A program made the position numbers and the translations under genes. From assembly GCA_017427285.1 (NCBI GenBank), contig JAFRTE010000048.1, forward strand, positions 1 through 64,000: a stretch of DNA of 64,000 nt. The letters are read 5' to 3'. This DNA is from Clostridia bacterium (GTDB lineage Bacteria > Bacillota > Clostridia > Oscillospirales > UBA644). The number at the start of each line of letters is the position of its first letter. Position 1 is the first letter of the stretch. Shown here piece by piece: positions 1-64,000 of the stretch. The notes under the pieces are model-generated. The model was not told the origin of the DNA. It saw nothing but the letters and a program-made list of their open reading frames with translations, and did not search any database.

Positions 1-5
1 AACGG

Positions 6-38
6 TTCCGTTTTATGCGGCCGCAATATAAAACGGAA
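6..38. repeat. Perfect 11-bp inverted repeat
   Basis: Positions 6-16 (TTCCGTTTTAT) and 28-38 (ATAAAACGGAA) are exact reverse complements around an 11-nt loop that itself carries the 10-bp palindrome TGCGGCCGCA. There is no T-run directly after it on either strand, so a classical terminator is uncertain. The stretch from 1 to 334 holds no gene I can support; the only other structure I see there is the repeat at 278-309. Confidence 0.6.
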
Positions 39-277
39 ACTGTGTGCGCAAATAATGCAAAAAACGGCGATGACGGGTTTTACAAATTTGAAAGGAAAAA
101 AAGAAAATGGCTAAAATTAAAACAATTATCGCAGTATGCACAATAAATTGACTATAGTTTTCCTCAAAATGATATGTTGCATTATTCATAGAGGCATATT
201 TTAATACTTGATAAATGAAATGCAGGATTTCTAACAAACGTTCTATCATGGTTACAATACCATTCCAGATTATTCGG

Positions 278-309
278 TATCTGTGACCCGTTAATTCCGG
301 TCACAGATA
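278..309 (+). promoter_or_regulatory. Inverted repeat in the leader of the orphan permease gene
   Basis: TATCTGTGACC (278-288) and GGTCACAGATA (299-309) form a perfect 11-bp inverted repeat with a 10-nt loop, ending 12 nt before the AAAGGAG ribosome binding site of the permease gene at 335. No T-run follows, so it fits an operator or an mRNA hairpin controlling ribosome access better than a terminator. The second permease copy (minus strand, start 23511) lacks this repeat. Confidence 0.5.
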
Positions 310-334
310 TCGATGTTATAAAAGGAGAATAAAG

Positions 335-2785
335 ATGAAACATCTGTTTATGGATTTATGGTTTTCAATTAAAAAAGCTCCGATCTTGTTTCTGTTTATC
401 TTCATTCAGATAGTAATAACGAGCGTTATTCTTTATTCCGTCATCGCCGATTGTTTGTGGACTGATGAACAGAGCGGGAAAGCGCAGATAACATGGGGAG
501 ACAGGGAATATCTGAAATTTACGCAGAATATGTTCGCGCCTTATGAAAAAACAAAACCTATTACGTTCTCAAGAGCGAATTTCTCAAACGGCGAAGGCGG
601 AGGTACAAACGCGGACTATGAAGTGTTTGAAAACATTGATAATTTATTTAAAGAAATTGTAGATGATCCCGATATTACGGTTCTTATCAATCAAAGCAAC
701 TGGGACATTGTTTTATCGGAACCGAAAAAATGGGAGCCTGAGGATAAAAATACGGGAGATTTCGGGCTTTTCAGGGATGAGACCGGAAATATGCAGCCAT
801 TCGATCTCGTCCATTGTTTTATCGTCAGCTCAAATTATCTTGATTATTTTGATATAAAGCTCAGTGAAGGCAAATATTTCAAATCAGAAGATTATCTTTA
901 TGAAGACGAATGTGTTCCGGTTCTTATGGGAAGCATTTATAAAAAGTATTATACTCTCGGCGAAGAATTTGATGGTGAATTGAATTATACAAAAACCAAA
1001 TTCAAAGTTGTAGGTTTTATTGCCGAAAATCAATATCTTACAACGCCAAACAGACAAACTACGGTTTTGAAATACGATAACTGGATAGTTGTTCCTTATT
1101 TGGAAAAAGATCTTGAAGGTTGCATCGAATCGGGAAGGATGAATCTTTTTACTTCAAGGTTCATATCATCGTTTTTCGTTTGCGAACAGGAAAAGCTTGA
1201 AAGTGTCAGAGAGAAGATTGATTCGCTTCTGGTAAAATACGGTCTGTCCGATCTGTATTCCACTTTTAGATGCCGTATCGAAAAAGAGCTTGCAAATAAT
1301 TACAAGGACCGTCTCGTTATAAGCATAACAGTGTGCATCGCAGCGCTCGTCTTCTCGTTGTTCAGCTTTGTGTTTACAATGTTGTATAAAATAAATAATA
1401 ATATTAAAAATTATGCCGTAAGGATGGTTGTAGGCGAAACATACGGAGATATTTCCCTTAGATACTTGTTTGAATCAATCGTTCTCTTTATCGCCGGACA
1501 GATAACCGGATTATGCGTCTTTAAAATCTATTCTGCGTATACCTTTTTATCAGAGGGCTTTGAGTATCTTCAATGGAATACCATCAGACTTGGGATTATT
1601 ACGAATTTAGCGTTTTATATAGTGACAGCCGTCGTTTTGTATATATGCGTAAACGTAAAGCTCAGATCGTATTCCATTGCGACTCTCATCAGAGGCAGCG
1701 AGGTAAAGAAAGAAAATCAGATGCCGCTTTACAGAGTAGTAATCTTCTTTATGCTTGCAATAGTAGGCGTTTTTAGTATGTTTATCGCAAGTTATCAGGT
1801 AGCTGTAGACAGAATAGACATATATTATACCGGATATTACACAAAGAATGTTAAAATTGCGTATGTCAGCGCTCTTGCGCAAGAGGACGCTCCGGCTGTA
1901 AAAATATCTGCTGAAGAAATCGGCGGATATGTCGATAATGTAATTATCAACAGATTTATAAGCACGAAATATAAGGGCGATGATTATATACAGGAAAGAG
2001 GTATATATTTTAACGGGTATATAGACCCGGTAAATATGCTCGAAGGAAGGTTCTTCACGAAGGAAGAAACGGCGGGAAAAGACGAGATAGCCGTTGTGGG
2101 TAAAGAAATATATGCGAAATATGTCACTTTCGATGACGAAGGTCAACCTTGGTATTACTGTGAAGATCTTGATAAAGATATGCATGTTATCGGCGTAATG
2201 GGCAAAGAGGAACAGGAGACGAATATCGATTATATAGTGCTTGTTCCGCTCAAAACAGCAAATTCGAAACTTGGTGCTCAGGGGAGCTATACGCTTGACG
2301 GAAAAGACAAAGAAACGGTTGAAAAACTCGAAAAAGCGTTTGTTGAACATGCGACCGAAACTGCAATGGTAAACACATTAAAATACAATCCCCGCCTTAC
2401 GGTTGAAGCACCTACGGATATATTGCTGCTGCTTCTTATCGTCGTTGTGATCAACGCAACGGTATTCTGCTTCTACTACGTATCGAAGCAGGGACATATC
2501 CACGCAGTAAAGAAGATAGTGGGATACTCAAAGCTGATGATACTTACCGATACTTTCTTTGATTTCCTTCTCCTTACCGTCGGAGCGTTCGTAACGGGTA
2601 ATGCGATAGTTATACTGCTTAAAGAAACAATATTCAAAAACGTTCAGCTTTTCTCGATATACATGCTTGACCCGCAGGTAATAATCATATCGCTTGTTGC
2701 AGTCGTCGCCCTTACGGTCCTTCTTTCCGTAATAGCCATAGCAAAAGCCTTCACCGCCGGCAATACAAACGAATACAGAGGGTAA
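335..2785 (+). CDS. FtsX/MacB-like ABC transporter permease (copy 1, orphan)
   Basis: A membrane permease of 816 residues with two FtsX-type halves. I see TM1 at about residues 15-38, a large extracytoplasmic domain to about 325, a bundle of four membrane segments (about 328-352, 377-399, 418-441, 466-488), a second extracytoplasmic domain, and three C-terminal segments (about 697-721, 744-766, 780-804). This is the layout of type VII ABC exporter permeases such as MacB or BceB relatives, which use ATP hydrolysed in the cytoplasm to move substrates or transmit force outside. The start follows AAAGGAG with good spacing. No ATP-binding subunit lies next to it. A close paralogue of 817 residues is encoded at 21058-23511 on the other strand; they share stretches such as IFIQIVITSV, VVGETYG and YIQERG. 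Substrate unknown. Confidence 0.85.
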   Translation: MKHLFMDLWFSIKKAPILFLFIFIQIVITSVILYSVIADCLWTDEQSGKAQITWGDREYLKFTQNMFAPYEKTKPITFSRANFSNGEGGGTNADYEVFENIDNLFKEIVDDPDITVLINQSNWDIVLSEPKKWEPEDKNTGDFGLFRDETGNMQPFDLVHCFIVSSNYLDYFDIKLSEGKYFKSEDYLYEDECVPVLMGSIYKKYYTLGEEFDGELNYTKTKFKVVGFIAENQYLTTPNRQTTVLKYDNWIVVPYLEKDLEGCIESGRMNLFTSRFISSFFVCEQEKLESVREKIDSLLVKYGLSDLYSTFRCRIEKELANNYKDRLVISITVCIAALVFSLFSFVFTMLYKINNNIKNYAVRMVVGETYGDISLRYLFESIVLFIAGQITGLCVFKIYSAYTFLSEGFEYLQWNTIRLGIITNLAFYIVTAVVLYICVNVKLRSYSIATLIRGSEVKKENQMPLYRVVIFFMLAIVGVFSMFIASYQVAVDRIDIYYTGYYTKNVKIAYVSALAQEDAPAVKISAEEIGGYVDNVIINRFISTKYKGDDYIQERGIYFNGYIDPVNMLEGRFFTKEETAGKDEIAVVGKEIYAKYVTFDDEGQPWYYCEDLDKDMHVIGVMGKEEQETNIDYIVLVPLKTANSKLGAQGSYTLDGKDKETVEKLEKAFVEHATETAMVNTLKYNPRLTVEAPTDILLLLLIVVVINATVFCFYYVSKQGHIHAVKKIVGYSKLMILTDTFFDFLLLTVGAFVTGNAIVILLKETIFKNVQLFSIYMLDPQVIIISLVAVVALTVLLSVIAIAKAFTAGNTNEYRG

Positions 2786-2791
2786 AACAAA

Positions 2792-2840
2792 AAAACGACG
2801 AATAACAGAAAAAAACATGCGTTATTCGTCGTTTTGATTT
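2792..2840 (+). terminator. Rho-independent terminator after permease copy 1
   Basis: AAAACGACGAATAAC (2792-2806) and GTTATTCGTCGTTTT (2821-2835) form a 15-bp perfect stem with a 14-nt A-rich loop, 6 nt after the stop codon. The stem itself supplies the terminal U-run. Confidence 0.85.
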
Positions 2841-2908
2841 CCGAAATCCCGATTTGATACTTTTTTTTACATAAAAAACAAAAAATAATTATTTTTTATA
2901 AAAAAGTA

Positions 2909-2937
2909 TAGACAAATAAAAAAAAATGTGCTATAAT
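2909..2937 (+). promoter_or_regulatory. Sigma-A promoter of the zinc-ribbon gene
   Basis: TAGACA (2909-2914), 17-bp spacer, TATAAT (2932-2937) with a TGN extended -10 (TGC at 2929-2931). The start point would be near 2944. Confidence 0.75.
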
Positions 2938-3009
2938 ACAAAATATACAGGCGGTTTGCCGGATCATATTATATCATATAAATCCGCGAAATTCAAACTG
3001 TTTTTCGAT

Positions 3010-3039
3010 ATGTCGAAAATCTTCGCATATTTTCGACAT
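3010..3039 (+). promoter_or_regulatory. Inverted repeat in the 5' leader
   Basis: ATGTCGAAAAT (3010-3020) and ATTTTCGACAT (3029-3039) are perfect reverse complements around the 8-nt loop CTTCGCAT. It lies in the transcribed leader, some 38 nt upstream of the ribosome binding site. It has no U-run and does not match a LexA box, so it may be an RNA hairpin or an operator for an unknown regulator. Confidence 0.5.
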
Positions 3040-3089
3040 TTGACGCAGAGCACAATTTTTAATTAAATAAATTTCAGGAGGTAACTATC

Positions 3090-3584
3090 ATGTTTTGTCC
3101 CAAATGCGGCGCGCAGGTTGAAGACGGCGTAAAAGTTTGTCCGACATGCGGCGAAAATCTCGAAGCAAAAACCGAGGATGTTTCCGCTAAAGTTGCCGAG
3201 CTTACAAACACGGCAGATCTTACGGCTACATTCGACCCCAACGACATCCAGAACAACAAGGTAATGGCTATTCTTGCTTATTTATCCTGGCTTGTTCTCA
3301 TTCCCCTCTTTGCGGCAAAAGATTCTCCGTTTGCACGTTTCCATGTTAAACAGGGTCTTCTTCTTGCGATTTGCGAAATCATTGTTGCTGTTGTATTCGG
3401 CATTCTTACGTCGATACTCGGCGGAGTCTTTGTTCTCTGGCTTATCTTCACGCTCATTCAGGCAGTATGCAACATTATCTTCTTTGTCCTCTCCATAATG
3501 GGTATCATCAATGCCGCTCAGGGCAAAGCTAAAGAGCTTCCCATTATCGGCAAACTGAAGATCCTTGACAACGTAATCAAATAA
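3090..3584 (+). CDS. Zinc-ribbon membrane protein, DUF4870-like
   Basis: A protein of 164 residues. The N-terminus is a zinc ribbon with two CxxC knuckles (CPKCG at residue 3 and CPTCG near 20), followed by a Thr/Ala-rich linker and three hydrophobic segments (about 54-72, 85-110 and 112-140). The membrane part, with a charged turn FHVKQG between helices, resembles DUF4870/Tic20-like four-helix proteins. The ATG has an AGGAGGT site 8 nt upstream. It stands alone between its own promoter and a terminator. Function unknown; zinc binding is inferred from the cysteines only. Confidence 0.75.
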   Translation: MFCPKCGAQVEDGVKVCPTCGENLEAKTEDVSAKVAELTNTADLTATFDPNDIQNNKVMAILAYLSWLVLIPLFAAKDSPFARFHVKQGLLLAICEIIVAVVFGILTSILGGVFVLWLIFTLIQAVCNIIFFVLSIMGIINAAQGKAKELPIIGKLKILDNVIK

Positions 3585-3600
3585 TTATTACGACAGATAA

Positions 3601-3630
3601 AAAAACCGATGCTTTGCGCATCGGTTTTTT
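3601..3630. terminator. Bidirectional terminator
   Basis: AAAACCGATGC (3601-3611) pairs with GCATCGGTTTT (3617-3627) around a 5-nt loop, followed by a T-run on the plus strand. The preceding A-rich tract gives a T-run on the minus strand. It therefore serves both the zinc-ribbon gene and the convergent Gfo/Idh/MocA gene. Confidence 0.85.
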
Positions 3631-3649
3631 TCTGTTTATTTTTCGTTTA

Positions 3650-4789
3650 TCAGCCGATATCGGGGATGTTGATCTCAACTTCTCTGCCGAGTTCCGCAGA
3701 TCTGACGATACCGTCGAGGATCGCCTGGTTTCTGATGATCTGGCTTGAAGGAACGGGAGATTCGCCGTTGTATTTAACAGCGTCGAGGAACGAACGGACT
3801 TTCTTGTCAAACAGATTTCCGCCGCCGCCGAGAATGGGAACTTCAAACTGAGTGCAAACGCCGGCAACGTCGCGGTAAATCTTCATCGGGCCGCCGACGG
3901 AGCCGTTCCAGCAGTCTGTTGAAGGAATTCTGAGGCCTGCCTTCTTGCCGAGTATGAGAGTGTCGCCCGGAGTATCCATATGCATAGCCCAGGAGATTCT
4001 GAAATCAAGGATTATGCCGCCTTCGAGACGGATGAAAGCCGCAGCAAAGTCGTCAACGTTGAAACGAGCCGCATCTTTCGGATAAAGCTCGGGGTTTTTG
4101 CCGAAGAAGTCGGACTTGTAGGCGGATACGGTAAGGGGCTTCGGGTATCCGATCGCGTTAAGGACCATATCGAGCGAATAGCAGCCGATATCGCCGAGAG
4201 CGCCGATGCCTGCGGTCGATTTCTCGATAAATGTTGAGCCGGGGATACCGCGTCTGCGTCCGCCGCCTGTCTGAATATAGTAAACTTCGCCGAGTTCACC
4301 GGACTGAACGATCTTTTTGATCATCTGCATATTCGGGTCGAAACGGGGCTGGAAACCGATAGAGAGAACTTTGCCGCTCTTGAGCTCTGCTTTTCTGATC
4401 TCTACGGCTTCTTCGAGAGTAACGCACATGGGTTTTTCGAGAAGAACGGGAATACCTTTGTTAAGGCAATCGATGGTACATTCCGCATGGGTCATATTGT
4501 AGGTACAAACGGAAACAGCGTCCAGCTCTTCGGCTGCGAGCATTTCCGTGTGATGTCCGTAAATATGGGCATGGGGAACGCCGTATTTTTCTGCGAACGC
4601 AGCTGCCTTGCCGGGAATGATATCCGCAAGGGCTACAACCTCAACGTCGGGCATACGCTTGTAGCTGTCGATATGGGCTTCTGCGATCCAGCCCGTACCG
4701 ATAATGCCGACGCGGAGTTTTTTGGAAGCGTCAACTGCTTTCGCTTCTTCCGCTTTTTTGAACATTGAAAGAATCGAATCTCCTGCCAT
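3650..4789 (-). CDS. Gfo/Idh/MocA-family NAD(P)-dependent oxidoreductase
   Basis: A protein of 379 residues with a Rossmann nucleotide-binding start (VGIIGTGWIAEAH, about residues 27-39) after a short non-conserved lead. It carries the family EKP motif (LLEKPMCV, about residue 115) whose lysine is part of the active site, and a C-terminal substrate domain. Family members oxidise or reduce sugars, inositols and related polyols; the substrate here cannot be read from sequence. It begins 38 nt after thrB with an AAAGGAG site, so it is probably co-transcribed with thrC-thrB although it has no evident role in threonine synthesis. It ends at the shared terminator at 3601-3630. Confidence 0.85.
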   Translation of the reverse strand: MAGDSILSMFKKAEEAKAVDASKKLRVGIIGTGWIAEAHIDSYKRMPDVEVVALADIIPGKAAAFAEKYGVPHAHIYGHHTEMLAAEELDAVSVCTYNMTHAECTIDCLNKGIPVLLEKPMCVTLEEAVEIRKAELKSGKVLSIGFQPRFDPNMQMIKKIVQSGELGEVYYIQTGGGRRRGIPGSTFIEKSTAGIGALGDIGCYSLDMVLNAIGYPKPLTVSAYKSDFFGKNPELYPKDAARFNVDDFAAAFIRLEGGIILDFRISWAMHMDTPGDTLILGKKAGLRIPSTDCWNGSVGGPMKIYRDVAGVCTQFEVPILGGGGNLFDKKVRSFLDAVKYNGESPVPSSQIIRNQAILDGIVRSAELGREVEINIPDIG

Positions 4790-4827
4790 AATAAAAATCT
4801 CCTTTGATTTGAATTTGATTTTTTATT

Positions 4828-5754
4828 CTATTTTATTACCTCGGCGCCGTTTTTGTCAACGCCGAGCGGCAATACGAACCAAAAATGATTGAATTCCGAA
4901 ACGAGCTTTTCAAGTCTGGGTTTTATATCCGAACCTTTCGGAGCAACTACCATAATCGTGGGGCCCGCACCCGAAAGATATGCGCCATATGCGCCGAATT
5001 CCACGGAATGGCGGATAATGCTTTCCATGCCGGGAATAAGTATTTTTCTGTAAGGCTGATGTATTTCGTCCTGCATCGCTACCGAAAGAGCGCCGAAATT
5101 GCCGCTCATCATCGCTGAAACGAGAAGAGCAACGCGAGAACAGTTGAAAACCGCCTGCTCTTTGGTATATGCGCGCGGCAAAACGGCTCTGGCGTCCTCA
5201 GTGGAAAGCGGGAAATCAGGGATCACGGCGAAAAATTCAAGCTCGTCGCTGACGTCTATCCTGACATGCTCGAATCTCTTGCCGTCCGACGCTCCGACTA
5301 CCATTCCGCCGAGGAAAGCGGGCGCGACGTTATCCGGATGTCCTTCGATTTCAACGGACATATTGATCAGCTCGTCTTTCGGGATGCCGCTTTTTGTAAG
5401 CTCGTTTGCGATCATAAGCCCCGCAACAACGCATGCCGCAGAACTGCCGAGTCCGCGTGTAAGCGGGATGGCGTCTGTTTGGCGGATCGCGAAAAACGGC
5501 ACGGGAACACCTACCTTTTCACAGAAAAGGTTAACGGTCTGCCATACGAGATTTGTTTCGTCGTCGGGAATTATCTGATTTGCGCGGATGCTTTCCTCGA
5601 TTATGCAGTTTACCTCGATAAGCGGACGCGGGTTTGCCTCGATATCGTTTTTATCGAAAACTTCCGTTTCATTGTAAAGCGTGAGCGCAAGACCCGCAGT
5701 ATCAAAGCAGGGGCCGATGTTTGCGCTTGTGGCGGGAACTCTGACTGTAAACAT
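4828..5754 (-). CDS. thrB: Homoserine kinase
   Basis: A GHMP-family kinase of 308 residues that phosphorylates L-homoserine to O-phosphohomoserine, the substrate of threonine synthase. The N-terminus (VPATSANIGPCFDTAG) and the ATP-binding glycine/serine loop (PLTRGLGSSAACVVAG, near residue 95) are typical of ThrB, as is the C-terminal GAYLSGAGPTIM motif. It lies 22 nt downstream of thrC in the same operon. The aspartate kinase and homoserine dehydrogenase genes are not in this window. Confidence 0.95.
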   Translation of the reverse strand: MFTVRVPATSANIGPCFDTAGLALTLYNETEVFDKNDIEANPRPLIEVNCIIEESIRANQIIPDDETNLVWQTVNLFCEKVGVPVPFFAIRQTDAIPLTRGLGSSAACVVAGLMIANELTKSGIPKDELINMSVEIEGHPDNVAPAFLGGMVVGASDGKRFEHVRIDVSDELEFFAVIPDFPLSTEDARAVLPRAYTKEQAVFNCSRVALLVSAMMSGNFGALSVAMQDEIHQPYRKILIPGMESIIRHSVEFGAYGAYLSGAGPTIMVVAPKGSDIKPRLEKLVSEFNHFWFVLPLGVDKNGAEVIK

Positions 5755-5776
5755 AAAAAACCTTTTTTACAATAAA

Positions 5777-6847
5777 TTACTGTCTGATTATCTGTGAAAG
5801 AACTTCAAAATCTGGTTTTGCGTGAATAATTTTATCTTCTGCGGCGCCGTTGCCGATAATGACCGAAGTGTCTTTAAGTCCGTTACCCGTAAGGATGCAG
5901 ACTATTTCGATACGATTGTCTTTTTCAAAACGGTTTTCCTTTGCAAATCTGACAACTCCGGCTATGGATGCGCACGAGGCGGGCTCAGCAAAAATACCCT
6001 CTTCGTAAGCAAGAAGCTTCTGAGCTTCGAGTATTTCTTCGTCCGTAACGGCGCTTATCGAGCCGTTGCTTTCGTCTCTCGCTCTTACGGCTTTATCCCA
6101 GCTTGCCGGATTGCCTATGCGGATCGCGGTAGCTACGGTCTCGGGATTTTCTATAATGCGGTTTTCAACGATCGGAGCCGCACCCGCCGCCTGAAATCCC
6201 GTCATTTTCGGAAGAGTAGAAATGATCTTATTATCGTAATACTCTTTGAATCCCATCCAGTATGCGGAAATATTGCCCGCATTGCCTACGGGAAGAACGA
6301 GATAGTCGGGTGCGTGGCCGAGATCGTCACAGATCTCGAAAGCAGCCGTTTTCTGCCCCTGAAGCCTGTTTGGATTTACGGAATTTACAAGAGTTACCGG
6401 TTCGGTTTTCGCAAGGCGGATTACCATATTGAGCGCGTCGTCGAAATTACCGTCTATGGCAATAACTTTTGCTCCGTAAACGATCGCCTGGGCGAGCTTG
6501 CCGAGAGCTATCTTTCTATCCGGAATAAGCACGAACGCCTTCATGCCCGCAACAGCCGCATATGCGGCTGCGGAGGCGGAGGTATTGCCGGTCGAAGCGC
6601 AGATCACCGCTCCCGAGCCCTGCTCGTTTGCTTTTGTGACCGCCATGGTCATACCGCGGTCCTTAAAAGACCCCGTGGGATTAAGTCCTTCGAATTTGAT
6701 ATAAATATCGGCGTTTTTAAGCCCGAGAGTTTTCGGCAGATTGACGAGTTTGTGGAAAAGAGTCCTTCCCTCGTTCATGGTAACGATTTTGGAATCGTCT
6801 TCGATATTCAGATACTGTCTGTAACGTTTTATAACTCCGTTATACAT
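5777..6847 (-). CDS. thrC: Threonine synthase
   Basis: A PLP enzyme of 356 residues that converts O-phosphohomoserine to threonine. The Schiff-base lysine lies in [12 protein letters not shown] (about residues 56-67), and the phosphate-binding loop [10 protein letters not shown] follows near residue 190. The length suits the shorter ThrC class found in Gram-positives. The first gene of thrC-thrB-oxidoreductase, it is served by a near-perfect promoter at 6890-6918. The leader is only about 40 nt, too short for a T-box, so threonine-tRNA attenuation is unlikely. Confidence 0.95.
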
Positions 6848-6889
6848 TTGATTTTTCCTTATTTCAGAAGGTTATAAAATTTTTTGTTA

Positions 6890-6918
6890 ATTATATCATT
6901 AAAATACTGCTTTGTCAA
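6890..6918 (-). promoter_or_regulatory. Consensus promoter of the thrC operon
   Basis: Read on the minus strand: TTGACA (6918-6913), 17-bp spacer, TATAAT (6895-6890). It matches the sigma-A consensus exactly and leaves a leader of about 40 nt. Confidence 0.9.
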
Positions 6919-6940
6919 GGAGTAAAAACACTGTTTTCTC

Positions 6941-8245
6941 TTATCCGACGGTTATTTCGGCGGCAAAAATCATATTCGGGTCGCAGCGCTCTGCAACAGT
7001 CTTTTTTATGTATTCGATAGAGGGTGTTACGTTATATTCCTTCGTTTCTCCGTTTATAACTACTTTTACGGGTTTGAAGAGGTCTACCATTTCGTCGTTG
7101 AGCATGATTTTTATTTCGCCCTCAACGGTGTTTTGCTCAATGGTAATTGTATTTGTCGCCTTATCGTAATTTGCGACTATAACGCCCGAACGCAGATCCG
7201 TTGACGCTCTGAGCCAGTAGAAAGACTCCGTTGAGACCTCGTCTGCTCTGACGGAAAGATCCCATACGACGCGTTCGGGAACGGGGTCGCGCTTAAACTG
7301 TTCGACAAAATATATGGAGTTTGAGTTGACCGACGTGGGAACGGGCATTTCACCGTAATACCACTGAATGGGGTTTGACATAACTCCCTGCTCGCTCATA
7401 TTCGGATCGTTGTCTATAATGCCGTGTTCGCGCATAAGATGAATGTTTACGTTATGGATATACCCGCCGTTATACGTTTCACGCAGTTTGTCGAGAACTT
7501 CGCAGTAGTATGCGTTCATGGTGTTTCTGTTATACGAAGAGTCGTTCTGACCGCACTGTATCTGGAAGGGGACATTGTAAAGGTTAGTGAGGTTGACGCC
7601 GTTGGGATGTCCAGCAGACATATTTGCCGCAGCGAACCTGTCGGCAAGACGCGGAGTTATCTGATATACGCCGTCTCCTCCGGCGGAATAACCGACGATA
7701 TATACGCGGTTCGTATCGATCCCGTAGTAAATCGACAGATCGTCTATCAAACGTTCGTAAAGAGGATAGCTTTCGGGGTTAAAGTGGGTATCCCAAGTAT
7801 CTCTGACTCCTCTTGTGGCAACGTAAAGACCGTTTGTTACGCTGTCGAGATAATATATCTTCATATGGTCCCACTGCTGGTCGTTGACTTCTTTCGAGCC
7901 GCCTCCGCCGCCGTGAAGAGCGATAATGAGAGGATAGCCGTCAGCGCCTGCTTTGCCTACGATTTTAAGGTCGAAATGCATCGTTGCCTCGCCGTATGTT
8001 ATGGCTTTCTGAGTTATTTCCTCAACTCTTTCGGGATCTTTGCGTTCTTTTTCCTTATATTCTTCCCATACAAGATTGCGGACTGCTTTGACTGCAATGT
8101 TTGAGTCGAGTTTTATCTCCTCGGGAGATTTTTTCATAAGCTCGTTGTAAAGCTCGTCAAGCTCTTTCTGATTTGTGCCGGAACAAGCCGATAAAACTGA
8201 AACAAACATAACCAGGCAGAGAAATAAACTGAAAAACCTTTTCAT
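6941..8245 (-). CDS. Lipoprotein alpha/beta-hydrolase, feruloyl esterase/PHB depolymerase-like
   Basis: A protein of 434 residues with a lipoprotein signal (hydrophobic run ending VSVLSAC), so it should be anchored outside the cell membrane. The hydrolase core has an oxyanion-hole glycine run (HGGGGGS), a GYSAGG nucleophile elbow (GxSxG) and a later QCGQND segment and REHG histidine that could complete the triad. This pattern resembles polyhydroxybutyrate depolymerase/feruloyl esterase-type carboxylesterases; the ester substrate is unknown. I place the start at the ATG at 8245, with GAAGG 7 nt upstream and the signal peptide directly after; the longer reading from 8269 adds eight residues before it. 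It follows the ABC exporter gene by 37 nt. Confidence 0.8.
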   Translation of the reverse strand: MKRFFSLFLCLVMFVSVLSACSGTNQKELDELYNELMKKSPEEIKLDSNIAVKAVRNLVWEEYKEKERKDPERVEEITQKAITYGEATMHFDLKIVGKAGADGYPLIIALHGGGGGSKEVNDQQWDHMKIYYLDSVTNGLYVATRGVRDTWDTHFNPESYPLYERLIDDLSIYYGIDTNRVYIVGYSAGGDGVYQITPRLADRFAAANMSAGHPNGVNLTNLYNVPFQIQCGQNDSSYNRNTMNAYYCEVLDKLRETYNGGYIHNVNIHLMREHGIIDNDPNMSEQGVMSNPIQWYYGEMPVPTSVNSNSIYFVEQFKRDPVPERVVWDLSVRADEVSTESFYWLRASTDLRSGVIVANYDKATNTITIEQNTVEGEIKIMLNDEMVDLFKPVKVVINGETKEYNVTPSIEYIKKTVAERCDPNMIFAAEITVG

Positions 8246-8282
8246 GAATATGCCTTCTTTCGAAATCATATAAAATTATTTT

Positions 8283-10298
8283 TTACTGTTTAACCGTGTG
8301 GGGCAAATCGCCCGGGGGAGGCGGAAACGGCCTGCCGCGGTTTTCTTTGCCGTTTTTGTCGGGGCCGAGATTTTCGCCGATATTGTCTATATAACGTTTT
8401 GCCTGAGTATTGAAAAGCTCCGCATATTTCCCGTCTTTTCGTATAAGGTCTTTATGCGAACCTTCCTCGACGATGCGGCCCTCTTCAAGCACGACTATTT
8501 TATCGGCGATAGTAGCGGACGAGAGACGGTGAGAAACGAAAATCGTTGTTTTGGGAACTCCTCCGTCGGACGGATGCGCGAGTTCGTCAAACTGATTGAA
8601 TATTTCCTGCTCCGCCATCGGGTCGAGAGACGCCGTAGGTTCGTCGAGTATCATTATGGAGCTGTCTCTGAAAAACGCTCTGGCAACAGCGATTTTCTGC
8701 CACTGACCTATTGAAAGCTCTCTTCCGTTTTCTTCGAACACGCGTGTGAGCGCGGTATCGTATCCGTCATTGAGTCTGCTTATGAATTCAGTTGCGGCGC
8801 TCTTTTGAGACGCTTTTTCAACACGCTCGCGATCGTTTATATATTCAAGCTGCCCGAAGCCGATATTTTCCGAAACGGTAAACGCGTATTTGCCGAAATC
8901 CTGGAATATTATGCCGAAAACGGCATAAAGCTCGTTTACGTCATATTCGCGGATATCGTGTCCGTCAAAATAAATAACGCCTTCCGTAGGGTCGTAAAGA
9001 CGGGTAAGCAGCTTTAAAAGCGTTGTTTTGCCCGCGCCGTTAAGGCCGACAAGGACGATCGTCTGCCCCTGCTCTATTTTCAGATTAATGTTTTTAAGCA
9101 CTTTTTTCTGAGTTCCGGGATAAGAGAACGAGCAGTTTTTGAATTCGATAACGTGAGACGCTTTTTTGTCTATCTTTCTCGGTTCGGCAAGCGACGACAC
9201 GATAGTTGTGGGTTCGTCCATAAACGTTATCATATTGTCTATATAAAGCGTTCCCTCGTAGATGTTGGCGGCTGTGTGGACTATCGTAGAAACGCTGCCG
9301 GATATTGAAAACAGAGCGTTTGTGTAAAGCGACCAGTCTCCGACGGTAAGTATCTTATCGAAGACCTGGCGCGCTATACGCAGGAAAATGAAAGCGGAAA
9401 GCGCGGAATTGAGCACGGAAAGACCGATGCCGATAAAGCTTTCGGTCATAATAAGGTTTCTTACGCCCCGGTAATAGTTAAGAAAGACTTCTTTGTATCT
9501 GCCGATAAAGAAATCGGCAAGATTGAAGAGTTTTACCTCTTTTACGAGGTCTTTGTTTACGAGCAGCCCGCTGTAGTAATCCATCTGACGCCTGTCTTTC
9601 GAGCGATGGCGGACATAGCGGAACATCTTGCCGCGGTATTTGAAGCTTACTATCGCAGACGGCAGTGAAACAAGAATTATGAGTATCGGCGCATACCACA
9701 TAAGCGAGCCGAGTATTGCAATAAAGCCGACGAGACTTATTACCGTACTAACTATGCTGAACGACGCGGACATGATCGAAAGCGGTCTGTTGCCGGCTTC
9801 TCTGTTGGCGTTTTCGAGCTTCGAATAAAACTCGGGCAGGTCAAAATCGGCGAGGTCGATCGTTTTTGCCTTGTTCATTATTTTAAGCTTTATGCTGTAA
9901 ACGATTATTTCGTTTGAAAGGCGGTTGACCATATTGTTGAGCGAATTGACGAGCGAAACGAAAAACTGATAGGCGATCTGGAAAACAAGAAGACCTCCGA
10001 GCGCCCAGAAGTTGTCTCCGAGCTCGCCGGTCGCCGCTTTTGCGAGCGCGTCGAGGAGAAGTTTTGAGATATACGCGCTTATAACCGGTGAAACGCCGTT
10101 GAAAACCGTCATGAAAATCATTGTTATGAAAATCCACGGACGGGCGTCCCAGACAAGTCCGTAAATATAAAACAGACGACGGAAAAGTTTTTTGGCGTTG
10201 CGCCAGATATATGAAGGCCAGTCTTTAAGATGCTTTGGTCTCGGCTCTTTGAGCTGATCGTGATCATCTCTGCCGGGCGGGAACATGGGACCGAACAT
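8283..10298 (-). CDS. ABC exporter half-transporter (fused TM and ATPase domains)
   Basis: A protein of 671 residues. The N-terminal half carries about six membrane segments (roughly residues 50-370); the C-terminal half is a complete ATPase with Walker A (GLNGAGKT), Q-loop (FQDFGKYAF), signature LSIGQ and Walker B (IMILDEPTASLDP), then a switch histidine (FVSHRLSS). Such half-transporters work as homo- or heterodimers. The TM domain is of the divergent kind often annotated as multidrug/peptide exporters. A Pro-rich tail (RPFPPPPGD) mirrors the Pro-rich N-terminus (MFGPMFPPG). It has an AAAGGA ribosome site and its own promoter at 10343-10371. No second half-transporter is adjacent; the esterase lipoprotein follows. 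Confidence 0.9.
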   Translation of the reverse strand: MFGPMFPPGRDDHDQLKEPRPKHLKDWPSYIWRNAKKLFRRLFYIYGLVWDARPWIFITMIFMTVFNGVSPVISAYISKLLLDALAKAATGELGDNFWALGGLLVFQIAYQFFVSLVNSLNNMVNRLSNEIIVYSIKLKIMNKAKTIDLADFDLPEFYSKLENANREAGNRPLSIMSASFSIVSTVISLVGFIAILGSLMWYAPILIILVSLPSAIVSFKYRGKMFRYVRHRSKDRRQMDYYSGLLVNKDLVKEVKLFNLADFFIGRYKEVFLNYYRGVRNLIMTESFIGIGLSVLNSALSAFIFLRIARQVFDKILTVGDWSLYTNALFSISGSVSTIVHTAANIYEGTLYIDNMITFMDEPTTIVSSLAEPRKIDKKASHVIEFKNCSFSYPGTQKKVLKNINLKIEQGQTIVLVGLNGAGKTTLLKLLTRLYDPTEGVIYFDGHDIREYDVNELYAVFGIIFQDFGKYAFTVSENIGFGQLEYINDRERVEKASQKSAATEFISRLNDGYDTALTRVFEENGRELSIGQWQKIAVARAFFRDSSIMILDEPTASLDPMAEQEIFNQFDELAHPSDGGVPKTTIFVSHRLSSATIADKIVVLEEGRIVEEGSHKDLIRKDGKYAELFNTQAKRYIDNIGENLGPDKNGKENRGRPFPPPPGDLPHTVKQ

Positions 10299-10342
10299 AA
10301 TCGGATTCCTTTCAGTATATTATTAATTATTTATACATCGAT

Positions 10343-10371
10343 ATTTTACATCTTTTTGCGCGTTCAGTCAA
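10343..10371 (-). promoter_or_regulatory. Promoter of the ABC exporter-esterase pair
   Basis: Read on the minus strand: TTGACT (10371-10366), 17-bp spacer, TAAAAT (10348-10343), about 45 nt upstream of the start codon. Confidence 0.7.
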
Positions 10372-10460
10372 CAATACGTGCGATATTGTCGATTTAATTT
10401 CGTTTTTTACTAAAGATAAACGCATCCTGTTCAAAAAAAGGCGAACAGCGCAAATATTTC

Positions 10461-10487
10461 TTGACAAACTGATAAAACTGTGATAAT
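10461..10487 (+). promoter_or_regulatory. Candidate promoter of the UroD-family gene
   Basis: TTGACA (10461-10466) is followed after 15 bp by GATAAT (10482-10487), preceded by TG (10479-10480) as in an extended -10. A second TATAAT at 10494-10499 lacks a matching -35. Which -10 is used cannot be decided from sequence. Confidence 0.5.
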
Positions 10488-10526
10488 ATTCTGTATAATG
10501 ACAATATCTGCTGCGGAGGACAGAAT

Positions 10527-11498
10527 ATGACGCCAAAGGAGAGAGCGATCGCGGCGCTGACGCTGCGTCAGCCGGACGAAGTCCCCACTTTTGAGCTTGA
10601 ATTTCAGCTTGAGGAGGAAATGTTCGGAAAATCGCCGATCGATTACAATGAATACAGACGTTCGGAGCTTGACAAGCTTACGGAGCTGGAAGCAGAGAAA
10701 AAGCTGAGAAAATGGGCGCTTCACCATGCCGAAATGTACAAAAAGCTGGAGTATGCCATCTGGCCGATGATATATCTTCCCGATATGTGGAACGAGGACG
10801 GTACTCTCGGAAAATACCAGAAAACCGTACTGAAAGCGCTTCGCGAATATGCCGAAGACAAATATATGATCCATTGCCACGGAGACGGAACATTCGCCCT
10901 GCCCGACGGAAACGGGATGTATGAATTTGCATACAGACTTGCCGACGATTTTGACGGAATACTCGAAGAGGCGGAAAGATACTGCGTAAGCGCAATCGAA
11001 AGGAACAAACAGATCGTGGACGCGGGCGTTGAAGTGCTTATTCTTTGCTCGGACTACTGCTACAATATGGGCCCGTTCGTTTCGCCTTCCACTTTTGCGG
11101 ATATCATCACGCCTTATCTTGCCCGTATCTGCGCCAGCGGCCGCGAAAACGGCGCGTACGTTATAAAGCACACGGACGGCGATATAATGCCGATAATAGA
11201 CCAGCTCGTTTCATGCAAGCCCCATGCGATTCACTCTCTTGACCCGATGGCGAGGGTCGATATAAAGCAGGTCAAAGAAAAATGGGGCGACAAAGTCGCG
11301 CTCTGCGGCAACGTTAACTGCGCACTCATGCAGACAGGTACCGAGCAGGAAGTAATAGAAAGCGCGGAATACTGTCTAAAATACGCGAAGCCGGGCGGCG
11401 GATATATCTATTGCACGTCGAACGTTCCTTTTAAGGGACTGCCTGCAGACAGATATCAGCTCGTTTTGGACGTCTGGAAAAAGCACAGAAAGTATTAA
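10527..11498 (+). CDS. Uroporphyrinogen decarboxylase (URO-D) family protein
   Basis: A protein of 323 residues with the URO-D fold seen in MtaA/CmuA-type methyltransferases: N-terminal MTPKERAIAAL, an HTDGD segment in the second half and the closing pattern GGGYIYCTSNV near residue 290. In this family, members outside heme synthesis act on corrinoid- or thiol-bound methyl groups; no corrinoid protein or heme gene is nearby, so I do not call it HemE. GGAGGA lies 6 nt before the ATG. It is a single-gene unit ending at the hairpin at 11505-11527. Confidence 0.8.
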   Translation: MTPKERAIAALTLRQPDEVPTFELEFQLEEEMFGKSPIDYNEYRRSELDKLTELEAEKKLRKWALHHAEMYKKLEYAIWPMIYLPDMWNEDGTLGKYQKTVLKALREYAEDKYMIHCHGDGTFALPDGNGMYEFAYRLADDFDGILEEAERYCVSAIERNKQIVDAGVEVLILCSDYCYNMGPFVSPSTFADIITPYLARICASGRENGAYVIKHTDGDIMPIIDQLVSCKPHAIHSLDPMARVDIKQVKEKWGDKVALCGNVNCALMQTGTEQEVIESAEYCLKYAKPGGGYIYCTSNVPFKGLPADRYQLVLDVWKKHRKY

Positions 11499-11504
11499 AA
11501 AAGC

Positions 11505-11527
11505 GGAACGCCGTTTTTCGGCGTTCC
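11505..11527. terminator. Convergent terminator
   Basis: GGAACGCCG (11505-11513) and CGGCGTTCC (11519-11527) form a 9-bp GC-rich stem with a TTTTT loop. The minus strand continues into GCTTTTTT, a good terminator for the gene ending at 11534. The plus-strand T-run is weaker. Confidence 0.8.
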
Positions 11528-11533
11528 TTCGGT

Positions 11534-12229
11534 TTAGATCTCAATATTATCGCTTCTGAATTTAGGCATATGACCCGTTAAGGTGTAAACAGTCCTTTCG
11601 ATGGCGTCCTTGCTGTTTTTCCAGTCCTCTTTGGCGAAACGGTAATCGAATTTGCGGCAAAACCAGTCGATATCGCCGTGAAGAGTTTCCAGATATCTCA
11701 TTTCGATCGAGTCTGCGATCTCAAAAAAAGCCGCAAAATCCTTTTTGGGAAAGATCTTTGCCCCGTATTCGATAAGCTCCCTGTAATGCGGCAGACAGAA
11801 GAATTTCTGTTTGGCAAAAAGATCTCTGAAATTGACGTCGTTTCTGTAAAGATAGAAAAGATTGGATAAAACGCTGTCCATATTCCCGTTTATTCTGCGG
11901 CAGACGTAGCAGTCGCCTTCAAGCGTTTTCAGTCTTTTCGCCTGAACGTCTCCCTTTTTGCGGTTGATATCCTTATATATTTCGTTTATGTGACTTTCAA
12001 GAATAAGCGCTACGGGGAGCTTTTTGCCGACGAGAAGCATCTGTGAAAAATGACGTTCGCAAAAGCCGTATTCGTTTGTTTTTATACGGACGTCCGGTTC
12101 CATCATCGAAGCTCCCGTTACCGTTTCTATCTCGTTTCTTTCCATCATGTCGAAAAGACCGCAGAGAGGGCATCCCTCAAGCTTAGAAAAATGTTCGTTC
12201 AGCGGAATCGTATAAATGTGTTCCTTCAT
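11534..12229 (-). CDS. DUF6062-like cysteine-rich protein with duplicated CxxC...CxxH modules
   Basis: A soluble protein of 231 residues. Two similar modules are visible: CPLC (about residue 18) paired with FCERHF (about 57), and CYVC (about 107) paired with FCLPHYREL (about 145). Each gives a CxxC plus CxxH set that could bind a metal, suggesting an internal duplication. The character matches the clostridial DUF6062 family, whose function is not known to me. GAGGAG precedes the ATG. It starts 12 nt after the end of the ATP-grasp gene, so the two are probably co-transcribed. The C-terminal part beyond residue 160 is helical and charged. Confidence 0.7.
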   Translation of the reverse strand: MKEHIYTIPLNEHFSKLEGCPLCGLFDMMERNEIETVTGASMMEPDVRIKTNEYGFCERHFSQMLLVGKKLPVALILESHINEIYKDINRKKGDVQAKRLKTLEGDCYVCRRINGNMDSVLSNLFYLYRNDVNFRDLFAKQKFFCLPHYRELIEYGAKIFPKKDFAAFFEIADSIEMRYLETLHGDIDWFCRKFDYRFAKEDWKNSKDAIERTVYTLTGHMPKFRSDNIEI

Positions 12230-12241
12230 AAAATCTGCTCC

Positions 12242-13249
12242 TCAAACATCAATAAATTCTCTGTATCTCGGCATTATCCCGATACCGTCTTTGTAAAAAG
12301 CTGAAAACTGCGGAACCGCATGCGACGGGAACGAATTTCCTTCGATAAATACCGGGCCGTCCGGCGTTATTGCAACGTCCCATGCGATATATCTCATCTG
12401 CGGAACCTTTTTTGCCGCCTCGAGACACATCTCCTTTGCTTCGGCAAAATACGGTATTGTAAAGCCCTCAAGCTTTACTCCGCTTTCCGGATGACACTCG
12501 TAAACGTTGCCCTGCTTATCTGCGCCGGGCGTGCAGATAATTCCGCTGTCAAGATCTATTCTGCATGCCATTCCTCCGCAGTCAACATTGTCCATATCGG
12601 TACCGTTTTGACCGATTCTTATGCAGGCGTAAACTATTCCGTTTTTCTTCGGGCCGTTTAAAGTAACTATTCGTACGGTGTTTACGGACGACGGATTTAT
12701 TCTGTTTATGTCTTCGTGCTGAATCACGCACTCTTCAACGATCCCCGTTCCGTCCGCCTTTAATTCCTCGTAAAAATCCGGATTCCCGCGGTATTTTTCG
12801 GGACGTATCTTTTTAACGCCTCTGCCCGAAGAACCGTCGAGCGGTTTTGCGACGATAACGTCCTTATCCTCGAGCCATTTTGAAAACTCTTCTTTTGTGC
12901 CGTTTTTGAGGTCAAACCAGCCGCGCTTGACGTATTCCGCAAAAAGTTTGTTAAATTCGGTTTTATTGTCAAAAAAGTGCCAGTATTCCTTCGGATTCAT
13001 TTCGGCAACTATCCTGTTTGAGATGCCTCTTGTGATAACGGTCTTTCTCTGTGAAGGCGAAAGCCTATACATCTCGGCGATCCGATAATCGACATATCCC
13101 GCTCCGTATCTTATCGCGCACCCCGCCATATCGAAGAGGACCGATATCCTTGCTTTGCCCGTTTTTTCGCTTATCTGCTTTGCGGTCGCGAAAAATTTAT
13201 CGTAGTGCATATACCTTATGCGGCGAAAAAGAAATGAAAGTTTTCCCAT
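12242..13249 (-). CDS. Sugar-transfer-associated ATP-grasp family protein
   Basis: A protein of 335 residues with an ATP-grasp core: a lysine-glycine nucleotide loop (VAKPLDGSSGRGV), an acidic TGIVEECV segment that would contact adenine, a basic NTVRIVT stretch, and a metal-binding end (WDVAITPDG...FIEGNS). The family is often found beside surface-polysaccharide genes and ligates carboxylate and amino or hydroxyl groups using ATP; the substrate is unknown. I choose the ATG at 13249 because AAGGA lies 7 nt upstream; a GTG at 13279 and ATG at 13264 would extend the frame but lack a ribosome site. It is the first gene of a pair with the DUF6062-like protein. Confidence 0.75.
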   Translation of the reverse strand: MGKLSFLFRRIRYMHYDKFFATAKQISEKTGKARISVLFDMAGCAIRYGAGYVDYRIAEMYRLSPSQRKTVITRGISNRIVAEMNPKEYWHFFDNKTEFNKLFAEYVKRGWFDLKNGTKEEFSKWLEDKDVIVAKPLDGSSGRGVKKIRPEKYRGNPDFYEELKADGTGIVEECVIQHEDINRINPSSVNTVRIVTLNGPKKNGIVYACIRIGQNGTDMDNVDCGGMACRIDLDSGIICTPGADKQGNVYECHPESGVKLEGFTIPYFAEAKEMCLEAAKKVPQMRYIAWDVAITPDGPVFIEGNSFPSHAVPQFSAFYKDGIGIMPRYREFIDV

Positions 13250-13321
13250 AAGTTTATCCTTCATTATATTGATAATCACATTATATACTATTTTTGTGCA
13301 AAAAGAAAGGGGGTTTTTAAA

Positions 13322-14179
13322 ATTTTTCCCGACATTAAAGAAATTTCGGAAAAATATTATAAAATTTCTCCGACCGATATTTCGCTGAAAGACACGTTTG
13401 AGTGCGGCCAGTGCTTCCGTTTTAACGACGACGGCAACGGATATACAGGCGTTGCACGAAAAAAAGCAGTCCGTTTCATACAGGGAGACGGCTGCATTTA
13501 CATAAAAGGCGCGGACAGAGCCGATATTGAAAATATCTGGCTTGATTATCTCTCGCTCGACAAGGACTATTCCGACGCAGTCAAGCGGTTCGAGAACGAC
13601 GAATACATAAAAACCGTCTCTGAATTCGGAAAAGGGATAAGGATACTTCGCCAGGAGCCGTGCGAAACGACGATTTCCTTTATAATATCGTCAAACAACA
13701 ATATAAAGCGGATAAAAAAGATAATCGAGCATTTTTGCGCTCTTTTCGGAGAAGAGATCTCATTTGAGGGCAAAACGTTATACACGTTCCCCACCGGTGA
13801 CGAGCTAAAAAAAATAACGACCGAGGCGCTGGCGCCGATAAGAGCGGGATTTCGGGACAAATATATTTACGATGCCGCGCGGAAAATCGTTTCGGGAGAG
13901 ATCGATTTTGACAAAATATCTCTTTTGACTACCGATGAGGCGAGAAAAGAGCTTATGAAAATAAAAGGCGTGGGCGAAAAAGTTGCGGACTGCATATTGC
14001 TTTTCGGCTTTGACAGAGGCGAAGCGTTCCCGAAAGACGTTTGGATAAAGCGCGTTATGCGCAATATTTACGGGGAAAGATTCGACGAGAAGCTGTTCGG
14101 GAAAGACGCGGGAATAATCCAGCAGTGGATGTTTAACTACGCAAGACTGAATCCGGATAAATTTACGGACACGGATTAA
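13322..14179 (+). CDS. ogg: 8-oxoguanine DNA glycosylase (OGG1-type), apparent ATT start
   Basis: A protein of 285 residues if begun at ATT 13322. The N-terminal domain has FECGQCFRF, the OGG1 pocket signature. A helix-hairpin-helix follows (MKIKGVGEKVADCILL), with the Schiff-base lysine at about residue 220 and the catalytic aspartate in PKDVWIKRV at about 239. Both are present, so it should be a bifunctional glycosylase/lyase removing oxidised guanine. The frame is open and conserved from 13322, yet the first ATG/GTG/TTG is the TTG at 13925, inside the catalytic domain. A strong AAAGAAAGGGGG lies 8-9 nt before ATT 13322, and the family N-terminus begins about here. An AUU start, as in infC, is my best reading; a sequencing error removing an ATG is the alternative. 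Confidence 0.8.
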   Translation: MFPDIKEISEKYYKISPTDISLKDTFECGQCFRFNDDGNGYTGVARKKAVRFIQGDGCIYIKGADRADIENIWLDYLSLDKDYSDAVKRFENDEYIKTVSEFGKGIRILRQEPCETTISFIISSNNNIKRIKKIIEHFCALFGEEISFEGKTLYTFPTGDELKKITTEALAPIRAGFRDKYIYDAARKIVSGEIDFDKISLLTTDEARKELMKIKGVGEKVADCILLFGFDRGEAFPKDVWIKRVMRNIYGERFDEKLFGKDAGIIQQWMFNYARLNPDKFTDTD

Positions 14180-14193
14180 AAAAAGAGGAAATT

Positions 14194-15162
14194 ATGGAGT
14201 ATATTTTAATTGCGATTGCGGTTATTGCGGGACTTTTTCTTATATATACCGTTGCGGGAACCGTTTTGGGAACGATGATGGCGATCGTCCGCGTTCCCGA
14301 AAAGAAAAACCGTAAAAAGGAAGAAAATCAGCCGCTGCTTTACGACGCCGTCTACGGCAAAAAACTGAGCGAGATGAAAGCGGAAGGGCTTGAATGGCTG
14401 AAAAACAGACCGTTTGAAAACCACACGATAAAAACGTTTGACGGTCTTACGCTCAGAGGCAAGTTTTATAAAACTGAAAACGCGCGCGCGACCGTAATGC
14501 TCGTTCACGGCTACCGTTCGTGGCCCGAAAGGGATTTCGGCACGGTTGTAAAGTATTTCGGAGAAAACGGATTCAATATTTTTATGTATGACCGAAGGGC
14601 GCACGGGGAAAGCGACGGAAGGTATATAACGTTCGGAGTACTTGACCGATACGATCTGCGCGACTGGACCGTTTACGTGGACGCTCTTTGCGAAAACAGG
14701 CTGCCTATCCTGTGGGACGGCATATCTATGGGCGGGGCCACGGTTTGCATGGCGTCGTCACTCGAACTTCCCGAAAACCTGAAAGCGATAGTCGCAGACT
14801 GTCCGTATACAACGCCGAAAGAAGAAATACTGTATTCCATGGCCCACTACTATCATATCCCGCCGTTTCCGCTCATTTATACGGTTGATTGGGCAGCGCG
14901 GCTTGTTGCGAAATACGGCTTTACGGAATGTGATTCGAGAAAAGAGGTTGCTAAAACGAAAATCCCCGTATTTTTTGCGCACGGTCAGGCAGACAACTTC
15001 GTACCGCATTATATGGGTAAAGAAATATATGACGCCTGCAGTTCGCCGAAAGAGTTTTTTTCAGTCCCCGACGCGATCCACGGCTTTTCGTATATAGTGG
15101 CCACCGAAGAATATCAGCGCAGGCTTACGGATTTTCTTGAAAGAAACAAATTTTTCGGATGA
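14194..15162 (+). CDS. Membrane-anchored alpha/beta-hydrolase
   Basis: A protein of 322 residues with an N-terminal membrane segment (about residues 3-30) and a cytosol- or exterior-facing hydrolase domain. The triad parts are visible: HGYRSWPERD after the first strands, nucleophile elbow GISMGG (about residue 179), aspartate in HGQADNFVP (about 263) and histidine in DAIHGFS (about 292). This is the layout of S9-like/BAAT-like alpha-beta hydrolases common in clostridia. It starts 14 nt after the glycosylase gene with an AAAAGAGGAAATT site, so they are probably co-transcribed. Substrate unknown. Confidence 0.8.
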   Translation: MEYILIAIAVIAGLFLIYTVAGTVLGTMMAIVRVPEKKNRKKEENQPLLYDAVYGKKLSEMKAEGLEWLKNRPFENHTIKTFDGLTLRGKFYKTENARATVMLVHGYRSWPERDFGTVVKYFGENGFNIFMYDRRAHGESDGRYITFGVLDRYDLRDWTVYVDALCENRLPILWDGISMGGATVCMASSLELPENLKAIVADCPYTTPKEEILYSMAHYYHIPPFPLIYTVDWAARLVAKYGFTECDSRKEVAKTKIPVFFAHGQADNFVPHYMGKEIYDACSSPKEFFSVPDAIHGFSYIVATEEYQRRLTDFLERNKFFG

Positions 15163-15197
15163 AAGAGAAAGGATTATCAGATGTATTAGGTGATAAT

Positions 15198-16079
15198 ATG
15201 CAAAGCATAAACTCATCATCAATTACAACATTTTGCGTTATTGTCGGAACGATTATTCTATTAGTGGTTTTTATAATTATAGTGTTATATAGAGAAGGTA
15301 AACAAAAGCTGATTGCAAAAAGAACTGAAATCGTCAAAGAATACAGCAAAAAATACCAAAAAATAAAGCAGATTAATGGTCAATACCCTTTTTCTCCGCT
15401 TCAACAGCAATATCGTATTGCAAAAAACTGTAAAACAAAACAAGAATTTGATAAAACTGATATAGATACAATTCTGTGCAGTGATATTTCAGATAATCTT
15501 GCAGAATATAAACAATTACTGAATAGCGTTATTAGAAATCAAAATCAGTACGAACTGTATAATAAAGATTTTAATATTTGTTTGTATGAAATTACTGACG
15601 AAGACAAAGAATTGTATTTAAAGTGGGATTTTTTTGATGAATATGAAGAGAAATTATGTGAAGAATTAAGGCAAAAGCCTATTACAGAACTAATAGTTAA
15701 AGTTGAAAAGGAATACTATTCTCCCAAAGGAAGAAATCATTACAGAGCTTGTTCTGTATTTGACACAAAAGAAATAATTGCACACTACAAAGAAGCAAGA
15801 CTACACTCAGAATTTGATTATATTTTTAAAACATCATACTATAAAAATGATAATAGACGAGACCCGATTCCCCCATCCATGAGATATGATATTATGAAAC
15901 GTGACGGTTTTCGTTGCGTTCTATGTGGTGCGTCTGCTCAAGATGGAGTCAAATTACATATAGACCATATTTTGCCTGTTTCAAAGGGCGGAGTAACCGA
16001 ACCGTCAAATTTGCGAACACTGTGCGACAAGTGCAATTTAGGTAAGGGAGCAAAATACGATCCATACGGATTTAACTAG
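15198..16079 (+). CDS. Membrane-anchored HNH endonuclease
   Basis: A protein of 293 residues. An N-terminal membrane helix (about residues 9-32) is followed by a long charged, helical middle region and a C-terminal HNH nuclease domain: a CVLCG knuckle, LHIDHILPVSKGG with the catalytic histidine, then NLRTLCDKCN with the second CxxC. I prefer the ATG at 15198, which has AGGTGA at good spacing; the ATG at 15159 overlaps the previous stop but has no clear site. The gene is visibly richer in A/T than its neighbours on both sides, which suggests acquisition. It closes with a clear terminator. Whether it acts on foreign DNA, or at all, is unknown. Confidence 0.8.
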   Translation: MQSINSSSITTFCVIVGTIILLVVFIIIVLYREGKQKLIAKRTEIVKEYSKKYQKIKQINGQYPFSPLQQQYRIAKNCKTKQEFDKTDIDTILCSDISDNLAEYKQLLNSVIRNQNQYELYNKDFNICLYEITDEDKELYLKWDFFDEYEEKLCEELRQKPITELIVKVEKEYYSPKGRNHYRACSVFDTKEIIAHYKEARLHSEFDYIFKTSYYKNDNRRDPIPPSMRYDIMKRDGFRCVLCGASAQDGVKLHIDHILPVSKGGVTEPSNLRTLCDKCNLGKGAKYDPYGFN

Positions 16080-16111
16080 TGCTATATCTTTTTTATTCAT
16101 ATATATATATT

Positions 16112-16140
16112 CGGACCGACAAAAATCGGTCCGTTTTTTT
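16112..16140 (+). terminator. Rho-independent terminator after the HNH gene
   Basis: CGGACCGA (16112-16119) and TCGGTCCG (16126-16133) form an 8-bp GC-rich stem with a 6-nt loop followed by seven T. It isolates the heat-shock operon from upstream transcription. From 16141 to 16250 I see nothing further. Confidence 0.9.
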
Positions 16141-16251
16141 GCAGTAACAGTTCGGGGCAAGTATCGGTTGAAAGGGGATCGGCGAGGTCGGTTCAGTCTG
16201 TGTCAGAATTATGAAGAAAAAAAATAATTTATAAAAAAGCGAAATATCATA

Positions 16252-16280
16252 TTGACAAATCGGTAAAAAAGTGGTACATT
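16252..16280 (+). promoter_or_regulatory. Sigma-A promoter of the hrcA-dnaK operon
   Basis: TTGACA (16252-16257), 17-bp spacer, TACATT (16275-16280). The start point would fall at about 16287, immediately upstream of the CIRCE element. Confidence 0.85.
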
Positions 16281-16290
16281 ATGCCTGTTG

Positions 16291-16317
16291 TTAGCACTCG
16301 GATGTCAAGAGTGCCAA
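16291..16317 (+). promoter_or_regulatory. CIRCE operator (HrcA binding site)
   Basis: TTAGCACTC (16291-16299), 9-nt spacer, GAGTGCCAA (16309-16317). It matches the CIRCE consensus except one position in the right arm (C for T). Its place right after the promoter and before hrcA is the standard arrangement for HrcA repression of class I heat-shock genes. Confidence 0.95.
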
Positions 16318-16356
16318 ATATCGGTTCTGTTTTATGAAAGGAGTGGCGGTTTAACG

Positions 16357-17373
16357 GTGCTTGACGAGAGAAAAAGTCAGATACTTGACCTTGTTATATC
16401 CGAATATATATCAACGGGCGAGCCGGTAGGTTCAAAAGCGCTGATCGAAAAATCCAAAATCAACGTATCGTCCGCCACGATCCGCAGCGAAATGCTGGAG
16501 CTGGAGAAAATGGGGCTGCTTTGCAAGCCGCACACCTCCGCCGGACGTATTCCGTCGCAGAAGGGGCTTAAACAGTTTGCCGAAAAATCCATAAACAGAT
16601 ATTCGCTTACCGAAGAAGACCTGCACATTCTCGTGCCCGCAGTAAGAGCGAGCGTCGGGCTTATCGAAGCGATAAAAGACGCTTCCGTAAGACTTGCTGA
16701 GTTTTCCGGATGCGCTGTATTTACAGCATCTCCACTCTCGGAGGACGGCTGCTTCACTTTTGAGGTCATGCCGGCAGGAAAAAAGGCGATAGCGATCATG
16801 GCGGTAAGCTCTTCCGGCGCGGTAAAATCGGTATTCACGAAGGTTGACAGAGAGATAAGCGCAGAAGCGGCGCAGAAGCTTACAAACGTTTTAAACTCGG
16901 TATTTTCCGGCTTTCCGGTTAACGAGATAAACGGCGTAAGAGTAATGCTTTTCAAGGACGAGGTTTCAAAAAACTTTCCGGAATTCAGCTGCGTTATCGT
17001 ACCGGTCGTAGACCTCGTAAAAAGCATAAAATCTTACGAACTGTGCATATCGGGAAGCTCAAACCTGCTTTCGTATCCGGAATTTGCGAATATCGAAACG
17101 GCGCGCGAATATATGCAGCTTCTCGACAGGCGGGAAGATATCATAGACGAGCTTTTGCATACTTCCGACAGTGGGATAGACATTAAAATCGGCGATGATT
17201 CGCATCTTTTAAAAACAACTCCCGCCGGAATAGTTTCCGCAAAAATCAGCAACAGGATACCGATAGTCATCGGCGTTTTAGGTCCCGCAAGGATGAATTA
17301 CTCAAAAATCATTGCCGGCTGCAAGCACGTTATCCTTCAGCTTCGCGAACGCACCGACGGTGAAACGGAATAA
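16357..17373 (+). CDS. hrcA: Heat-inducible transcription repressor HrcA
   Basis: A protein of 338 residues. The N-terminal winged helix contains LDERKSQIL and the typical STGEPVGSKAL and SSATIRSEM motifs; the remainder is the HrcA dimerisation/GAF-like domain. HrcA binds CIRCE and represses this operon until chaperone titration by unfolded protein inactivates it. The GTG at 16357 is the start: GAAAGGAG lies upstream and the N-terminus then matches the family. A TTG at 16288 would extend the frame but would run through the CIRCE element. First gene of hrcA-grpE-dnaK-dnaJ. Confidence 0.95.
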   Translation: MLDERKSQILDLVISEYISTGEPVGSKALIEKSKINVSSATIRSEMLELEKMGLLCKPHTSAGRIPSQKGLKQFAEKSINRYSLTEEDLHILVPAVRASVGLIEAIKDASVRLAEFSGCAVFTASPLSEDGCFTFEVMPAGKKAIAIMAVSSSGAVKSVFTKVDREISAEAAQKLTNVLNSVFSGFPVNEINGVRVMLFKDEVSKNFPEFSCVIVPVVDLVKSIKSYELCISGSSNLLSYPEFANIETAREYMQLLDRREDIIDELLHTSDSGIDIKIGDDSHLLKTTPAGIVSAKISNRIPIVIGVLGPARMNYSKIIAGCKHVILQLRERTDGETE

Positions 17374-17394
17374 TATTTACATGGAGAGACTATA

Positions 17395-17928
17395 ATGGCA
17401 AAAGACAAAAACAGAAAGAAAGAAGCCGAAAACGAAAAGGAAGCTTCCGAAACCGAAAAAGAGACCGCGGCAGCCGAAGAGAGCGAGGAAGAGAAAAAGG
17501 AAGAACACGTTCCCGCCGAAAAAGACGAATATAAAGATAAATTCATCAGACTTGCGGCGGATTTCGACAATTTCAAAAAACGCTCCAAAACGGAAAAAGA
17601 GGGTATATACAATCTTGCGGTTGCAGACACCGTAGCAAAGTTCCTACCCGTTATCGACGATATGGAACGCGCTTGCGCGGCGGCTCCCGAAGATTCGCCT
17701 CTGAAAAAAGGCGTTGACCAGGTTGCGGCAAAATTTGCTTCAACGCTCGAGCAGCTCGGAGTTACGCCGATAGGCGAAAAAGGCGAAAAATTCGACGTTT
17801 CGCTTCACGAAGCGGTCATGCACTGCGAAAGCGACGAATTTGAAGAGGGCTCTGTAATCGAGGTATTCCAGAAGGGATACAAGCTCGGAGACAAGGTCGT
17901 AAGATACGCGAAAGTAAAGGTCAATTAG
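17395..17928 (+). CDS. grpE: Nucleotide exchange factor GrpE
   Basis: A protein of 177 residues. The first 45 residues are a very charged Lys/Glu-rich tail, then a coiled-coil (YKDKFIRLAADFDNFKKRS) and the C-terminal beta domain (LHEAVMH, VIEVFQKGYKLGDKVVR). It releases ADP from DnaK. It starts 21 nt after hrcA with a GGAGAGA site. Confidence 0.95.
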   Translation: MAKDKNRKKEAENEKEASETEKETAAAEESEEEKKEEHVPAEKDEYKDKFIRLAADFDNFKKRSKTEKEGIYNLAVADTVAKFLPVIDDMERACAAAPEDSPLKKGVDQVAAKFASTLEQLGVTPIGEKGEKFDVSLHEAVMHCESDEFEEGSVIEVFQKGYKLGDKVVRYAKVKVN

Positions 17929-17949
17929 ACCGAATCAACATGTTTTTAA

Positions 17950-19812
<1,863 letters not shown>

Positions 19813-19848
19813 TTATCTTTTTTCAATCCTGTTTATTGTGAGGATTAT

Positions 19849-20979
19849 ATGGCAGACTACTACGACGTGCTCGGTGTCGACAGAAATGCGAGCGAAGAGG
19901 ACATAAAAAAAGCGTACAGAAAGCTCGCAAAGCAGTATCATCCCGACCTGAATCCGGGAAACAAAGACGCCGAGCAGAAATTCAAGGAGATCGGAGAGGC
20001 ATATGCCGTTCTCTCCGACCCCGACAAAAAAGCCCGCTACGACCAGTTCGGACAGGCGGGCGTAGACCCGAGCTACGGAGCGGGGCCGGGCGGAGTTTCG
20101 TATACGAATATAGATTTCGGCGATATAGGTGATATATTCGGAAGCTTTTTCGGAGGAATGTCCGGCACGAGAAGGAGGTCTAACGTTATTCCGGGCGAGG
20201 ATGTAAACGTAAGTATTTCGATAGATTTCCTTGAAGCGGTTTTCGGCTGCACAAAAACCGTAAACGTAAGAAGACTCATTACCTGCCCCGACTGCAGCGG
20301 TACGGGCGCGGCGAAGGGCACTTCTCCCGAATCATGCCCGACCTGTAAAGGCACGGGCCGCATACGCCAGGTTACGCAGACTATGTTCGGCAGTATGCAG
20401 ACCGAAAGAGTCTGCTCGGCATGCGGCGGAAGCGGCAAAACGATAAAAAACCCCTGCAAAACGTGTAACGGCAACGGACAGACCAGAAGATCGTTTACCG
20501 AGGACATCAAAATTCCGGCGGGCATAAACGACGGACAGACCGTTCAGATACACGGCAAAGGCGGCGCAGGCAAAAACGGCGGGACTTCCGGAAACCTCAA
20601 TGTCCGCGTAACGGTAAATCCGCATCCGGTATTTGAAAGACGGGATTTTGACATCTATCTCGATCTTCCCGTAACGCTCGTTCAGGCATGCCTCGGATGC
20701 ACGGTCGATATCCCTACGGTCGACGGACAGACGATAAAGCATAAGATCCCCGACGGTATACAGTCGGGAACGGTTTACAATTTCAAAGGGAAAGGCGTTC
20801 CGTATATAAACTCCAAAGGCAGGGGCGATATGTACGTAAGAGTTGTTGTTGAAACGCCGAAAGGCCTTTCGTCAAAGCAGAAAGAGCTTCTTGCTGAATT
20901 TGACAAACTCAACAAAAAGAACTATGAGCGCACAGACAGCTTCTGGAACAGAGTTAAAGGAATGTTCAACCAGAAATAG
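19849..20979 (+). CDS. dnaJ: Co-chaperone DnaJ (Hsp40)
   Basis: A type I Hsp40 of 376 residues. The J domain holds the HPD tripeptide (QYHPDLNPG, about residue 33) that stimulates DnaK; a Gly-rich region follows; four CxxCxGxG zinc repeats are present ([32 protein letters not shown], about residues 148-212); then the two C-terminal substrate-binding domains. It starts 36 nt after dnaK with a GAGGA site and ends the operon at a strong terminator. Confidence 0.97.
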
Positions 20980-21000
20980 TTTTTATCTGCAAAAAAACAT

Positions 21001-21036
21001 ACTGCCGCAAAACGGGTAAGTTTTGCGGCAGTTTTT
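21001..21036. terminator. Strong bidirectional terminator
   Basis: ACTGCCGCAAAAC (21001-21013) and GTTTTGCGGCAGT (21020-21032) form a 13-bp perfect stem. A T-run follows on the plus strand, and TTTTTTT follows on the minus strand after two to three bases. It ends both the dnaJ operon and the convergent permease gene. Confidence 0.92.
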
Positions 21037-21057
21037 ATTGAGGCGGAAAGCGGTGAT

Positions 21058-23511
21058 TTACGCCCTGTATTGATTTGTGTTGCCGGCGGTGAAGGTTTTT
21101 GTGACGGCGACAACAGAAAAGAATACCGTAAGAAGGATAATCGCTGCGAGAGAAATCAAGATAACGACAGGGTCGAGCATGTATATGGAAAACAGCTCTA
21201 CTTTACTGAATAAAGTTTCTTTAAGCAGGATAACTATAGCGTTGCCCGCGACGAAAGCGCCTACGGAAAGCATAAGAAAGTCCGTAAAAGTATCCGTTAA
21301 AATCATCGTTTTCGAATATCCGATAATCTTTTTTACGCCCTGGATGCGGCTCTGTTTTGAAACGTAGTAAAAGCAGAATACCATTGCGTTGATTATTATT
21401 ATAACAAGCAGCATGAGCAGTATATCCGTAGGCGCTTCAACCGTGAGTCGGGGCGTAAATTGGTAAGAAGACACCTCGGAGGTCTGAGAGGCATGATCCG
21501 TAAACGCTTTTTCAAGCTGTTCAACGGCAGCCGCGCTCTTTCCGTCAAGATAGTAGCTGCCCTCGGGGCCCAAAACCGAGATCATCGTCTTTATCGGCGT
21601 GAAAACAAAATAATCAAGGGCGGTAGACTTATCCTCTTTACCCATTACGCCGATAACGCGAAGCTTCATATCAAGATAATCGCTGTAATAATACGCGTTT
21701 CCTTCTTCGTCGAAAGTAACGTATTTATTATAGATTTCTTTGCCGACAACGGCTGTATCCCCTTTACCGTCAACCGTTTCTTCGGAGGTAAAAAATCTGC
21801 CTTCAAGTATATTTACGGGGTCGATATAGCCGTTGAAATAAACGCCCCTTTCCTGTATATAATCGTCGCCCCTGTATCTTGTGCTGCCCTGTCTGAAAAT
21901 CACAGCGTTTTCGGCATTCGCGCCGATTATATCAAAATCGAGTTTTATGTCTGTTTCGGGGCGGTCAGGGTCGTTGATTTTGGAGATCTGAGTTACCATG
22001 ACGTTTTTTGTAAGATATCCGGTATAGTATATGTCTATCCGCGCCGTAGCCACGTTATAGCTTGCAATAAACATCCCGAATACGCCTACGATCGCAAGCA
22101 TAAATGCGATAACCGCCCTGTAAAGAGGCGTACGTCTTTCTCTTTTCACTTCGCTGCCGCGTATGAGCGTTGCAAGCGAATACGTCCTGAGTTTAACGTT
22201 TACGCATATGGCAAGGATCACCGCCGTAACTATATAAAACGCCGCGTTTATAATAATCCCCGTTTTTAAAGTCGGTTCTTCAAGATATGCGTAACCTTCG
22301 TTGAGAAACGTATAAACGGAATAGATCCTGAAAACGAAAAATCCCGTAAGCTGGCCGAGAAAGAATAAAACGAACGACTCAAACAAATATCTGAACGTTA
22401 TATTTCCGTAAGTTTCGCCCACGACCATTCTGATAGCGTAGTTTTTAATGTTTTCGTCAATTTTATAAAGCATTGAAAAAACGATACTGAAAAGAGAAAA
22501 GATTATCGTTGCCACACATACCGCAACGCTTATCGAAAGGCGATCGGAATAATTGCTCGCAAGCTCTTTCTGAACGCGCGCCCTTTGCGTATAAAACATA
22601 TCAGACAGATCGTTTTTATCAAGAGCCGCCTGAATCCTTTCTTTCACCTCGTCAAGCTTCTGAGAATCGCAAACGTAAAAAGAAGCTTTAAATCTTGACG
22701 TAAAAAGGTTGGAACGTTTGACTGCGATGCATCCGTCAAGATCTTTTTCAATATACGGGACGATGATGTGATTATCATACCTGTATACATCCGAAGGCGC
22801 TGCCGGAATTGAAAAATACTGATTTTCGGCAATAAATCCGATAACTTTAAATTTATTATTCTGTCTGTAGTCCAGCATCCCTTCAAATTCATCGCCTATT
22901 TTATAGTATTTCTTATAAATACTTCCCATAAGAACGGGAATACAGTCACCCTCGTAAAGGAAATCTTCTTCTTTGAAATACTCCCCTTCGCTTAGTTTTA
23001 CATCGAAATAGTCAAGACAATTGGAGCTGACAAGAAGAGATTTAACGTTGTCAAACGGATGAAACGTGCTGTTTTCATTGTATAATATCCCGCTGCCATA
23101 CCTTGATTTGTCTTTTTCATCCCATTCTTTCGGCTCATATAATAATACCGGCACATATTCTTCGCATATAAGCACAGTTATATCGGGATCTTCTTTGATC
23201 TCATTGAAAAAGCCGTCGATCTGATAATAAAACTTAAGAATTTCCTGTTTCTCGTGCTCCGTTCGGGCATGTGTATAATCACCCTTATATATCAGGCTGC
23301 TGCGAGTATTTCCGGGCAGAGAAACGAATTTCAGATACTCTTTATCGCCCCAGGTGATACTCGTCGTATTGCTTCTTTCATCGGTCCAGTAATAGGTAGC
23401 GAGCATCGAATAAAGAACCACGCTTGTAATAACAATCTGAATAAATATAAAAAAGAAGAGAAATGGAGATTTTCTTATTCCGAGCCAGATATCAGAAATA
23501 ATATGCTTCAT
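21058..23511 (-). CDS. FtsX/MacB-like ABC transporter permease (copy 2, orphan)
   Basis: A permease of 817 residues, colinear with the product of 335-2785 over its whole length: TM1 at about residues 15-38, a large outer domain, four central membrane segments, a second outer domain and three C-terminal segments. The two copies share the N-terminal IFIQIVITSV, central VVGETYG, and PTDIL and LLKET near the C-terminus, with most differences in the outer domains. I start it at the ATG at 23511, preceded by AAAGGTGATAAAG and aligning with copy 1; the TTG at 23529 adds six unmatched residues. No ATPase gene is adjacent. The divergence in the outer domains suggests different ligands. Confidence 0.85.
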   Translation of the reverse strand: MKHIISDIWLGIRKSPFLFFFIFIQIVITSVVLYSMLATYYWTDERSNTTSITWGDKEYLKFVSLPGNTRSSLIYKGDYTHARTEHEKQEILKFYYQIDGFFNEIKEDPDITVLICEEYVPVLLYEPKEWDEKDKSRYGSGILYNENSTFHPFDNVKSLLVSSNCLDYFDVKLSEGEYFKEEDFLYEGDCIPVLMGSIYKKYYKIGDEFEGMLDYRQNNKFKVIGFIAENQYFSIPAAPSDVYRYDNHIIVPYIEKDLDGCIAVKRSNLFTSRFKASFYVCDSQKLDEVKERIQAALDKNDLSDMFYTQRARVQKELASNYSDRLSISVAVCVATIIFSLFSIVFSMLYKIDENIKNYAIRMVVGETYGNITFRYLFESFVLFFLGQLTGFFVFRIYSVYTFLNEGYAYLEEPTLKTGIIINAAFYIVTAVILAICVNVKLRTYSLATLIRGSEVKRERRTPLYRAVIAFMLAIVGVFGMFIASYNVATARIDIYYTGYLTKNVMVTQISKINDPDRPETDIKLDFDIIGANAENAVIFRQGSTRYRGDDYIQERGVYFNGYIDPVNILEGRFFTSEETVDGKGDTAVVGKEIYNKYVTFDEEGNAYYYSDYLDMKLRVIGVMGKEDKSTALDYFVFTPIKTMISVLGPEGSYYLDGKSAAAVEQLEKAFTDHASQTSEVSSYQFTPRLTVEAPTDILLMLLVIIIINAMVFCFYYVSKQSRIQGVKKIIGYSKTMILTDTFTDFLMLSVGAFVAGNAIVILLKETLFSKVELFSIYMLDPVVILISLAAIILLTVFFSVVAVTKTFTAGNTNQYRA

Positions 23512-23581
23512 GTCTTTATCACCTTTCAAATGATTTTTTGTTAAAATTAGCGCAGTTCAGGGCATCTTTTCTCTTATATTT

Positions 23582-23608
23582 ATTATATCAAAAAAAAACA
23601 TTTGTCAA
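23582..23608 (-). promoter_or_regulatory. Promoter of permease copy 2
   Basis: Read on the minus strand: TTGACA (23608-23603), 15-bp spacer made mostly of T, TATAAT (23587-23582). Both boxes are consensus but the spacer is 2 bp short of ideal. Confidence 0.65.
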
Positions 23609-23734
23609 TACCTGAATAAATCTTAACAACAAATACCGTTATATTTCATACTCTGGTCTCCGCCGAAGTTTTACGCGGAAAATGCGTTTTATGGCGACTG
23701 AGAGACCGAAAGTCTGCTATTTTTTCGCAAATAC

Positions 23735-23763
23735 TTGACAAGCGATAAAAAAAACTGTATAAT
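23735..23763 (+). promoter_or_regulatory. Consensus promoter of dusB-sigma operon
   Basis: TTGACA (23735-23740), 17-bp spacer, TATAAT (23758-23763), exactly consensus, about 30 nt before the dusB start. The leader is too short for attenuation. Confidence 0.9.
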
Positions 23764-23793
23764 GAGCTGTAAACAGCGTTTTGAGGCAATGAT

Positions 23794-24747
23794 ATGCAAA
23801 CAACTCTTTATCTCGCCCCTCTTGCGGGGATAACCGACTCGCCTTTCCGCAGACTGTGCAAAAAATACGGCGCGGATGTTTTATGCACCGAGATGATAAG
23901 CTCGAGGGGCATTTACTATAAAGACAGAAAAACAGCCGAACTGCTCGAATTTAAAGATGAAGAGCAGCCGATAGGCATTCAGCTTTTCGGAAACGATCCT
24001 GCAATAATGGCTTATGCAGCAAAAGTCGTTGAAGAAAGAGGTCCGGCGTTTATAGATATAAATATGGGCTGCCCGATGCCGAAGATAGTAAACAACGGCG
24101 ACGGATGCGCGCTTATGAAGGACCTTTTGCTTGCGGGACAAATTATAGAGGCGACCGTAAAAGCGGTAATATGCCCGGTTACGGTAAAATTCCGCGCGGG
24201 CTGGTCGGCAGACAGGATAAACGCGGTCGAATTTGCCAAAACAGCCGAAAAAAGCGGCGCTTCGAGAATTACCGTTCACCCGAGAACGAGAGATCAGCTT
24301 TATTCAGGGAAAGCGGATATGGAAATAACGGCGGCAGTTAAAAACGCCGTTAAAATACCTGTTATCGGCAACGGAGACATTTTTTCGCCCGAATCCGCAA
24401 AGGAAATGGTTGAAAAAACGGGCTGCGACGGAATAATGATAGCAAGGGGCGCGCTCGGAAATCCGTTTATTTTCACATACATAAAAGAGTATTTCGCTGA
24501 GGGAACATACAACACCGTTTCGGCGGAAAAAAGTCTTTCGGAGGCGCTTTGGCAGACGCGAGAGATGTGCAAAGAAAAACCCGAAAAAATTGCTATCGCG
24601 GAAGCGAGAAAACATCTTGCGTGGTATGTTAAGGGGCTGCGCGGTTCCGCAAGAGTAAGAAACGATATAATGAAGGCGCAGACATACACACAAGCCGAAC
24701 AGATTATCACCGATTATTTGGAAGAAAGCGGGTGCATAAATGAATGA
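23794..24747 (+). CDS. dusB: tRNA-dihydrouridine synthase
   Basis: An FMN enzyme of 317 residues that reduces uridines in the tRNA D-loop. The N-terminal LAPLAGITDSPFR motif, the catalytic-cysteine signature DINMGCPMPKI (about residue 95) and the FMN phosphate-binding GNGDIFSPE and GIMIARGALGNP segments are all present, in a TIM barrel followed by a helical C-terminal domain. The motifs fit the DusB-type subfamily of Gram-positives. Its stop overlaps the ECF sigma start by 8 nt, implying translational coupling. Confidence 0.93.
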   Translation: MQTTLYLAPLAGITDSPFRRLCKKYGADVLCTEMISSRGIYYKDRKTAELLEFKDEEQPIGIQLFGNDPAIMAYAAKVVEERGPAFIDINMGCPMPKIVNNGDGCALMKDLLLAGQIIEATVKAVICPVTVKFRAGWSADRINAVEFAKTAEKSGASRITVHPRTRDQLYSGKADMEITAAVKNAVKIPVIGNGDIFSPESAKEMVEKTGCDGIMIARGALGNPFIFTYIKEYFAEGTYNTVSAEKSLSEALWQTREMCKEKPEKIAIAEARKHLAWYVKGLRGSARVRNDIMKAQTYTQAEQIITDYLEESGCINE

Positions 24748-25303
24748 AGGTCTTGAAAAGCTTTTAAGCGGCGACGAAAAAGCTTTTGAAGAGTTTATCA
24801 AAGACAATCAGACGAAGGTTTACCGAATTGCGCTCTCTATGGTAAGAAACCCGCAGGACGCCGAGGATATAGCGCAGGAAACATTCGTCAGAGTATATAT
24901 GTCCCTCCCGTCTTTCGCAGGACGCAGCGAGATAACAACGTGGGTTTACAGAATAGTATACAATCTTTCGATAGATTTTTTAAAAAAGCACGGAAAGCGG
25001 GCGAAAATAACGAAAACGCTCGACGATCCGGAAGACACTGAGCTTCTTGAATTATCGGACGACTCCTTTTTGCCGGAAGACGCGTTCGAGAAGAAAGAGA
25101 CGAAAAAAGATATATACGACGCCTTGCAGTCACTGCCCGACGAGCAGCGCGAGCTGATAGAATTAAAGGATATCCACGGTTTTTCCTACGAGGAGATAGC
25201 CGAGATGCTTTCAATAAAGGAAGGCACCCTTAAATCACGGCTCAACAGAGGTCGGTTGGCTCTGAAAAAAATTCTTTCGAGAAAATGGAACATTGACGGA
25301 TAA
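24740..25303 (+). CDS. RNA polymerase ECF-type sigma factor
   Basis: A sigma-70 family protein of 187 residues. Region 2 contains DAEDIAQETFVRVYMSLPSF and the WVYRIVYNLSIDFL helix; an acidic linker (about 100-115) follows; region 4 has SLPDEQRELIELKDI and the recognition helix SYEEIAEMLSIKEG. It overlaps dusB by 8 nt and is followed 42 nt later by a zinc anti-sigma gene, the usual pairing that holds ECF factors inactive at the membrane until a signal. No second promoter is evident before it, so expression seems tied to dusB. Confidence 0.92.
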   Translation: MNEGLEKLLSGDEKAFEEFIKDNQTKVYRIALSMVRNPQDAEDIAQETFVRVYMSLPSFAGRSEITTWVYRIVYNLSIDFLKKHGKRAKITKTLDDPEDTELLELSDDSFLPEDAFEKKETKKDIYDALQSLPDEQRELIELKDIHGFSYEEIAEMLSIKEGTLKSRLNRGRLALKKILSRKWNIDG

Positions 25304-25345
25304 AAACAGTCTAATGTTTCAGAAGCGTTAAAAAAGGAGTTTGCA

Positions 25346-26578
25346 GTGGAAAACATAAAAGACATTTTCTTCGACATAAATTTCATAAACGACGTAATCG
25401 ACGGTCTTGTTGACGATGTGACCGCCGCAGAATTCTTTGAACATATAAACGAATGTGAAAACTGCCGAAGAGCTTACGAAGAAGCGCTTAAAATAAGAGA
25501 AACCATGAAGCAGGACGGTTTTTTGCCCGGAACGGAAAACATGCCCTCTGCCGATTTTGCCGAAAAGACGATGGCGAAAATCCGCGCCGCTAAAAAACCG
25601 CTGATAATAAGAATTATAAGCCATCCTGCAGTCAAAACCGCTGCCGCGGCAGTTGCCGTATTGCTTATCGCGGTATTTGTATTCAGATCCGATCTTTTCG
25701 GTAAAATTGACGGCGCAAACGGTCTTGCGGGCGAAATGATAGCGTCGGACACAAGGGAAACGGGCAAGTCTGCAAATGAAGAGGAAGTCGTTTTTTCTGT
25801 CGAGGTACCCGAAGAGCCCAAAGAGATGGAAGACGAAGTCGAAAGCGGCTTATATACGGCGTATAACGTTGAAACGGCCGAAGTGACGACCGACTTTGAA
25901 GCGGGATCGATCACGGACGTTTCGGACGATATGTTTAACGGCGGATACACCGAAAGCTATATTCCTCCCGAAATGCCCATGGCAGAGGAAGGAACCGTTA
26001 TTGAAGAAGAGCCGGCTGAGTCTTCCGCAAAAAACGCTTACGATCAAAGCGCAGTAACCGAAGAGGCGGCAAACGCAGCCGTTCCGGAGTTTGAACCGGC
26101 GGCTTCAAGCGGATGCGCTTTCGGCACGGAAGAGCCTGATTTTGCCGAAGAGGAAATGCCCGAAGATGCGGTTATAACCGAGGAGAGCGTAACTACGGCA
26201 ACAACGACAGAATACATCGAAACGCCGGAGACAAGGGCGGTATACGGGCTTTACGCAACAGGAAAAGACACTGAAACCGCACGGGCAGTTGCGGATATAC
26301 TCGCAAAAGACAAGCTTGGCGGAGGGGTTTACACAAGGATAATTCTTGTTTTGCAAAATTACGGGGAAGATTTCCCGATCGACCCGAATATCTACGAAAA
26401 GATCGGGCAAACCGAATATGACGGATATATTTATACCGCATACGAATGCACGGTTTACGGCGGAAACGACACGGCAGCCGCCGATTTCGGAAGCAGCGCG
26501 ATGGAAATATTCCCCGAAATTTACTCGGAATATGAAGACAAAGAGATCCTGCTCGTATTATTCAGAACAGATAAATAA
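25346..26578 (+). CDS. Zinc-type transmembrane anti-sigma factor
   Basis: A protein of 410 residues starting at GTG with an AAAAAGGAG site. The N-terminal cytoplasmic domain has the HxxxCxxC motif of ZAS anti-sigma domains (HINECENC, about residues 32-39). One membrane helix lies at about 92-113. The exterior part has a long, strongly acidic, low-complexity linker (about 125-290, rich in Glu, Ala and Thr) and a compact C-terminal domain (about 290-410). It should sequester the ECF sigma encoded just upstream and release it on an envelope signal. The C-terminal domain looks globular but I do not recognise it. Confidence 0.8.
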   Translation: MENIKDIFFDINFINDVIDGLVDDVTAAEFFEHINECENCRRAYEEALKIRETMKQDGFLPGTENMPSADFAEKTMAKIRAAKKPLIIRIISHPAVKTAAAAVAVLLIAVFVFRSDLFGKIDGANGLAGEMIASDTRETGKSANEEEVVFSVEVPEEPKEMEDEVESGLYTAYNVETAEVTTDFEAGSITDVSDDMFNGGYTESYIPPEMPMAEEGTVIEEEPAESSAKNAYDQSAVTEEAANAAVPEFEPAASSGCAFGTEEPDFAEEEMPEDAVITEESVTTATTTEYIETPETRAVYGLYATGKDTETARAVADILAKDKLGGGVYTRIILVLQNYGEDFPIDPNIYEKIGQTEYDGYIYTAYECTVYGGNDTAAADFGSSAMEIFPEIYSEYEDKEILLVLFRTDK

Positions 26579-26586
26579 AAGTGCTA

Positions 26587-26621
26587 AACACCCCGTATAT
26601 GACCGTATACGGAGTGTTTTT
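26587..26621 (+). terminator. Terminator of the sigma/anti-sigma operon
   Basis: AACACCCCGTATA (26587-26599) pairs with TATACGGAGTGTT (26606-26618) with a single mismatch, followed by a short T-run, 8 nt after the anti-sigma stop. TrmO begins just beyond, so read-through or a weak promoter must drive it. Confidence 0.75.
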
Positions 26622-26651
26622 ATGTATTCGATCAAAGAAACGGAAGATAAA

Positions 26652-27347
26652 ATGGAAGAAAGCAGATTTTATATAGAGCCGATAGCCCGTATTTATACGG
26701 GTTTTCCCGAAAAATTCGGGATCCCGAGACAGAGCGGACTTGTAAAAGAGCTGACGGGAAAGATAGTTTTTGAAAAAAAATACAGACGCCCCGAAGCTGT
26801 CCGCGGACTTGAAGATTTTTCGCATATATGGCTTATATGGCGGTTTGAAAACGACGTATCCGATGAATTTCGTCCGACCGTACGTCCTCCCCGTCTCGGC
26901 GGAAACGAGCGGATCGGCGTGTTTGCAACACGGTCGCCGTTCCGTCCGAACGCCCTCGGGCTTTCGTGCGTCAAGCTTGAGAGAATAGATATGTACGACG
27001 GCGACGCGCCGGCAATTTACGTTTCGGGAATAGATATGCTTGACAAAACGCCGATAATAGATATCAAGCCGTATATCCCCATGGCTGATCTGCACCCCGA
27101 TGCGGCCGAAGGTTACACCGAAACAACAAAAGAGCATTCGCTCGACGTGGTTTTTGAAAACGGTACGGACGGCAACGTCCCCGACGACATTCTTTCCGCG
27201 ATTACCGGCATACTGAGCAACGATCCGCGTCCGGGTTATGCGGACGACCCCGAAAAGATATACGGTCTGACTTATTCCGGCTATGACGTCGGCTTTTGCA
27301 GCGACGGGAAAGCCGTGTTCGTTAAAAGAATAAACAGGATATACTGA
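26652..27347 (+). CDS. trmO: tRNA t6A37 methyltransferase TrmO (YaeB/VirR family)
   Basis: A protein of 231 residues that adds a methyl group to N6-threonylcarbamoyladenosine at tRNA position 37 using SAM. The hallmark PRQSGLV and the core LGGNERIGVFATRSPFRPN are present, followed by DMLDKTPIIDIKPYIP. I choose ATG 26652 with GGAAG 5 nt upstream, giving the family's usual short lead before IGxI-like PIARIY; ATG 26622 would place the start inside the terminator tail. Its stop lies 3 nt before the next gene. Confidence 0.9.
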   Translation: MEESRFYIEPIARIYTGFPEKFGIPRQSGLVKELTGKIVFEKKYRRPEAVRGLEDFSHIWLIWRFENDVSDEFRPTVRPPRLGGNERIGVFATRSPFRPNALGLSCVKLERIDMYDGDAPAIYVSGIDMLDKTPIIDIKPYIPMADLHPDAAEGYTETTKEHSLDVVFENGTDGNVPDDILSAITGILSNDPRPGYADDPEKIYGLTYSGYDVGFCSDGKAVFVKRINRIY

Positions 27348-27350
27348 GAT

Positions 27351-28586
27351 ATGACGAAAATAAAAATCATTCCGGAATTTTATACACGCAATAAAAAACC
27401 GACGCTTCGGCTGCTGCTTACGCTGACAGCGGTTTCTGCGGTAATTGTTGCGATACTGCTTGCAACAGGCGGAGAAAAGTTTTCCGCGGCCGTTTGTATT
27501 ACCGCCTCAGTTTATTTTCTTTGCGCGGCGATCGCTCTTTTACGGGCGTTTCGTCAGCAGTTGCAGTATTCGCCGTATTCTTACAATACGATTTTTTATA
27601 TCGGTTTTGCATTGTTTGCAATATCCGTTATGCTTGAATTCATAAACCTTTCCGTTTATATGATAAAAGACCCGGATATATACCGTGGGTTTACGCTTAT
27701 TCATACCCTTCTCGGGTCCGCGCATAACTTTATGTTTTATTCATTCCCCTTTATCGCGGTTTTTTCTCTTATGCTCTGCATATCGAATATTTCGCTTATT
27801 AGGCATGAGGGGCTGCGGGTTGTAAACCTTTTGGGGATTGCCCTTTCGTTTATACTTGTAGGCGGCTTTATCCTGCTTTTTTCATTTGATTATTATGCTT
27901 CGGGGAGCGCGACCGAAATAATGATACACGACCTTTTCACGAACCTTTTCGCAGCAATTTATCTGTATTTTGAATGTATGATGATAGGTACTGTCATCGC
28001 TTCCGCTGTAACGTCGCGTTATGAACCGAAAAAGGAAATGGATTTTCTGATCATACTCGGATGTTCGCTGAGAAAGGACGGCACGCCTACTCCCTTGCTT
28101 AAAAGCAGGATCGACCGCGCGCTGAAATTTTATGAAGAGCAGAAACAGCTGACGGGAAAAGAGGCGGTTTTTGTAACTTCCGGCGGACAGGGAGCTGACG
28201 AGGCGGTCGCCGAAAGCACGTCCATGAAACGTTATCTTACGGAAAACGGGATATCTCCCGAAAGGATAATCGAGGAGGACAGATCGACTAACACGCTCGA
28301 GAATATGAAGTATTCAAAAGAAAAGATCGACGAGATAGATCCAAACGCAAAAATAGCTTTTTCAACGAATAAATACCATGTATTTCGCAGCGGATTGCTC
28401 GCAGACAGTTTAAATGTGCGCGTAACGGGCATCGGAGCTTCAACAAAATGGTATTTCTGGCCCAACGCCGCTGTCCGCGAATTTGCGGGGCTTATATCAA
28501 AGCAAAAAGTAAGACAACTGACGATACTTGCGCTGATGATCGTTTTTTACGCTGTTTTAACTGTAATTGCGTATTCGTTTTTCTGA
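27351..28586 (+). CDS. YdcF-family (DUF218) multi-pass membrane protein
   Basis: A protein of 411 residues. Five or so membrane segments occupy the first 220 residues, then the DUF218/SanA-YdcF domain (DFLIILGCSLRKDG, then RIDRALKFYEEQ, FVTSGGQGADE, SRSTNTLENM-like EEDRSTNTLEN and AFSTNKYHVFRS), and a final membrane helix at the C-terminus. Gram-positive relatives place the DUF218 domain after several helices like this. The role is unknown; SanA-type members affect envelope permeability. It starts 3 nt after trmO, so translation is probably coupled. Confidence 0.85.
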   Translation: MTKIKIIPEFYTRNKKPTLRLLLTLTAVSAVIVAILLATGGEKFSAAVCITASVYFLCAAIALLRAFRQQLQYSPYSYNTIFYIGFALFAISVMLEFINLSVYMIKDPDIYRGFTLIHTLLGSAHNFMFYSFPFIAVFSLMLCISNISLIRHEGLRVVNLLGIALSFILVGGFILLFSFDYYASGSATEIMIHDLFTNLFAAIYLYFECMMIGTVIASAVTSRYEPKKEMDFLIILGCSLRKDGTPTPLLKSRIDRALKFYEEQKQLTGKEAVFVTSGGQGADEAVAESTSMKRYLTENGISPERIIEEDRSTNTLENMKYSKEKIDEIDPNAKIAFSTNKYHVFRSGLLADSLNVRVTGIGASTKWYFWPNAAVREFAGLISKQKVRQLTILALMIVFYAVLTVIAYSFF

Positions 28587-28735
28587 TTTTACGGACCGGG
28601 AAGTCAAATTCAACGAAAAGAATACGGCGGCAAAGACACTTTGGGAAAATGTAACCGAAAAAATACCGTCCGAAAAGAGCTTTTATACTCAACCGAATAG
28701 GTTCTGTCTTTCAGTACAAAAGAAAATAAAAAGCG

Positions 28736-28763
28736 AAGACCGCGCGGTATCACGCACGGTCTT
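28736..28763 (+). terminator. Weak hairpin terminator candidate
   Basis: AAGACCG (28736-28742) pairs with CGGTCTT (28757-28763), with an inner GCG/CGC after one mismatch. The T-run is only CTTT, so efficiency is doubtful. It separates the trmO unit from the next promoter. Confidence 0.4.
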
Positions 28764-28773
28764 TAAACGCCTA

Positions 28774-28802
28774 TTGACAACTCATTAACCGGATGATATA
28801 AT
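28774..28802 (+). promoter_or_regulatory. Consensus promoter of the solute-binding lipoprotein
   Basis: TTGACA (28774-28779), 17-bp spacer, TATAAT (28797-28802), a perfect match, leaving a leader of about 68 nt. Confidence 0.9.
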
Positions 28803-28876
28803 GATAGTGTATCGATCACTTTTTTAATTCTCTCTTAAAACCGACAGAGTATTTTTTCGGAAAGGAATCTGAGCGA

Positions 28877-30301
28877 ATGAAAACGGCTGTAAAAACTTTT
28901 ATTCTTATTCTTTTATCTCTGGTTATTTTCGCTGCATGCAGTCCTCTCGAGGAGGAGATTTTCGACGTTGATTTCTCTTTAAAGAGCGATAAAACCGATC
29001 TTGAAGGCGCAACGATAAAATATGTGCGCGAATCGGGCGGACTTGCATTTAACGTCGGAGACGGAGAAGTGCTAGGCTACGAGATGAATACCGTGCTCGG
29101 AGACCTCGCCCTTCAACGAGTAAAAGACGTGCAAAAGGATCTTAACTGCAAGCTTGACATCGTGTATTTTACAGGTGACGCGCAATATACAAATTACCGT
29201 TTGAGCAACGCCGCGGGATCGTATTACTGCGACGTTTTCTGCGGAATATCGGACAGATTCCGCGAATATATGAAAGCCGGCACGATCGTGGGCCTTTCGC
29301 AGCTTGACGGCTTGATCGATTATCGCAACGAGGAAAAATGGGGCACTCGAAACATTCTGGAGGTCCTTTACTGGGAAGACGACGTTTACGGACTGATCCC
29401 CATGGCATGGCCTACATCCTCGGTATCATACACCGGTCTTACGATAGTCAACGAAGACCTTATAGCGTCTTTGAATGCGGAAGATCCTCGGGATCTTTAT
29501 GAAAACGGAAACTGGACGTGGGAAACATTCCGCGACTGTCTTGAAAAATACTATGCGCAGGAGGGCAGCGAGGTAAAGCACTACGCTTTGGCTTCGGTAC
29601 CTTTCGATTTCGGAGCGAACTATCTTTTATCAAACGGTTACAGACTTGCCGAAAAAGGACCTGACGGCAATTACAGGTCCGGAGTAAACAATCCATCCGC
29701 TCTTGCGGCAATGAACGAAGCGCTGGACGTATTTAACGGCCCGCTGTCTTACACGATCGACCGCAGAAACATTATACTTGCGCCGGTAGAGGATCTTATA
29801 GCTGGTCAGGCGGTAATGGGCGTTATGCATTATGCGGAATACGTTGCCGACAGAATTGTTAAATCGATGACCAATTTCGGTGTTCTGCCGTGGCCGTCGG
29901 GCCCGTCGGTAGAGCCCGGGTTTATCGCTTCTTTCCATATGAATCTCGAAAGGGCGGTCGTTATTTCAAGCATGTCAAATAACCTTGAGGCCACGGCGAT
30001 CGCTCTGAATGCGCTTTACGAACCTTTTGCGGAATATCCGGATATAGAATCCGTAAAGGATTTTCTGCATCATACATACTTTTTTGACCGCCGCGACGCA
30101 GATATCTACTATGATATGTTCCAACGCGCACAGTATGCGTATTTCTCCACGGCGCCTTTTCAGACGCTCGGCGAATGGGTCGAAAACGGACAGACTCCGA
30201 CGGAATATATCGAGTCTCGCATAGATAAAATCGAGGAATATATCGCTCAGGAAATCGCGCCTTCAAAGAGAGGCATAGACAGCGTATGGCAAGAAGAATA
30301 G
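28877..30301 (+). CDS. Extracellular solute-binding lipoprotein (ABC importer type)
   Basis: A protein of 474 residues with a lipoprotein signal (LSLVIFAACS, cysteine at about residue 21). The mature part has the pattern of family 1 carbohydrate-type binding proteins: an early strand with KDVQKDLNCKLDIVYF, a hinge, the GNWTWETFRDCLEKYY segment that is frequent in clostridial sugar-binding proteins, and a Trp/Tyr-rich second lobe. No permease or ATPase gene is adjacent, so it either serves a distant transporter or acts as a sensor. AAAGGA precedes the ATG. Monocistronic, between a consensus promoter and a terminator. Confidence 0.8.
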   Translation: MKTAVKTFILILLSLVIFAACSPLEEEIFDVDFSLKSDKTDLEGATIKYVRESGGLAFNVGDGEVLGYEMNTVLGDLALQRVKDVQKDLNCKLDIVYFTGDAQYTNYRLSNAAGSYYCDVFCGISDRFREYMKAGTIVGLSQLDGLIDYRNEEKWGTRNILEVLYWEDDVYGLIPMAWPTSSVSYTGLTIVNEDLIASLNAEDPRDLYENGNWTWETFRDCLEKYYAQEGSEVKHYALASVPFDFGANYLLSNGYRLAEKGPDGNYRSGVNNPSALAAMNEALDVFNGPLSYTIDRRNIILAPVEDLIAGQAVMGVMHYAEYVADRIVKSMTNFGVLPWPSGPSVEPGFIASFHMNLERAVVISSMSNNLEATAIALNALYEPFAEYPDIESVKDFLHHTYFFDRRDADIYYDMFQRAQYAYFSTAPFQTLGEWVENGQTPTEYIESRIDKIEEYIAQEIAPSKRGIDSVWQEE

Positions 30302-30313
30302 TTCGGCTATAAA

Positions 30314-30349
30314 AAAACGGTCTGACGGATTACTCTGTCGGACCGTTTT
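30314..30349 (+). terminator. Terminator of the solute-binding lipoprotein gene
   Basis: AAAACGGTC (30314-30322) pairs with GACCGTTTT (30341-30349); the helix extends by a T-G wobble and GAC/GTC. The stem supplies the U-tract. Confidence 0.8.
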
Positions 30350-30355
30350 GCGTTA

Positions 30356-30384
30356 TTGACATAAAAGCGTAAAAGTGGTATACT
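30356..30384 (+). promoter_or_regulatory. Promoter pointing antisense into the unknown lipoprotein gene
   Basis: TTGACA (30356-30361), 17-bp spacer, TATACT (30379-30384), directly after the upstream terminator. Transcription would start near 30391, inside the stop codon of the minus-strand gene 30389-31123, and run antisense through it towards the plus-strand ATPase gene at 31231, which has no close promoter that I can see. Confidence 0.65.
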
Positions 30385-30388
30385 TACA

Positions 30389-31123
30389 TCAGTTTTCGAT
30401 AAGGTATTCGTCGGTTATATAGCGGTTTATAATGCTGCCTACAGACCACATAAGCGCTTTGCCGTTATCGGGCATATGATCGGATGTTACGCGGGTATAC
30501 GTGACGCCGTCCTTAAAATTTAAAACGTAATATGCGCCCGTGATGCCGTAATAATCGGGATTTGAATTCCATTCGCGGAAATTGCATTTTTCTATCGCTT
30601 CGTAGCACTCATCCACTACTTCGGCGGGAACGGCGTATTTTTTGTGAGTCTCGCCTTCCTCGTCACCCCAATATGCGTCAACGATCACCACAGACCTGTC
30701 GTTATTTGCCAATAAAACAAGCTCGTAATATTCGTCGCCGCCAACGGTGGCTACCGTTGCCTCATAGTAGTCTATCAGCATTTCGGTTGCGTTGGAAGGT
30801 ATATATTCCATACTGTTAATCGAGTCAAACCAGACCTTGACGTCGTTTTCGGGCATAACAAACGAAATGATATAGCCCTTTGCATCGTCATAATCCGTAT
30901 TGAAATCAGCGCCTTCAACATAAAAATGATAATCCGTATCGGTAGCGATGAAAGGGAAATAGAGAGTTACTTTTTCTCCTGCAGCATAAGCGTCCTTCGC
31001 ATTTTCAAACGAATTTTTCGTTCCGCAATAGTCAACGGAATATTTTGTATTGTCACATCCGCTCATAAAAATCAATACAGCCCCCATAAACAAAATCAAT
31101 ATCAAACTCAAAACTTTTTTCAT
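30389..31123 (-). CDS. Lipoprotein of unknown function
   Basis: A protein of 244 residues with a lipoprotein signal (LILFMGAVLIFMSGC, cysteine at about residue 23). The mature part is acidic and aromatic-rich. The first section (about 30-95; YAAGEKVTLYFPF, DTDYHFYVEGAD, FVMPENDVKVWF) looks like a small beta-sandwich repeat domain of the kind that ends in 'MPxxDV'. The second section (about 110-240) has an ELVLLANN...VVDAYW pattern and a C-terminal WSVGSIINRY. I do not recognise a family. It has GGGGAG before the ATG and its own promoter. Confidence 0.7.
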   Translation of the reverse strand: MKKVLSLILILFMGAVLIFMSGCDNTKYSVDYCGTKNSFENAKDAYAAGEKVTLYFPFIATDTDYHFYVEGADFNTDYDDAKGYIISFVMPENDVKVWFDSINSMEYIPSNATEMLIDYYEATVATVGGDEYYELVLLANNDRSVVIVDAYWGDEEGETHKKYAVPAEVVDECYEAIEKCNFREWNSNPDYYGITGAYYVLNFKDGVTYTRVTSDHMPDNGKALMWSVGSIINRYITDEYLIEN

Positions 31124-31154
31124 TTTAACATCACTCCCCGTTTTTTCTGCCTAT

Positions 31155-31183
31155 ATTGTATCATACGAATCAAAAAAAATCAA
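31155..31183 (-). promoter_or_regulatory. Promoter of the unknown lipoprotein gene
   Basis: Read on the minus strand: TTGATT (31183-31178), 17-bp spacer, TACAAT (31160-31155), about 30 nt upstream of the start codon. Confidence 0.75.
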
Positions 31184-31230
31184 CCTTTTTTTATCAATTT
31201 CAATTATTTCAGAAAGAAAAGACCGAAAAA

Positions 31231-31872
31231 ATGAAACATACTGTAATTACCGGACATTACGGTTCCGGAAAAACCAATATCGCCGTAAATCTTGCGCTTG
31301 AAGCTGCAAAGAAAACCGACAAAAAAGTATACCTGATAGACGCTGATATCGTAAACCCCTATTTTCGTTCCGCAGATAACGAAAATCTGCTTGCCGAGGC
31401 GGGAGTGAAGCTTATTGCGCCGATGAGCGCAAACACAAATCTCGATATCCCTGCCATGCCTGCAACTGTTATGAAAGTATTCAATACTGACTGTGAGGTT
31501 ATCTGGGATATAGGCGGAGACGATTCGGGTGCAGTCGTGCTCGGAAGATATTCTGACGACATAAAAAAACAGGGTTATGAAATGATCTATACCGTTAATT
31601 TTTACAGACCGATGACGTCGACCGAAGACGATATGATCTCTCTTTTATACGATATCGAAGCGGCTTCGCATCTTAAAGCGACCGCGATAGTAAACAACTC
31701 AAACCTCGGCGCGGATACCGACCGCGAGATAGTTGAGGCGTCGAAAGAAAAAGCGGCAAGACTGTCGGAAATAACGAAGCTTCCCGTAAAGTTTACCTCG
31801 GTTGACGAAAAGCTTGCGAGAGACATTCCCGAATGCAAACCGATAAAAATGGTAACGAAAAAGCTCTGGTAA
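31231..31872 (+). CDS. Small P-loop ATPase, MinD/ParA/CobQ-like
   Basis: A protein of 213 residues beginning with a Walker A motif, GHYGSGKTNIAVNLAL, and a YLIDADIVNPYFRSAD segment that takes the place of the switch I aspartate. A second acidic switch reads VIWDIGGDDSGA. Homologues are short stand-alone SIMIBI-class ATPases; no MinC/MinE or ParB partner is close. The true start is the ATG at 31231, with AGAAAGAAAAG upstream; the open frame extends back to 31156 only through a rarer start within the promoter of the divergent gene. Cellular role unknown. Confidence 0.75.
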   Translation: MKHTVITGHYGSGKTNIAVNLALEAAKKTDKKVYLIDADIVNPYFRSADNENLLAEAGVKLIAPMSANTNLDIPAMPATVMKVFNTDCEVIWDIGGDDSGAVVLGRYSDDIKKQGYEMIYTVNFYRPMTSTEDDMISLLYDIEAASHLKATAIVNNSNLGADTDREIVEASKEKAARLSEITKLPVKFTSVDEKLARDIPECKPIKMVTKKLW

Positions 31873-31881
31873 GCGGCAAAG

Positions 31882-33075
31882 TTATTCAATACCGCCGTAA
31901 TCTTTTCCGAGATTTGCTTTCAGCAAGGATATTTCTTCATCCGTCATTCCGAGATTTTTCAGATAGTCAAGCGCATAGTCCGCAAGAGACACCCCTTCTT
32001 TGTCAATTGCGCCTATACCGAATGCTTTTGAGAGCGATGATTTTATATTGCTGTTTGCGATCTGCAAATACTGCTCCGATTCGGCGGTAATGCCGTAATA
32101 ATTGTAATAAGTTATCATATAATCGCATATTACTTCCTCTGCACTTGCGCCCATCAGACATTCGAGTATTGCCGCTGCAAATCCCGTGCGGTCTTTGCCC
32201 TCGTTGCAGTGAATAAGATACGGTCCTTCATGCGATGCGATATATCTGAAACCTTCGGCGAGTTTTTCTCTGAAATCTTCCGATTCAAAGTCCACTCCCA
32301 TATTAAGAGCGGCAACGTCAAGCGTTGAATAAACGGTCGAATAGTAGTCGGAATAATTTTTCATCGTTTCGGAATTGTCCGCCATATTTATAACCGTGCG
32401 GACAAGCGAGTAAGAAAGCGCGCTGTCTGCCTCTTTATTTCTGTTAAGAGCGGGATTTATCGGGGACGACGAGCGAAACAGAGTATTCTTGCCCATTCCG
32501 GACGTTTCAACCGATCTGAAATTTGCGTATTCGGCATCGCTGAGATCCGCATAATCTTCGCGCTTGTTCGTCCGAGCGCCCGCGATCTGATGCATGGCGT
32601 ATTCTTCCGCATATCCCTGTTTTTTTGACATTGTCAAAGATACCGCACTGTTTTCCCCGAAGCCGTCGGACCAGACGATCTCATACCCCGGTTCTTCATC
32701 GGTGCTTCGTATCTCTGCAATATTCAAAGATGAGATCAGATTACCCGAATTTATCGCCAGAATTACGTATCCTCTGCCGCCGTCGGGGTCTTTTCTTAAA
32801 ACGCAGACGGGTTTTCCGCTGTCAACGTCGCTGTAAGAGGTGCCGATCGGCATTTCGAGCGAAATATCTCCTATTTTCACGTTGATCATGTCAGCCGCTT
32901 CAAAGCCGAGGTTTTCCATGCTCTGCGGGCCTACTGTAAGGACTATATTCCCGTATTTGCTTACGCTTTCTATCCCTGCTTCAAGCACCGTTTGCTTTTC
33001 ACCGCAGGAAGAAAGCAAAATCAGCAAAGCGATCAGAATTGCTGCGACCGTATTTCTTTTGACACTGTTTCTCAT
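31882..33075 (-). CDS. Lipoprotein tyrosine/dual-specificity phosphatase
   Basis: A protein of 397 residues with a lipoprotein signal (LIALLILLSSC). The catalytic P-loop HCNEGKDRTG is of the Y_phosphatase3/MptpB-like type, with the nucleophilic cysteine and arginine in place. The N-terminal part (about 25-130) is a beta-rich domain that I do not recognise; DUF-like 'SAM hydroxide' domains sometimes sit there. Outside location is inferred from the signal. I start at ATG 33075, with AGAAGG 7 nt upstream; the TTG at 33081 only adds two residues. It has its own perfect promoter. Substrates may be phosphoproteins, phosphoinositides or other organic phosphates. Confidence 0.85.
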   Translation of the reverse strand: MRNSVKRNTVAAILIALLILLSSCGEKQTVLEAGIESVSKYGNIVLTVGPQSMENLGFEAADMINVKIGDISLEMPIGTSYSDVDSGKPVCVLRKDPDGGRGYVILAINSGNLISSLNIAEIRSTDEEPGYEIVWSDGFGENSAVSLTMSKKQGYAEEYAMHQIAGARTNKREDYADLSDAEYANFRSVETSGMGKNTLFRSSSPINPALNRNKEADSALSYSLVRTVINMADNSETMKNYSDYYSTVYSTLDVAALNMGVDFESEDFREKLAEGFRYIASHEGPYLIHCNEGKDRTGFAAAILECLMGASAEEVICDYMITYYNYYGITAESEQYLQIANSNIKSSLSKAFGIGAIDKEGVSLADYALDYLKNLGMTDEEISLLKANLGKDYGGIE

Positions 33076-33117
33076 AACCAAACCTTCTCATTTCGTGAAG
33101 TCGTTTTTTCATAGACA

Positions 33118-33146
33118 ATTATACACCATTTCAAAACCCGTGTCAA
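33118..33146 (-). promoter_or_regulatory. Consensus promoter of the phosphatase gene
   Basis: Read on the minus strand: TTGACA (33146-33141), 17-bp spacer, TATAAT (33123-33118), fully consensus. Confidence 0.9.
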
Positions 33147-33191
33147 GGTGATCTTTTACGGTATATCATAGATCTTCGAAGTTTTTGCATA

Positions 33192-33224
33192 CAAAAACCG
33201 GACTGCCCGAATAAGGCGGTCCGG
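33192..33224 (-). terminator. Terminator of the ftsH operon
   Basis: On the minus strand CCGGAC...GTCCGG form a stem of about 10 bp (one G-T wobble) with a 7-nt loop, followed by TTTTTG. It lies 19 nt after the ftsH stop. Confidence 0.85.
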
Positions 33225-33242
33225 TATAGTATTTACGGCGTT

Positions 33243-35060
33243 TTATGCGTTTTCGGGAGCGGGAGCAGTATCGAATATTGCGTAAAATTCTTCGGCGGAC
33301 ATTTTTTCCTTTTCCATAAGAATTTCGGCGATTTTATCAAGATACTGTCTGTTTTGCTCGAGAATGGATTTTGCCATCGTGTATGCTCGGTTGATGATTG
33401 CAGATATCTCTCTGTCGATTTTTGCGGAGGTTTCTTCGGAGTAGTTGGGCTGAGTGCCGAACGAACGTCCTATAAACACCTCGTCCTGTCCCGCATAGTC
33501 TATCGGGCCGAGATCGGACATACCGTATTTTGTAACCATTTTCTTTGCGATCGAAGTTGCGCGCTGAATATCGTTTGAAGCGCCGGTGGAAATATCGTCA
33601 AGACAGAGCGCTTCGGCTACACGACCGCCGAGCAAAGACACGATCTCCTCAAACATCTCGTTTTTGGACATATAGTTTTTGTCTTCCTGAGGCAGCGAAA
33701 GCGTAAAGCCGCCGGCAAGTCCTCTCGGAATTATAGATATCTGATGAACGGGTCCCTGGGATACGAGCACCTTGTTTATAATAGCGTGTCCGCCTTCGTG
33801 ATAGGACGTAAGACGTTTCTCTTTTTCGGTTATTTTTCTCGATTTCTTTTCGATACCTACGATGACCTTTAAGATCGCGTCTTCGATATCGATCATCTTT
33901 ATCTTGTCGCGTTTTCTTCTCGCCGCGAGGAGAGCGCTTTCGTTAAGGATATTCTGCAAATCGGCGGGAGAGAATCCGGCGGTCGTTTTTGCTATAACGG
34001 AAAGGTCTACGTCGTCGCCTATCGGCTTATTTTTGGAGTGTATTTTAAGTATTTCTTCTCTCGCTTTTATGTCGGGAAGATTGATAACTATCTGTCTGTC
34101 GAAACGGCCCGGACGCAGAAGCGCGCTGTCGAGGATATCGGGACGGTTTGTTGCCGCCATTACTATAACGCCTTCATTTTCGTCAAATCCGTCCATTTCA
34201 ACGAGAAGCTGGTTTAAAGTCTGCTCGCGTTCGTCATGTCCGCCGCCGAGACCTGCGCCTCTCTGTCTGCCCACAGCGTCTATTTCGTCTATAAACACGA
34301 TGCAGGGAGAGTTTTTCTTCGCCTGCTCAAAAGTATCGCGTACACGTGACGCACCTACGCCGACGTAAAGCTCAACGAAATCCGAACCGGAGATCGAGAA
34401 GAACGGAACGCCCGCCTCGCCGGAAGCTGCTTTTGCAAGATATGTTTTACCAGTGCCCGGAGGGCCTACGAGAAGAATGCCTCTCGGAATATGAGCGCCC
34501 ATATCGGTGTATTTTTTCGGCTGCTTCAAGAAATCGACAACTTCGGTAAGCTCTTCTTTTTCTTCGTCCGCACCTGCAACGTCCGCAAAAGTGACGCGTT
34601 TTTTCTGTCCGTCATTTGTTTTAAGTCTCGCTCTGCCGAACGACATCGCCTTTGCTCCGCCGTTCATCTGATTCATCATAAAGAACCATACGAGAAGTAT
34701 ACCCACGCCGAAGATCAGATACGGTAAAAATGTAAGCCAGATCGGAGTTTCCGCGGGCGGCGTGAGGTCGTAGCCGGTAAGCGTACCATTTTCTTTTGCC
34801 GCCTCAACGTCTTCGCGGACGTCCTCGATAAACAGCAACGGATAGTAAAGCGTAAACGAATATTTCTCGCCGCTTATAAGCTGAACGTCGAGAACGTTAT
34901 CGTTGATTTCAAAATAATAAACCTGTCTGTTTTTAAAATGGTCCAAAACCTGCGAATACTTTATCTTTTTTTCGTTTCCGCCGCTGAAAAGCAGAGAAAT
35001 TATTAAAATAAGAACAAGTATCAGCGCTGCGTAAAAGCCGATGCTTCTTAAATTTTTCAA
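33243..35060 (-). CDS. ftsH: ATP-dependent zinc metalloprotease FtsH, TTG start
   Basis: A membrane protease of 605 residues that degrades membrane and some cytosolic proteins. Two membrane helices (about 5-25 and 107-130) flank a small outer domain; then an AAA module with Walker A GPPGTGKT (about residue 200) and Walker [13 protein letters not shown], and a peptidase with the zinc site HEGGH (about 419). The usual motif is HEAGH; Ala to Gly keeps HExxH intact. The start codon is TTG, 8 nt after AGGAGG, with no alternative ATG nearby. Last gene of the tilS-hpt-ftsH unit. Confidence 0.97.
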
Positions 35061-35084
35061 TCGTTTGTCCTCCTAAAAAGGGAT

Positions 35085-35609
35085 TTACGGCTCAAGTATG
35101 CCTATATATGGAAGGTTTCTGTATTTTTCATCGTAATCCAGTCCGTAGCCCACGATAAACTCATCGGGTACGGTGAAACCGCAATAGTCGAGATCGACGT
35201 TTACGACGCGGCGGTCGGGCTTATCGAGAAGAGTGCAGATTTTAAGGGATTTCGGTTTGCGGACTTTCAGAATTTCCAGTAGCTTTGAAAGAGTGTATCC
35301 GCTGTCGAGGATATCCTCAACGATAAGCAGATCGTAATTTGAAATATTTATATCGAGGTCTTTGATAATCTTAACGTTGCCCTTTGAAGAGGTAGAACGT
35401 CCGTAGCTCGAAATCACCATAAAATCTATGGAAAGATCAATGTCGATATTCCGTATAAGGTCGCTCAAAAAGATAACGGAACCCTTGAGAATGGAGATTA
35501 CGAGAAGATTTTTATCGCTTCCGCGGTAATCTTCGGATATCTGCTTTCCGAGCTCGGCGACCTTCTCTTTAATTTCTTTTTCGGAAAGAAATACTTTTAC
35601 GTCTTTCAT
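35085..35609 (-). CDS. hpt: Hypoxanthine phosphoribosyltransferase
   Basis: A protein of 174 residues for purine salvage (hypoxanthine or guanine to the nucleotide). The PRPP-binding motif LIVEDILDSGYTL (about 100) and the C-terminal DYDEKYRNLPYIG are typical. Its ribosome site (GGGGGAA) lies inside the 3' end of tilS, and ftsH follows after 24 nt; tilS-hpt-ftsH is a conserved Gram-positive order. Confidence 0.95.
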   Translation of the reverse strand: MKDVKVFLSEKEIKEKVAELGKQISEDYRGSDKNLLVISILKGSVIFLSDLIRNIDIDLSIDFMVISSYGRSTSSKGNVKIIKDLDINISNYDLLIVEDILDSGYTLSKLLEILKVRKPKSLKICTLLDKPDRRVVNVDLDYCGFTVPDEFIVGYGLDYDEKYRNLPYIGILEP

Positions 35610-35612
35610 TTT

Positions 35613-36989
35613 TTATGTGTTCCCCCTTGTATTTCTCTGATTTTCATTCGTTTTGTTTTCGATGATATCGATCTCCCACGCGGTATCTCCGATTTTGACA
35701 TAAGCCCCCTCGCCCGCTCCGAAATCACGGAGAAATATCGGGCGGTTTTCGGAATCGGCAACAATGAGCATGGAAGGACGGTTTTTTGACGGTATTTTTT
35801 CGTCTATAAAAAGCTCTCTTACGGATTTTTCGGGTCTGCCGTAAAGACGTATCCGGTCAGAAGCGGCTCTCGACCTGATAACAAACGGAGGATTTCCGCA
35901 AAAACACGATTTAATGTTATCTTTGGTTACTACCGCCCTTTTGAGCGTTACCCCAAAACCGTCTAAGACGTTTTCGCCTTCATCGATCTGCGCAAATACG
36001 GACTGCGCGGGCGACGCTTCTTCTTTTTCGAATCGCAAAACTTCATATCCTAGCACGGCGAAATAACCGTCCGAGATAAGGACTCTGTCGGAGGTGTTTC
36101 CCGATTCGAGCAGAAAAATTATATCATTTGTTTGCCGGAATGTCAAGCCCGAACGCGTTTCGAGCGACGAATAAACCCTTCTTAAAAGCCTTGAAATCAC
36201 CGGTTTTTCGGCATTCCTTAAAAAATTCAGCGGGACTTCGTTTTTCTGCCGATTTTTGCCGAAAGACAAAAGCGCCTTATCGACCTGTTTTTCGAAATAT
36301 TCCTCGTCGTCCTGCGCCAACGAAGAAAGACGAAATACCGCCTCGTCAAGTCTCGGATTTATTTCGCGAAGACGCGGCAAGACCTCGTTTCGCAGGATAT
36401 TTCTCGTACCGATACTTTCGAAATTCGTTTTATCCGTAACGTAAGGAATCCCGTTTTTTTCACAGTGCCTCAGAATACCGTTTTTCTCGCATAAAAGAAG
36501 CGGTCTGATAACTCCGTCGTTTCTTGAAACCGGAATCGAAGCGGCGCCCTTCATGCCCGAGCCTCTGACGATATTGAGAAAGAAAGATTCCGTAGCGTCG
36601 TTTCTGTTATGCGCGGTGGCGATATGCGAAAAACCGTATTTGTTTTTTATTTCGTTAAAAAACGCATATCTGACCTGTCTTGCGTATTCTTCCGTTGTTT
36701 TCCCCGAAGGCTTTGTGCCGGGGATATCGGCCTTGCATACCTCGCACTGCACGGAAAATTTATTGCAGTAAGACCTTACAAACTCTTCCTCGGCGTCGGA
36801 TTCCTCGCGGATACCGTGGTTGACATGCGCCGCAACGAACGGAATATTTTTAACTTCTCTGATAAAATAATCGAGAAGAGTCATCGAGTCCGAACCGCCA
36901 GAAACTGCGATCACGACCCCGGTGCATCCCGAAAACAGACTGTTTTTTTCTATATTTTCACGGATAAGACCGTCGATACCGCTATTCAT
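35613..36989 (-). CDS. tilS: tRNA(Ile)-lysidine synthase
   Basis: A protein of 458 residues that changes cytidine 34 of the minor isoleucine tRNA to lysidine. The PP-loop ATP site reads VVIAVSGGSDSMTLLDYF (about residues 25-42), followed by AAHVNHGIRE; a helical middle part and a C-terminal TilS_C domain (IRSRAASDRIRLYGR, KIPSKNRPSMLIV) complete it. The start overlaps dnaB by 8 nt and its 3' end overlaps the hpt ribosome site. Confidence 0.95.
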   Translation of the reverse strand: MNSGIDGLIRENIEKNSLFSGCTGVVIAVSGGSDSMTLLDYFIREVKNIPFVAAHVNHGIREESDAEEEFVRSYCNKFSVQCEVCKADIPGTKPSGKTTEEYARQVRYAFFNEIKNKYGFSHIATAHNRNDATESFFLNIVRGSGMKGAASIPVSRNDGVIRPLLLCEKNGILRHCEKNGIPYVTDKTNFESIGTRNILRNEVLPRLREINPRLDEAVFRLSSLAQDDEEYFEKQVDKALLSFGKNRQKNEVPLNFLRNAEKPVISRLLRRVYSSLETRSGLTFRQTNDIIFLLESGNTSDRVLISDGYFAVLGYEVLRFEKEEASPAQSVFAQIDEGENVLDGFGVTLKRAVVTKDNIKSCFCGNPPFVIRSRAASDRIRLYGRPEKSVRELFIDEKIPSKNRPSMLIVADSENRPIFLRDFGAGEGAYVKIGDTAWEIDIIENKTNENQRNTRGNT

Positions 36990-38337
36990 CTATATCACTT
37001 GAAGAAAGAGAGTGGAACGATGTATGAGCGCCGTCCCAGAAGATCTTTACCTTGCCCGTCTGACCGTGACGGTTTTTTTCTATTATAACGTAACAGATGT
37101 TTTTCTGCTCGGTTTCTTTATCGTAATAGTCGGGTCTGCTGAGGAACATGACGACGTCGGCGTCCTGCTCGATAGAACCCGAATCTCGCAGGTCGGAAAG
37201 ACGGGGTGTTTTGTTGTCGTCTTTACGCTGCTCGATGCTTCTTGAAAGCTGTGAAAGCAATATTACCGGAACGTTGAATTCTTTTGCAAGTATTTTCAGC
37301 GAACGTGTTATTTCGGATATTTCAAGCACGCGGTTATCTATATGACGGGATGAGTTCATCAGCTGCAGGTAGTCTACGACTATAAGGCCGAGATTGGGGA
37401 TCCTGCGGAGCTTCGCCTTCATCTCTATAACGGTGATCGACGGCGTATCGTCAAAATACATCTGCACGTTTTGCAGATCATCGTGCCAGAATTTAAACAG
37501 ATCGGACCACTGATCGTCCGAAAGTGAGCCCGTTCGCAAAACGTAGCTGTCCATACGGCGTTCCATGGATATTATTCTGTGGGCAAGCTGCTCTTTCGAC
37601 ATTTCAAGGGAGAAAAAGACGACAGAGCGCTTCGGAGTATAGTTTGAAGAGTTTGCGATATTATAAGCGATATTGAGCGCGAACGACGTTTTGCCTATAC
37701 CGGGACGGCCTGCGATGACTACAAGGTCGGTATTGTTGAGTCCTCCGATAAAGGAATCTACCGCCGAGATTTCAAGTTTTAACGGATCGTATTTGCCCGT
37801 AGTATCGTTTTTCTGATCTGACCAACGCTCAAGTTCGCCCTTGACGACGGCTTCGAGCTTGTAAAGATTTGTATTCTGGCGGCCGTTTGTTATTTCGTAA
37901 AAGCTCTTTTCCGCGATATCCAGGACATCCCTGACCTCGTCGCCGCTGTAACAAAGCGCGCTTACACTGCCGCAGACATCGATTATTCTGCGAAGAGAAG
38001 CTTTGTCTGCAACGATATCTATATAATAATTGATATCGTTTATAAGCGAAGACGACTCGGCAAGGCGCAAGAGATACTCTTTATCCGCCTCATCCTCAAA
38101 ATAACCTTTTTCCCTGAGTTTTTCGAGCAAAAGGATACCTTCGATGGGGATAGTCAAATTAAACATCTCCGTCATCGTTTCGAAAATCTCTGAATGCTTT
38201 TTGAAATAAAAACTGTCGGGTTTCAGCTGTCTTGCCGCATCGGCGATCTTTTCGGGGTTAAGCAGTATGGCCCCGAGGACCGCCTGTTCGGCTTCTATGC
38301 TGTACGGCATTTTACGGTCGGTATCTTTAAATTCCAT
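36982..38337 (-). CDS. dnaB: Replicative DNA helicase
   Basis: A protein of 451 residues. The N-terminal primase-interacting domain starts PYSIEAEQAVLGAIL; the RecA-like helicase core has Walker A AGRPGIGKTSFALN (about 212), Walker B LIVVDYLQLM and the arginine-finger region LRDSGSIEQDADVVMF. It is the hexameric helicase that opens the fork. The gene overlaps rplI by 11 nt and tilS by 8 nt, a tightly packed arrangement. No intein is present. Confidence 0.97.
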   Translation of the reverse strand: MEFKDTDRKMPYSIEAEQAVLGAILLNPEKIADAARQLKPDSFYFKKHSEIFETMTEMFNLTIPIEGILLLEKLREKGYFEDEADKEYLLRLAESSSLINDINYYIDIVADKASLRRIIDVCGSVSALCYSGDEVRDVLDIAEKSFYEITNGRQNTNLYKLEAVVKGELERWSDQKNDTTGKYDPLKLEISAVDSFIGGLNNTDLVVIAGRPGIGKTSFALNIAYNIANSSNYTPKRSVVFFSLEMSKEQLAHRIISMERRMDSYVLRTGSLSDDQWSDLFKFWHDDLQNVQMYFDDTPSITVIEMKAKLRRIPNLGLIVVDYLQLMNSSRHIDNRVLEISEITRSLKILAKEFNVPVILLSQLSRSIEQRKDDNKTPRLSDLRDSGSIEQDADVVMFLSRPDYYDKETEQKNICYVIIEKNRHGQTGKVKIFWDGAHTSFHSLSSSDIDE

Positions 38338-38782
38338 TTTTTTCTTCCGGCACTATATGAACGGTGATTTTTGCCGCCGTTTCGGGATAGAGCTTCACCT
38401 CGGCGGTATATTCGCCGTATGTTTTGATGTTTGCAACGTTTATTTTCTTTTTATCTATTGCAAGTCCGCTCTCTTTTTCGAGCGCTTCGGCAATTTCCTT
38501 AGATGTGATAGCGCCGAAAAGCTTTGTGCTGCTTCCCTTTGCTTTTATTGTAAGCACGCGGTTTTCAAGAAGCTTTTTATCCTCTTCCGCCTTCGCTTTT
38601 TCCGCCTTGCGTTTGTTTTCTTCGGCTTTGTTGTGAATTTCTACCGCATTTTTGTTTACTGCGGTTGCCTCGACCGCAAGTTTTTTGGGGAAAAGAAAGT
38701 TTCTTGCATAGCCGTCGCTTACTTTTACGGTCTGATTCTTTTTTCCGAGTGTTTTAACGTCCTGAAGTAAAATAACCTCCAT
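38327..38782 (-). CDS. rplI: 50S ribosomal protein L9
   Basis: A protein of 151 residues: N-terminal domain MEVILLQDVKTLGKKNQTVKVS-type start with GYARNFLFPKKLA, a long charged central helix (about 45-80), and a C-terminal rRNA-binding domain. The order gdpP-rplI-dnaB is conserved in Bacillota. Confidence 0.97.
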   Translation of the reverse strand: MEVILLQDVKTLGKKNQTVKVSDGYARNFLFPKKLAVEATAVNKNAVEIHNKAEENKRKAEKAKAEEDKKLLENRVLTIKAKGSSTKLFGAITSKEIAEALEKESGLAIDKKKINVANIKTYGEYTAEVKLYPETAAKITVHIVPEEKNGI

Positions 38783-38803
38783 GATACAGTCCTCCTTTAA
38801 ACG

Positions 38804-40777
38804 TTATTTAATATCTATCCTGCCCTGTTCTTCAAGGAATGCGTCTATGGCGTTGGTAAGCTTTATATACGCCTCTTTTGCGTTAACTCCTTTAAGCTGA
38901 GTACCCGCCATGCTCTGATGTCCGCCTCCGCCGAGCTTTTCCATTATAAGCTGAACGTTTATATTGCCGAACGAACGGGATGAAATATTTGAGTAGTCTT
39001 TTGTTTCGAATATCGTAAACGTTGCCTGAACGCCCTCGATATTAAGCATTTCGTCCGCCGCCTGCGAAGTGGCGATCTTGATATTGCCCTCCGACTGCGA
39101 TTCGAAAACCGAGATCGCGAATATCGACCTGTATATCTGCGTGTTTTTTACTATCTCGGCGCGGTCCCTGTAAGTTTCCATATCGGTCTGGAACATAAGC
39201 TTGACGTTGACGGTATTCGCGCCCATTGTTTTGAGGAACGCGGCGGCTTCAAAAGTACATGTTCCCGTGCGGACCGAGAAGTTTTTGGTATCGAGATAAA
39301 TACCCGCAAGCAGCGCTTCCGCTTCTATCGGAGAGGGGTTGCAGTCGCCAAGATACTGGATAAGCTCCGTTATCATTTCGCATGCGGAAGAAGCGTAAGG
39401 TTCGTGGAAGAAAAACGCCGTGTCTTTGATAAAGTCCGCCGCTTTTCTGTGATGGTCGATAACCGCCGTCTTGCCGGCATAGGAGAGAAGGTCCGGCATC
39501 TCGGTATACATGCCTCTGTGAGTATCGACAACGACGAGCAGCGTATTAAGGTCAACCGTCATGAGCGCCTGCTCTTTTGAGATAAAAAGGTTTTTGTGGC
39601 GTTCTGACATTATCAGTCTGTCGTAAAGCGTATCGGCAAGATTGGTCTCGGTATCAAGGACAATATATGCTTCCTTATGTTTTGACATTGCTATGCATGC
39701 AACGCCGATACACGCGCCAAGACTGTCCATATCGGCATATTTATGTCCCATAACGATAACTTTGTCTACGCTTTTGATAACTTCCGCAAAAGTAGACGCC
39801 AAAACGCGCGAGCGGATTTTTGTGCGGGTATCGTTGATCCTCGCGTATCCGCCGAAAAATTCAAATCCGTTGGGAGTTGATATAACCGCCTGGTCTCCGC
39901 CTCTGCTCAGCGCCATATCGAGCGCTTTTCTTGCGGAATCCTCGCTTTCGGAAAGCGATCCGCCGGATACTCCGACGCCGATTGAAAGCGTAGGGGGAAT
40001 GGAGCTGATAATGGGCAGATCCCTAACTTTATCGAGTATATCGAAGCGGTCGGTTGAAAACTGCTTTATAAACCTGTTTTCAAAAATGAAGAAATATCTG
40101 TTTTTCTCCGTTTTTTTGATAATTCCGTCCGCCTGAGCCGCCCAGTGCATTACCGCATCGTCTATCGTTGCGACCGCAACGGAGCTGTCTCCTTCGCGGA
40201 TGTTTTTGAAAAGCTCGTCGTAGTTGTCTATCGTAAGATATGCCGCAACGGGTTTCAGAAGCTGCTGTTCGCGTTTCAGAACGGCGTAATCGGTTTTATC
40301 GAAGAAATAAAGAATATACATTACGCCGTTTTCGGTATCGTCTTTATCAACGTAAACCGAAGCGGTTTTCTCGCCGATGCTAAGCTCGGGACGGTCCGAA
40401 GACGGAAGAGATCTGTCAAGCGCCTTTATGTTGTTTAGCTTTGAAACGAACGGTTCTCCCGCGAAATCAACGAATTTCTCGCTGTACCAGAGGATATCGC
40501 CCGAATCGTTGCACACGACAACGGGAAGCGGAAACGAACCGAGACGGTTGACGGTTTGAAGGTTCATTGCGGCAACCGTATTTTTAAGCGTTTTTTTAAC
40601 GTTTTTCCGTGTGATCTGAGCATAAATCTCAAAACCGACGATATAAAGGACCGATACGAGGATGAAAAGATAGCTCAGCGTGCCGGGATGATAAATGCGG
40701 AAAAGAACGGAAAAAACCGCAAGAATCATATAAATAATGCGGGATGAAAGGGCTGTTATTAAATACCTTCCGCTCAT
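38804..40777 (-). CDS. gdpP: Cyclic-di-AMP phosphodiesterase GdpP
   Basis: A membrane protein of 657 residues that cleaves c-di-AMP. Two N-terminal helices (about 8-55), a PAS-like domain (about 75-160), a degenerate GGDEF domain without the GGDEF signature, and a DHH/DHHA1 hydrolase: GHKYADMDSLGACIG (about 345), VVDTHRG, VIDHHRKA (the DHH triad) and C-terminal LGGGGHQSMAGTQL. It starts with a GGAGGT site. c-di-AMP control links osmotic and cell-wall status to this operon. Confidence 0.95.
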   Translation of the reverse strand: MSGRYLITALSSRIIYMILAVFSVLFRIYHPGTLSYLFILVSVLYIVGFEIYAQITRKNVKKTLKNTVAAMNLQTVNRLGSFPLPVVVCNDSGDILWYSEKFVDFAGEPFVSKLNNIKALDRSLPSSDRPELSIGEKTASVYVDKDDTENGVMYILYFFDKTDYAVLKREQQLLKPVAAYLTIDNYDELFKNIREGDSSVAVATIDDAVMHWAAQADGIIKKTEKNRYFFIFENRFIKQFSTDRFDILDKVRDLPIISSIPPTLSIGVGVSGGSLSESEDSARKALDMALSRGGDQAVISTPNGFEFFGGYARINDTRTKIRSRVLASTFAEVIKSVDKVIVMGHKYADMDSLGACIGVACIAMSKHKEAYIVLDTETNLADTLYDRLIMSERHKNLFISKEQALMTVDLNTLLVVVDTHRGMYTEMPDLLSYAGKTAVIDHHRKAADFIKDTAFFFHEPYASSACEMITELIQYLGDCNPSPIEAEALLAGIYLDTKNFSVRTGTCTFEAAAFLKTMGANTVNVKLMFQTDMETYRDRAEIVKNTQIYRSIFAISVFESQSEGNIKIATSQAADEMLNIEGVQATFTIFETKDYSNISSRSFGNINVQLIMEKLGGGGHQSMAGTQLKGVNAKEAYIKLTNAIDAFLEEQGRIDIK

Positions 40778-40793
40778 GAGACACCTCCAATTT

Positions 40794-41762
40794 TCAATGA
40801 CCGGAATTCATCAGTCTTTCCCTTATATTGAGATATGAATCCACAAGTCCCAGTATGGAAAGAAGATACGATATGCCTATCGGCAGAATACCGACGGCAA
40901 AAAGGGCGATAATGATTATACGTCTTAAAATATCCGGAATGTTTTTAAAATCAAGGATGTAGTTAACAAGGGATATACCCGCATATGCAAGGACTACCGA
41001 CATAACGCCCGTAAAATTGAGCGTTGCCGTGCCGACCGCCGAGCCAAGCGTCAGAAGCGAGATAAGCGAAGCGATAAAATAAGCGACAGCGCCTGCCCTG
41101 CTTACTCTGAAATCGCTGAATTCGCCCATAAAGGACACTTCTTCCTGAGCGGCTTTCAGCGCTTTTCTCAATACAGAGAAAGATACCGCCGAGCAGAAAA
41201 GATACCATATCGCGATTGCCGCGGGGATATACGAAAAAATTGCGGAAGCGATCGTTGAAACGGAATAAAGATACATATTGTCCGTAATTTCGGACTGCAC
41301 GCTGAAAGCTTCCGTAAGCATGCTTTCGACCTGGGGAACAAACGTGTTTTTCAGATTTTCCGCAGCATCCGCAAAGTTGCCCACAGTAAACAGCGCATAA
41401 ACGGCGAATACGGCAAAGATGAAGACCGCGCCGAACATAACCGCCATAGCGCCCGCAGAGTTGAGGTTCCTTTTCATAAGATACGCCGTGCCTACCGCCC
41501 AGCCGACGGGGAAAAACATTGCAAGGATGAGAAGCCCCGGTACGGGGTCGTTGAACACAAACACGGAGGCGATGTAGAAAACCGCGATGACCGCCTGAGA
41601 TACTATACGCGATGCGTTTGTATCCGACAAAACAATAACGAAAGTAAAAAGTACGGTCGTAATAAGCGAAAAAAGAAGTATGGCGCCGGGGAAAAGCAGC
41701 GAAAGAAGAGCAACGGCGACTGTCAGCGCGGTAAAAATCGCTGCAAATACGCATTTTTTCAT
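40794..41762 (-). CDS. YybS-like (DUF2232) membrane protein
   Basis: A protein of 322 residues with about eight hydrophobic segments spread over the full length, in the position taken by yybS next to gdpP in Bacillota. The DUF2232 family resembles ECF-transporter S components, but no substrate is known. I choose ATG 41762, where AAGGA lies about 10 nt upstream; the GTG at 41771 would touch that site. Gene gdpP follows after 16 nt. Confidence 0.75.
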   Translation of the reverse strand: MKKCVFAAIFTALTVAVALLSLLFPGAILLFSLITTVLFTFVIVLSDTNASRIVSQAVIAVFYIASVFVFNDPVPGLLILAMFFPVGWAVGTAYLMKRNLNSAGAMAVMFGAVFIFAVFAVYALFTVGNFADAAENLKNTFVPQVESMLTEAFSVQSEITDNMYLYSVSTIASAIFSYIPAAIAIWYLFCSAVSFSVLRKALKAAQEEVSFMGEFSDFRVSRAGAVAYFIASLISLLTLGSAVGTATLNFTGVMSVVLAYAGISLVNYILDFKNIPDILRRIIIIALFAVGILPIGISYLLSILGLVDSYLNIRERLMNSGH

Positions 41763-41781
41763 GACAGTCACATCCTTTTTA

Positions 41782-43263
41782 TTATTTATGGTAAAGTTTT
41801 TTAGTCTGGTATTTCGGTGCGCAGGTAAGACGGATACCGAGTTTTCTGTATGTATCGTTGTCTACCTGAGTTAATATTACCGTGGAATGCGCCTCGCATC
41901 CGCGAAGAAGCGGAAGCGCTGCTGCTGCTCTTGCCGCGTCGGGGTCTGTCGCCGCCGAAATCGACAGCGCGATAAGGACTTCGTCGGAATGGAGTCTCGG
42001 ATTGTGATTTCCGAGAACGTCCGTTTTAAGACGCTGGATCGGTTCGATGACCGACGGAGAAATCAGTTTTTTCTCTTTTTCCATATTGCAAAGCGCTTTA
42101 ACGGCGTTGAGCAGCGCTGCGGCGGAAGGGCCGAGAAGAGGAGACGTTTTTCCCGAAACCACACTCCCGTCGGGAAGCTCGATGGCAACTGCGGGAGCGC
42201 CGGTCGTATTTTCTCTTTCCAGAGCGGCGGCGATAGGTTTTCTGTCTGCATCGCCTATTCCCGCCTGCTGCATAAGCATCTCTATTTTCTTTACGGTCGA
42301 GTCGTCGGTTTTGCCGTTTATGCGGTCGCACATGGTAGCGTAGTAGCGTCTGATGATCTCCTGTTTTGCCGCCGCACTGACTACATCGTCGTCGGTTATG
42401 CAGTATCCCGCCATGTTAACGCCCATATCAGTCGGTGATTTATACGGGCTTTCGCCGTAGATATTGCGAAACATCGCATTTAGAACGGGGAATATCTCAA
42501 CGTCACGGTTATAGTTTACGGTCGTTTTTCCGTACGCTTCAAGGTGGTACGGGTCTATCATATTAACGTCGTTAAGATCTGCCGTTGCGGCTTCGTACGC
42601 AAGATTGACGGGATGTTTGAGCGGCATATTCCATACTGGAAACGTTTCAAATTTTGCATATCCCGCTTTTATGCCTCGAAGATGGTCGTGATATATCTGA
42701 GAAAGACACGTTGCCATTTTTCCGCTGCCGGGTCCGGGCGCGGTTATTACAACGAGCGGACGCTGAGTTTCGATATAGTCGTTTTTGCCGTATCCGTCTT
42801 CGCTTACTATTCTAGAAACATTGAAGGGATAATCGGGTATAACGTAATGACGGTATACTTTAAGCCCGAGCGTTTCTAGTCTGTTTTTGAAATTTTCCGC
42901 CGCCGGCTGTCCCGCATACTGGGTTATTACAACGCTTCCCACAAAAAGACCGATATCGCGGAATGCGTCTATAAGACGGAGCACGTCGGTTTCGTAAGTG
43001 ATACCGTAATCTTTTCTGACTTTATTGTTTTCGATGTCACCGGCGCTGATACTGATCACTATCTCAACGTCGTCCGCTATTTTTTTAAGCATCTGCAGCT
43101 TGCTGTCCGGAGCAAAACCGGGAAGGACGCGGGACGCGTGATAGTCGTCGAAAAGCTTTCCGCCGAATTCGAGGTAAAGCTTGCCTCCGAACTCCCCTAT
43201 TCTCTGCATGATATGCTCTGACTGCATCTTAAGATACTTTGCGTTGTCAAAACCGGTAACCAT
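41782..43263 (-). CDS. DUF1846 family protein
   Basis: A cytosolic protein of 493 residues. The N-terminus GFDNAKYLKMQSEHI, the KLYLEFGGKLFDD segment and the TAPGPGSGKMATCLSQ loop are typical of DUF1846, a family common in Firmicutes whose function is not established; the GPGSGK segment suggests nucleotide or phosphate binding. It is the first gene after the promoter at 43312-43340 and leads into the yybS-gdpP-rplI-dnaB-tilS-hpt-ftsH run. AGGAG precedes the ATG. Confidence 0.88.
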   Translation of the reverse strand: MVTGFDNAKYLKMQSEHIMQRIGEFGGKLYLEFGGKLFDDYHASRVLPGFAPDSKLQMLKKIADDVEIVISISAGDIENNKVRKDYGITYETDVLRLIDAFRDIGLFVGSVVITQYAGQPAAENFKNRLETLGLKVYRHYVIPDYPFNVSRIVSEDGYGKNDYIETQRPLVVITAPGPGSGKMATCLSQIYHDHLRGIKAGYAKFETFPVWNMPLKHPVNLAYEAATADLNDVNMIDPYHLEAYGKTTVNYNRDVEIFPVLNAMFRNIYGESPYKSPTDMGVNMAGYCITDDDVVSAAAKQEIIRRYYATMCDRINGKTDDSTVKKIEMLMQQAGIGDADRKPIAAALERENTTGAPAVAIELPDGSVVSGKTSPLLGPSAAALLNAVKALCNMEKEKKLISPSVIEPIQRLKTDVLGNHNPRLHSDEVLIALSISAATDPDAARAAAALPLLRGCEAHSTVILTQVDNDTYRKLGIRLTCAPKYQTKKLYHK

Positions 43264-43311
43264 AAAGTCTGTTTCTCCTGATCAAGGTATATATTTTTAC
43301 TTATCCCTTCT

Positions 43312-43340
43312 ATTATATAACATTTATAAGAAAATGTAAA
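43312..43340 (-). promoter_or_regulatory. Promoter of the DUF1846-to-ftsH gene run
   Basis: Read on the minus strand: TTTACA (43340-43335), 17-bp spacer, TATAAT (43317-43312). It is the only strong promoter that I see for the next 10 kb on this strand. Confidence 0.75.
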
Positions 43341-43409
43341 TGAATAAAGTTTAACAATTTTCAAATAATTATGGTTTTATATATAAATTTATACTTAAAA
43401 GAGATAAAC

Positions 43410-43435
43410 CGGAAGCAAAACTGTTTTTACTTCCG
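43410..43435 (-). terminator. Terminator candidate after comF
   Basis: On the minus strand CGGAAGTAAAA and TTTTGCTTCCG pair (one G-T wobble) around a 4-nt loop, 5 nt after the comF stop. The following T-tract is interrupted (GTTTATCTCTTTT). Confidence 0.55.
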
Positions 43436-43440
43436 ATTTT

Positions 43441-44196
43441 TCATACCGTATTCCCGTCGCTGCGCGAAATCACGTAAACCGTTCGCATCTCGGGAGGACA
43501 TTTTACGATATACTTTTTGCCCGTTTCCTTTCGGGTCGGTGTTTTTGCCGCGCATGCGGCGTATATTTTTTCGGCGCCCGCTTTTTTTACCGTTCTTGCG
43601 GCAGACGATAACGTTGAACCCGAAGTGGAAATATCGTCTATGATAATGACCGTTTTGCCTTCGAGTTTTTTTGCTGCGTCTTTGTTGAGAATAAATGCGT
43701 TTGCTATGTTTTCCTTTCTTTCGCGTAAAGTGCTGCACTCCGTTTGCGATTTTACGGACTTTTTCTTTCTCATCGCGTCGCCGACGTACTCAGCGCGAAG
43801 CTTTTTCGCGATGCGTTTTGCGAGAAATTCCGCCTGAACGTATTCCCTGTCCGTTTTTTCTATATTGCCCGGGACGGGAACGATAACGCAGTTTTCATTA
43901 AAAAACTTTTCCTTTTTTATCATTTCGGCAATACGGTCGGCAAAAAACGCGCCTGCAGCCCCGTCGCCTCTGTATTTGAAGCGGTGAAGGCCGTGTCTTG
44001 CCGGTCCCGAAAAAGAGTAAACCGCTTTGAGATACTCGATATCGGAAGTATAAAAAATTTTGTCGGAAATGTCTTTAAAACCGGGAAGACACGCATCGCA
44101 TATATCGTTTTTGCCGAATACATCAATCGGCTCACCGCATCCGGGGCATCTTCTCGTTAAGATCATATCCGTAATAACGGTAATAATATTTCTCAT
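43441..44196 (-). CDS. comF: ComF family phosphoribosyltransferase-like protein
   Basis: A protein of 251 residues. The N-terminal zinc knuckles are CPGCGEP and CDACLPGF (about residues 17-37); the C-terminal half has the PRPP-binding motif VIIIDDISTSGSTL and a preceding TECSTLRERKENIANAF segment. ComF-type proteins aid DNA uptake/natural transformation; no other competence gene is in the window. It overlaps recD2 by 4 nt (ATGA), so translation is coupled. Confidence 0.88.
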   Translation of the reverse strand: MRNIITVITDMILTRRCPGCGEPIDVFGKNDICDACLPGFKDISDKIFYTSDIEYLKAVYSFSGPARHGLHRFKYRGDGAAGAFFADRIAEMIKKEKFFNENCVIVPVPGNIEKTDREYVQAEFLAKRIAKKLRAEYVGDAMRKKKSVKSQTECSTLRERKENIANAFILNKDAAKKLEGKTVIIIDDISTSGSTLSSAARTVKKAGAEKIYAACAAKTPTRKETGKKYIVKCPPEMRTVYVISRSDGNTV

Positions 44197-46370
44197 AGCA
44201 TTTTAAGGATCATGTATTTAAGTCCGCAGTAGCGTTTATCAGAAGTTTGATTTTCGACCATTTTTTTCAGTCTGTTGTATGAACCGACTATAACGAGAAG
44301 TTTTTTTGCGCGAGTAACGGCCGTATAAAGCAGATTTCTCGTAAAAAGTCCGTCGTACCCGTCCATGATCGGAAGGATTACAGCGTCCCATTCGCTTCCC
44401 TGGCTTTTATGCACCGTAATGGCGTAGGCAAGCTCAACGTCTTCAAGATCCTGCGAGTAATACGTGACCTTTTTGTCGTCAAATCTGACGGTCATTGCGT
44501 CTCCGTCAGGCGAAACCTGCTCTATTCTGCCGATATCACCGTTGAAAACGCCCTGATCTTCCGAGCCGAAATCGCTTTCGTAAACGATCTCGTAATTGTT
44601 TTTCGTCTGCATAACCTTGTCGCCCTCGCGAAAAACAGTTCCTCTGAAAGTAAGCTCGCGTTTTTCGCCCTGACCGGGATTTGCAAGCTCTTTGAGCATT
44701 GAATTCAGCGAAACAGTCCCGCAAAGCGTCTTTTTTGTGGGACAGATTATCTGTATATCCGTCATAGGGTCAAAGCCGTATGCGCGGGGTAGTCTTGTTG
44801 TGTAAAGATCCGAAACCGTCATGGCAAGATCTTCGGGAGTTGAGACCGGAAGGAAGAAAAAATCGTGTTTTTTATCTCTGCATTCGGGCATACGTCCGTT
44901 TATTATTTCGTGGGCGTTTGTTACTATCATGCTTTCGCGCGACTGACGGAATATTTCATTGAGCTCCACAACGGAAACTGCGCCGGACGAAATAATATCC
45001 TTAAAAACACACCCCGGTCCGACGGGAGGGAGCTGATTTGCGTCGCCTACAAGTATAAGCCGCGCCGAAACCGGCATCGCCTGCAAAAGTGAGGAAAAAA
45101 GGAAAAGATCGACCATGGAGCTTTCGTCTATTATTACCGCGTCGTACTGAAGCGGATTTTCGCGGTTTTTTGCGAAAGTCCCTTTTTCGCCGTATTCGAG
45201 AAGACGGTGGATCGTTTTTGCCTCTTTGCCAGTCAGCTCCGTCATTCTTTTTGCCGCGCGTCCCGTAGGCGCTGCGAGCGCAAAAGATATTCCCTTCTGC
45301 TCAAAATTATATATTATGCCGTTGAGAGTTGTGGTTTTTCCGGTGCCCGGGCCGCCCGTAAGAACCATTATTTTATAGCAAAGACTGTTTTTTACGGCGT
45401 CTTTCTGATTTTCCGCAAAGGTGATGCCGAGAGCGGTTTCCGCCTTCTGAATATCTTTACGGAAGTCTCCCGGATATTCGTTTTCAAATTTGGAAGCGAG
45501 GGCTACCCTCTCGCTTATTATTTCTTCGGCGAGGTATGCGGGATACCAGTATACCCCGTTTGTATTGCCGATTTTTTTCACGGTCGCAACGTCTTTTTCC
45601 TCTTCGAGACGGTCGATGACGATATCTATTTCGTCTTGCGAAACGTCAAGAAGGCTTTGTGCCGCCGCTATAAGCTTTTCTCTGGGCTGAAAAGTATGTC
45701 CGTTATTGCTGAGATTGTGTCTGAGTACGTAAAGCACGCCTGCGCGGATCCTGTCAAAACCGTTTGCGGGACAGTTCATTTTTTGCGCGATCCTGTCAGC
45801 TTTTTCAAAACCGAAACCTGAGATATCGCAGAGCTTATACGGATTCATGCAGACCAATTCATACGCGTGAGCGCCGAAATGTCTGTATATTCCGAATGCA
45901 TCCGTCGGGGTGATACCGAAGCCCGCAAGACCCATAAGTATCGATTTTACGCCAGTCAACGACTTCATCTGCTCGGAAATTTTCAATGCTCTGTCAAGAG
46001 ACATGCCTTTTACGGACGCTGCTCTTTCAGGATCGTTTTCAAGTACGTCAAGAGTATCGGGCCCGAATGCGTTTATGAAATTTTTTGCCGTAACGGCACG
46101 GACGCCCTTAATTATACCCGACGACAGATAACGGAATATCGACGTTTCGTCCGCGGGAAGAGAGGATTTGAAGGATTCTGCAAGAAACTGTCTGCCGTAT
46201 GTGGAGTGATTTGTATAATCGCCCTCAACTTCTATCTGTTCGCCCTCGCCTATAACGGGAAGAGTGCCCACAACGGTTTCGATACCCTGTTTAGTTTCTA
46301 TTTCCAGAACAGTGTAGCCCGTTTCGTGATTTCTGAATATTATGCTGTCTACTACGCCGACAAGTACCAT
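44193..46370 (-). CDS. recD2: ATP-dependent RecD2-type DNA helicase
   Basis: A protein of 725 residues, the usual size for RecD2. The N-terminal OB-like and helix-hairpin-helix region (about 1-200) precedes the SF1B helicase core with Walker A LTGGPGTGKTTTLNG (about 340), Walker B AVIIDESSMVD, a GDANQLPPVGPG motif III and the C-terminal AYAITVHKSQGSEWD and YTAVTRAKKL motifs. It acts as a 5'-3' helicase in DNA repair. A GGAG site precedes the ATG; ligA ends 13 nt upstream. Confidence 0.95.
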   Translation of the reverse strand: MVLVGVVDSIIFRNHETGYTVLEIETKQGIETVVGTLPVIGEGEQIEVEGDYTNHSTYGRQFLAESFKSSLPADETSIFRYLSSGIIKGVRAVTAKNFINAFGPDTLDVLENDPERAASVKGMSLDRALKISEQMKSLTGVKSILMGLAGFGITPTDAFGIYRHFGAHAYELVCMNPYKLCDISGFGFEKADRIAQKMNCPANGFDRIRAGVLYVLRHNLSNNGHTFQPREKLIAAAQSLLDVSQDEIDIVIDRLEEEKDVATVKKIGNTNGVYWYPAYLAEEIISERVALASKFENEYPGDFRKDIQKAETALGITFAENQKDAVKNSLCYKIMVLTGGPGTGKTTTLNGIIYNFEQKGISFALAAPTGRAAKRMTELTGKEAKTIHRLLEYGEKGTFAKNRENPLQYDAVIIDESSMVDLFLFSSLLQAMPVSARLILVGDANQLPPVGPGCVFKDIISSGAVSVVELNEIFRQSRESMIVTNAHEIINGRMPECRDKKHDFFFLPVSTPEDLAMTVSDLYTTRLPRAYGFDPMTDIQIICPTKKTLCGTVSLNSMLKELANPGQGEKRELTFRGTVFREGDKVMQTKNNYEIVYESDFGSEDQGVFNGDIGRIEQVSPDGDAMTVRFDDKKVTYYSQDLEDVELAYAITVHKSQGSEWDAVILPIMDGYDGLFTRNLLYTAVTRAKKLLVIVGSYNRLKKMVENQTSDKRYCGLKYMILKML

Positions 46371-46383
46371 TTTTCACTCCGTG

Positions 46384-48426
<2,043 letters not shown>

Positions 48427-49104
48427 TTACAGCACGATTGCGGGACTGCCTATATCCATAAGCGGATAATGAGGGAAATATGCCGCCGTTTTTCCGTGAA
48501 ATCCGATAAAATCAATGATTTTCAGAGCGTCGGGCGAGTTGAAAATATCTCCCGTAAAAACGATTTTGCCGTTAAGGCAAATGGACGATCCGCCGATAAA
48601 TCCGCTGTCAAATCCGTCGAGCAAAACGCCGCTGTTTGAAACGAAAAGAACGTCCATTCCCTCTTTTTCCGCCGCTTTTTTTACCGATATATCGCTTGTT
48701 ATCAGCGCGTTTTCATCTACTGATACGGTTGAGCATTTTGCGTAACCCTGCTTTACGTTTACCGTTTTTATCCCGCGCTTTTTAGCTTCGGAAATAACGG
48801 TCGGGGATGTATATTCAATGTTGCAAAAGAGCGTTTTCCCCACAAGCGCGGCATTGTAAAGAACGTCGTTAGGGTACGGCGAAAACGTACGTTCACCAGC
48901 CGTAACGACCGTATCGGGCAGTGAATCGCGCAGAAAACCGTATAAATACGGGGCGCAGATCACCGTATCGCCGAAAGAAAACAGAGAAATATCGGTATGA
49001 AACGATATGCGGCTGTCTATATCGGGATTATCCGGCAAAAGCAGTGTGTTTTCGAAATAATCAATAAATATTCCGGGGCTTTTTTGAGATGTCAGCACAG
49101 TCAT
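48427..49104 (-). CDS. Hypothetical protein, possibly guanidino-modifying-enzyme fold (DUF6873-like)
   Basis: A cytosolic protein of 225 residues. The repeating pattern (VICAPYLYGFL, LFCNIEYTSP, KTVNVKQGYAKCSTV, DVLFVSNSGVLLDGF, FIGGSSI, KIVFTGDI) resembles the pentein propeller of amidinotransferases and dimethylargininases; the conserved KCS and GGSSI pieces occupy places where active-site residues sit in that fold. A catalytic set is not clear to me. I choose ATG 49104 with GGAAG 10 nt before; the TTG at 49113 would touch that site. First gene of the ligA-recD2-comF run. Confidence 0.55.
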   Translation of the reverse strand: MTVLTSQKSPGIFIDYFENTLLLPDNPDIDSRISFHTDISLFSFGDTVICAPYLYGFLRDSLPDTVVTAGERTFSPYPNDVLYNAALVGKTLFCNIEYTSPTVISEAKKRGIKTVNVKQGYAKCSTVSVDENALITSDISVKKAAEKEGMDVLFVSNSGVLLDGFDSGFIGGSSICLNGKIVFTGDIFNSPDALKIIDFIGFHGKTAAYFPHYPLMDIGSPAIVL

Positions 49105-49139
49105 AAAACCCAAGCTTCCGTTTTGTATTATAATATATA

Positions 49140-49168
49140 ATTATATCATTACAAGATAAAAAAGTCAA
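49140..49168 (-). promoter_or_regulatory. Promoter of the ligA gene run
   Basis: Read on the minus strand: TTGACT (49168-49163), 17-bp spacer, TATAAT (49145-49140), about 35 nt upstream of the first start codon. Confidence 0.8.
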
Positions 49169-49179
49169 GCGAATATACA

Positions 49180-49217
49180 TGTAAAATAAAAACGGATGGC
49201 ATCAGGTACCATCCGTT
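49180..49217 (-). terminator. Terminator after rplA
   Basis: On the minus strand AACGGATGG and CCATCCGTT pair perfectly with a 9-nt loop and lead into TTTTTATTTT. It lies 28 nt after the rplA stop. Confidence 0.88.
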
Positions 49218-49244
49218 GATATTTTATTGATTTTCCGCCGTAAA

Positions 49245-49937
49245 TTACATCAGTTTTGCGCCGTTGATCTTTACGCCGGGACCCATGGTGGAAGCAACTA
49301 CGCAGCTTCTTATATACTGACCTTTTGCTGCTGCGGGTTTTGCTTTAACGATAGCTCCGAGAAGAGTATCGAAGTTTTCCTGAAGCTTTTCGGTGCCGAA
49401 GGAAACTTTTCCGATCGGGCAGTGAATGATGTTTGTTTTATCGAGTCTGTATTCGATTTTACCTGCTTTAAGCTCCTGGATAGCCTGAGCGATATTGGGG
49501 GAAACGGTGCCGGCTTTCGGGTTAGGCATAAGTCCTTTGGGACCGAGTACTTTACCGAGACGACCTACAACGCCCATCATATCGGGAGTTGCAACTACAA
49601 CGTCGTAATCGAACCAGTTTTCGTTCTGGATCTTTGCAACGAGCTCTGCGCCGCCTACGAAATCTGCGCCTGCCGCCTCTGCTGCCTGAATGTTATCGCC
49701 TTTAACGAAAGCGAGGATCTTAACTGATTTACCGGTGCCGTTCGGAAGAACGATAGCACCTCTGACCTGCTGGTCTGCGTGACGGGAGTCAACGCCGAGA
49801 CGAACGTGTACTTCGACCGTTTCGTCAAATTTTGCCTTTGCCATCTGGCAAACAAGACCGAGCGCCTCATCGGAATCATAAAGTTTGGTTCTGTCAACGA
49901 GTTTTGCGCTGTCTGTATATTTCTTTCCTTTTTTCAT
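49245..49937 (-). CDS. rplA: 50S ribosomal protein L1
   Basis: A protein of 230 residues with the L1 pattern: [11 protein letters not shown] at the N-terminus, [26 protein letters not shown] and the final [10 protein letters not shown]. In bacteria L1 also represses translation of its own rplK-rplA message. The ATG at 49937 follows AGGAGG by about 12 nt; the frame is open further upstream (to 49991), but through non-conserved sequence that overlaps the ribosome site. A terminator follows directly and rplJ/rplL are absent here. Confidence 0.97.
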
Positions 49938-50003
49938 CTTAAATAAATTCCTCCTGTGTGGTTTTTCGGACGATTCAAACGATCCTCCCACTTTTTAGGG
50001 ACC

Positions 50004-50429
50004 TCAGTCTACGACCTCGACACCCATGCTTCTTGCTGTTCCGGCGATCATCTTTGCAGCTGCCTCAACATCGTTTGCGTTAAGGTCAGGCATTTTCTGC
50101 TCGGCGATTTTAAGAACCTGTTCGTGTGTGATCTTGGCGACCTTTGTTTTGTTGGGAACGCCGGATCCGCTTTCGATTCCGCACGCCTTCTTGATAAGAA
50201 CGGCTGCCGGAGGTGTTTTGGTAATGAATGTGAAGGAATGGTCCGCATATATCGTGATGACTACCGGGATTATAAGACCCATGTCATTTTTTGTTCTTTC
50301 ATTGAATTCCTTCGTGAAAGCCATAATGTTAACGCCGTGCTGACCGAGTGCAGGTCCTACAGGCGGAGCCGGATTAGCCTTTCCGGCCGGTATCTGAAGC
50401 TTTACATAAGCTGTGATTTTCTGAGCCAT
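50004..50429 (-). CDS. rplK: 50S ribosomal protein L11
   Basis: A protein of 141 residues: [20 protein letters not shown] at the N-terminus and a C-terminal domain ending [11 protein letters not shown], both diagnostic. Part of the GTPase-associated centre of the large subunit. Between nusG and rplA. Confidence 0.98.
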
Positions 50430-50467
50430 GTCAATTACCTTCCTTAAAGATTGAAATGAATTTACTC

Positions 50468-50989
50468 TCAGATGACCTCTATCTGGTCAAGTTCGAGTTC
50501 TGCTGGTGTTTCGCGTCCGAACATAGAGATCGTGACGCGAACTTTGTTGTTTGGTATGTCGATCTCATCAACGATACCTGTAAAGTTCTCAAGCGATCCG
50601 CTCGTAATTCTTACGGAATCTCCGACGGCATAATCTACCTGCGCTGCCTGCTTCATTATACCGAGAGAAGCAATTTCAGCATCGGTTAAAGGTACGGGCT
50701 TGCCCTCGGGTCCGACAAAGCCGGTAACGCCGCGGATGTTTTTTACGATAAACCATGTGTCGTCGTTGACGATCATGTTTACCAAAACATAACCGGGAAA
50801 AAGTTTTCTTTCTTTTTCAACCGTTTCGCCCGCTTCGTTTTTCTCGGAAACCGTTTCCGTCGGGATACGGACATCGAAAATAAGGTCCTGAAGTTTTCTG
50901 TTTTCGATTATCGTTTCAAGACTTGTTTTGACCTTGTTTTCATAGCTCGAATAGGTATGAAGAACATACCATTTTCCGTTCTGCGCCAT
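50468..50989 (-). CDS. nusG: Transcription termination/antitermination factor NusG
   Basis: A protein of 173 residues. The NGN domain starts with [15 protein letters not shown] and includes FPGYVLVNM; the KOW domain near residue 125 reads [18 protein letters not shown]. It binds RNA polymerase and couples it to the ribosome. It starts 17 nt after secE. Confidence 0.97.
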
Positions 50990-51006
50990 CGTTTTTCCTC
51001 CGTTTG

Positions 51007-51267
51007 TTAAACGATAAGCCCTGCAAGGAATTTGAACAGCGCGTCAATAAGGCCGATAAATACTGCGGAGAGTATTACAACTACGATAACGACGATTGTG
51101 TTGTTCAATACCTGTTTGGGAGTAGGCCAAACGATTTTGGAGATCTCGCTTTTGAGCTCTTTGAGAAATTTTTTCGCTTTAGCAAAGAAACCGGGCTTTT
51201 TCTCTTTTTTCTTTTCAACTTTGGCGGGTTTCTTTTCTTCGGTTGTCTTAATTTCTTCCGACATCAT
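51007..51267 (-). CDS. secE: Preprotein translocase subunit SecE
   Basis: A protein of 86 residues: a Lys-rich N-terminal stretch, the amphipathic FLKELKSEISKIVWPTPKQV helix typical of SecE, and one membrane helix (about 60-80). AGGAGG precedes a double ATG; I use the first. Confidence 0.95.
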   Translation of the reverse strand: MMSEEIKTTEEKKPAKVEKKKEKKPGFFAKAKKFLKELKSEISKIVWPTPKQVLNNTIVVIVVVILSAVFIGLIDALFKFLAGLIV

Positions 51268-51280
51268 GCTGACCTCCTTT

Positions 51281-51433
51281 TTACTTGGTTTCCTTGTGAA
51301 GCGTGTGCTTGCGGCAGAACTTGCAGTATTTGTTCATTTCAAGTCTGTCGGGATTGTTCTTTTTGTTTTTGGTAGTGTTGTAGTTTCTCTGTTTGCATTC
51401 CGAGCATGCCAAAACTACTTTATCCTTACCCAT
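51281..51433 (-). CDS. rpmG: 50S ribosomal protein L33
   Basis: A protein of 50 residues. It keeps both zinc knuckles (CSEC near residue 10 and CKFC near 39), so it is the zinc-binding form, with [19 protein letters not shown] between. AAGGAGGTGCCGAC precedes the ATG. First gene of rpmG-secE-nusG-rplK-rplA. Confidence 0.97.
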
Positions 51434-51573
51434 GTCGGCACCTCCTTAATTATTTGCCTCCCTTTCATGCCTGACCGTATTCGATTTCAGTCGGGCGCGG
51501 CAAAGGCGTTTTTTACTCCGTTTCTTTCGATTTTACGGCATAAAAATAAAGCACCTTTACGCAAGGTAGAGCT

Positions 51574-51602
51574 ATTATATCACAATTTCAAGGAAAAAGC
51601 AA
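51574..51602 (-). promoter_or_regulatory. Promoter of the rpmG-secE-nusG-rplK-rplA operon
   Basis: Read on the minus strand: TTGCTT (51602-51597), 17-bp spacer, TATAAT (51579-51574). It gives a leader of about 130 nt before rpmG, long for an operon that does not start with a riboswitch-type gene; I see only a short ACCTT/AAGGT hairpin in it. Confidence 0.7.
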
Positions 51603-51655
51603 GAGTTTTTTTTATGACTATGTGATTTTTCTATGAATTTTCGGGAAAAATACGC

Positions 51656-51685
51656 GAATAATCCGCTTTTTTAAGCGGATTATTC
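51656..51685. terminator. Hairpin terminator of the GH101-like operon
   Basis: GAATAATCCGCTT and AAGCGGATTATTC form a 13-bp perfect stem with a TTTT loop, 22 nt after the stop of the minus-strand glycosidase gene. T-tracts follow only after a few bases on each strand (GCGTATTTTT on the minus strand). Confidence 0.7.
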
Positions 51686-51707
51686 TTTCATATCTGTTTT
51701 TTTCGGT

Positions 51708-53093
51708 TTATCCGACGTTTTCCGCCTTAATCGCAAGTGCCTGTCCGGGTTTTACGTCGAGGCAGACTTTTCCGTTTCTTATTTCAACGGTTTCAACAAA
51801 ACGGTTGCCGTCCATGGTAATCTCATAAACGTTTGCTTTCGTGAATTTCGCGTCGGGTATATCCCATTCGCCGCTCTTTCCTTCAGTTGAATACGCGACG
51901 AAAACGGTATCGGTTTGATCTGTCGGCAACAGAGCGTCGCCGCCGGATTTTACGATCGCTCCGTTTTTCTCTATCACTCCGTCCGCCGCGCGGCTCATAA
52001 CGCCGTCCGAGAAATAAACGGTATATCTCTTTTCTCCGAGCTCAGGATTTTCCTCGAATCTAAGACGTTCGTATCTGTTAAGATATGTATATGGAAGCTG
52101 ACCGAGGCAGAAATCACGGGTAAACTCGGGGACCCATTTTGTGCGGTCCGTTCCGTATTTCATCCAGATATCCTCGCCGTGAAGGGCGGGATAGAAGACG
52201 GCAAGCTGCGATCTGTCGGTAAACCTTCCGCAGTAAACCTTCGGCGAGATCGTCATGCAGTCTTCCATTGTCATATTGCTCAGCCACCACGCGGACGCAA
52301 TTCTGCCGAGAGCGTGTATCGGAGCGTCGTATCCGCCGCCCTCGGGAAGATTTCCGAGCTGCGAATACAGTTTGCGGATCGGATGACCGGGAGAGTCGGC
52401 GCGAAGCGGAAGTTCGCGGTATGTATATTCGGAAGTAACGTCGATACCGATCGAGGCGATATAGTCGATGATCTTATTACGCGCGTCGTTTTCCTCGTTT
52501 ACGTCAGTGCGCGGGTTTAAGCTTTCGGCTATACAGAAGTTATCGAGGTGAACGGTGCCCGCCTCGCGGACAGGCGTTGCGGCAACGAAACGGTCGAACA
52601 GTTTTTTGAAAAGACCGCTTTCCCAATACTGCTTATACGAGATCTTATATGCGTCTCTGCCGTTGAAAATCTCTATTACGGCCGGTTTTCCATCCAGCCC
52701 GTTTGCAACCGCGTTTGCGGCTACAATTTCGGCGTGAGAATCGTTGTCGCCGTATTCATCGGCGATATTGCCGTGAAAGCTTACGACGGTGTTGTATTTT
52801 TTCGCTTCTTCAAAAAGCCAGAAAAGACTTTCGGACGCGGTGGCGTCGCATTCGCGTTTAAGAAAAACGTTTACTTTTTCCATTTCGGGATAGCAGTCGT
52901 CATGTCCGAGTCCCTGCCAGCCGACAAGATAGACTATTTTCTTTATACCCTGAGTTATGGCGTCAACGGTTTTTATGACGTCAAGCGCCTGTTCGAACGT
53001 AAAGAACACTTCGCTTCTGTTGTTCGGAAAATCCGGTTTTGCCATAAAAAGCTTCATCCAGAGCGTTTGCGAATAGTCATAATTGTATTTCAT
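51708..53093 (-). CDS. GH101-like glycosidase (endo-alpha-N-acetylgalactosaminidase family fold)
   Basis: A protein of 461 residues with a TIM-barrel start (KKIVYLVGWQGLGHDD), an active-site strand VHLDNFCIAES with Asp184, and ITSEY-type GIDVTSEYTYRE with Glu222. In GH101 enzymes a nucleophile aspartate and an acid/base glutamate sit about 30-40 residues apart on neighbouring strands, which this pattern matches. A later HGEDIWMKYG and FCLGQLPYTYLNRYERL and a beta-sandwich end follow. It has no signal peptide and is far shorter than the multi-domain surface GH101 enzymes, so it would act in the cytoplasm. GGGAGGG precedes ATG 53093; the upstream ATG at 53132 has no site. Third gene after the SGNH esterase and XRE regulator. 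The substrate is not proven. Confidence 0.6.
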   Translation of the reverse strand: MKYNYDYSQTLWMKLFMAKPDFPNNRSEVFFTFEQALDVIKTVDAITQGIKKIVYLVGWQGLGHDDCYPEMEKVNVFLKRECDATASESLFWLFEEAKKYNTVVSFHGNIADEYGDNDSHAEIVAANAVANGLDGKPAVIEIFNGRDAYKISYKQYWESGLFKKLFDRFVAATPVREAGTVHLDNFCIAESLNPRTDVNEENDARNKIIDYIASIGIDVTSEYTYRELPLRADSPGHPIRKLYSQLGNLPEGGGYDAPIHALGRIASAWWLSNMTMEDCMTISPKVYCGRFTDRSQLAVFYPALHGEDIWMKYGTDRTKWVPEFTRDFCLGQLPYTYLNRYERLRFEENPELGEKRYTVYFSDGVMSRAADGVIEKNGAIVKSGGDALLPTDQTDTVFVAYSTEGKSGEWDIPDAKFTKANVYEITMDGNRFVETVEIRNGKVCLDVKPGQALAIKAENVG

Positions 53094-53115
53094 ATTTCCC
53101 TCCCGAATGATCGTT

Positions 53116-53436
53116 TTATTCGTAATATGCATTGATAAAACTTTTGATAATGCTTTCGAGATGCAGCAGTTTTTTCGGGTCGCAGCGGTTTAAAAGCCCC
53201 GCAATCGCGCCGTATTCTTCCGATGGCTCATTGCCGAAAAGGATCCTGTCCGCCGAAACTCCGAGGATTTCGCAGAGCAAAACAAGGCGTTCCGTGGAAA
53301 GACCTTTTTCGCCGCGTTCTATCTGATAAAGATATTTCTCCGTTATACCGAGCTTTTCTGCGAGCATGGCGCGTGAAAGCCCGTTTTTTTCTCTTGCATC
53401 AAGTATTCTTTCGCCGCACTCTTTTCTGTTGAACAT
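53116..53436 (-). CDS. XRE-family transcriptional regulator
   Basis: A protein of 106 residues: an N-terminal helix-turn-helix (ILDAREKNGLSRAMLAEKLG, then YLYQIERGEKGLSTE) and a C-terminal helical tail (LLHLESIIKSFINAY). It sits between the SGNH esterase and the glycosidase genes, 9 nt after the first and 22 nt before the second. As the only regulator in the divergent cluster 51.7-59.6 kb it is the natural candidate to control the shared promoter region. Confidence 0.85.
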   Translation of the reverse strand: MFNRKECGERILDAREKNGLSRAMLAEKLGITEKYLYQIERGEKGLSTERLVLLCEILGVSADRILFGNEPSEEYGAIAGLLNRCDPKKLLHLESIIKSFINAYYE

Positions 53437-53445
53437 ATCGGTTTA

Positions 53446-54060
53446 TCAGCCTTCGAGTATTTTGATTATTTCTTTCGCTATTACTCTGTGTCCCGCAGGT
53501 GAAGGATGAACGCCGTCGCCTGTGAATATTTCGGGCGCGGTCTCAACGGAAAGATTGTAGAAAATTCCGTCAAGCGGGATATATGCGTCGGCATATTTTA
53601 CCGAAAGAGCGCGAAGAGCGTCGATCTTCGGGTCGATATCGGGTCTCCAGGTGTCTTTTACCGTGCCGGTGGGAACTGCGAACGGTTCGAGAATTATGAG
53701 AGACGCGCCCGCGTCTTTTGTCTGTTTCATTATTATCTCGCAGTTTTTCGCATATTCTTCCGCGGAAGTGGGATCTGCGCTGTCAAAAGCGCGCCAAGTG
53801 TCGTTTATACCGATAAGAATAGTAACTATCGTCGGATTAAGATCGAGAGTGTCTTCTTTCCATCTTGCAACAAGGTCTTTTGAGCGGTTGCCCGAAATAC
53901 CTTTGTTTATAACCTTCATCGAAAGTTCGGGATAAAAGTTTTCGATATACTTTGCCACCATGCGCGGATATCCCTGTCCGAGCTGCTCAGGGTCGCCGAA
54001 ACGTCCCGCGTCGGTAATGCTGTCGCCCTGAAGCACCAAAACGCCGTTTTTTGTTAACAT
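53446..54060 (-). CDS. SGNH/GDSL hydrolase (carbohydrate esterase-like)
   Basis: A protein of 204 residues with the four SGNH blocks: LQGDSITDAG (catalytic Ser), NKGISGNRSKD (Gly), ILIGINDTWR (Asn) and the C-terminal DGVHPSPAGH (Asp and His). This subtype often removes acetyl groups from glycans. No signal peptide, so cytoplasmic. The ATG at 54060 follows AAGGAGG by 9 nt; upstream ATGs overlap that site. First gene of the minus-strand operon with the regulator and GH101-like enzyme. Confidence 0.88.
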   Translation of the reverse strand: MLTKNGVLVLQGDSITDAGRFGDPEQLGQGYPRMVAKYIENFYPELSMKVINKGISGNRSKDLVARWKEDTLDLNPTIVTILIGINDTWRAFDSADPTSAEEYAKNCEIIMKQTKDAGASLIILEPFAVPTGTVKDTWRPDIDPKIDALRALSVKYADAYIPLDGIFYNLSVETAPEIFTGDGVHPSPAGHRVIAKEIIKILEG

Positions 54061-54099
54061 AATCATATCCTCCTTAAAGAACATAAATGTTCATGATTT

Positions 54100-54128
54100 A
54101 TATTAGCACATTTTGACGGAAATTGCAA
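54100..54128 (-). promoter_or_regulatory. Promoter of the SGNH-XRE-glycosidase operon
   Basis: Read on the minus strand: TTGCAA (54128-54123), 17-bp spacer, TAATAT (54105-54100). Close by, ATAAAT and ATTTAT flank 7 nt between this promoter and the start codon, a possible regulator site. It is back to back with the plus-strand promoter at 54149. Confidence 0.6.
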
Positions 54129-54148
54129 TAGCAAAGACCGGGGATATA

Positions 54149-54177
54149 TTGACTTTTTAAGAAAAATATGATAAAAT
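54149..54177 (+). promoter_or_regulatory. Promoter of the GH63-like operon
   Basis: TTGACT (54149-54154), 17-bp spacer, TAAAAT (54172-54177), about 25 nt before the start codon. It lies 20 bp from the divergent promoter, so one operator could control both. Confidence 0.7.
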
Positions 54178-54201
54178 CCGAAACGGAAAGGCGGGATAAA
54201 A

Positions 54202-56013
54202 ATGAATTACGAAGAGCTGAAAAAGCAGACGAACCGCGGGTGGAACACATGGAACACTCTTAACGTTCTTTCATACTCGCATCTGCCCGAAGGATTCACC
54301 GTTAATCTTTGCATACGGGAATACAGCGAAACAAAAGTTTTACGCGAAAGCTTAATAGGAAGAAACGGCGAATACGACGAAAAGATCTTTCCCTCGTCGC
54401 GTTCTTACGACGGCAGCGTAACGAGCTTAAAACTCACTTTTCACGAGCTCGAGCTTGACGTTAAAACCGTTGCGGATAACGACGAGCAGATAATAATGAT
54501 CGAGCCTTTAAAACACGGACTTCGTATCCCCACGCTGATTATCGAAGCATGCCTGCTTTGGGGAAAAGAAGGATATATAGGTAAAAAAGACGGGAAGATA
54601 TTCGGCGTTTGCGGCGACAGAAGATTTGATATATACACAACTGCCGAGCAGGTAAACGAACAGCATACGCATTCGCTTTCGCCGTATATCGCAGTAAAAC
54701 TCGACAGAAAATTCGTTATCTCTACCCGTCCTTGCTCCGTTGAAGAGGCGGAAACTCTTTATGCGGCTGCAAAAGCGAAGCTTGACGGGGAAAACGCGCG
54801 ATACGGCGTTCATTCCGAAGCGTATACCGCAATGAAAACGTGTCTTGCGTGGGATACTGTCTACGAATGCGAACACGACAGAGTATGTTCGCCCGTTTCA
54901 CGCATATGGAATATCGGGTGGGGCGGCTACGTCCTTTTTGACTGGGATACTTATTTCGCTTCCCTTATGGCGTCGGAAGAAAACAAGGAGCTTGCGCAGC
55001 TTAACGCGATAGCGATAACTGAGGAGGTTACGGAAAACGGTTTTATTCCCAATTTCGGAAGCGCGAACGACTCAAAGTCGAGAGACCGTTCGCAGCCGCC
55101 CGTAGGGTCTTACGTCTGTATGGAAATATACAGGAAATGGCCTGAAAAATGGTTTTTGGAGCACGTATTTCCGACTCTCTTATCGTGGAACCGCTGGTTT
55201 GCCGCTCACAGAATGACAAAGGAAGGATATATGTGCTGGGGCTCTGATCCGTTTGAGCCCGTAAACGGAAGATACTGGGAAGCAAACAACGTTGACTGTA
55301 CGTTTGCCGGCGCGCTCGAAAGCGGACTTGACAATTCGCCGATGTATGACGGTCGCGGCTACGATAAAGAAAGGCATATCATGCTTCTTGCCGACGTAGG
55401 GCTTATGGGTCTTTACATACTTGACTGCCGCAGTCTTGCCGAAATCGCAAAAACCGTCGGAAGAGAAGACGTTGTAAGCGAGATCGAAGAGAGAAAGACA
55501 TTTGTAGAAAAAGCGCTCGAAACGCTCTGGGACGACAGTTTCGGTCTTTACCTAAACAAAGACCTTTCGGATGGCACTCTTTCAAAGCGCATATCGCCCA
55601 CCAATTTCTACGCTCTGCAGTCCGACCTTGTTACGGAAGATAAAAAACGCCGCATGATGGACGGGCATTTTTACAATCCCGACGAATTCTGGGGCGATTA
55701 CATAATACCGACGATTGCAAGAAACGATCCGGCATATCCTGATCAGACGTACTGGCGCGGAAGAATATGGGCGCCGACGAATTTCTTGGTATATATCGCA
55801 ATGAAGCATGCGGGACTGAAAAAGGAATGCGACGACCTTGCGAAAAAATCCGAAGAGCTTATTCTGAAAGAATGGCGCCTGCACGGCCACGTTCACGAAA
55901 ATTACAGCGGTGACGACGGCATGGGCTGCGGCGTAAACAACAGCGATAAGTTTTACCACTGGGGCGGACTGCTCGCATACATAGCGATCGACAACGACAG
56001 AAATAAACAGTAA
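54202..56013 (+). CDS. GH63/trehalase-like (alpha/alpha)6-barrel glycosidase
   Basis: A protein of 603 residues. A beta-rich N-terminal part (about 1-215) precedes a helical barrel with FDWDTYFASLMAS (about 250), a catalytic aspartate in SRDRSQPPVGSY (about 295), WGSDPFEP, the barrel YWRGRIWAPTNFLV and the second acid in HVHENYSGDDGMG (Glu, about 566). These are features of GH63 glucosidase/mannosylglycerate hydrolase-type enzymes. No signal peptide, so a cytoplasmic exo-glycosidase is expected. AAAGGCGGG precedes the ATG. First gene of the plus-strand operon. Confidence 0.85.
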   Translation: MNYEELKKQTNRGWNTWNTLNVLSYSHLPEGFTVNLCIREYSETKVLRESLIGRNGEYDEKIFPSSRSYDGSVTSLKLTFHELELDVKTVADNDEQIIMIEPLKHGLRIPTLIIEACLLWGKEGYIGKKDGKIFGVCGDRRFDIYTTAEQVNEQHTHSLSPYIAVKLDRKFVISTRPCSVEEAETLYAAAKAKLDGENARYGVHSEAYTAMKTCLAWDTVYECEHDRVCSPVSRIWNIGWGGYVLFDWDTYFASLMASEENKELAQLNAIAITEEVTENGFIPNFGSANDSKSRDRSQPPVGSYVCMEIYRKWPEKWFLEHVFPTLLSWNRWFAAHRMTKEGYMCWGSDPFEPVNGRYWEANNVDCTFAGALESGLDNSPMYDGRGYDKERHIMLLADVGLMGLYILDCRSLAEIAKTVGREDVVSEIEERKTFVEKALETLWDDSFGLYLNKDLSDGTLSKRISPTNFYALQSDLVTEDKKRRMMDGHFYNPDEFWGDYIIPTIARNDPAYPDQTYWRGRIWAPTNFLVYIAMKHAGLKKECDDLAKKSEELILKEWRLHGHVHENYSGDDGMGCGVNNSDKFYHWGGLLAYIAIDNDRNKQ

Positions 56014-56030
56014 TAGAAAGGATAAAAAAC

Positions 56031-56546
56031 ATGAAAGATTTTCTCGAACTCGCAGCTGAGAGATATTCCTGCCGCAAATTTTCAAACAAACCCGTGGAAG
56101 AAGAAAAAATACAGAAGATTCTTCATGCCGCAAGACTTGCGCCGACCGCAAAAAACGGTCAGCCGCAGTATATAGTTATAGTTAAGAGCGAAGAAATGAG
56201 AAACAGAATGAAGGAAGCATCGCCCTGCACCTTTGACGCGCCCGTGATATTCGTTATGTGCGGAGACGTAAAAGACGGCTGGCACGACCCGTATACGGGA
56301 AGATCGCGCGCGGAGATGGACGTTTCGATCGCAACAACGCATATGATGCTGGAAGCTTCGGATATCGGGCTGGGGTCAACGTGGGTTTGCATGATGAACC
56401 CGTATAAGGCGCACGAGATACTCGGTCTGCCCGAACACATATTCCCCTACTGCATGCTTCCCGTAGGATACCCCGCCGACGACGCGCGCCCGTCTGAACG
56501 ACACACCTCAAGAAGAGAAATATCCGAATTTACAAAAGAGGTATAA
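56031..56546 (+). CDS. Nitroreductase family FMN protein
   Basis: A protein of 171 residues with the FMN-binding start LAAERYSCRKFSNKPVEEE, RLAPTAKNGQPQ, and a C-terminal LGLPEHIFPYCMLPVGYP. The length is at the short end for NADH-dependent nitroreductases, as is common in clostridia. It starts 17 nt after the GH63-like gene and ends 4 nt before the beta-helix gene, so it is part of this operon, although a link between flavin reduction and glycan breakdown is not obvious. Confidence 0.9.
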   Translation: MKDFLELAAERYSCRKFSNKPVEEEKIQKILHAARLAPTAKNGQPQYIVIVKSEEMRNRMKEASPCTFDAPVIFVMCGDVKDGWHDPYTGRSRAEMDVSIATTHMMLEASDIGLGSTWVCMMNPYKAHEILGLPEHIFPYCMLPVGYPADDARPSERHTSRREISEFTKEV

Positions 56547-56550
56547 GAAA

Positions 56551-58695
56551 ATGGAAATTCGGGTTACCGAAAAAGAAAAGCTGACGGATGTTTTTAGCTC
56601 CGTAAAAAGCGGAGACACGTTATATCTCGAAAAAGGTGTTTACAGAGTTGACGGTCCGCTGGATATTTCGTCAAAATGCGATATTTCCGTTATCGGAAAA
56701 GGCGCAGTGATAACGGGCTGCACGGTAATTGACGGCGAGCGTGGAAAATACTGCGATTTTGCTTATTTGATCAAAACACGGCGCGGTCTTGACATACAAC
56801 AGCTTTTTGTCAACGGCAAAAAGTACGTTATGGCAAGGTATCCCGACGAACGGGAAAATGAAATACTCGGCGGATATTCCTCAGACGCGGTATCTCCCGA
56901 AAGGACAGCGCGCTGGAAAAATCCGTCTTCGGGCTATCTCAGAGCTCTTCACGACTGCGAATGGGGCGGCAACGATTATTTTATCGAAGGCAAAAACTCC
57001 GACGGCTCGCTTAAACTGCGATGGGTAGGCGACAACAACAGAGGAAGAGGTTTTCACGCCGAAAAGGTAACGGTCGAAAACATTTTCGAAGAGCTTGACG
57101 CGCCGAAAGAATGGTTTTACGATAAAGAAAACGGACTTTTGTATATTATTCCCGACGGGGACGACGATATACTTTCGGCAACTGTCGAGGGCGCCGTATG
57201 CGGCGAGATATTCAGGTTGGAAAACTGTAAAAATATCTCTTTTTCGGGAATCCGTTTTGAAAAGACAAAGCGCATGCTTTTTTGCTCGGAATACGAAAAG
57301 ATAACAAGAAGCGACTGGGCGGTTGCCCGCAACGGCGCAGTTTATATGAAAAACTGTGAAAACGTATCCGTTTCAGACTGTGTTTTCAGCGAGGTCGGCG
57401 GAAACTGCGTTTTTATAGACGGCAACAACTCGGATATCGAGATTTCCCGCTGCGATTTTACGTTCTGCGGCGCATCGGGCGTATGCATATTCGGAAATCA
57501 GGACTGCGTTAGAGATCTTTCAACGTGGGAAAATCACAAAACGGTTATCTCGGATCTTGAAAAGGGTCCGAAAAACAACCGTTATCCGAAGGATATACTT
57601 ATCAAGGACTGTTATTTTTACGACCTCGGCATTTACGAAAAACAGTCTTCGCCCGTAACGCTGAGCGTATGTTCACGCGTCACGGTTGACGGATGCACCT
57701 TACACAAAGTCCCCCGCGCTGGAATAAACATATGCGACGGTTCTTTCGGAGGACACAGGATACAAAACAACCTCGTTTTTGACACGGTGCGCGAAACCGG
57801 CGACCACGGACCTTTCAACAGCTGGGGCAGAGACAGATTCTGGTCGCTCGGAGGAGTTGACGGAAGCGGAAAAGACGGCGCGAAAAAACGACCGTTTGCA
57901 ACGCTTGACGCAGTTGAAACGACAGTTATCTATCACAATATGTTTTGCGGAAACAGAGGGTTCGGAATAGATCTTGACGACGGCTCGTCGAATTATCTGA
58001 TCGAAAAAAACTATTGCGTAGGCGTCGGGATAAAGCTTAGGGAAGGTTTTTTAAGAACAGTAAGAAACAATTTTGTTTTCAACGCTCCCCTCGATATACA
58101 CTGCACGTTTGAGAAAAACGACGACGTTATCGAAAACAACATCGTGGTGTCTCAGAATCCTTTGAGCATTTACGCACAAAACGCAGGTTTTACAACAAAA
58201 GCCGCAAACAACCTTTTTGTCGGCGCGTCTCCCGAAATACTGTCAAACGAACTTTTTTTAGATAACAAAAACTACGTCTGTCCGTCGGACGACGAAGCCG
58301 CGCTTTCGATGCACCCGAAAGAAATATTCTTTGAGCCGTTTTCGCTTGAATTCGGCAGAAAGGACAAACCGAAGCCCGAAACGGCGATAAAAAACGTTAA
58401 AAAATCCGTTGAAGAGAAAATCGCGGGCATGGTTTTATCCCTGCCTGACGATTCGGTCCGCTCCATGGCGGGACTTTCGGATTTCGAAGGAGCGTTTGTT
58501 AAGGAAACAGATCAGAATTCGCCTTTCTATAAGCTCGGGATACGGAAAAACGACGTTATAATCAAGATTAACGGTAAAAAAGTTATTTCTCCCGCAGACG
58601 TGGGAAAAACGGAAGAGATAAACACGGTTGTTGTATCAAGAGCGCAGAAAATAATTGAATTTACGGTTAAAGAGACAGAAAATGATAAAGGATAA
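56551..58695 (+). CDS. Right-handed parallel beta-helix protein with C-terminal PDZ domain
   Basis: A protein of 714 residues. The N-terminal part (KSGDTLYLEKGVYRVDGPL, QQLFVNGKKYVMARYPD) and a long series of short strand repeats (about 210-590; for example ENVSVSDCVFSEVGGNCVFI, DILIKDCYFYDLG) form a parallel beta-helix, the fold of several polysaccharide-active enzymes, including GH110-type alpha-galactosidases with a similar 'VNGK...ARYP' start. The last 80 residues look like a PDZ domain (FVKETDQNSPFYKLGIRKND, IIKINGKKV). No signal peptide is visible, odd for such a fold. It starts 4 nt after the nitroreductase gene. Confidence 0.8.
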   Translation: MEIRVTEKEKLTDVFSSVKSGDTLYLEKGVYRVDGPLDISSKCDISVIGKGAVITGCTVIDGERGKYCDFAYLIKTRRGLDIQQLFVNGKKYVMARYPDERENEILGGYSSDAVSPERTARWKNPSSGYLRALHDCEWGGNDYFIEGKNSDGSLKLRWVGDNNRGRGFHAEKVTVENIFEELDAPKEWFYDKENGLLYIIPDGDDDILSATVEGAVCGEIFRLENCKNISFSGIRFEKTKRMLFCSEYEKITRSDWAVARNGAVYMKNCENVSVSDCVFSEVGGNCVFIDGNNSDIEISRCDFTFCGASGVCIFGNQDCVRDLSTWENHKTVISDLEKGPKNNRYPKDILIKDCYFYDLGIYEKQSSPVTLSVCSRVTVDGCTLHKVPRAGINICDGSFGGHRIQNNLVFDTVRETGDHGPFNSWGRDRFWSLGGVDGSGKDGAKKRPFATLDAVETTVIYHNMFCGNRGFGIDLDDGSSNYLIEKNYCVGVGIKLREGFLRTVRNNFVFNAPLDIHCTFEKNDDVIENNIVVSQNPLSIYAQNAGFTTKAANNLFVGASPEILSNELFLDNKNYVCPSDDEAALSMHPKEIFFEPFSLEFGRKDKPKPETAIKNVKKSVEEKIAGMVLSLPDDSVRSMAGLSDFEGAFVKETDQNSPFYKLGIRKNDVIIKINGKKVISPADVGKTEEINTVVVSRAQKIIEFTVKETENDKG

Positions 58696-59644
58696 AATAC
58701 TTAACGCATATACCTCGCAGCTTTTTCGCCGCTACGACGACGAGGGATATCTGTATTATTATTCCGCGGAGGATTTCGACGGTCTGAAAAAAGAAAGCTT
58801 TGATTTCTTTTCTCCGCAGCAAAACAGACTGAAAGGGTATTTTTACAGCTACGAAAACCCTACCGAAGGAAGGATAATAATATTCGATCACGGTCTCGGC
58901 GCGGGTCACAGAGCTTATATGAAGGAGATCGAACTGCTTTGCAGACATGGTTTTATCGTATATTCATACGACCACACGGGATGCAGGGAATCGGAGGGAG
59001 AGAGCACAAACGGACTTTTGCAGTCGCTTGCCGACCTTGACAGCTGTATCGCGGCAATACGCGCGGAGAGCAAATACAAAAACTGCGATATTTCCGTTGT
59101 CGGACACAGCTGGGGCGGTTTTTCGTGCGCAAATATCTGTGCTTACCATAAGGATATTTCGCATATCGTGGTTATTTCCGGCTTTGTTTCGGCTGAAAAT
59201 GCGATATCACAGCTTCTGAGCGGACCGCTTATGTTTTTCAGAACGCCGCTTTATGAGCTTGAAAAGCAGGCGAACCCTAAATACTTTTCCGCAAACGCCG
59301 CGACCGCTTTGAAGGAAACAGACGCGAAAATATTGCTCGTTTATTCCGCAGACGACCCTCTCGTAAAAAAGAAAAATCATTTTGACGCGCTGAAAAAAGC
59401 GCTTAAAGACAGGGACAACGTAAAGTTTCTGCTCGTTGACGGCAAAGGGCACAATCCCAATTACACGCATACGGCAGTATGCGCGCTTAAAGAGTGTGAA
59501 GACGAACTGAGGAAACGGTTTAAAGAAAATAAACTCTCAACGCCGCAGCAGAGGGAAGATTTCAAAAACTCTTTTGACTGGGACAAGATCACGCAACAGG
59601 ATGAAAGCGTCTGGAAAGAAATATTTGAAGTATTGGATGCATAA
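58682..59644 (+). CDS. Alpha/beta-hydrolase, cytosolic
   Basis: A protein of 320 residues with a hydrolase core: IFDHGLGAGHRAYM, YDHTGCRESEGEST, nucleophile elbow GHSWGG (about residue 143), aspartate in YSADDPLVKKKNH and histidine in GKGHNPNYTH. It suits lipase/acyl-ester or glycan deacetylase-type hydrolases; the substrate is unknown. I choose ATG 58682, which overlaps the beta-helix stop by 14 nt; the frame is open to 58655. Last gene of the operon, ending at a terminator. Confidence 0.85.
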   Translation: MIKDKILNAYTSQLFRRYDDEGYLYYYSAEDFDGLKKESFDFFSPQQNRLKGYFYSYENPTEGRIIIFDHGLGAGHRAYMKEIELLCRHGFIVYSYDHTGCRESEGESTNGLLQSLADLDSCIAAIRAESKYKNCDISVVGHSWGGFSCANICAYHKDISHIVVISGFVSAENAISQLLSGPLMFFRTPLYELEKQANPKYFSANAATALKETDAKILLVYSADDPLVKKKNHFDALKKALKDRDNVKFLLVDGKGHNPNYTHTAVCALKECEDELRKRFKENKLSTPQQREDFKNSFDWDKITQQDESVWKEIFEVLDA

Positions 59645-59650
59645 AAAAAG

Positions 59651-59676
59651 GCGAACCGAAAGGTTCGCTCTTTTTT
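59651..59676. terminator. Bidirectional terminator with GAAA loop
   Basis: GCGAACC (59651-59657), GAAA tetraloop, GGTTCGC (59662-59668), then TCTTTTTT. The minus strand reads into CTTTTTTTAT. It ends both the glycan cluster and the dnaG-rpoD-MPP-HAD run. Confidence 0.92.
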
Positions 59677-59685
59677 ATCGATCGG

Positions 59686-60462
59686 TTAATTATTTACTAT
59701 GTCTCCTACGTTGTCGAAAACGTAGTCGGGTCTGAACGGGAAATCCTCAACGCTTTCTCTCGTGGAAATCCCCGAAAGAACAAGGATCGTGTCTATTTCT
59801 GACTCGATACCGGCAATGATATCGGTATCCATTCTGTCGCCTATTATCGCCGCGTCTTCTCTGAGAACGCCTAGATGTTTTATTGCGTGGCGCATCATAA
59901 GAGGATTCGGTTTTCCGACAAAATAAGCGTGCTTTTCCGTTGCAAGCTCGATCGGGGCGATGAGCGCCTTCGTTGCGGGAGCTATGCCTTTTTCCGTCGG
60001 TCCTGTAACGTCGGGGTTCGTCCCTATAAGTTTCGCGCCCTTTAAAACGAGGCGTATCGCTTTTTCTATTTTATTGTAGCTGTATGAAGACGTTTCTCCT
60101 ACTACAACATAGTCCGGGTCAACGTCGTTCATGGAAAATCCCGCGCCGTAAATTGCGTTTATAAGACCCGCCTCGCCTATTACGTATGCGCTTCCGTTAG
60201 GATTTTGCGAACGCAGAAATGATGCCGTTGCCATAGCGGAAGTATAAAAGTGGTCTTCCGTAACGGAAAGTCCGAGACGTTCAAGTTTTTGCGAAAGCTC
60301 TCTCGGGGAGCGTTCCGAACTGTTTGTCAAAAACAGATAACTCTTGTCGTTTTCCGTGAGCCAGTCAACAAATTCCTTAACCCCCTCAAGAAGCTTGTTG
60401 CCGTGATATATCACGCCGTCCATATCGCATATGAACCCTTTTTTATCTTTTAAATATTTCAT
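59686..60462 (-). CDS. HAD-superfamily phosphatase, subfamily IIA (NagD-like)
   Basis: A protein of 258 residues. Motif I is CDMDGVIYHG (the first aspartate is the nucleophile), motif II LTNSSERSPRE, a large cap domain (about 70-180) and motif IV IGDRMDTDI. NagD-like enzymes dephosphorylate sugar or nucleotide phosphates. A GAAAGG site precedes the ATG. It is downstream of the metallophosphoesterase gene by 46 nt on the same strand. Confidence 0.9.
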   Translation of the reverse strand: MKYLKDKKGFICDMDGVIYHGNKLLEGVKEFVDWLTENDKSYLFLTNSSERSPRELSQKLERLGLSVTEDHFYTSAMATASFLRSQNPNGSAYVIGEAGLINAIYGAGFSMNDVDPDYVVVGETSSYSYNKIEKAIRLVLKGAKLIGTNPDVTGPTEKGIAPATKALIAPIELATEKHAYFVGKPNPLMMRHAIKHLGVLREDAAIIGDRMDTDIIAGIESEIDTILVLSGISTRESVEDFPFRPDYVFDNVGDIVNN

Positions 60463-60508
60463 GTTTTTTCCTTTCGGTATTTATTTCGGTTTCGGCAGCA
60501 TACTGCCT

Positions 60509-61342
60509 CTAAATAAGCGTTACTTCCCTTGCGTACCCCTCATATGCGCCGCCGGTTACTATCTGGACGAGTGAATCCGTAAGATTGCTGACAAACGGGA
60601 AATGCAGATGTCCGGCAAGGATCAAGCGTATAAGCGGCTCGTTTCTGATATAGTCAATTACCCGCAGGGTTGCGTCTGTAGGTCTTTGCTGTACCGCTCG
60701 GAATTCGTCGTAGGGAAGAAGGTGCTTTTCGTCGCATCCTGTAAGATATGTGCAAGAACCTGGCATTCTGCGCATATGCTCGGTATAAAGACTCTCCTCA
60801 AAAAGCGGACAGTGAAAAGCAAGGACCATCGGCAGTCCTTTTTCCGCTTCGCGCTTGAGCCGCCACAGATGCCAGTCTTCAAACTGATAATAGGCGTTAT
60901 CGATACCTATCAGGTTTACGCCGCCGACGGTGCGGGTATTCCAGAACATCGGCACGCCGAGCCCGTAGCCCATCTGCATGTAGCTGTTCATGCGGTAGGT
61001 ATTGTCCTCCCACGCTTCGCCGACATACTGCGAATATTCGTGATTTCCGGCAATAAAGAAAATTTTATCGTCTTTGAGTACTTCGCGCGCTTTTTCGACA
61101 TTCGGACGCGATACAAAATCTATAAGATCGCCCGTATGGACAAGCAGATCGCAGTTTTCATGCGCATAGGCAATATGCTCTTCAAGATATTTTTCCTTAT
61201 TCGAATTACCGAGCCGATTTGCAAGCGCGCGCTTTTTTTCGTCGTCTCGCTCGTCCGCCAGAGCGATATGCGTATCAGTGACGTGCATAAGCTTCAGTGG
61301 ACGGTCAAGCCCGATTTTTACAGTTGTTTTTTCAAGCGTCAT
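60509..61342 (-). CDS. Calcineurin-like metallophosphoesterase
   Basis: A protein of 277 residues with the metal-binding set of the family: MHVTDTHIALAD, VHTGDLID, AGNHEYS, LAFHCPLFE and LAGHLHFPF. It hydrolyses phosphate esters with a dinuclear metal centre; the substrate cannot be read. No signal peptide is visible. It starts 45 nt after rpoD with an AAAGGA site. Confidence 0.9.
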   Translation of the reverse strand: MTLEKTTVKIGLDRPLKLMHVTDTHIALADERDDEKKRALANRLGNSNKEKYLEEHIAYAHENCDLLVHTGDLIDFVSRPNVEKAREVLKDDKIFFIAGNHEYSQYVGEAWEDNTYRMNSYMQMGYGLGVPMFWNTRTVGGVNLIGIDNAYYQFEDWHLWRLKREAEKGLPMVLAFHCPLFEESLYTEHMRRMPGSCTYLTGCDEKHLLPYDEFRAVQQRPTDATLRVIDYIRNEPLIRLILAGHLHFPFVSNLTDSLVQIVTGGAYEGYAREVTLI

Positions 61343-61387
61343 GCAGGAATTCCTTTATTAACTGTTGTCGCAAATTACCTGATTATT

Positions 61388-62527
61388 TTAATCGAGAAAA
61401 TCTTTCAGGCGTTTGCTTCTCGACGGATGACGGAGCTTTCTGAGCGCTTTGGCCTCGATCTGTCTTATACGTTCACGGGTTACGTTGAACTCCTTGCCTA
61501 CTTCTTCGAGAGTCCTTGTCCTGCCGTCATCAAGTCCAAATCTGAGACTTAAAACGCGCGCTTCTCTGTCGCTGAGCGTTTTGAGCACTTCGTTGAGCTC
61601 TTCTTTAAGCATAGTCTGAGACGCAACATCGCTCGGCGACGGGATATCCTTATCTTCGACAAAATCGCCGAGATGGCTGTCTTCTTCTTCGCCGACGGGC
61701 GATTCGAGAGATACCGGCTCCTGCGCCACTTTCATTATTTCGCGCACTTTATCGATATTCATATTAAGCTCTTTTGCTAGCTCTTCCGCATTGGGCTGAC
61801 GTCCGAGCTCCTGAACGAGCGCGCGCTCGGCTTTTGTAAGTCTGCCTATAGTTTCAACCATATGAACGGGAATACGTATCGTCCTTGCCTGGTCTGCAAT
61901 GGCTCTCGTTATCGCCTGACGTATCCACCAGGTGGCGTACGTTGAAAATTTGTAGCCCTTGTTTGCGTCAAACTTATCGACCGCCTTTATAAGACCCAGG
62001 TTGCCCTCCTGAATAAGGTCGAGAAAGAGAAGTCCGCGGCCGACGTATCTTTTCGCTATGGATACAACAAGACGAAGGTTTGCTTCGTTAAGACGTTTTT
62101 TCGCGCTTGCGTCTCCGTCGGAAATCCTCTGCGCCAGTTCCGCCTCTTCTTCGGGAGTAAGAAGCGCAACGCGGCCTATTTCGTGAAGGTAGATCTTTAC
62201 GGGGTCGTCAATCGTAATACCTTCGGACTGAAGCAAAACCTCCATATCCTCGGGGTCTATCGGAAGAGAATTTGCTTCTTCTTCAATGCTTTTAAGGTCG
62301 TTTAGATCATCGATGGAAAACGATTCTTCAATTTCTACGCCCGAATTGCGGAATTCATCGATAATTACATTTATCTGATCAGCCGTAAATTCATGTTTTT
62401 CAAGCTCTTCCACGATATCGCTGCGCAAAAGCGAGCCCTTTTCCTTCCCCTGTTCGAGCAGCTCGCGTATTATCGCCTTTTTATCGGCTGCATTGCCGGG
62501 ATTGCTGTTATTGTTGTTGTTTTCCAT
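61388..62527 (-). CDS. rpoD: RNA polymerase primary sigma factor RpoD (SigA)
   Basis: A protein of 379 residues. Region 1.1 is short and acidic; region 1.2 reads [21 protein letters not shown]; region 2 contains [20 protein letters not shown] and [10 protein letters not shown]; region 3 [14 protein letters not shown]; region 4 [17 protein letters not shown] and the DNA-binding [19 protein letters not shown]. It recognises the TTGACA/TATAAT promoters seen throughout the window. It follows dnaG by one nucleotide, the classic macromolecular synthesis arrangement. Confidence 0.98.
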
Positions 62528-62528
62528 T

Positions 62529-64000
62529 TTATTTCCCTTTCTTTTTTAAATCTTCCAGATATTGCTGAAAACCTGTGTCGGATATCGCTCCTGCGGCTTC
62601 TTTTTTCTTTTTTTCCGCTTTCAGGCGATCCGCTACCGCCCGTACTTCCTCGCCGTCAACGCTGAATGCGCCGACTTCCGTAATATATCCCATTAAAACG
62701 CCTACTTCGTCTGGTTCAAACAGAGACGAAAGCATCAGATGCGGCTGAGACGACGGGTTTTCTCTCAGTTTTTCGCATAAAACCGTATAGACGCGCTTGT
62801 TGAAATCGGTTAGAAAATCGTCGGGTGAGATGAGTTTTTCTATCTCGTCAAGTTTTTGAGGGAAATTGAGAATAAGAGATATAACGTCGCCCTCCGCTCT
62901 TGAAACGGAAATGTTTTTCCGCGAAAGATAGCCGTTTCCCGTGCCCGAAAGCGACGTGTAAACCTTTTTCTCCTCGTTTTTCTTTTCCTCCGCAACTTTA
63001 CGGCGTATGAGAGTATCGAGCTCTGCGGTCAGGTTTTCTTTCGTAAGCCCTGTTTCGCGCGCTATCTTGTCAATATAGACCTCGCGCTCAACGCGGTTTT
63101 TTATGCCTGCTATCACGCCGAGATATTCCCGCACACAAGCCGCCTTTTCGCTGTCGATTTCCAGATTGTATTTAAAAGTGATCTCTCCGAGTTTGTATTC
63201 TATATCGTTTGAAGAACCGTCCAGCAGCGCGCGGAATTTATCCGCACCGTATGCCTTGATGAATTCGTCGGGATCTTTACCGCCTGTAACGGTTACGACC
63301 TTTACATCGAGATCAACGTTTTTCAGTATCTCTATCGCGCGCCTCGTTGCGTTTTTGCCCGCGGCGTCGCTGTCATAGCATATGATGATCTTATCCGTAA
63401 ACCGTTTCATCAGCCGCGCTTGAGCTGGCGTAAGAGCCGTTCCGAGCGTTGCAACGGCCGAGTTGAACCCCGCCTGATGAAGCGCGATAACGTCCATATA
63501 TCCCTCAACAAGAATCAGCGCACCGAGCTTGTTTGTCCGCGCGTAGTTGATCGCGTAAAGGTTTTCGCCCTTACGGAACACGATGTTTTCGGGAGAATTA
63601 AGATATTTTGCGGGATCGTCCGCAAGGGTGCGTCCGCCGAAACCGATTATGTTGTTTCTGTAATCTATTATGGGAAACATTACCCTGTTGCGAAATTTAT
63701 CGAAAATACGGGTTCTTGATGATGTATCTTTTCCGGACTGCTCGGAAACGGACACAAGGCCCGCCGATTTAAGGTCGTTATCGGTATATCCCTGCGAGCG
63801 CATATATTTTATCAGAGAATCCCAGCTTTCGGGCGCATATCCGAGACCGAATCTGACGATCGACTGAGGAGTAAGAGCGCGTTTTTGCAGATATTCAAGC
63901 CCCGGTTTGCCCGCATCGGACATCAGCGTATCGTGAAAATAGCGCGCGGCGACGCGGTTCATTTCAAAAATCTTTTTTCTCAGCGAGCTTATCTCGCTGT
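62529..64000 (-). CDS. dnaG: DNA primase DnaG, N-terminus beyond the window
   Basis: Partial: the reading frame is open to the window edge, and an internal ATG at 63962 is not the start. The visible part has about 490 residues: [21 protein letters not shown], the TOPRIM core ([17 protein letters not shown] and [14 protein letters not shown]), the RNA polymerase domain end and a C-terminal helicase-binding domain with low similarity (about 330-477 from 63962). The N-terminal zinc-binding domain lies outside. It makes primers for DnaB-driven replication and is followed directly by rpoD. Confidence 0.95.

Follow-up and report, generated by a model that had tools for sequence, protein, structure and literature searches.

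Glycoside hydrolases of families GH101 and GH141 have been described mainly from secreted enzymes, and Gram-positive bacteria are known to trim imported oligosaccharides in the cytosol; which task could be performed by apparently unexported relatives of both families is the question raised by seven open reading frames (51708-59644) in a 64,000-nucleotide stretch of Clostridia DNA (the window), which lies on one contig of a 2.2-Mb genome assembly. An earlier note on this DNA had proposed a cytosolic route for imported, possibly mucin-type oligosaccharides. With a probability of about 0.6, we consider the locus a divergent cytosolic catabolic module for deacetylating and trimming decorated oligosaccharides taken up by the cell, those containing fucose fitting best.

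The seven ORFs form two divergent units around one common intergenic region, as the earlier note had described them (Table 1); the leftward unit runs in the order SGNH, XRE, GH101-type, and the rightward unit in the order GH63-type, nitroreductase, GH141-like with PDZ, alpha/beta hydrolase. Three genes most likely start downstream of the longest possible ORF start: the GH101-type gene at 53093 (vs. 53132), the SGNH gene at 54060 (vs. 54084), where AAGGAGG precedes the start and the N-terminus (MLTKNG...) is as in relatives, and the alpha/beta hydrolase gene at ATG 58682 (vs. 58655), which overlaps the stop of the GH141-like gene. A Pfam scan of the seven genes found no transporter among them. 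A defence system was rejected as an interpretation, the PADLOC matches to the XRE protein being generic HTH only, as was mobile plasmid cargo, since a plasmid search with the beta-helix protein returned only Bacteroidota relatives at ~34% identity. The arrangement is undescribed in the open-licence literature searched, where its enzyme families are found.

Table 1. Genes and regulatory features of the divergent cluster, with positions in the window.
Feature	Position	Strand	Evidence
Bidirectional intrinsic terminator, end of leftward unit	51656..51685	.	13-bp stem, T tail on both strands
GH101/GH129-type glycosidase, 461 aa, single catalytic module, unexported	51708..53093	-	PF12905 1.4e-7, above cut-off
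XRE-family regulator, 106 aa	53116..53436	-	HTH_3 6.5e-15
SGNH/GDSL acetyl esterase, Axe2-like	53446..54060	-	PF13472 1.7e-23; PDB Axe2 3.8e-29
Operator-like palindrome GAACATAAATGTTC, leader of leftward unit	54079..54092	.	sole match in window, 0.06 expected
Leftward promoter TTGCAA-17-TAATAT with TGn	54100..54128	-	read from sequence; conserved in five genomes
Rightward promoter TTGACT-17-TAAAAT, extended TG	54149..54177	+	conserved in five genomes
GH63-type (alpha/alpha)6 glycosidase	54202..56013	+	PF22422 2.5e-43; PF03200 2.5e-14
Nitroreductase-family flavoprotein, 171 aa	56031..56546	+	PF00881 5.5e-29; PDB 3h4o 3.5e-40
GH141-like right-handed beta-helix enzyme, C-terminal PDZ domain, unexported	56551..58695	+	profile vs. 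BT1002 8.8e-12
Alpha/beta hydrolase, GHSWGG serine motif	58682..59644	+	PF00561 1.5e-16
Bidirectional intrinsic terminator, end of rightward unit	59650..59669	.	8-bp stem, T tails

The apparent cytosolic location of the enzymes was borne out by hydropathy, which indicated neither a signal peptide nor a transmembrane segment in any of the seven proteins; their highest 19-residue hydropathy values range from 0.93 to 1.42, compared to 3.0 in the neighbouring SecE. On inspection, the GH101-type and GH141-like proteins of Bacteroidota proved to have N-terminal export signals, a difference that fits periplasmic use there versus cytosolic use here.

The GH101-like identity suggested earlier for the glycosidase of the leftward unit was upheld by the fold check. 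The GH101 domain PF12905 scored 31.6 bits against a curated cut-off of 25, a match that covers only residues 44-236 of the long ORF. The AlphaFold2 model, calculated from an alignment of 34 sequences (pLDDT 95.7, pTM 0.93), retrieved GH101 structures for all of its top 15 Foldseek matches (E 6e-20 to 2e-17), and superposed on GH101 structures with Z 27-28 over ~390 residues, followed by GH129 (Z 24) and GH36 (Z 17); GH129, represented by NagBb, ranked second to GH101 in both structure rankings. Counted from the methionine at 53093, the putative nucleophile D184 and the putative acid/base E222 are invariant in all 34 sequences and are located at the ends of successive strands in the model. In a profile alignment E222 matches the glutamate of the TE(Y/F) motif in the canonical GH101 genes L140 and L149, the acid/base position; in pairwise alignment D184 matches the VYLD aspartate of L149, the nucleophile position, but not that of L140. 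The catalytic residues of SpGH101 are D764 and E796. The modelled structure supports kinship with GH101, with a predicted GH101/GH129-type barrel in which the catalytic acids are present. The catalytic barrel, the beta-sandwich fold, and the Asp and Glu positions are in common with GH101/GH129 enzymes; GH101 proteins, however, are multimodular and 1100-2400 aa long, whereas the protein studied here has 461 aa; sequence identity is 14-18%. In its predicted location it resembles the cytosolic NagBb, which lacks a signal peptide and thus provides a cytosolic precedent (PMC7232152).

Many ruminant-gut Clostridia carry a relative of this gene (~55-64% identity) that is not accompanied by the other six; there it is mostly solitary and mostly not close to mucin enzymes, and some copies have MFS_2 or GH116 genes nearby. 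Two distant relatives are found beside GH29, GH95, and a GH110-like gene (L078) and beside GH35/GH36 (L073), and the Bacteroidota GH101-type genes accompany GH92, GH97, and GH28. Tandem pairs of GH101-type genes were seen at L075:802-3556 and in L080, L081, and L082; the Bacteroidota pairs adjoin SusC/SusD-like, GH92, GH97, or GH28 genes. In L056, L060, L063, and L070, a conserved gene pair lies behind the GH101-type gene and encodes a BspA-like leucine-rich-repeat protein (357 aa) and a ~620-aa protein; a GDPD-type gene sits between in L056 and L070. The ~620-aa protein has no Pfam match in L056, and a similar L059 protein matches the MFS_2 sugar symporter.

The beta-helix protein, which the earlier note had taken for a GH110-type enzyme, turned out to be GH141-like. 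Its 12-sequence profile finds BT1002 (Table 1), and its AlphaFold2 model (pLDDT 81) has the BT1002 structure 5MQP as best Foldseek match (E 2.4e-18), with Z 34.5 over 471 residues; hhalign gave 99.9% to three GH141-type genes. GH110 was rejected, with no GLAA-B match at E 1 and a far closer GH141 structure; the GH110-like neighbour genes in L077/L078 do show GLAA-B domains. NosD, alginate epimerases, PL6, and tailspikes reached Z 25-31 to the model, but were set aside since at most 354 residues aligned, the upper limit for all other listed beta-helices. The protein is named GH141-like, not GH141, because the GH141_M Pfam domain remained below its cut-off there (15.5 bits vs. 27, E 0.016); this domain had no match at 1e-8 in the window's own genome. 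D418 (ETGDHG) and D476 (IDLDDGS), invariant in 12 of 12 sequences, align with the CDAGG and IYLDEG motifs of the GH141-type L137. By their spacing (compare PMC10154630 and PMC12786026) and by alignment via L137, they are putative counterparts of D523 and D564, which BT1002 requires (PMC10154630).

The closest known system to this enzyme is BT1002 (PDB 5MQP), the GH141 alpha-L-fucosidase of the RG-II pathway of B. thetaiotaomicron. Both proteins have the right-handed beta-helix (471 residues, rmsd 3.7), a GH141-type N-terminal region, and two catalytic Asp; in contrast to BT1002, the Clostridia enzyme is unexported, carries a C-terminal PDZ domain, has 18% identity in the aligned part, and merely hints at the GH141_M insertion. 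Since fucosidase, xylanase, and endo-fucanase activities occur within GH141 (PMC12786026), the enzyme may have any of several specificities. A distant relative in Persicobacter adjoins an annotated alpha-L-fucosidase, GH30, and GH39. Two other relatives (L100:7562-9907 and L101:5294-7639) have ~58 extra N-terminal residues that by eye recall the end of a GIY-YIG domain, although Pfam reported none (L101 scanned); the L101 gene adjoins GH4 and GH3 genes.

The GH63-like glycosidase of the earlier note was recovered by profile, PF03200 and PF22422 both being above cut-off. Its putative acid D377 aligns with GMDNSP of TTHA0978 and SGMDDYP of GluI, and its putative base E566 with YENYS of GluI; the GH63 acid/base residues are Asp182 and Glu419 (PMC6608630). 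Judged from these alignments, the enzyme keeps acid and base; the catalytic residues predicted for the GH101-type, GH141-like, and GH63-type proteins are thus all present. The (alpha/alpha)6 family, the ESGLDNSP acid motif, and the HENYSG base motif are in common with GH63, which includes mannosylglycerate/glucosylglycerate hydrolases, YgjK, and glucosidase I; unlike the known members, this enzyme belongs to its own subfamily, with relatives in 24 of 394 genomes of the order (7 in the genus, 17 outside).

The predicted SGNH esterase displays the motifs GDSITD and DGVHP, and its nearest solved relative, Axe2, is an intracellular acetylxylan esterase (PMC4194401), in agreement with the cytosolic SGNH enzyme first proposed. 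In the Geobacillus hemicellulose utilisation locus, Axe2 is an intracellular SGNH acetyl esterase within a cluster for imported oligosaccharides, as proposed here; the neighbours of the Clostridia gene, unlike those of Axe2, are GH63, GH141-like, and GH101-type, and not xylanolytic. The nitroreductase is present in every genome that has the core genes described below; the alpha/beta hydrolase has no PDB relative at 1e-6.

Both promoters prove conserved when the intergenic sequences from five genomes in the genus are aligned; a consensus match by itself carries little weight, because promoter-like sites were found eight times where 10.8 were expected. The palindrome GAACATAAATGTTC lies between the leftward -10 element and the SGNH start. 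In G012 both of its arms are changed (GAACAAAATTGTTC) while the architecture is unchanged; it is imperfect or absent in G008, G006, and G011, the genomes without an adjacent XRE gene. A further match in L035, at the start of another ORF, was taken as chance. The occurrence of a perfect palindrome only where the XRE gene is present (two vs. three genomes) fits XRE binding, and the regulator probably represses the leftward unit at this putative operator. The previously claimed control by one XRE regulator is nevertheless weakly supported, as these three genomes lack XRE at the locus.

In sister species the genes stand in the same order and their proteins have 57-96% identity; the module is confined to one genus, where five genomes have all seven genes or nearly all. 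It occurs on one contig in G008 (without XRE) and G012, and is split across two contigs in G007 and G013. G006 and G011 have a four-gene core of SGNH, GH63-type, nitroreductase, and GH141-like genes; in G006 a contig break separates the SGNH gene and part of a GH63-type gene from the rest, and a GH95 gene directly follows the GH141-like gene. The GH63-type gene of G006 also looks tandemly duplicated across the contig break (L032:1618-3951, L032:8669-8977; L033:3-1226). In G011 the GH101-type gene, 60% identical, is found elsewhere in the genome. The XRE gene is conserved in G012 and G013 and partly in G007 (contig end), and the alpha/beta hydrolase in G007, G008, G011, G012, and G013. In the window's clade the module lies between secE-nusG and NagD-rpoD-dnaG; one flank varies between species, the secE flank of G006 consisting of unrelated genes. 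In other genera of the family the GH101-type and GH141-like proteins had no match and the GH63-type protein only weak ones; order-wide, GH141-like relatives occur in 11 of 394 genomes (7 in the genus, 4 outside). An order-wide neighbourhood was rejected, as the GH63-type and GH141-like relatives outside the genus stand beside other genes wherever flanks were read. The neighbourhood conservation implied earlier holds among relatives within the genus but stops at its limits, and the GH101-type gene can be separated from the other genes. The best explanation is a four-gene core that was joined by the GH101-type and XRE genes in a subclade of the genus; the module is real and under selection, with enzymes that are apparently intact.

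Within this module, oligosaccharides or glycosides bearing O-acetyl groups, and probably L-fucose, would enter through a transporter whose gene lies elsewhere. Acetyl groups would be taken off by the SGNH esterase; a branch of fucose or a similar sugar (or of pentose) would be removed, or serve as the cutting site, for the GH141-like enzyme; the GH63-type enzyme, acting with inversion, would remove a terminal sugar in alpha linkage; the GH101-type enzyme, acting with retention, would split an alpha-GalNAc/alpha-Gal-type residue or disaccharide off its aglycone; and the alpha/beta hydrolase would remove one further ester. The nitroreductase may act on a released redox-active aglycone or be a passenger; it does not fit well in a pure glycan route. 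The best guess for the substrate, fucose-containing decorated oligosaccharides, is suggested by association, since the own genome encodes L-fucose isomerase and three GH95 enzymes in which no signal peptide is visible (the gene for one adjoins that of an MFS_2 sugar symporter), since G006 has its GH95 gene right behind the GH141-like one, and since distant relatives of the GH141-like and GH101-type enzymes are found beside fucosidases and galactosidases. The lack of a transporter gene in the cluster and the several specificities known for each of GH63, GH101/129, and GH141 count against this explanation. Elsewhere in the own genome (L178:5689-12101, G000 contig C42), a tandem GH95 pair without visible signal peptide is followed by a 709-aa protein without Pfam match.

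The mucin-type substrate raised as a possibility by the earlier note would require that the GH101-type enzyme frees core-1 Gal-GalNAc or GalNAc from imported glycopeptides while the other enzymes trim fucose and acetyl groups. Its closest folds, GH101 and then GH129, are both alpha-GalNAc-active, NagBb, the GH129 enzyme for GalNAc-Ser, is cytosolic (PMC7232152), and distant relatives adjoin GH110-like, GH29, GH95, GH35, and GH36 genes; yet the widespread ruminant Clostridia genes keep mostly apart from mucin enzymes, the Bacteroidota genes keep company with GH92, GH97, and GH28, the GH141-like and Axe2-like neighbours suggest plant glycans, and in G011 the GH101-type gene is detached from the core. 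The closest relatives, RG-II and pectin enzymes among them, suggest fucosylated and galactosylated glycans generally, so that mucin is a possible but not a favoured substrate, and a dedicated mucin route appears unlikely.

The same detachment in G011, the occurrence of the GH101-type gene without the other six in other genera, and the lack of XRE in G008 would be expected if the locus combined two or more independent functions, with a GH63/GH141-like/nitroreductase operon and an SGNH-XRE-GH101-type operon that have only the intergenic region in common. Joint action on one glycan gains no support from wider co-occurrence, because the genes are not neighbours outside the genus. Against such independence, the divergent SGNH-GH63 pair is kept in G006, G008, G011, and G012, both promoters persist in five species, and the genus retains the gene orders; we regard separate functions as improbable, to about the same degree as the mucin route.

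The divergent cytosolic module appears to be a variant of cytosolic oligosaccharide catabolism that is specific to its lineage, with two enzymes in little-studied unexported branches. A bolder and rather speculative proposal is that it represents an undescribed cytosolic pathway of ruminant-gut Clostridia, in which a PDZ-fused GH141-like enzyme, a minimal GH101-type enzyme, and an Axe2-like deacetylase would dismantle an imported O-acetylated fucosylated glycan, and each of the two glycosidases would be the founder of a new subfamily with a new specificity. Dozens of ruminant-gut genomes contain the compact, unexported GH101-type branch; this branch and the PDZ-bearing GH141-like one offer testable enzymes, and they suggest that part of the breakdown of fucosylated glycans in ruminants takes place inside Clostridia.
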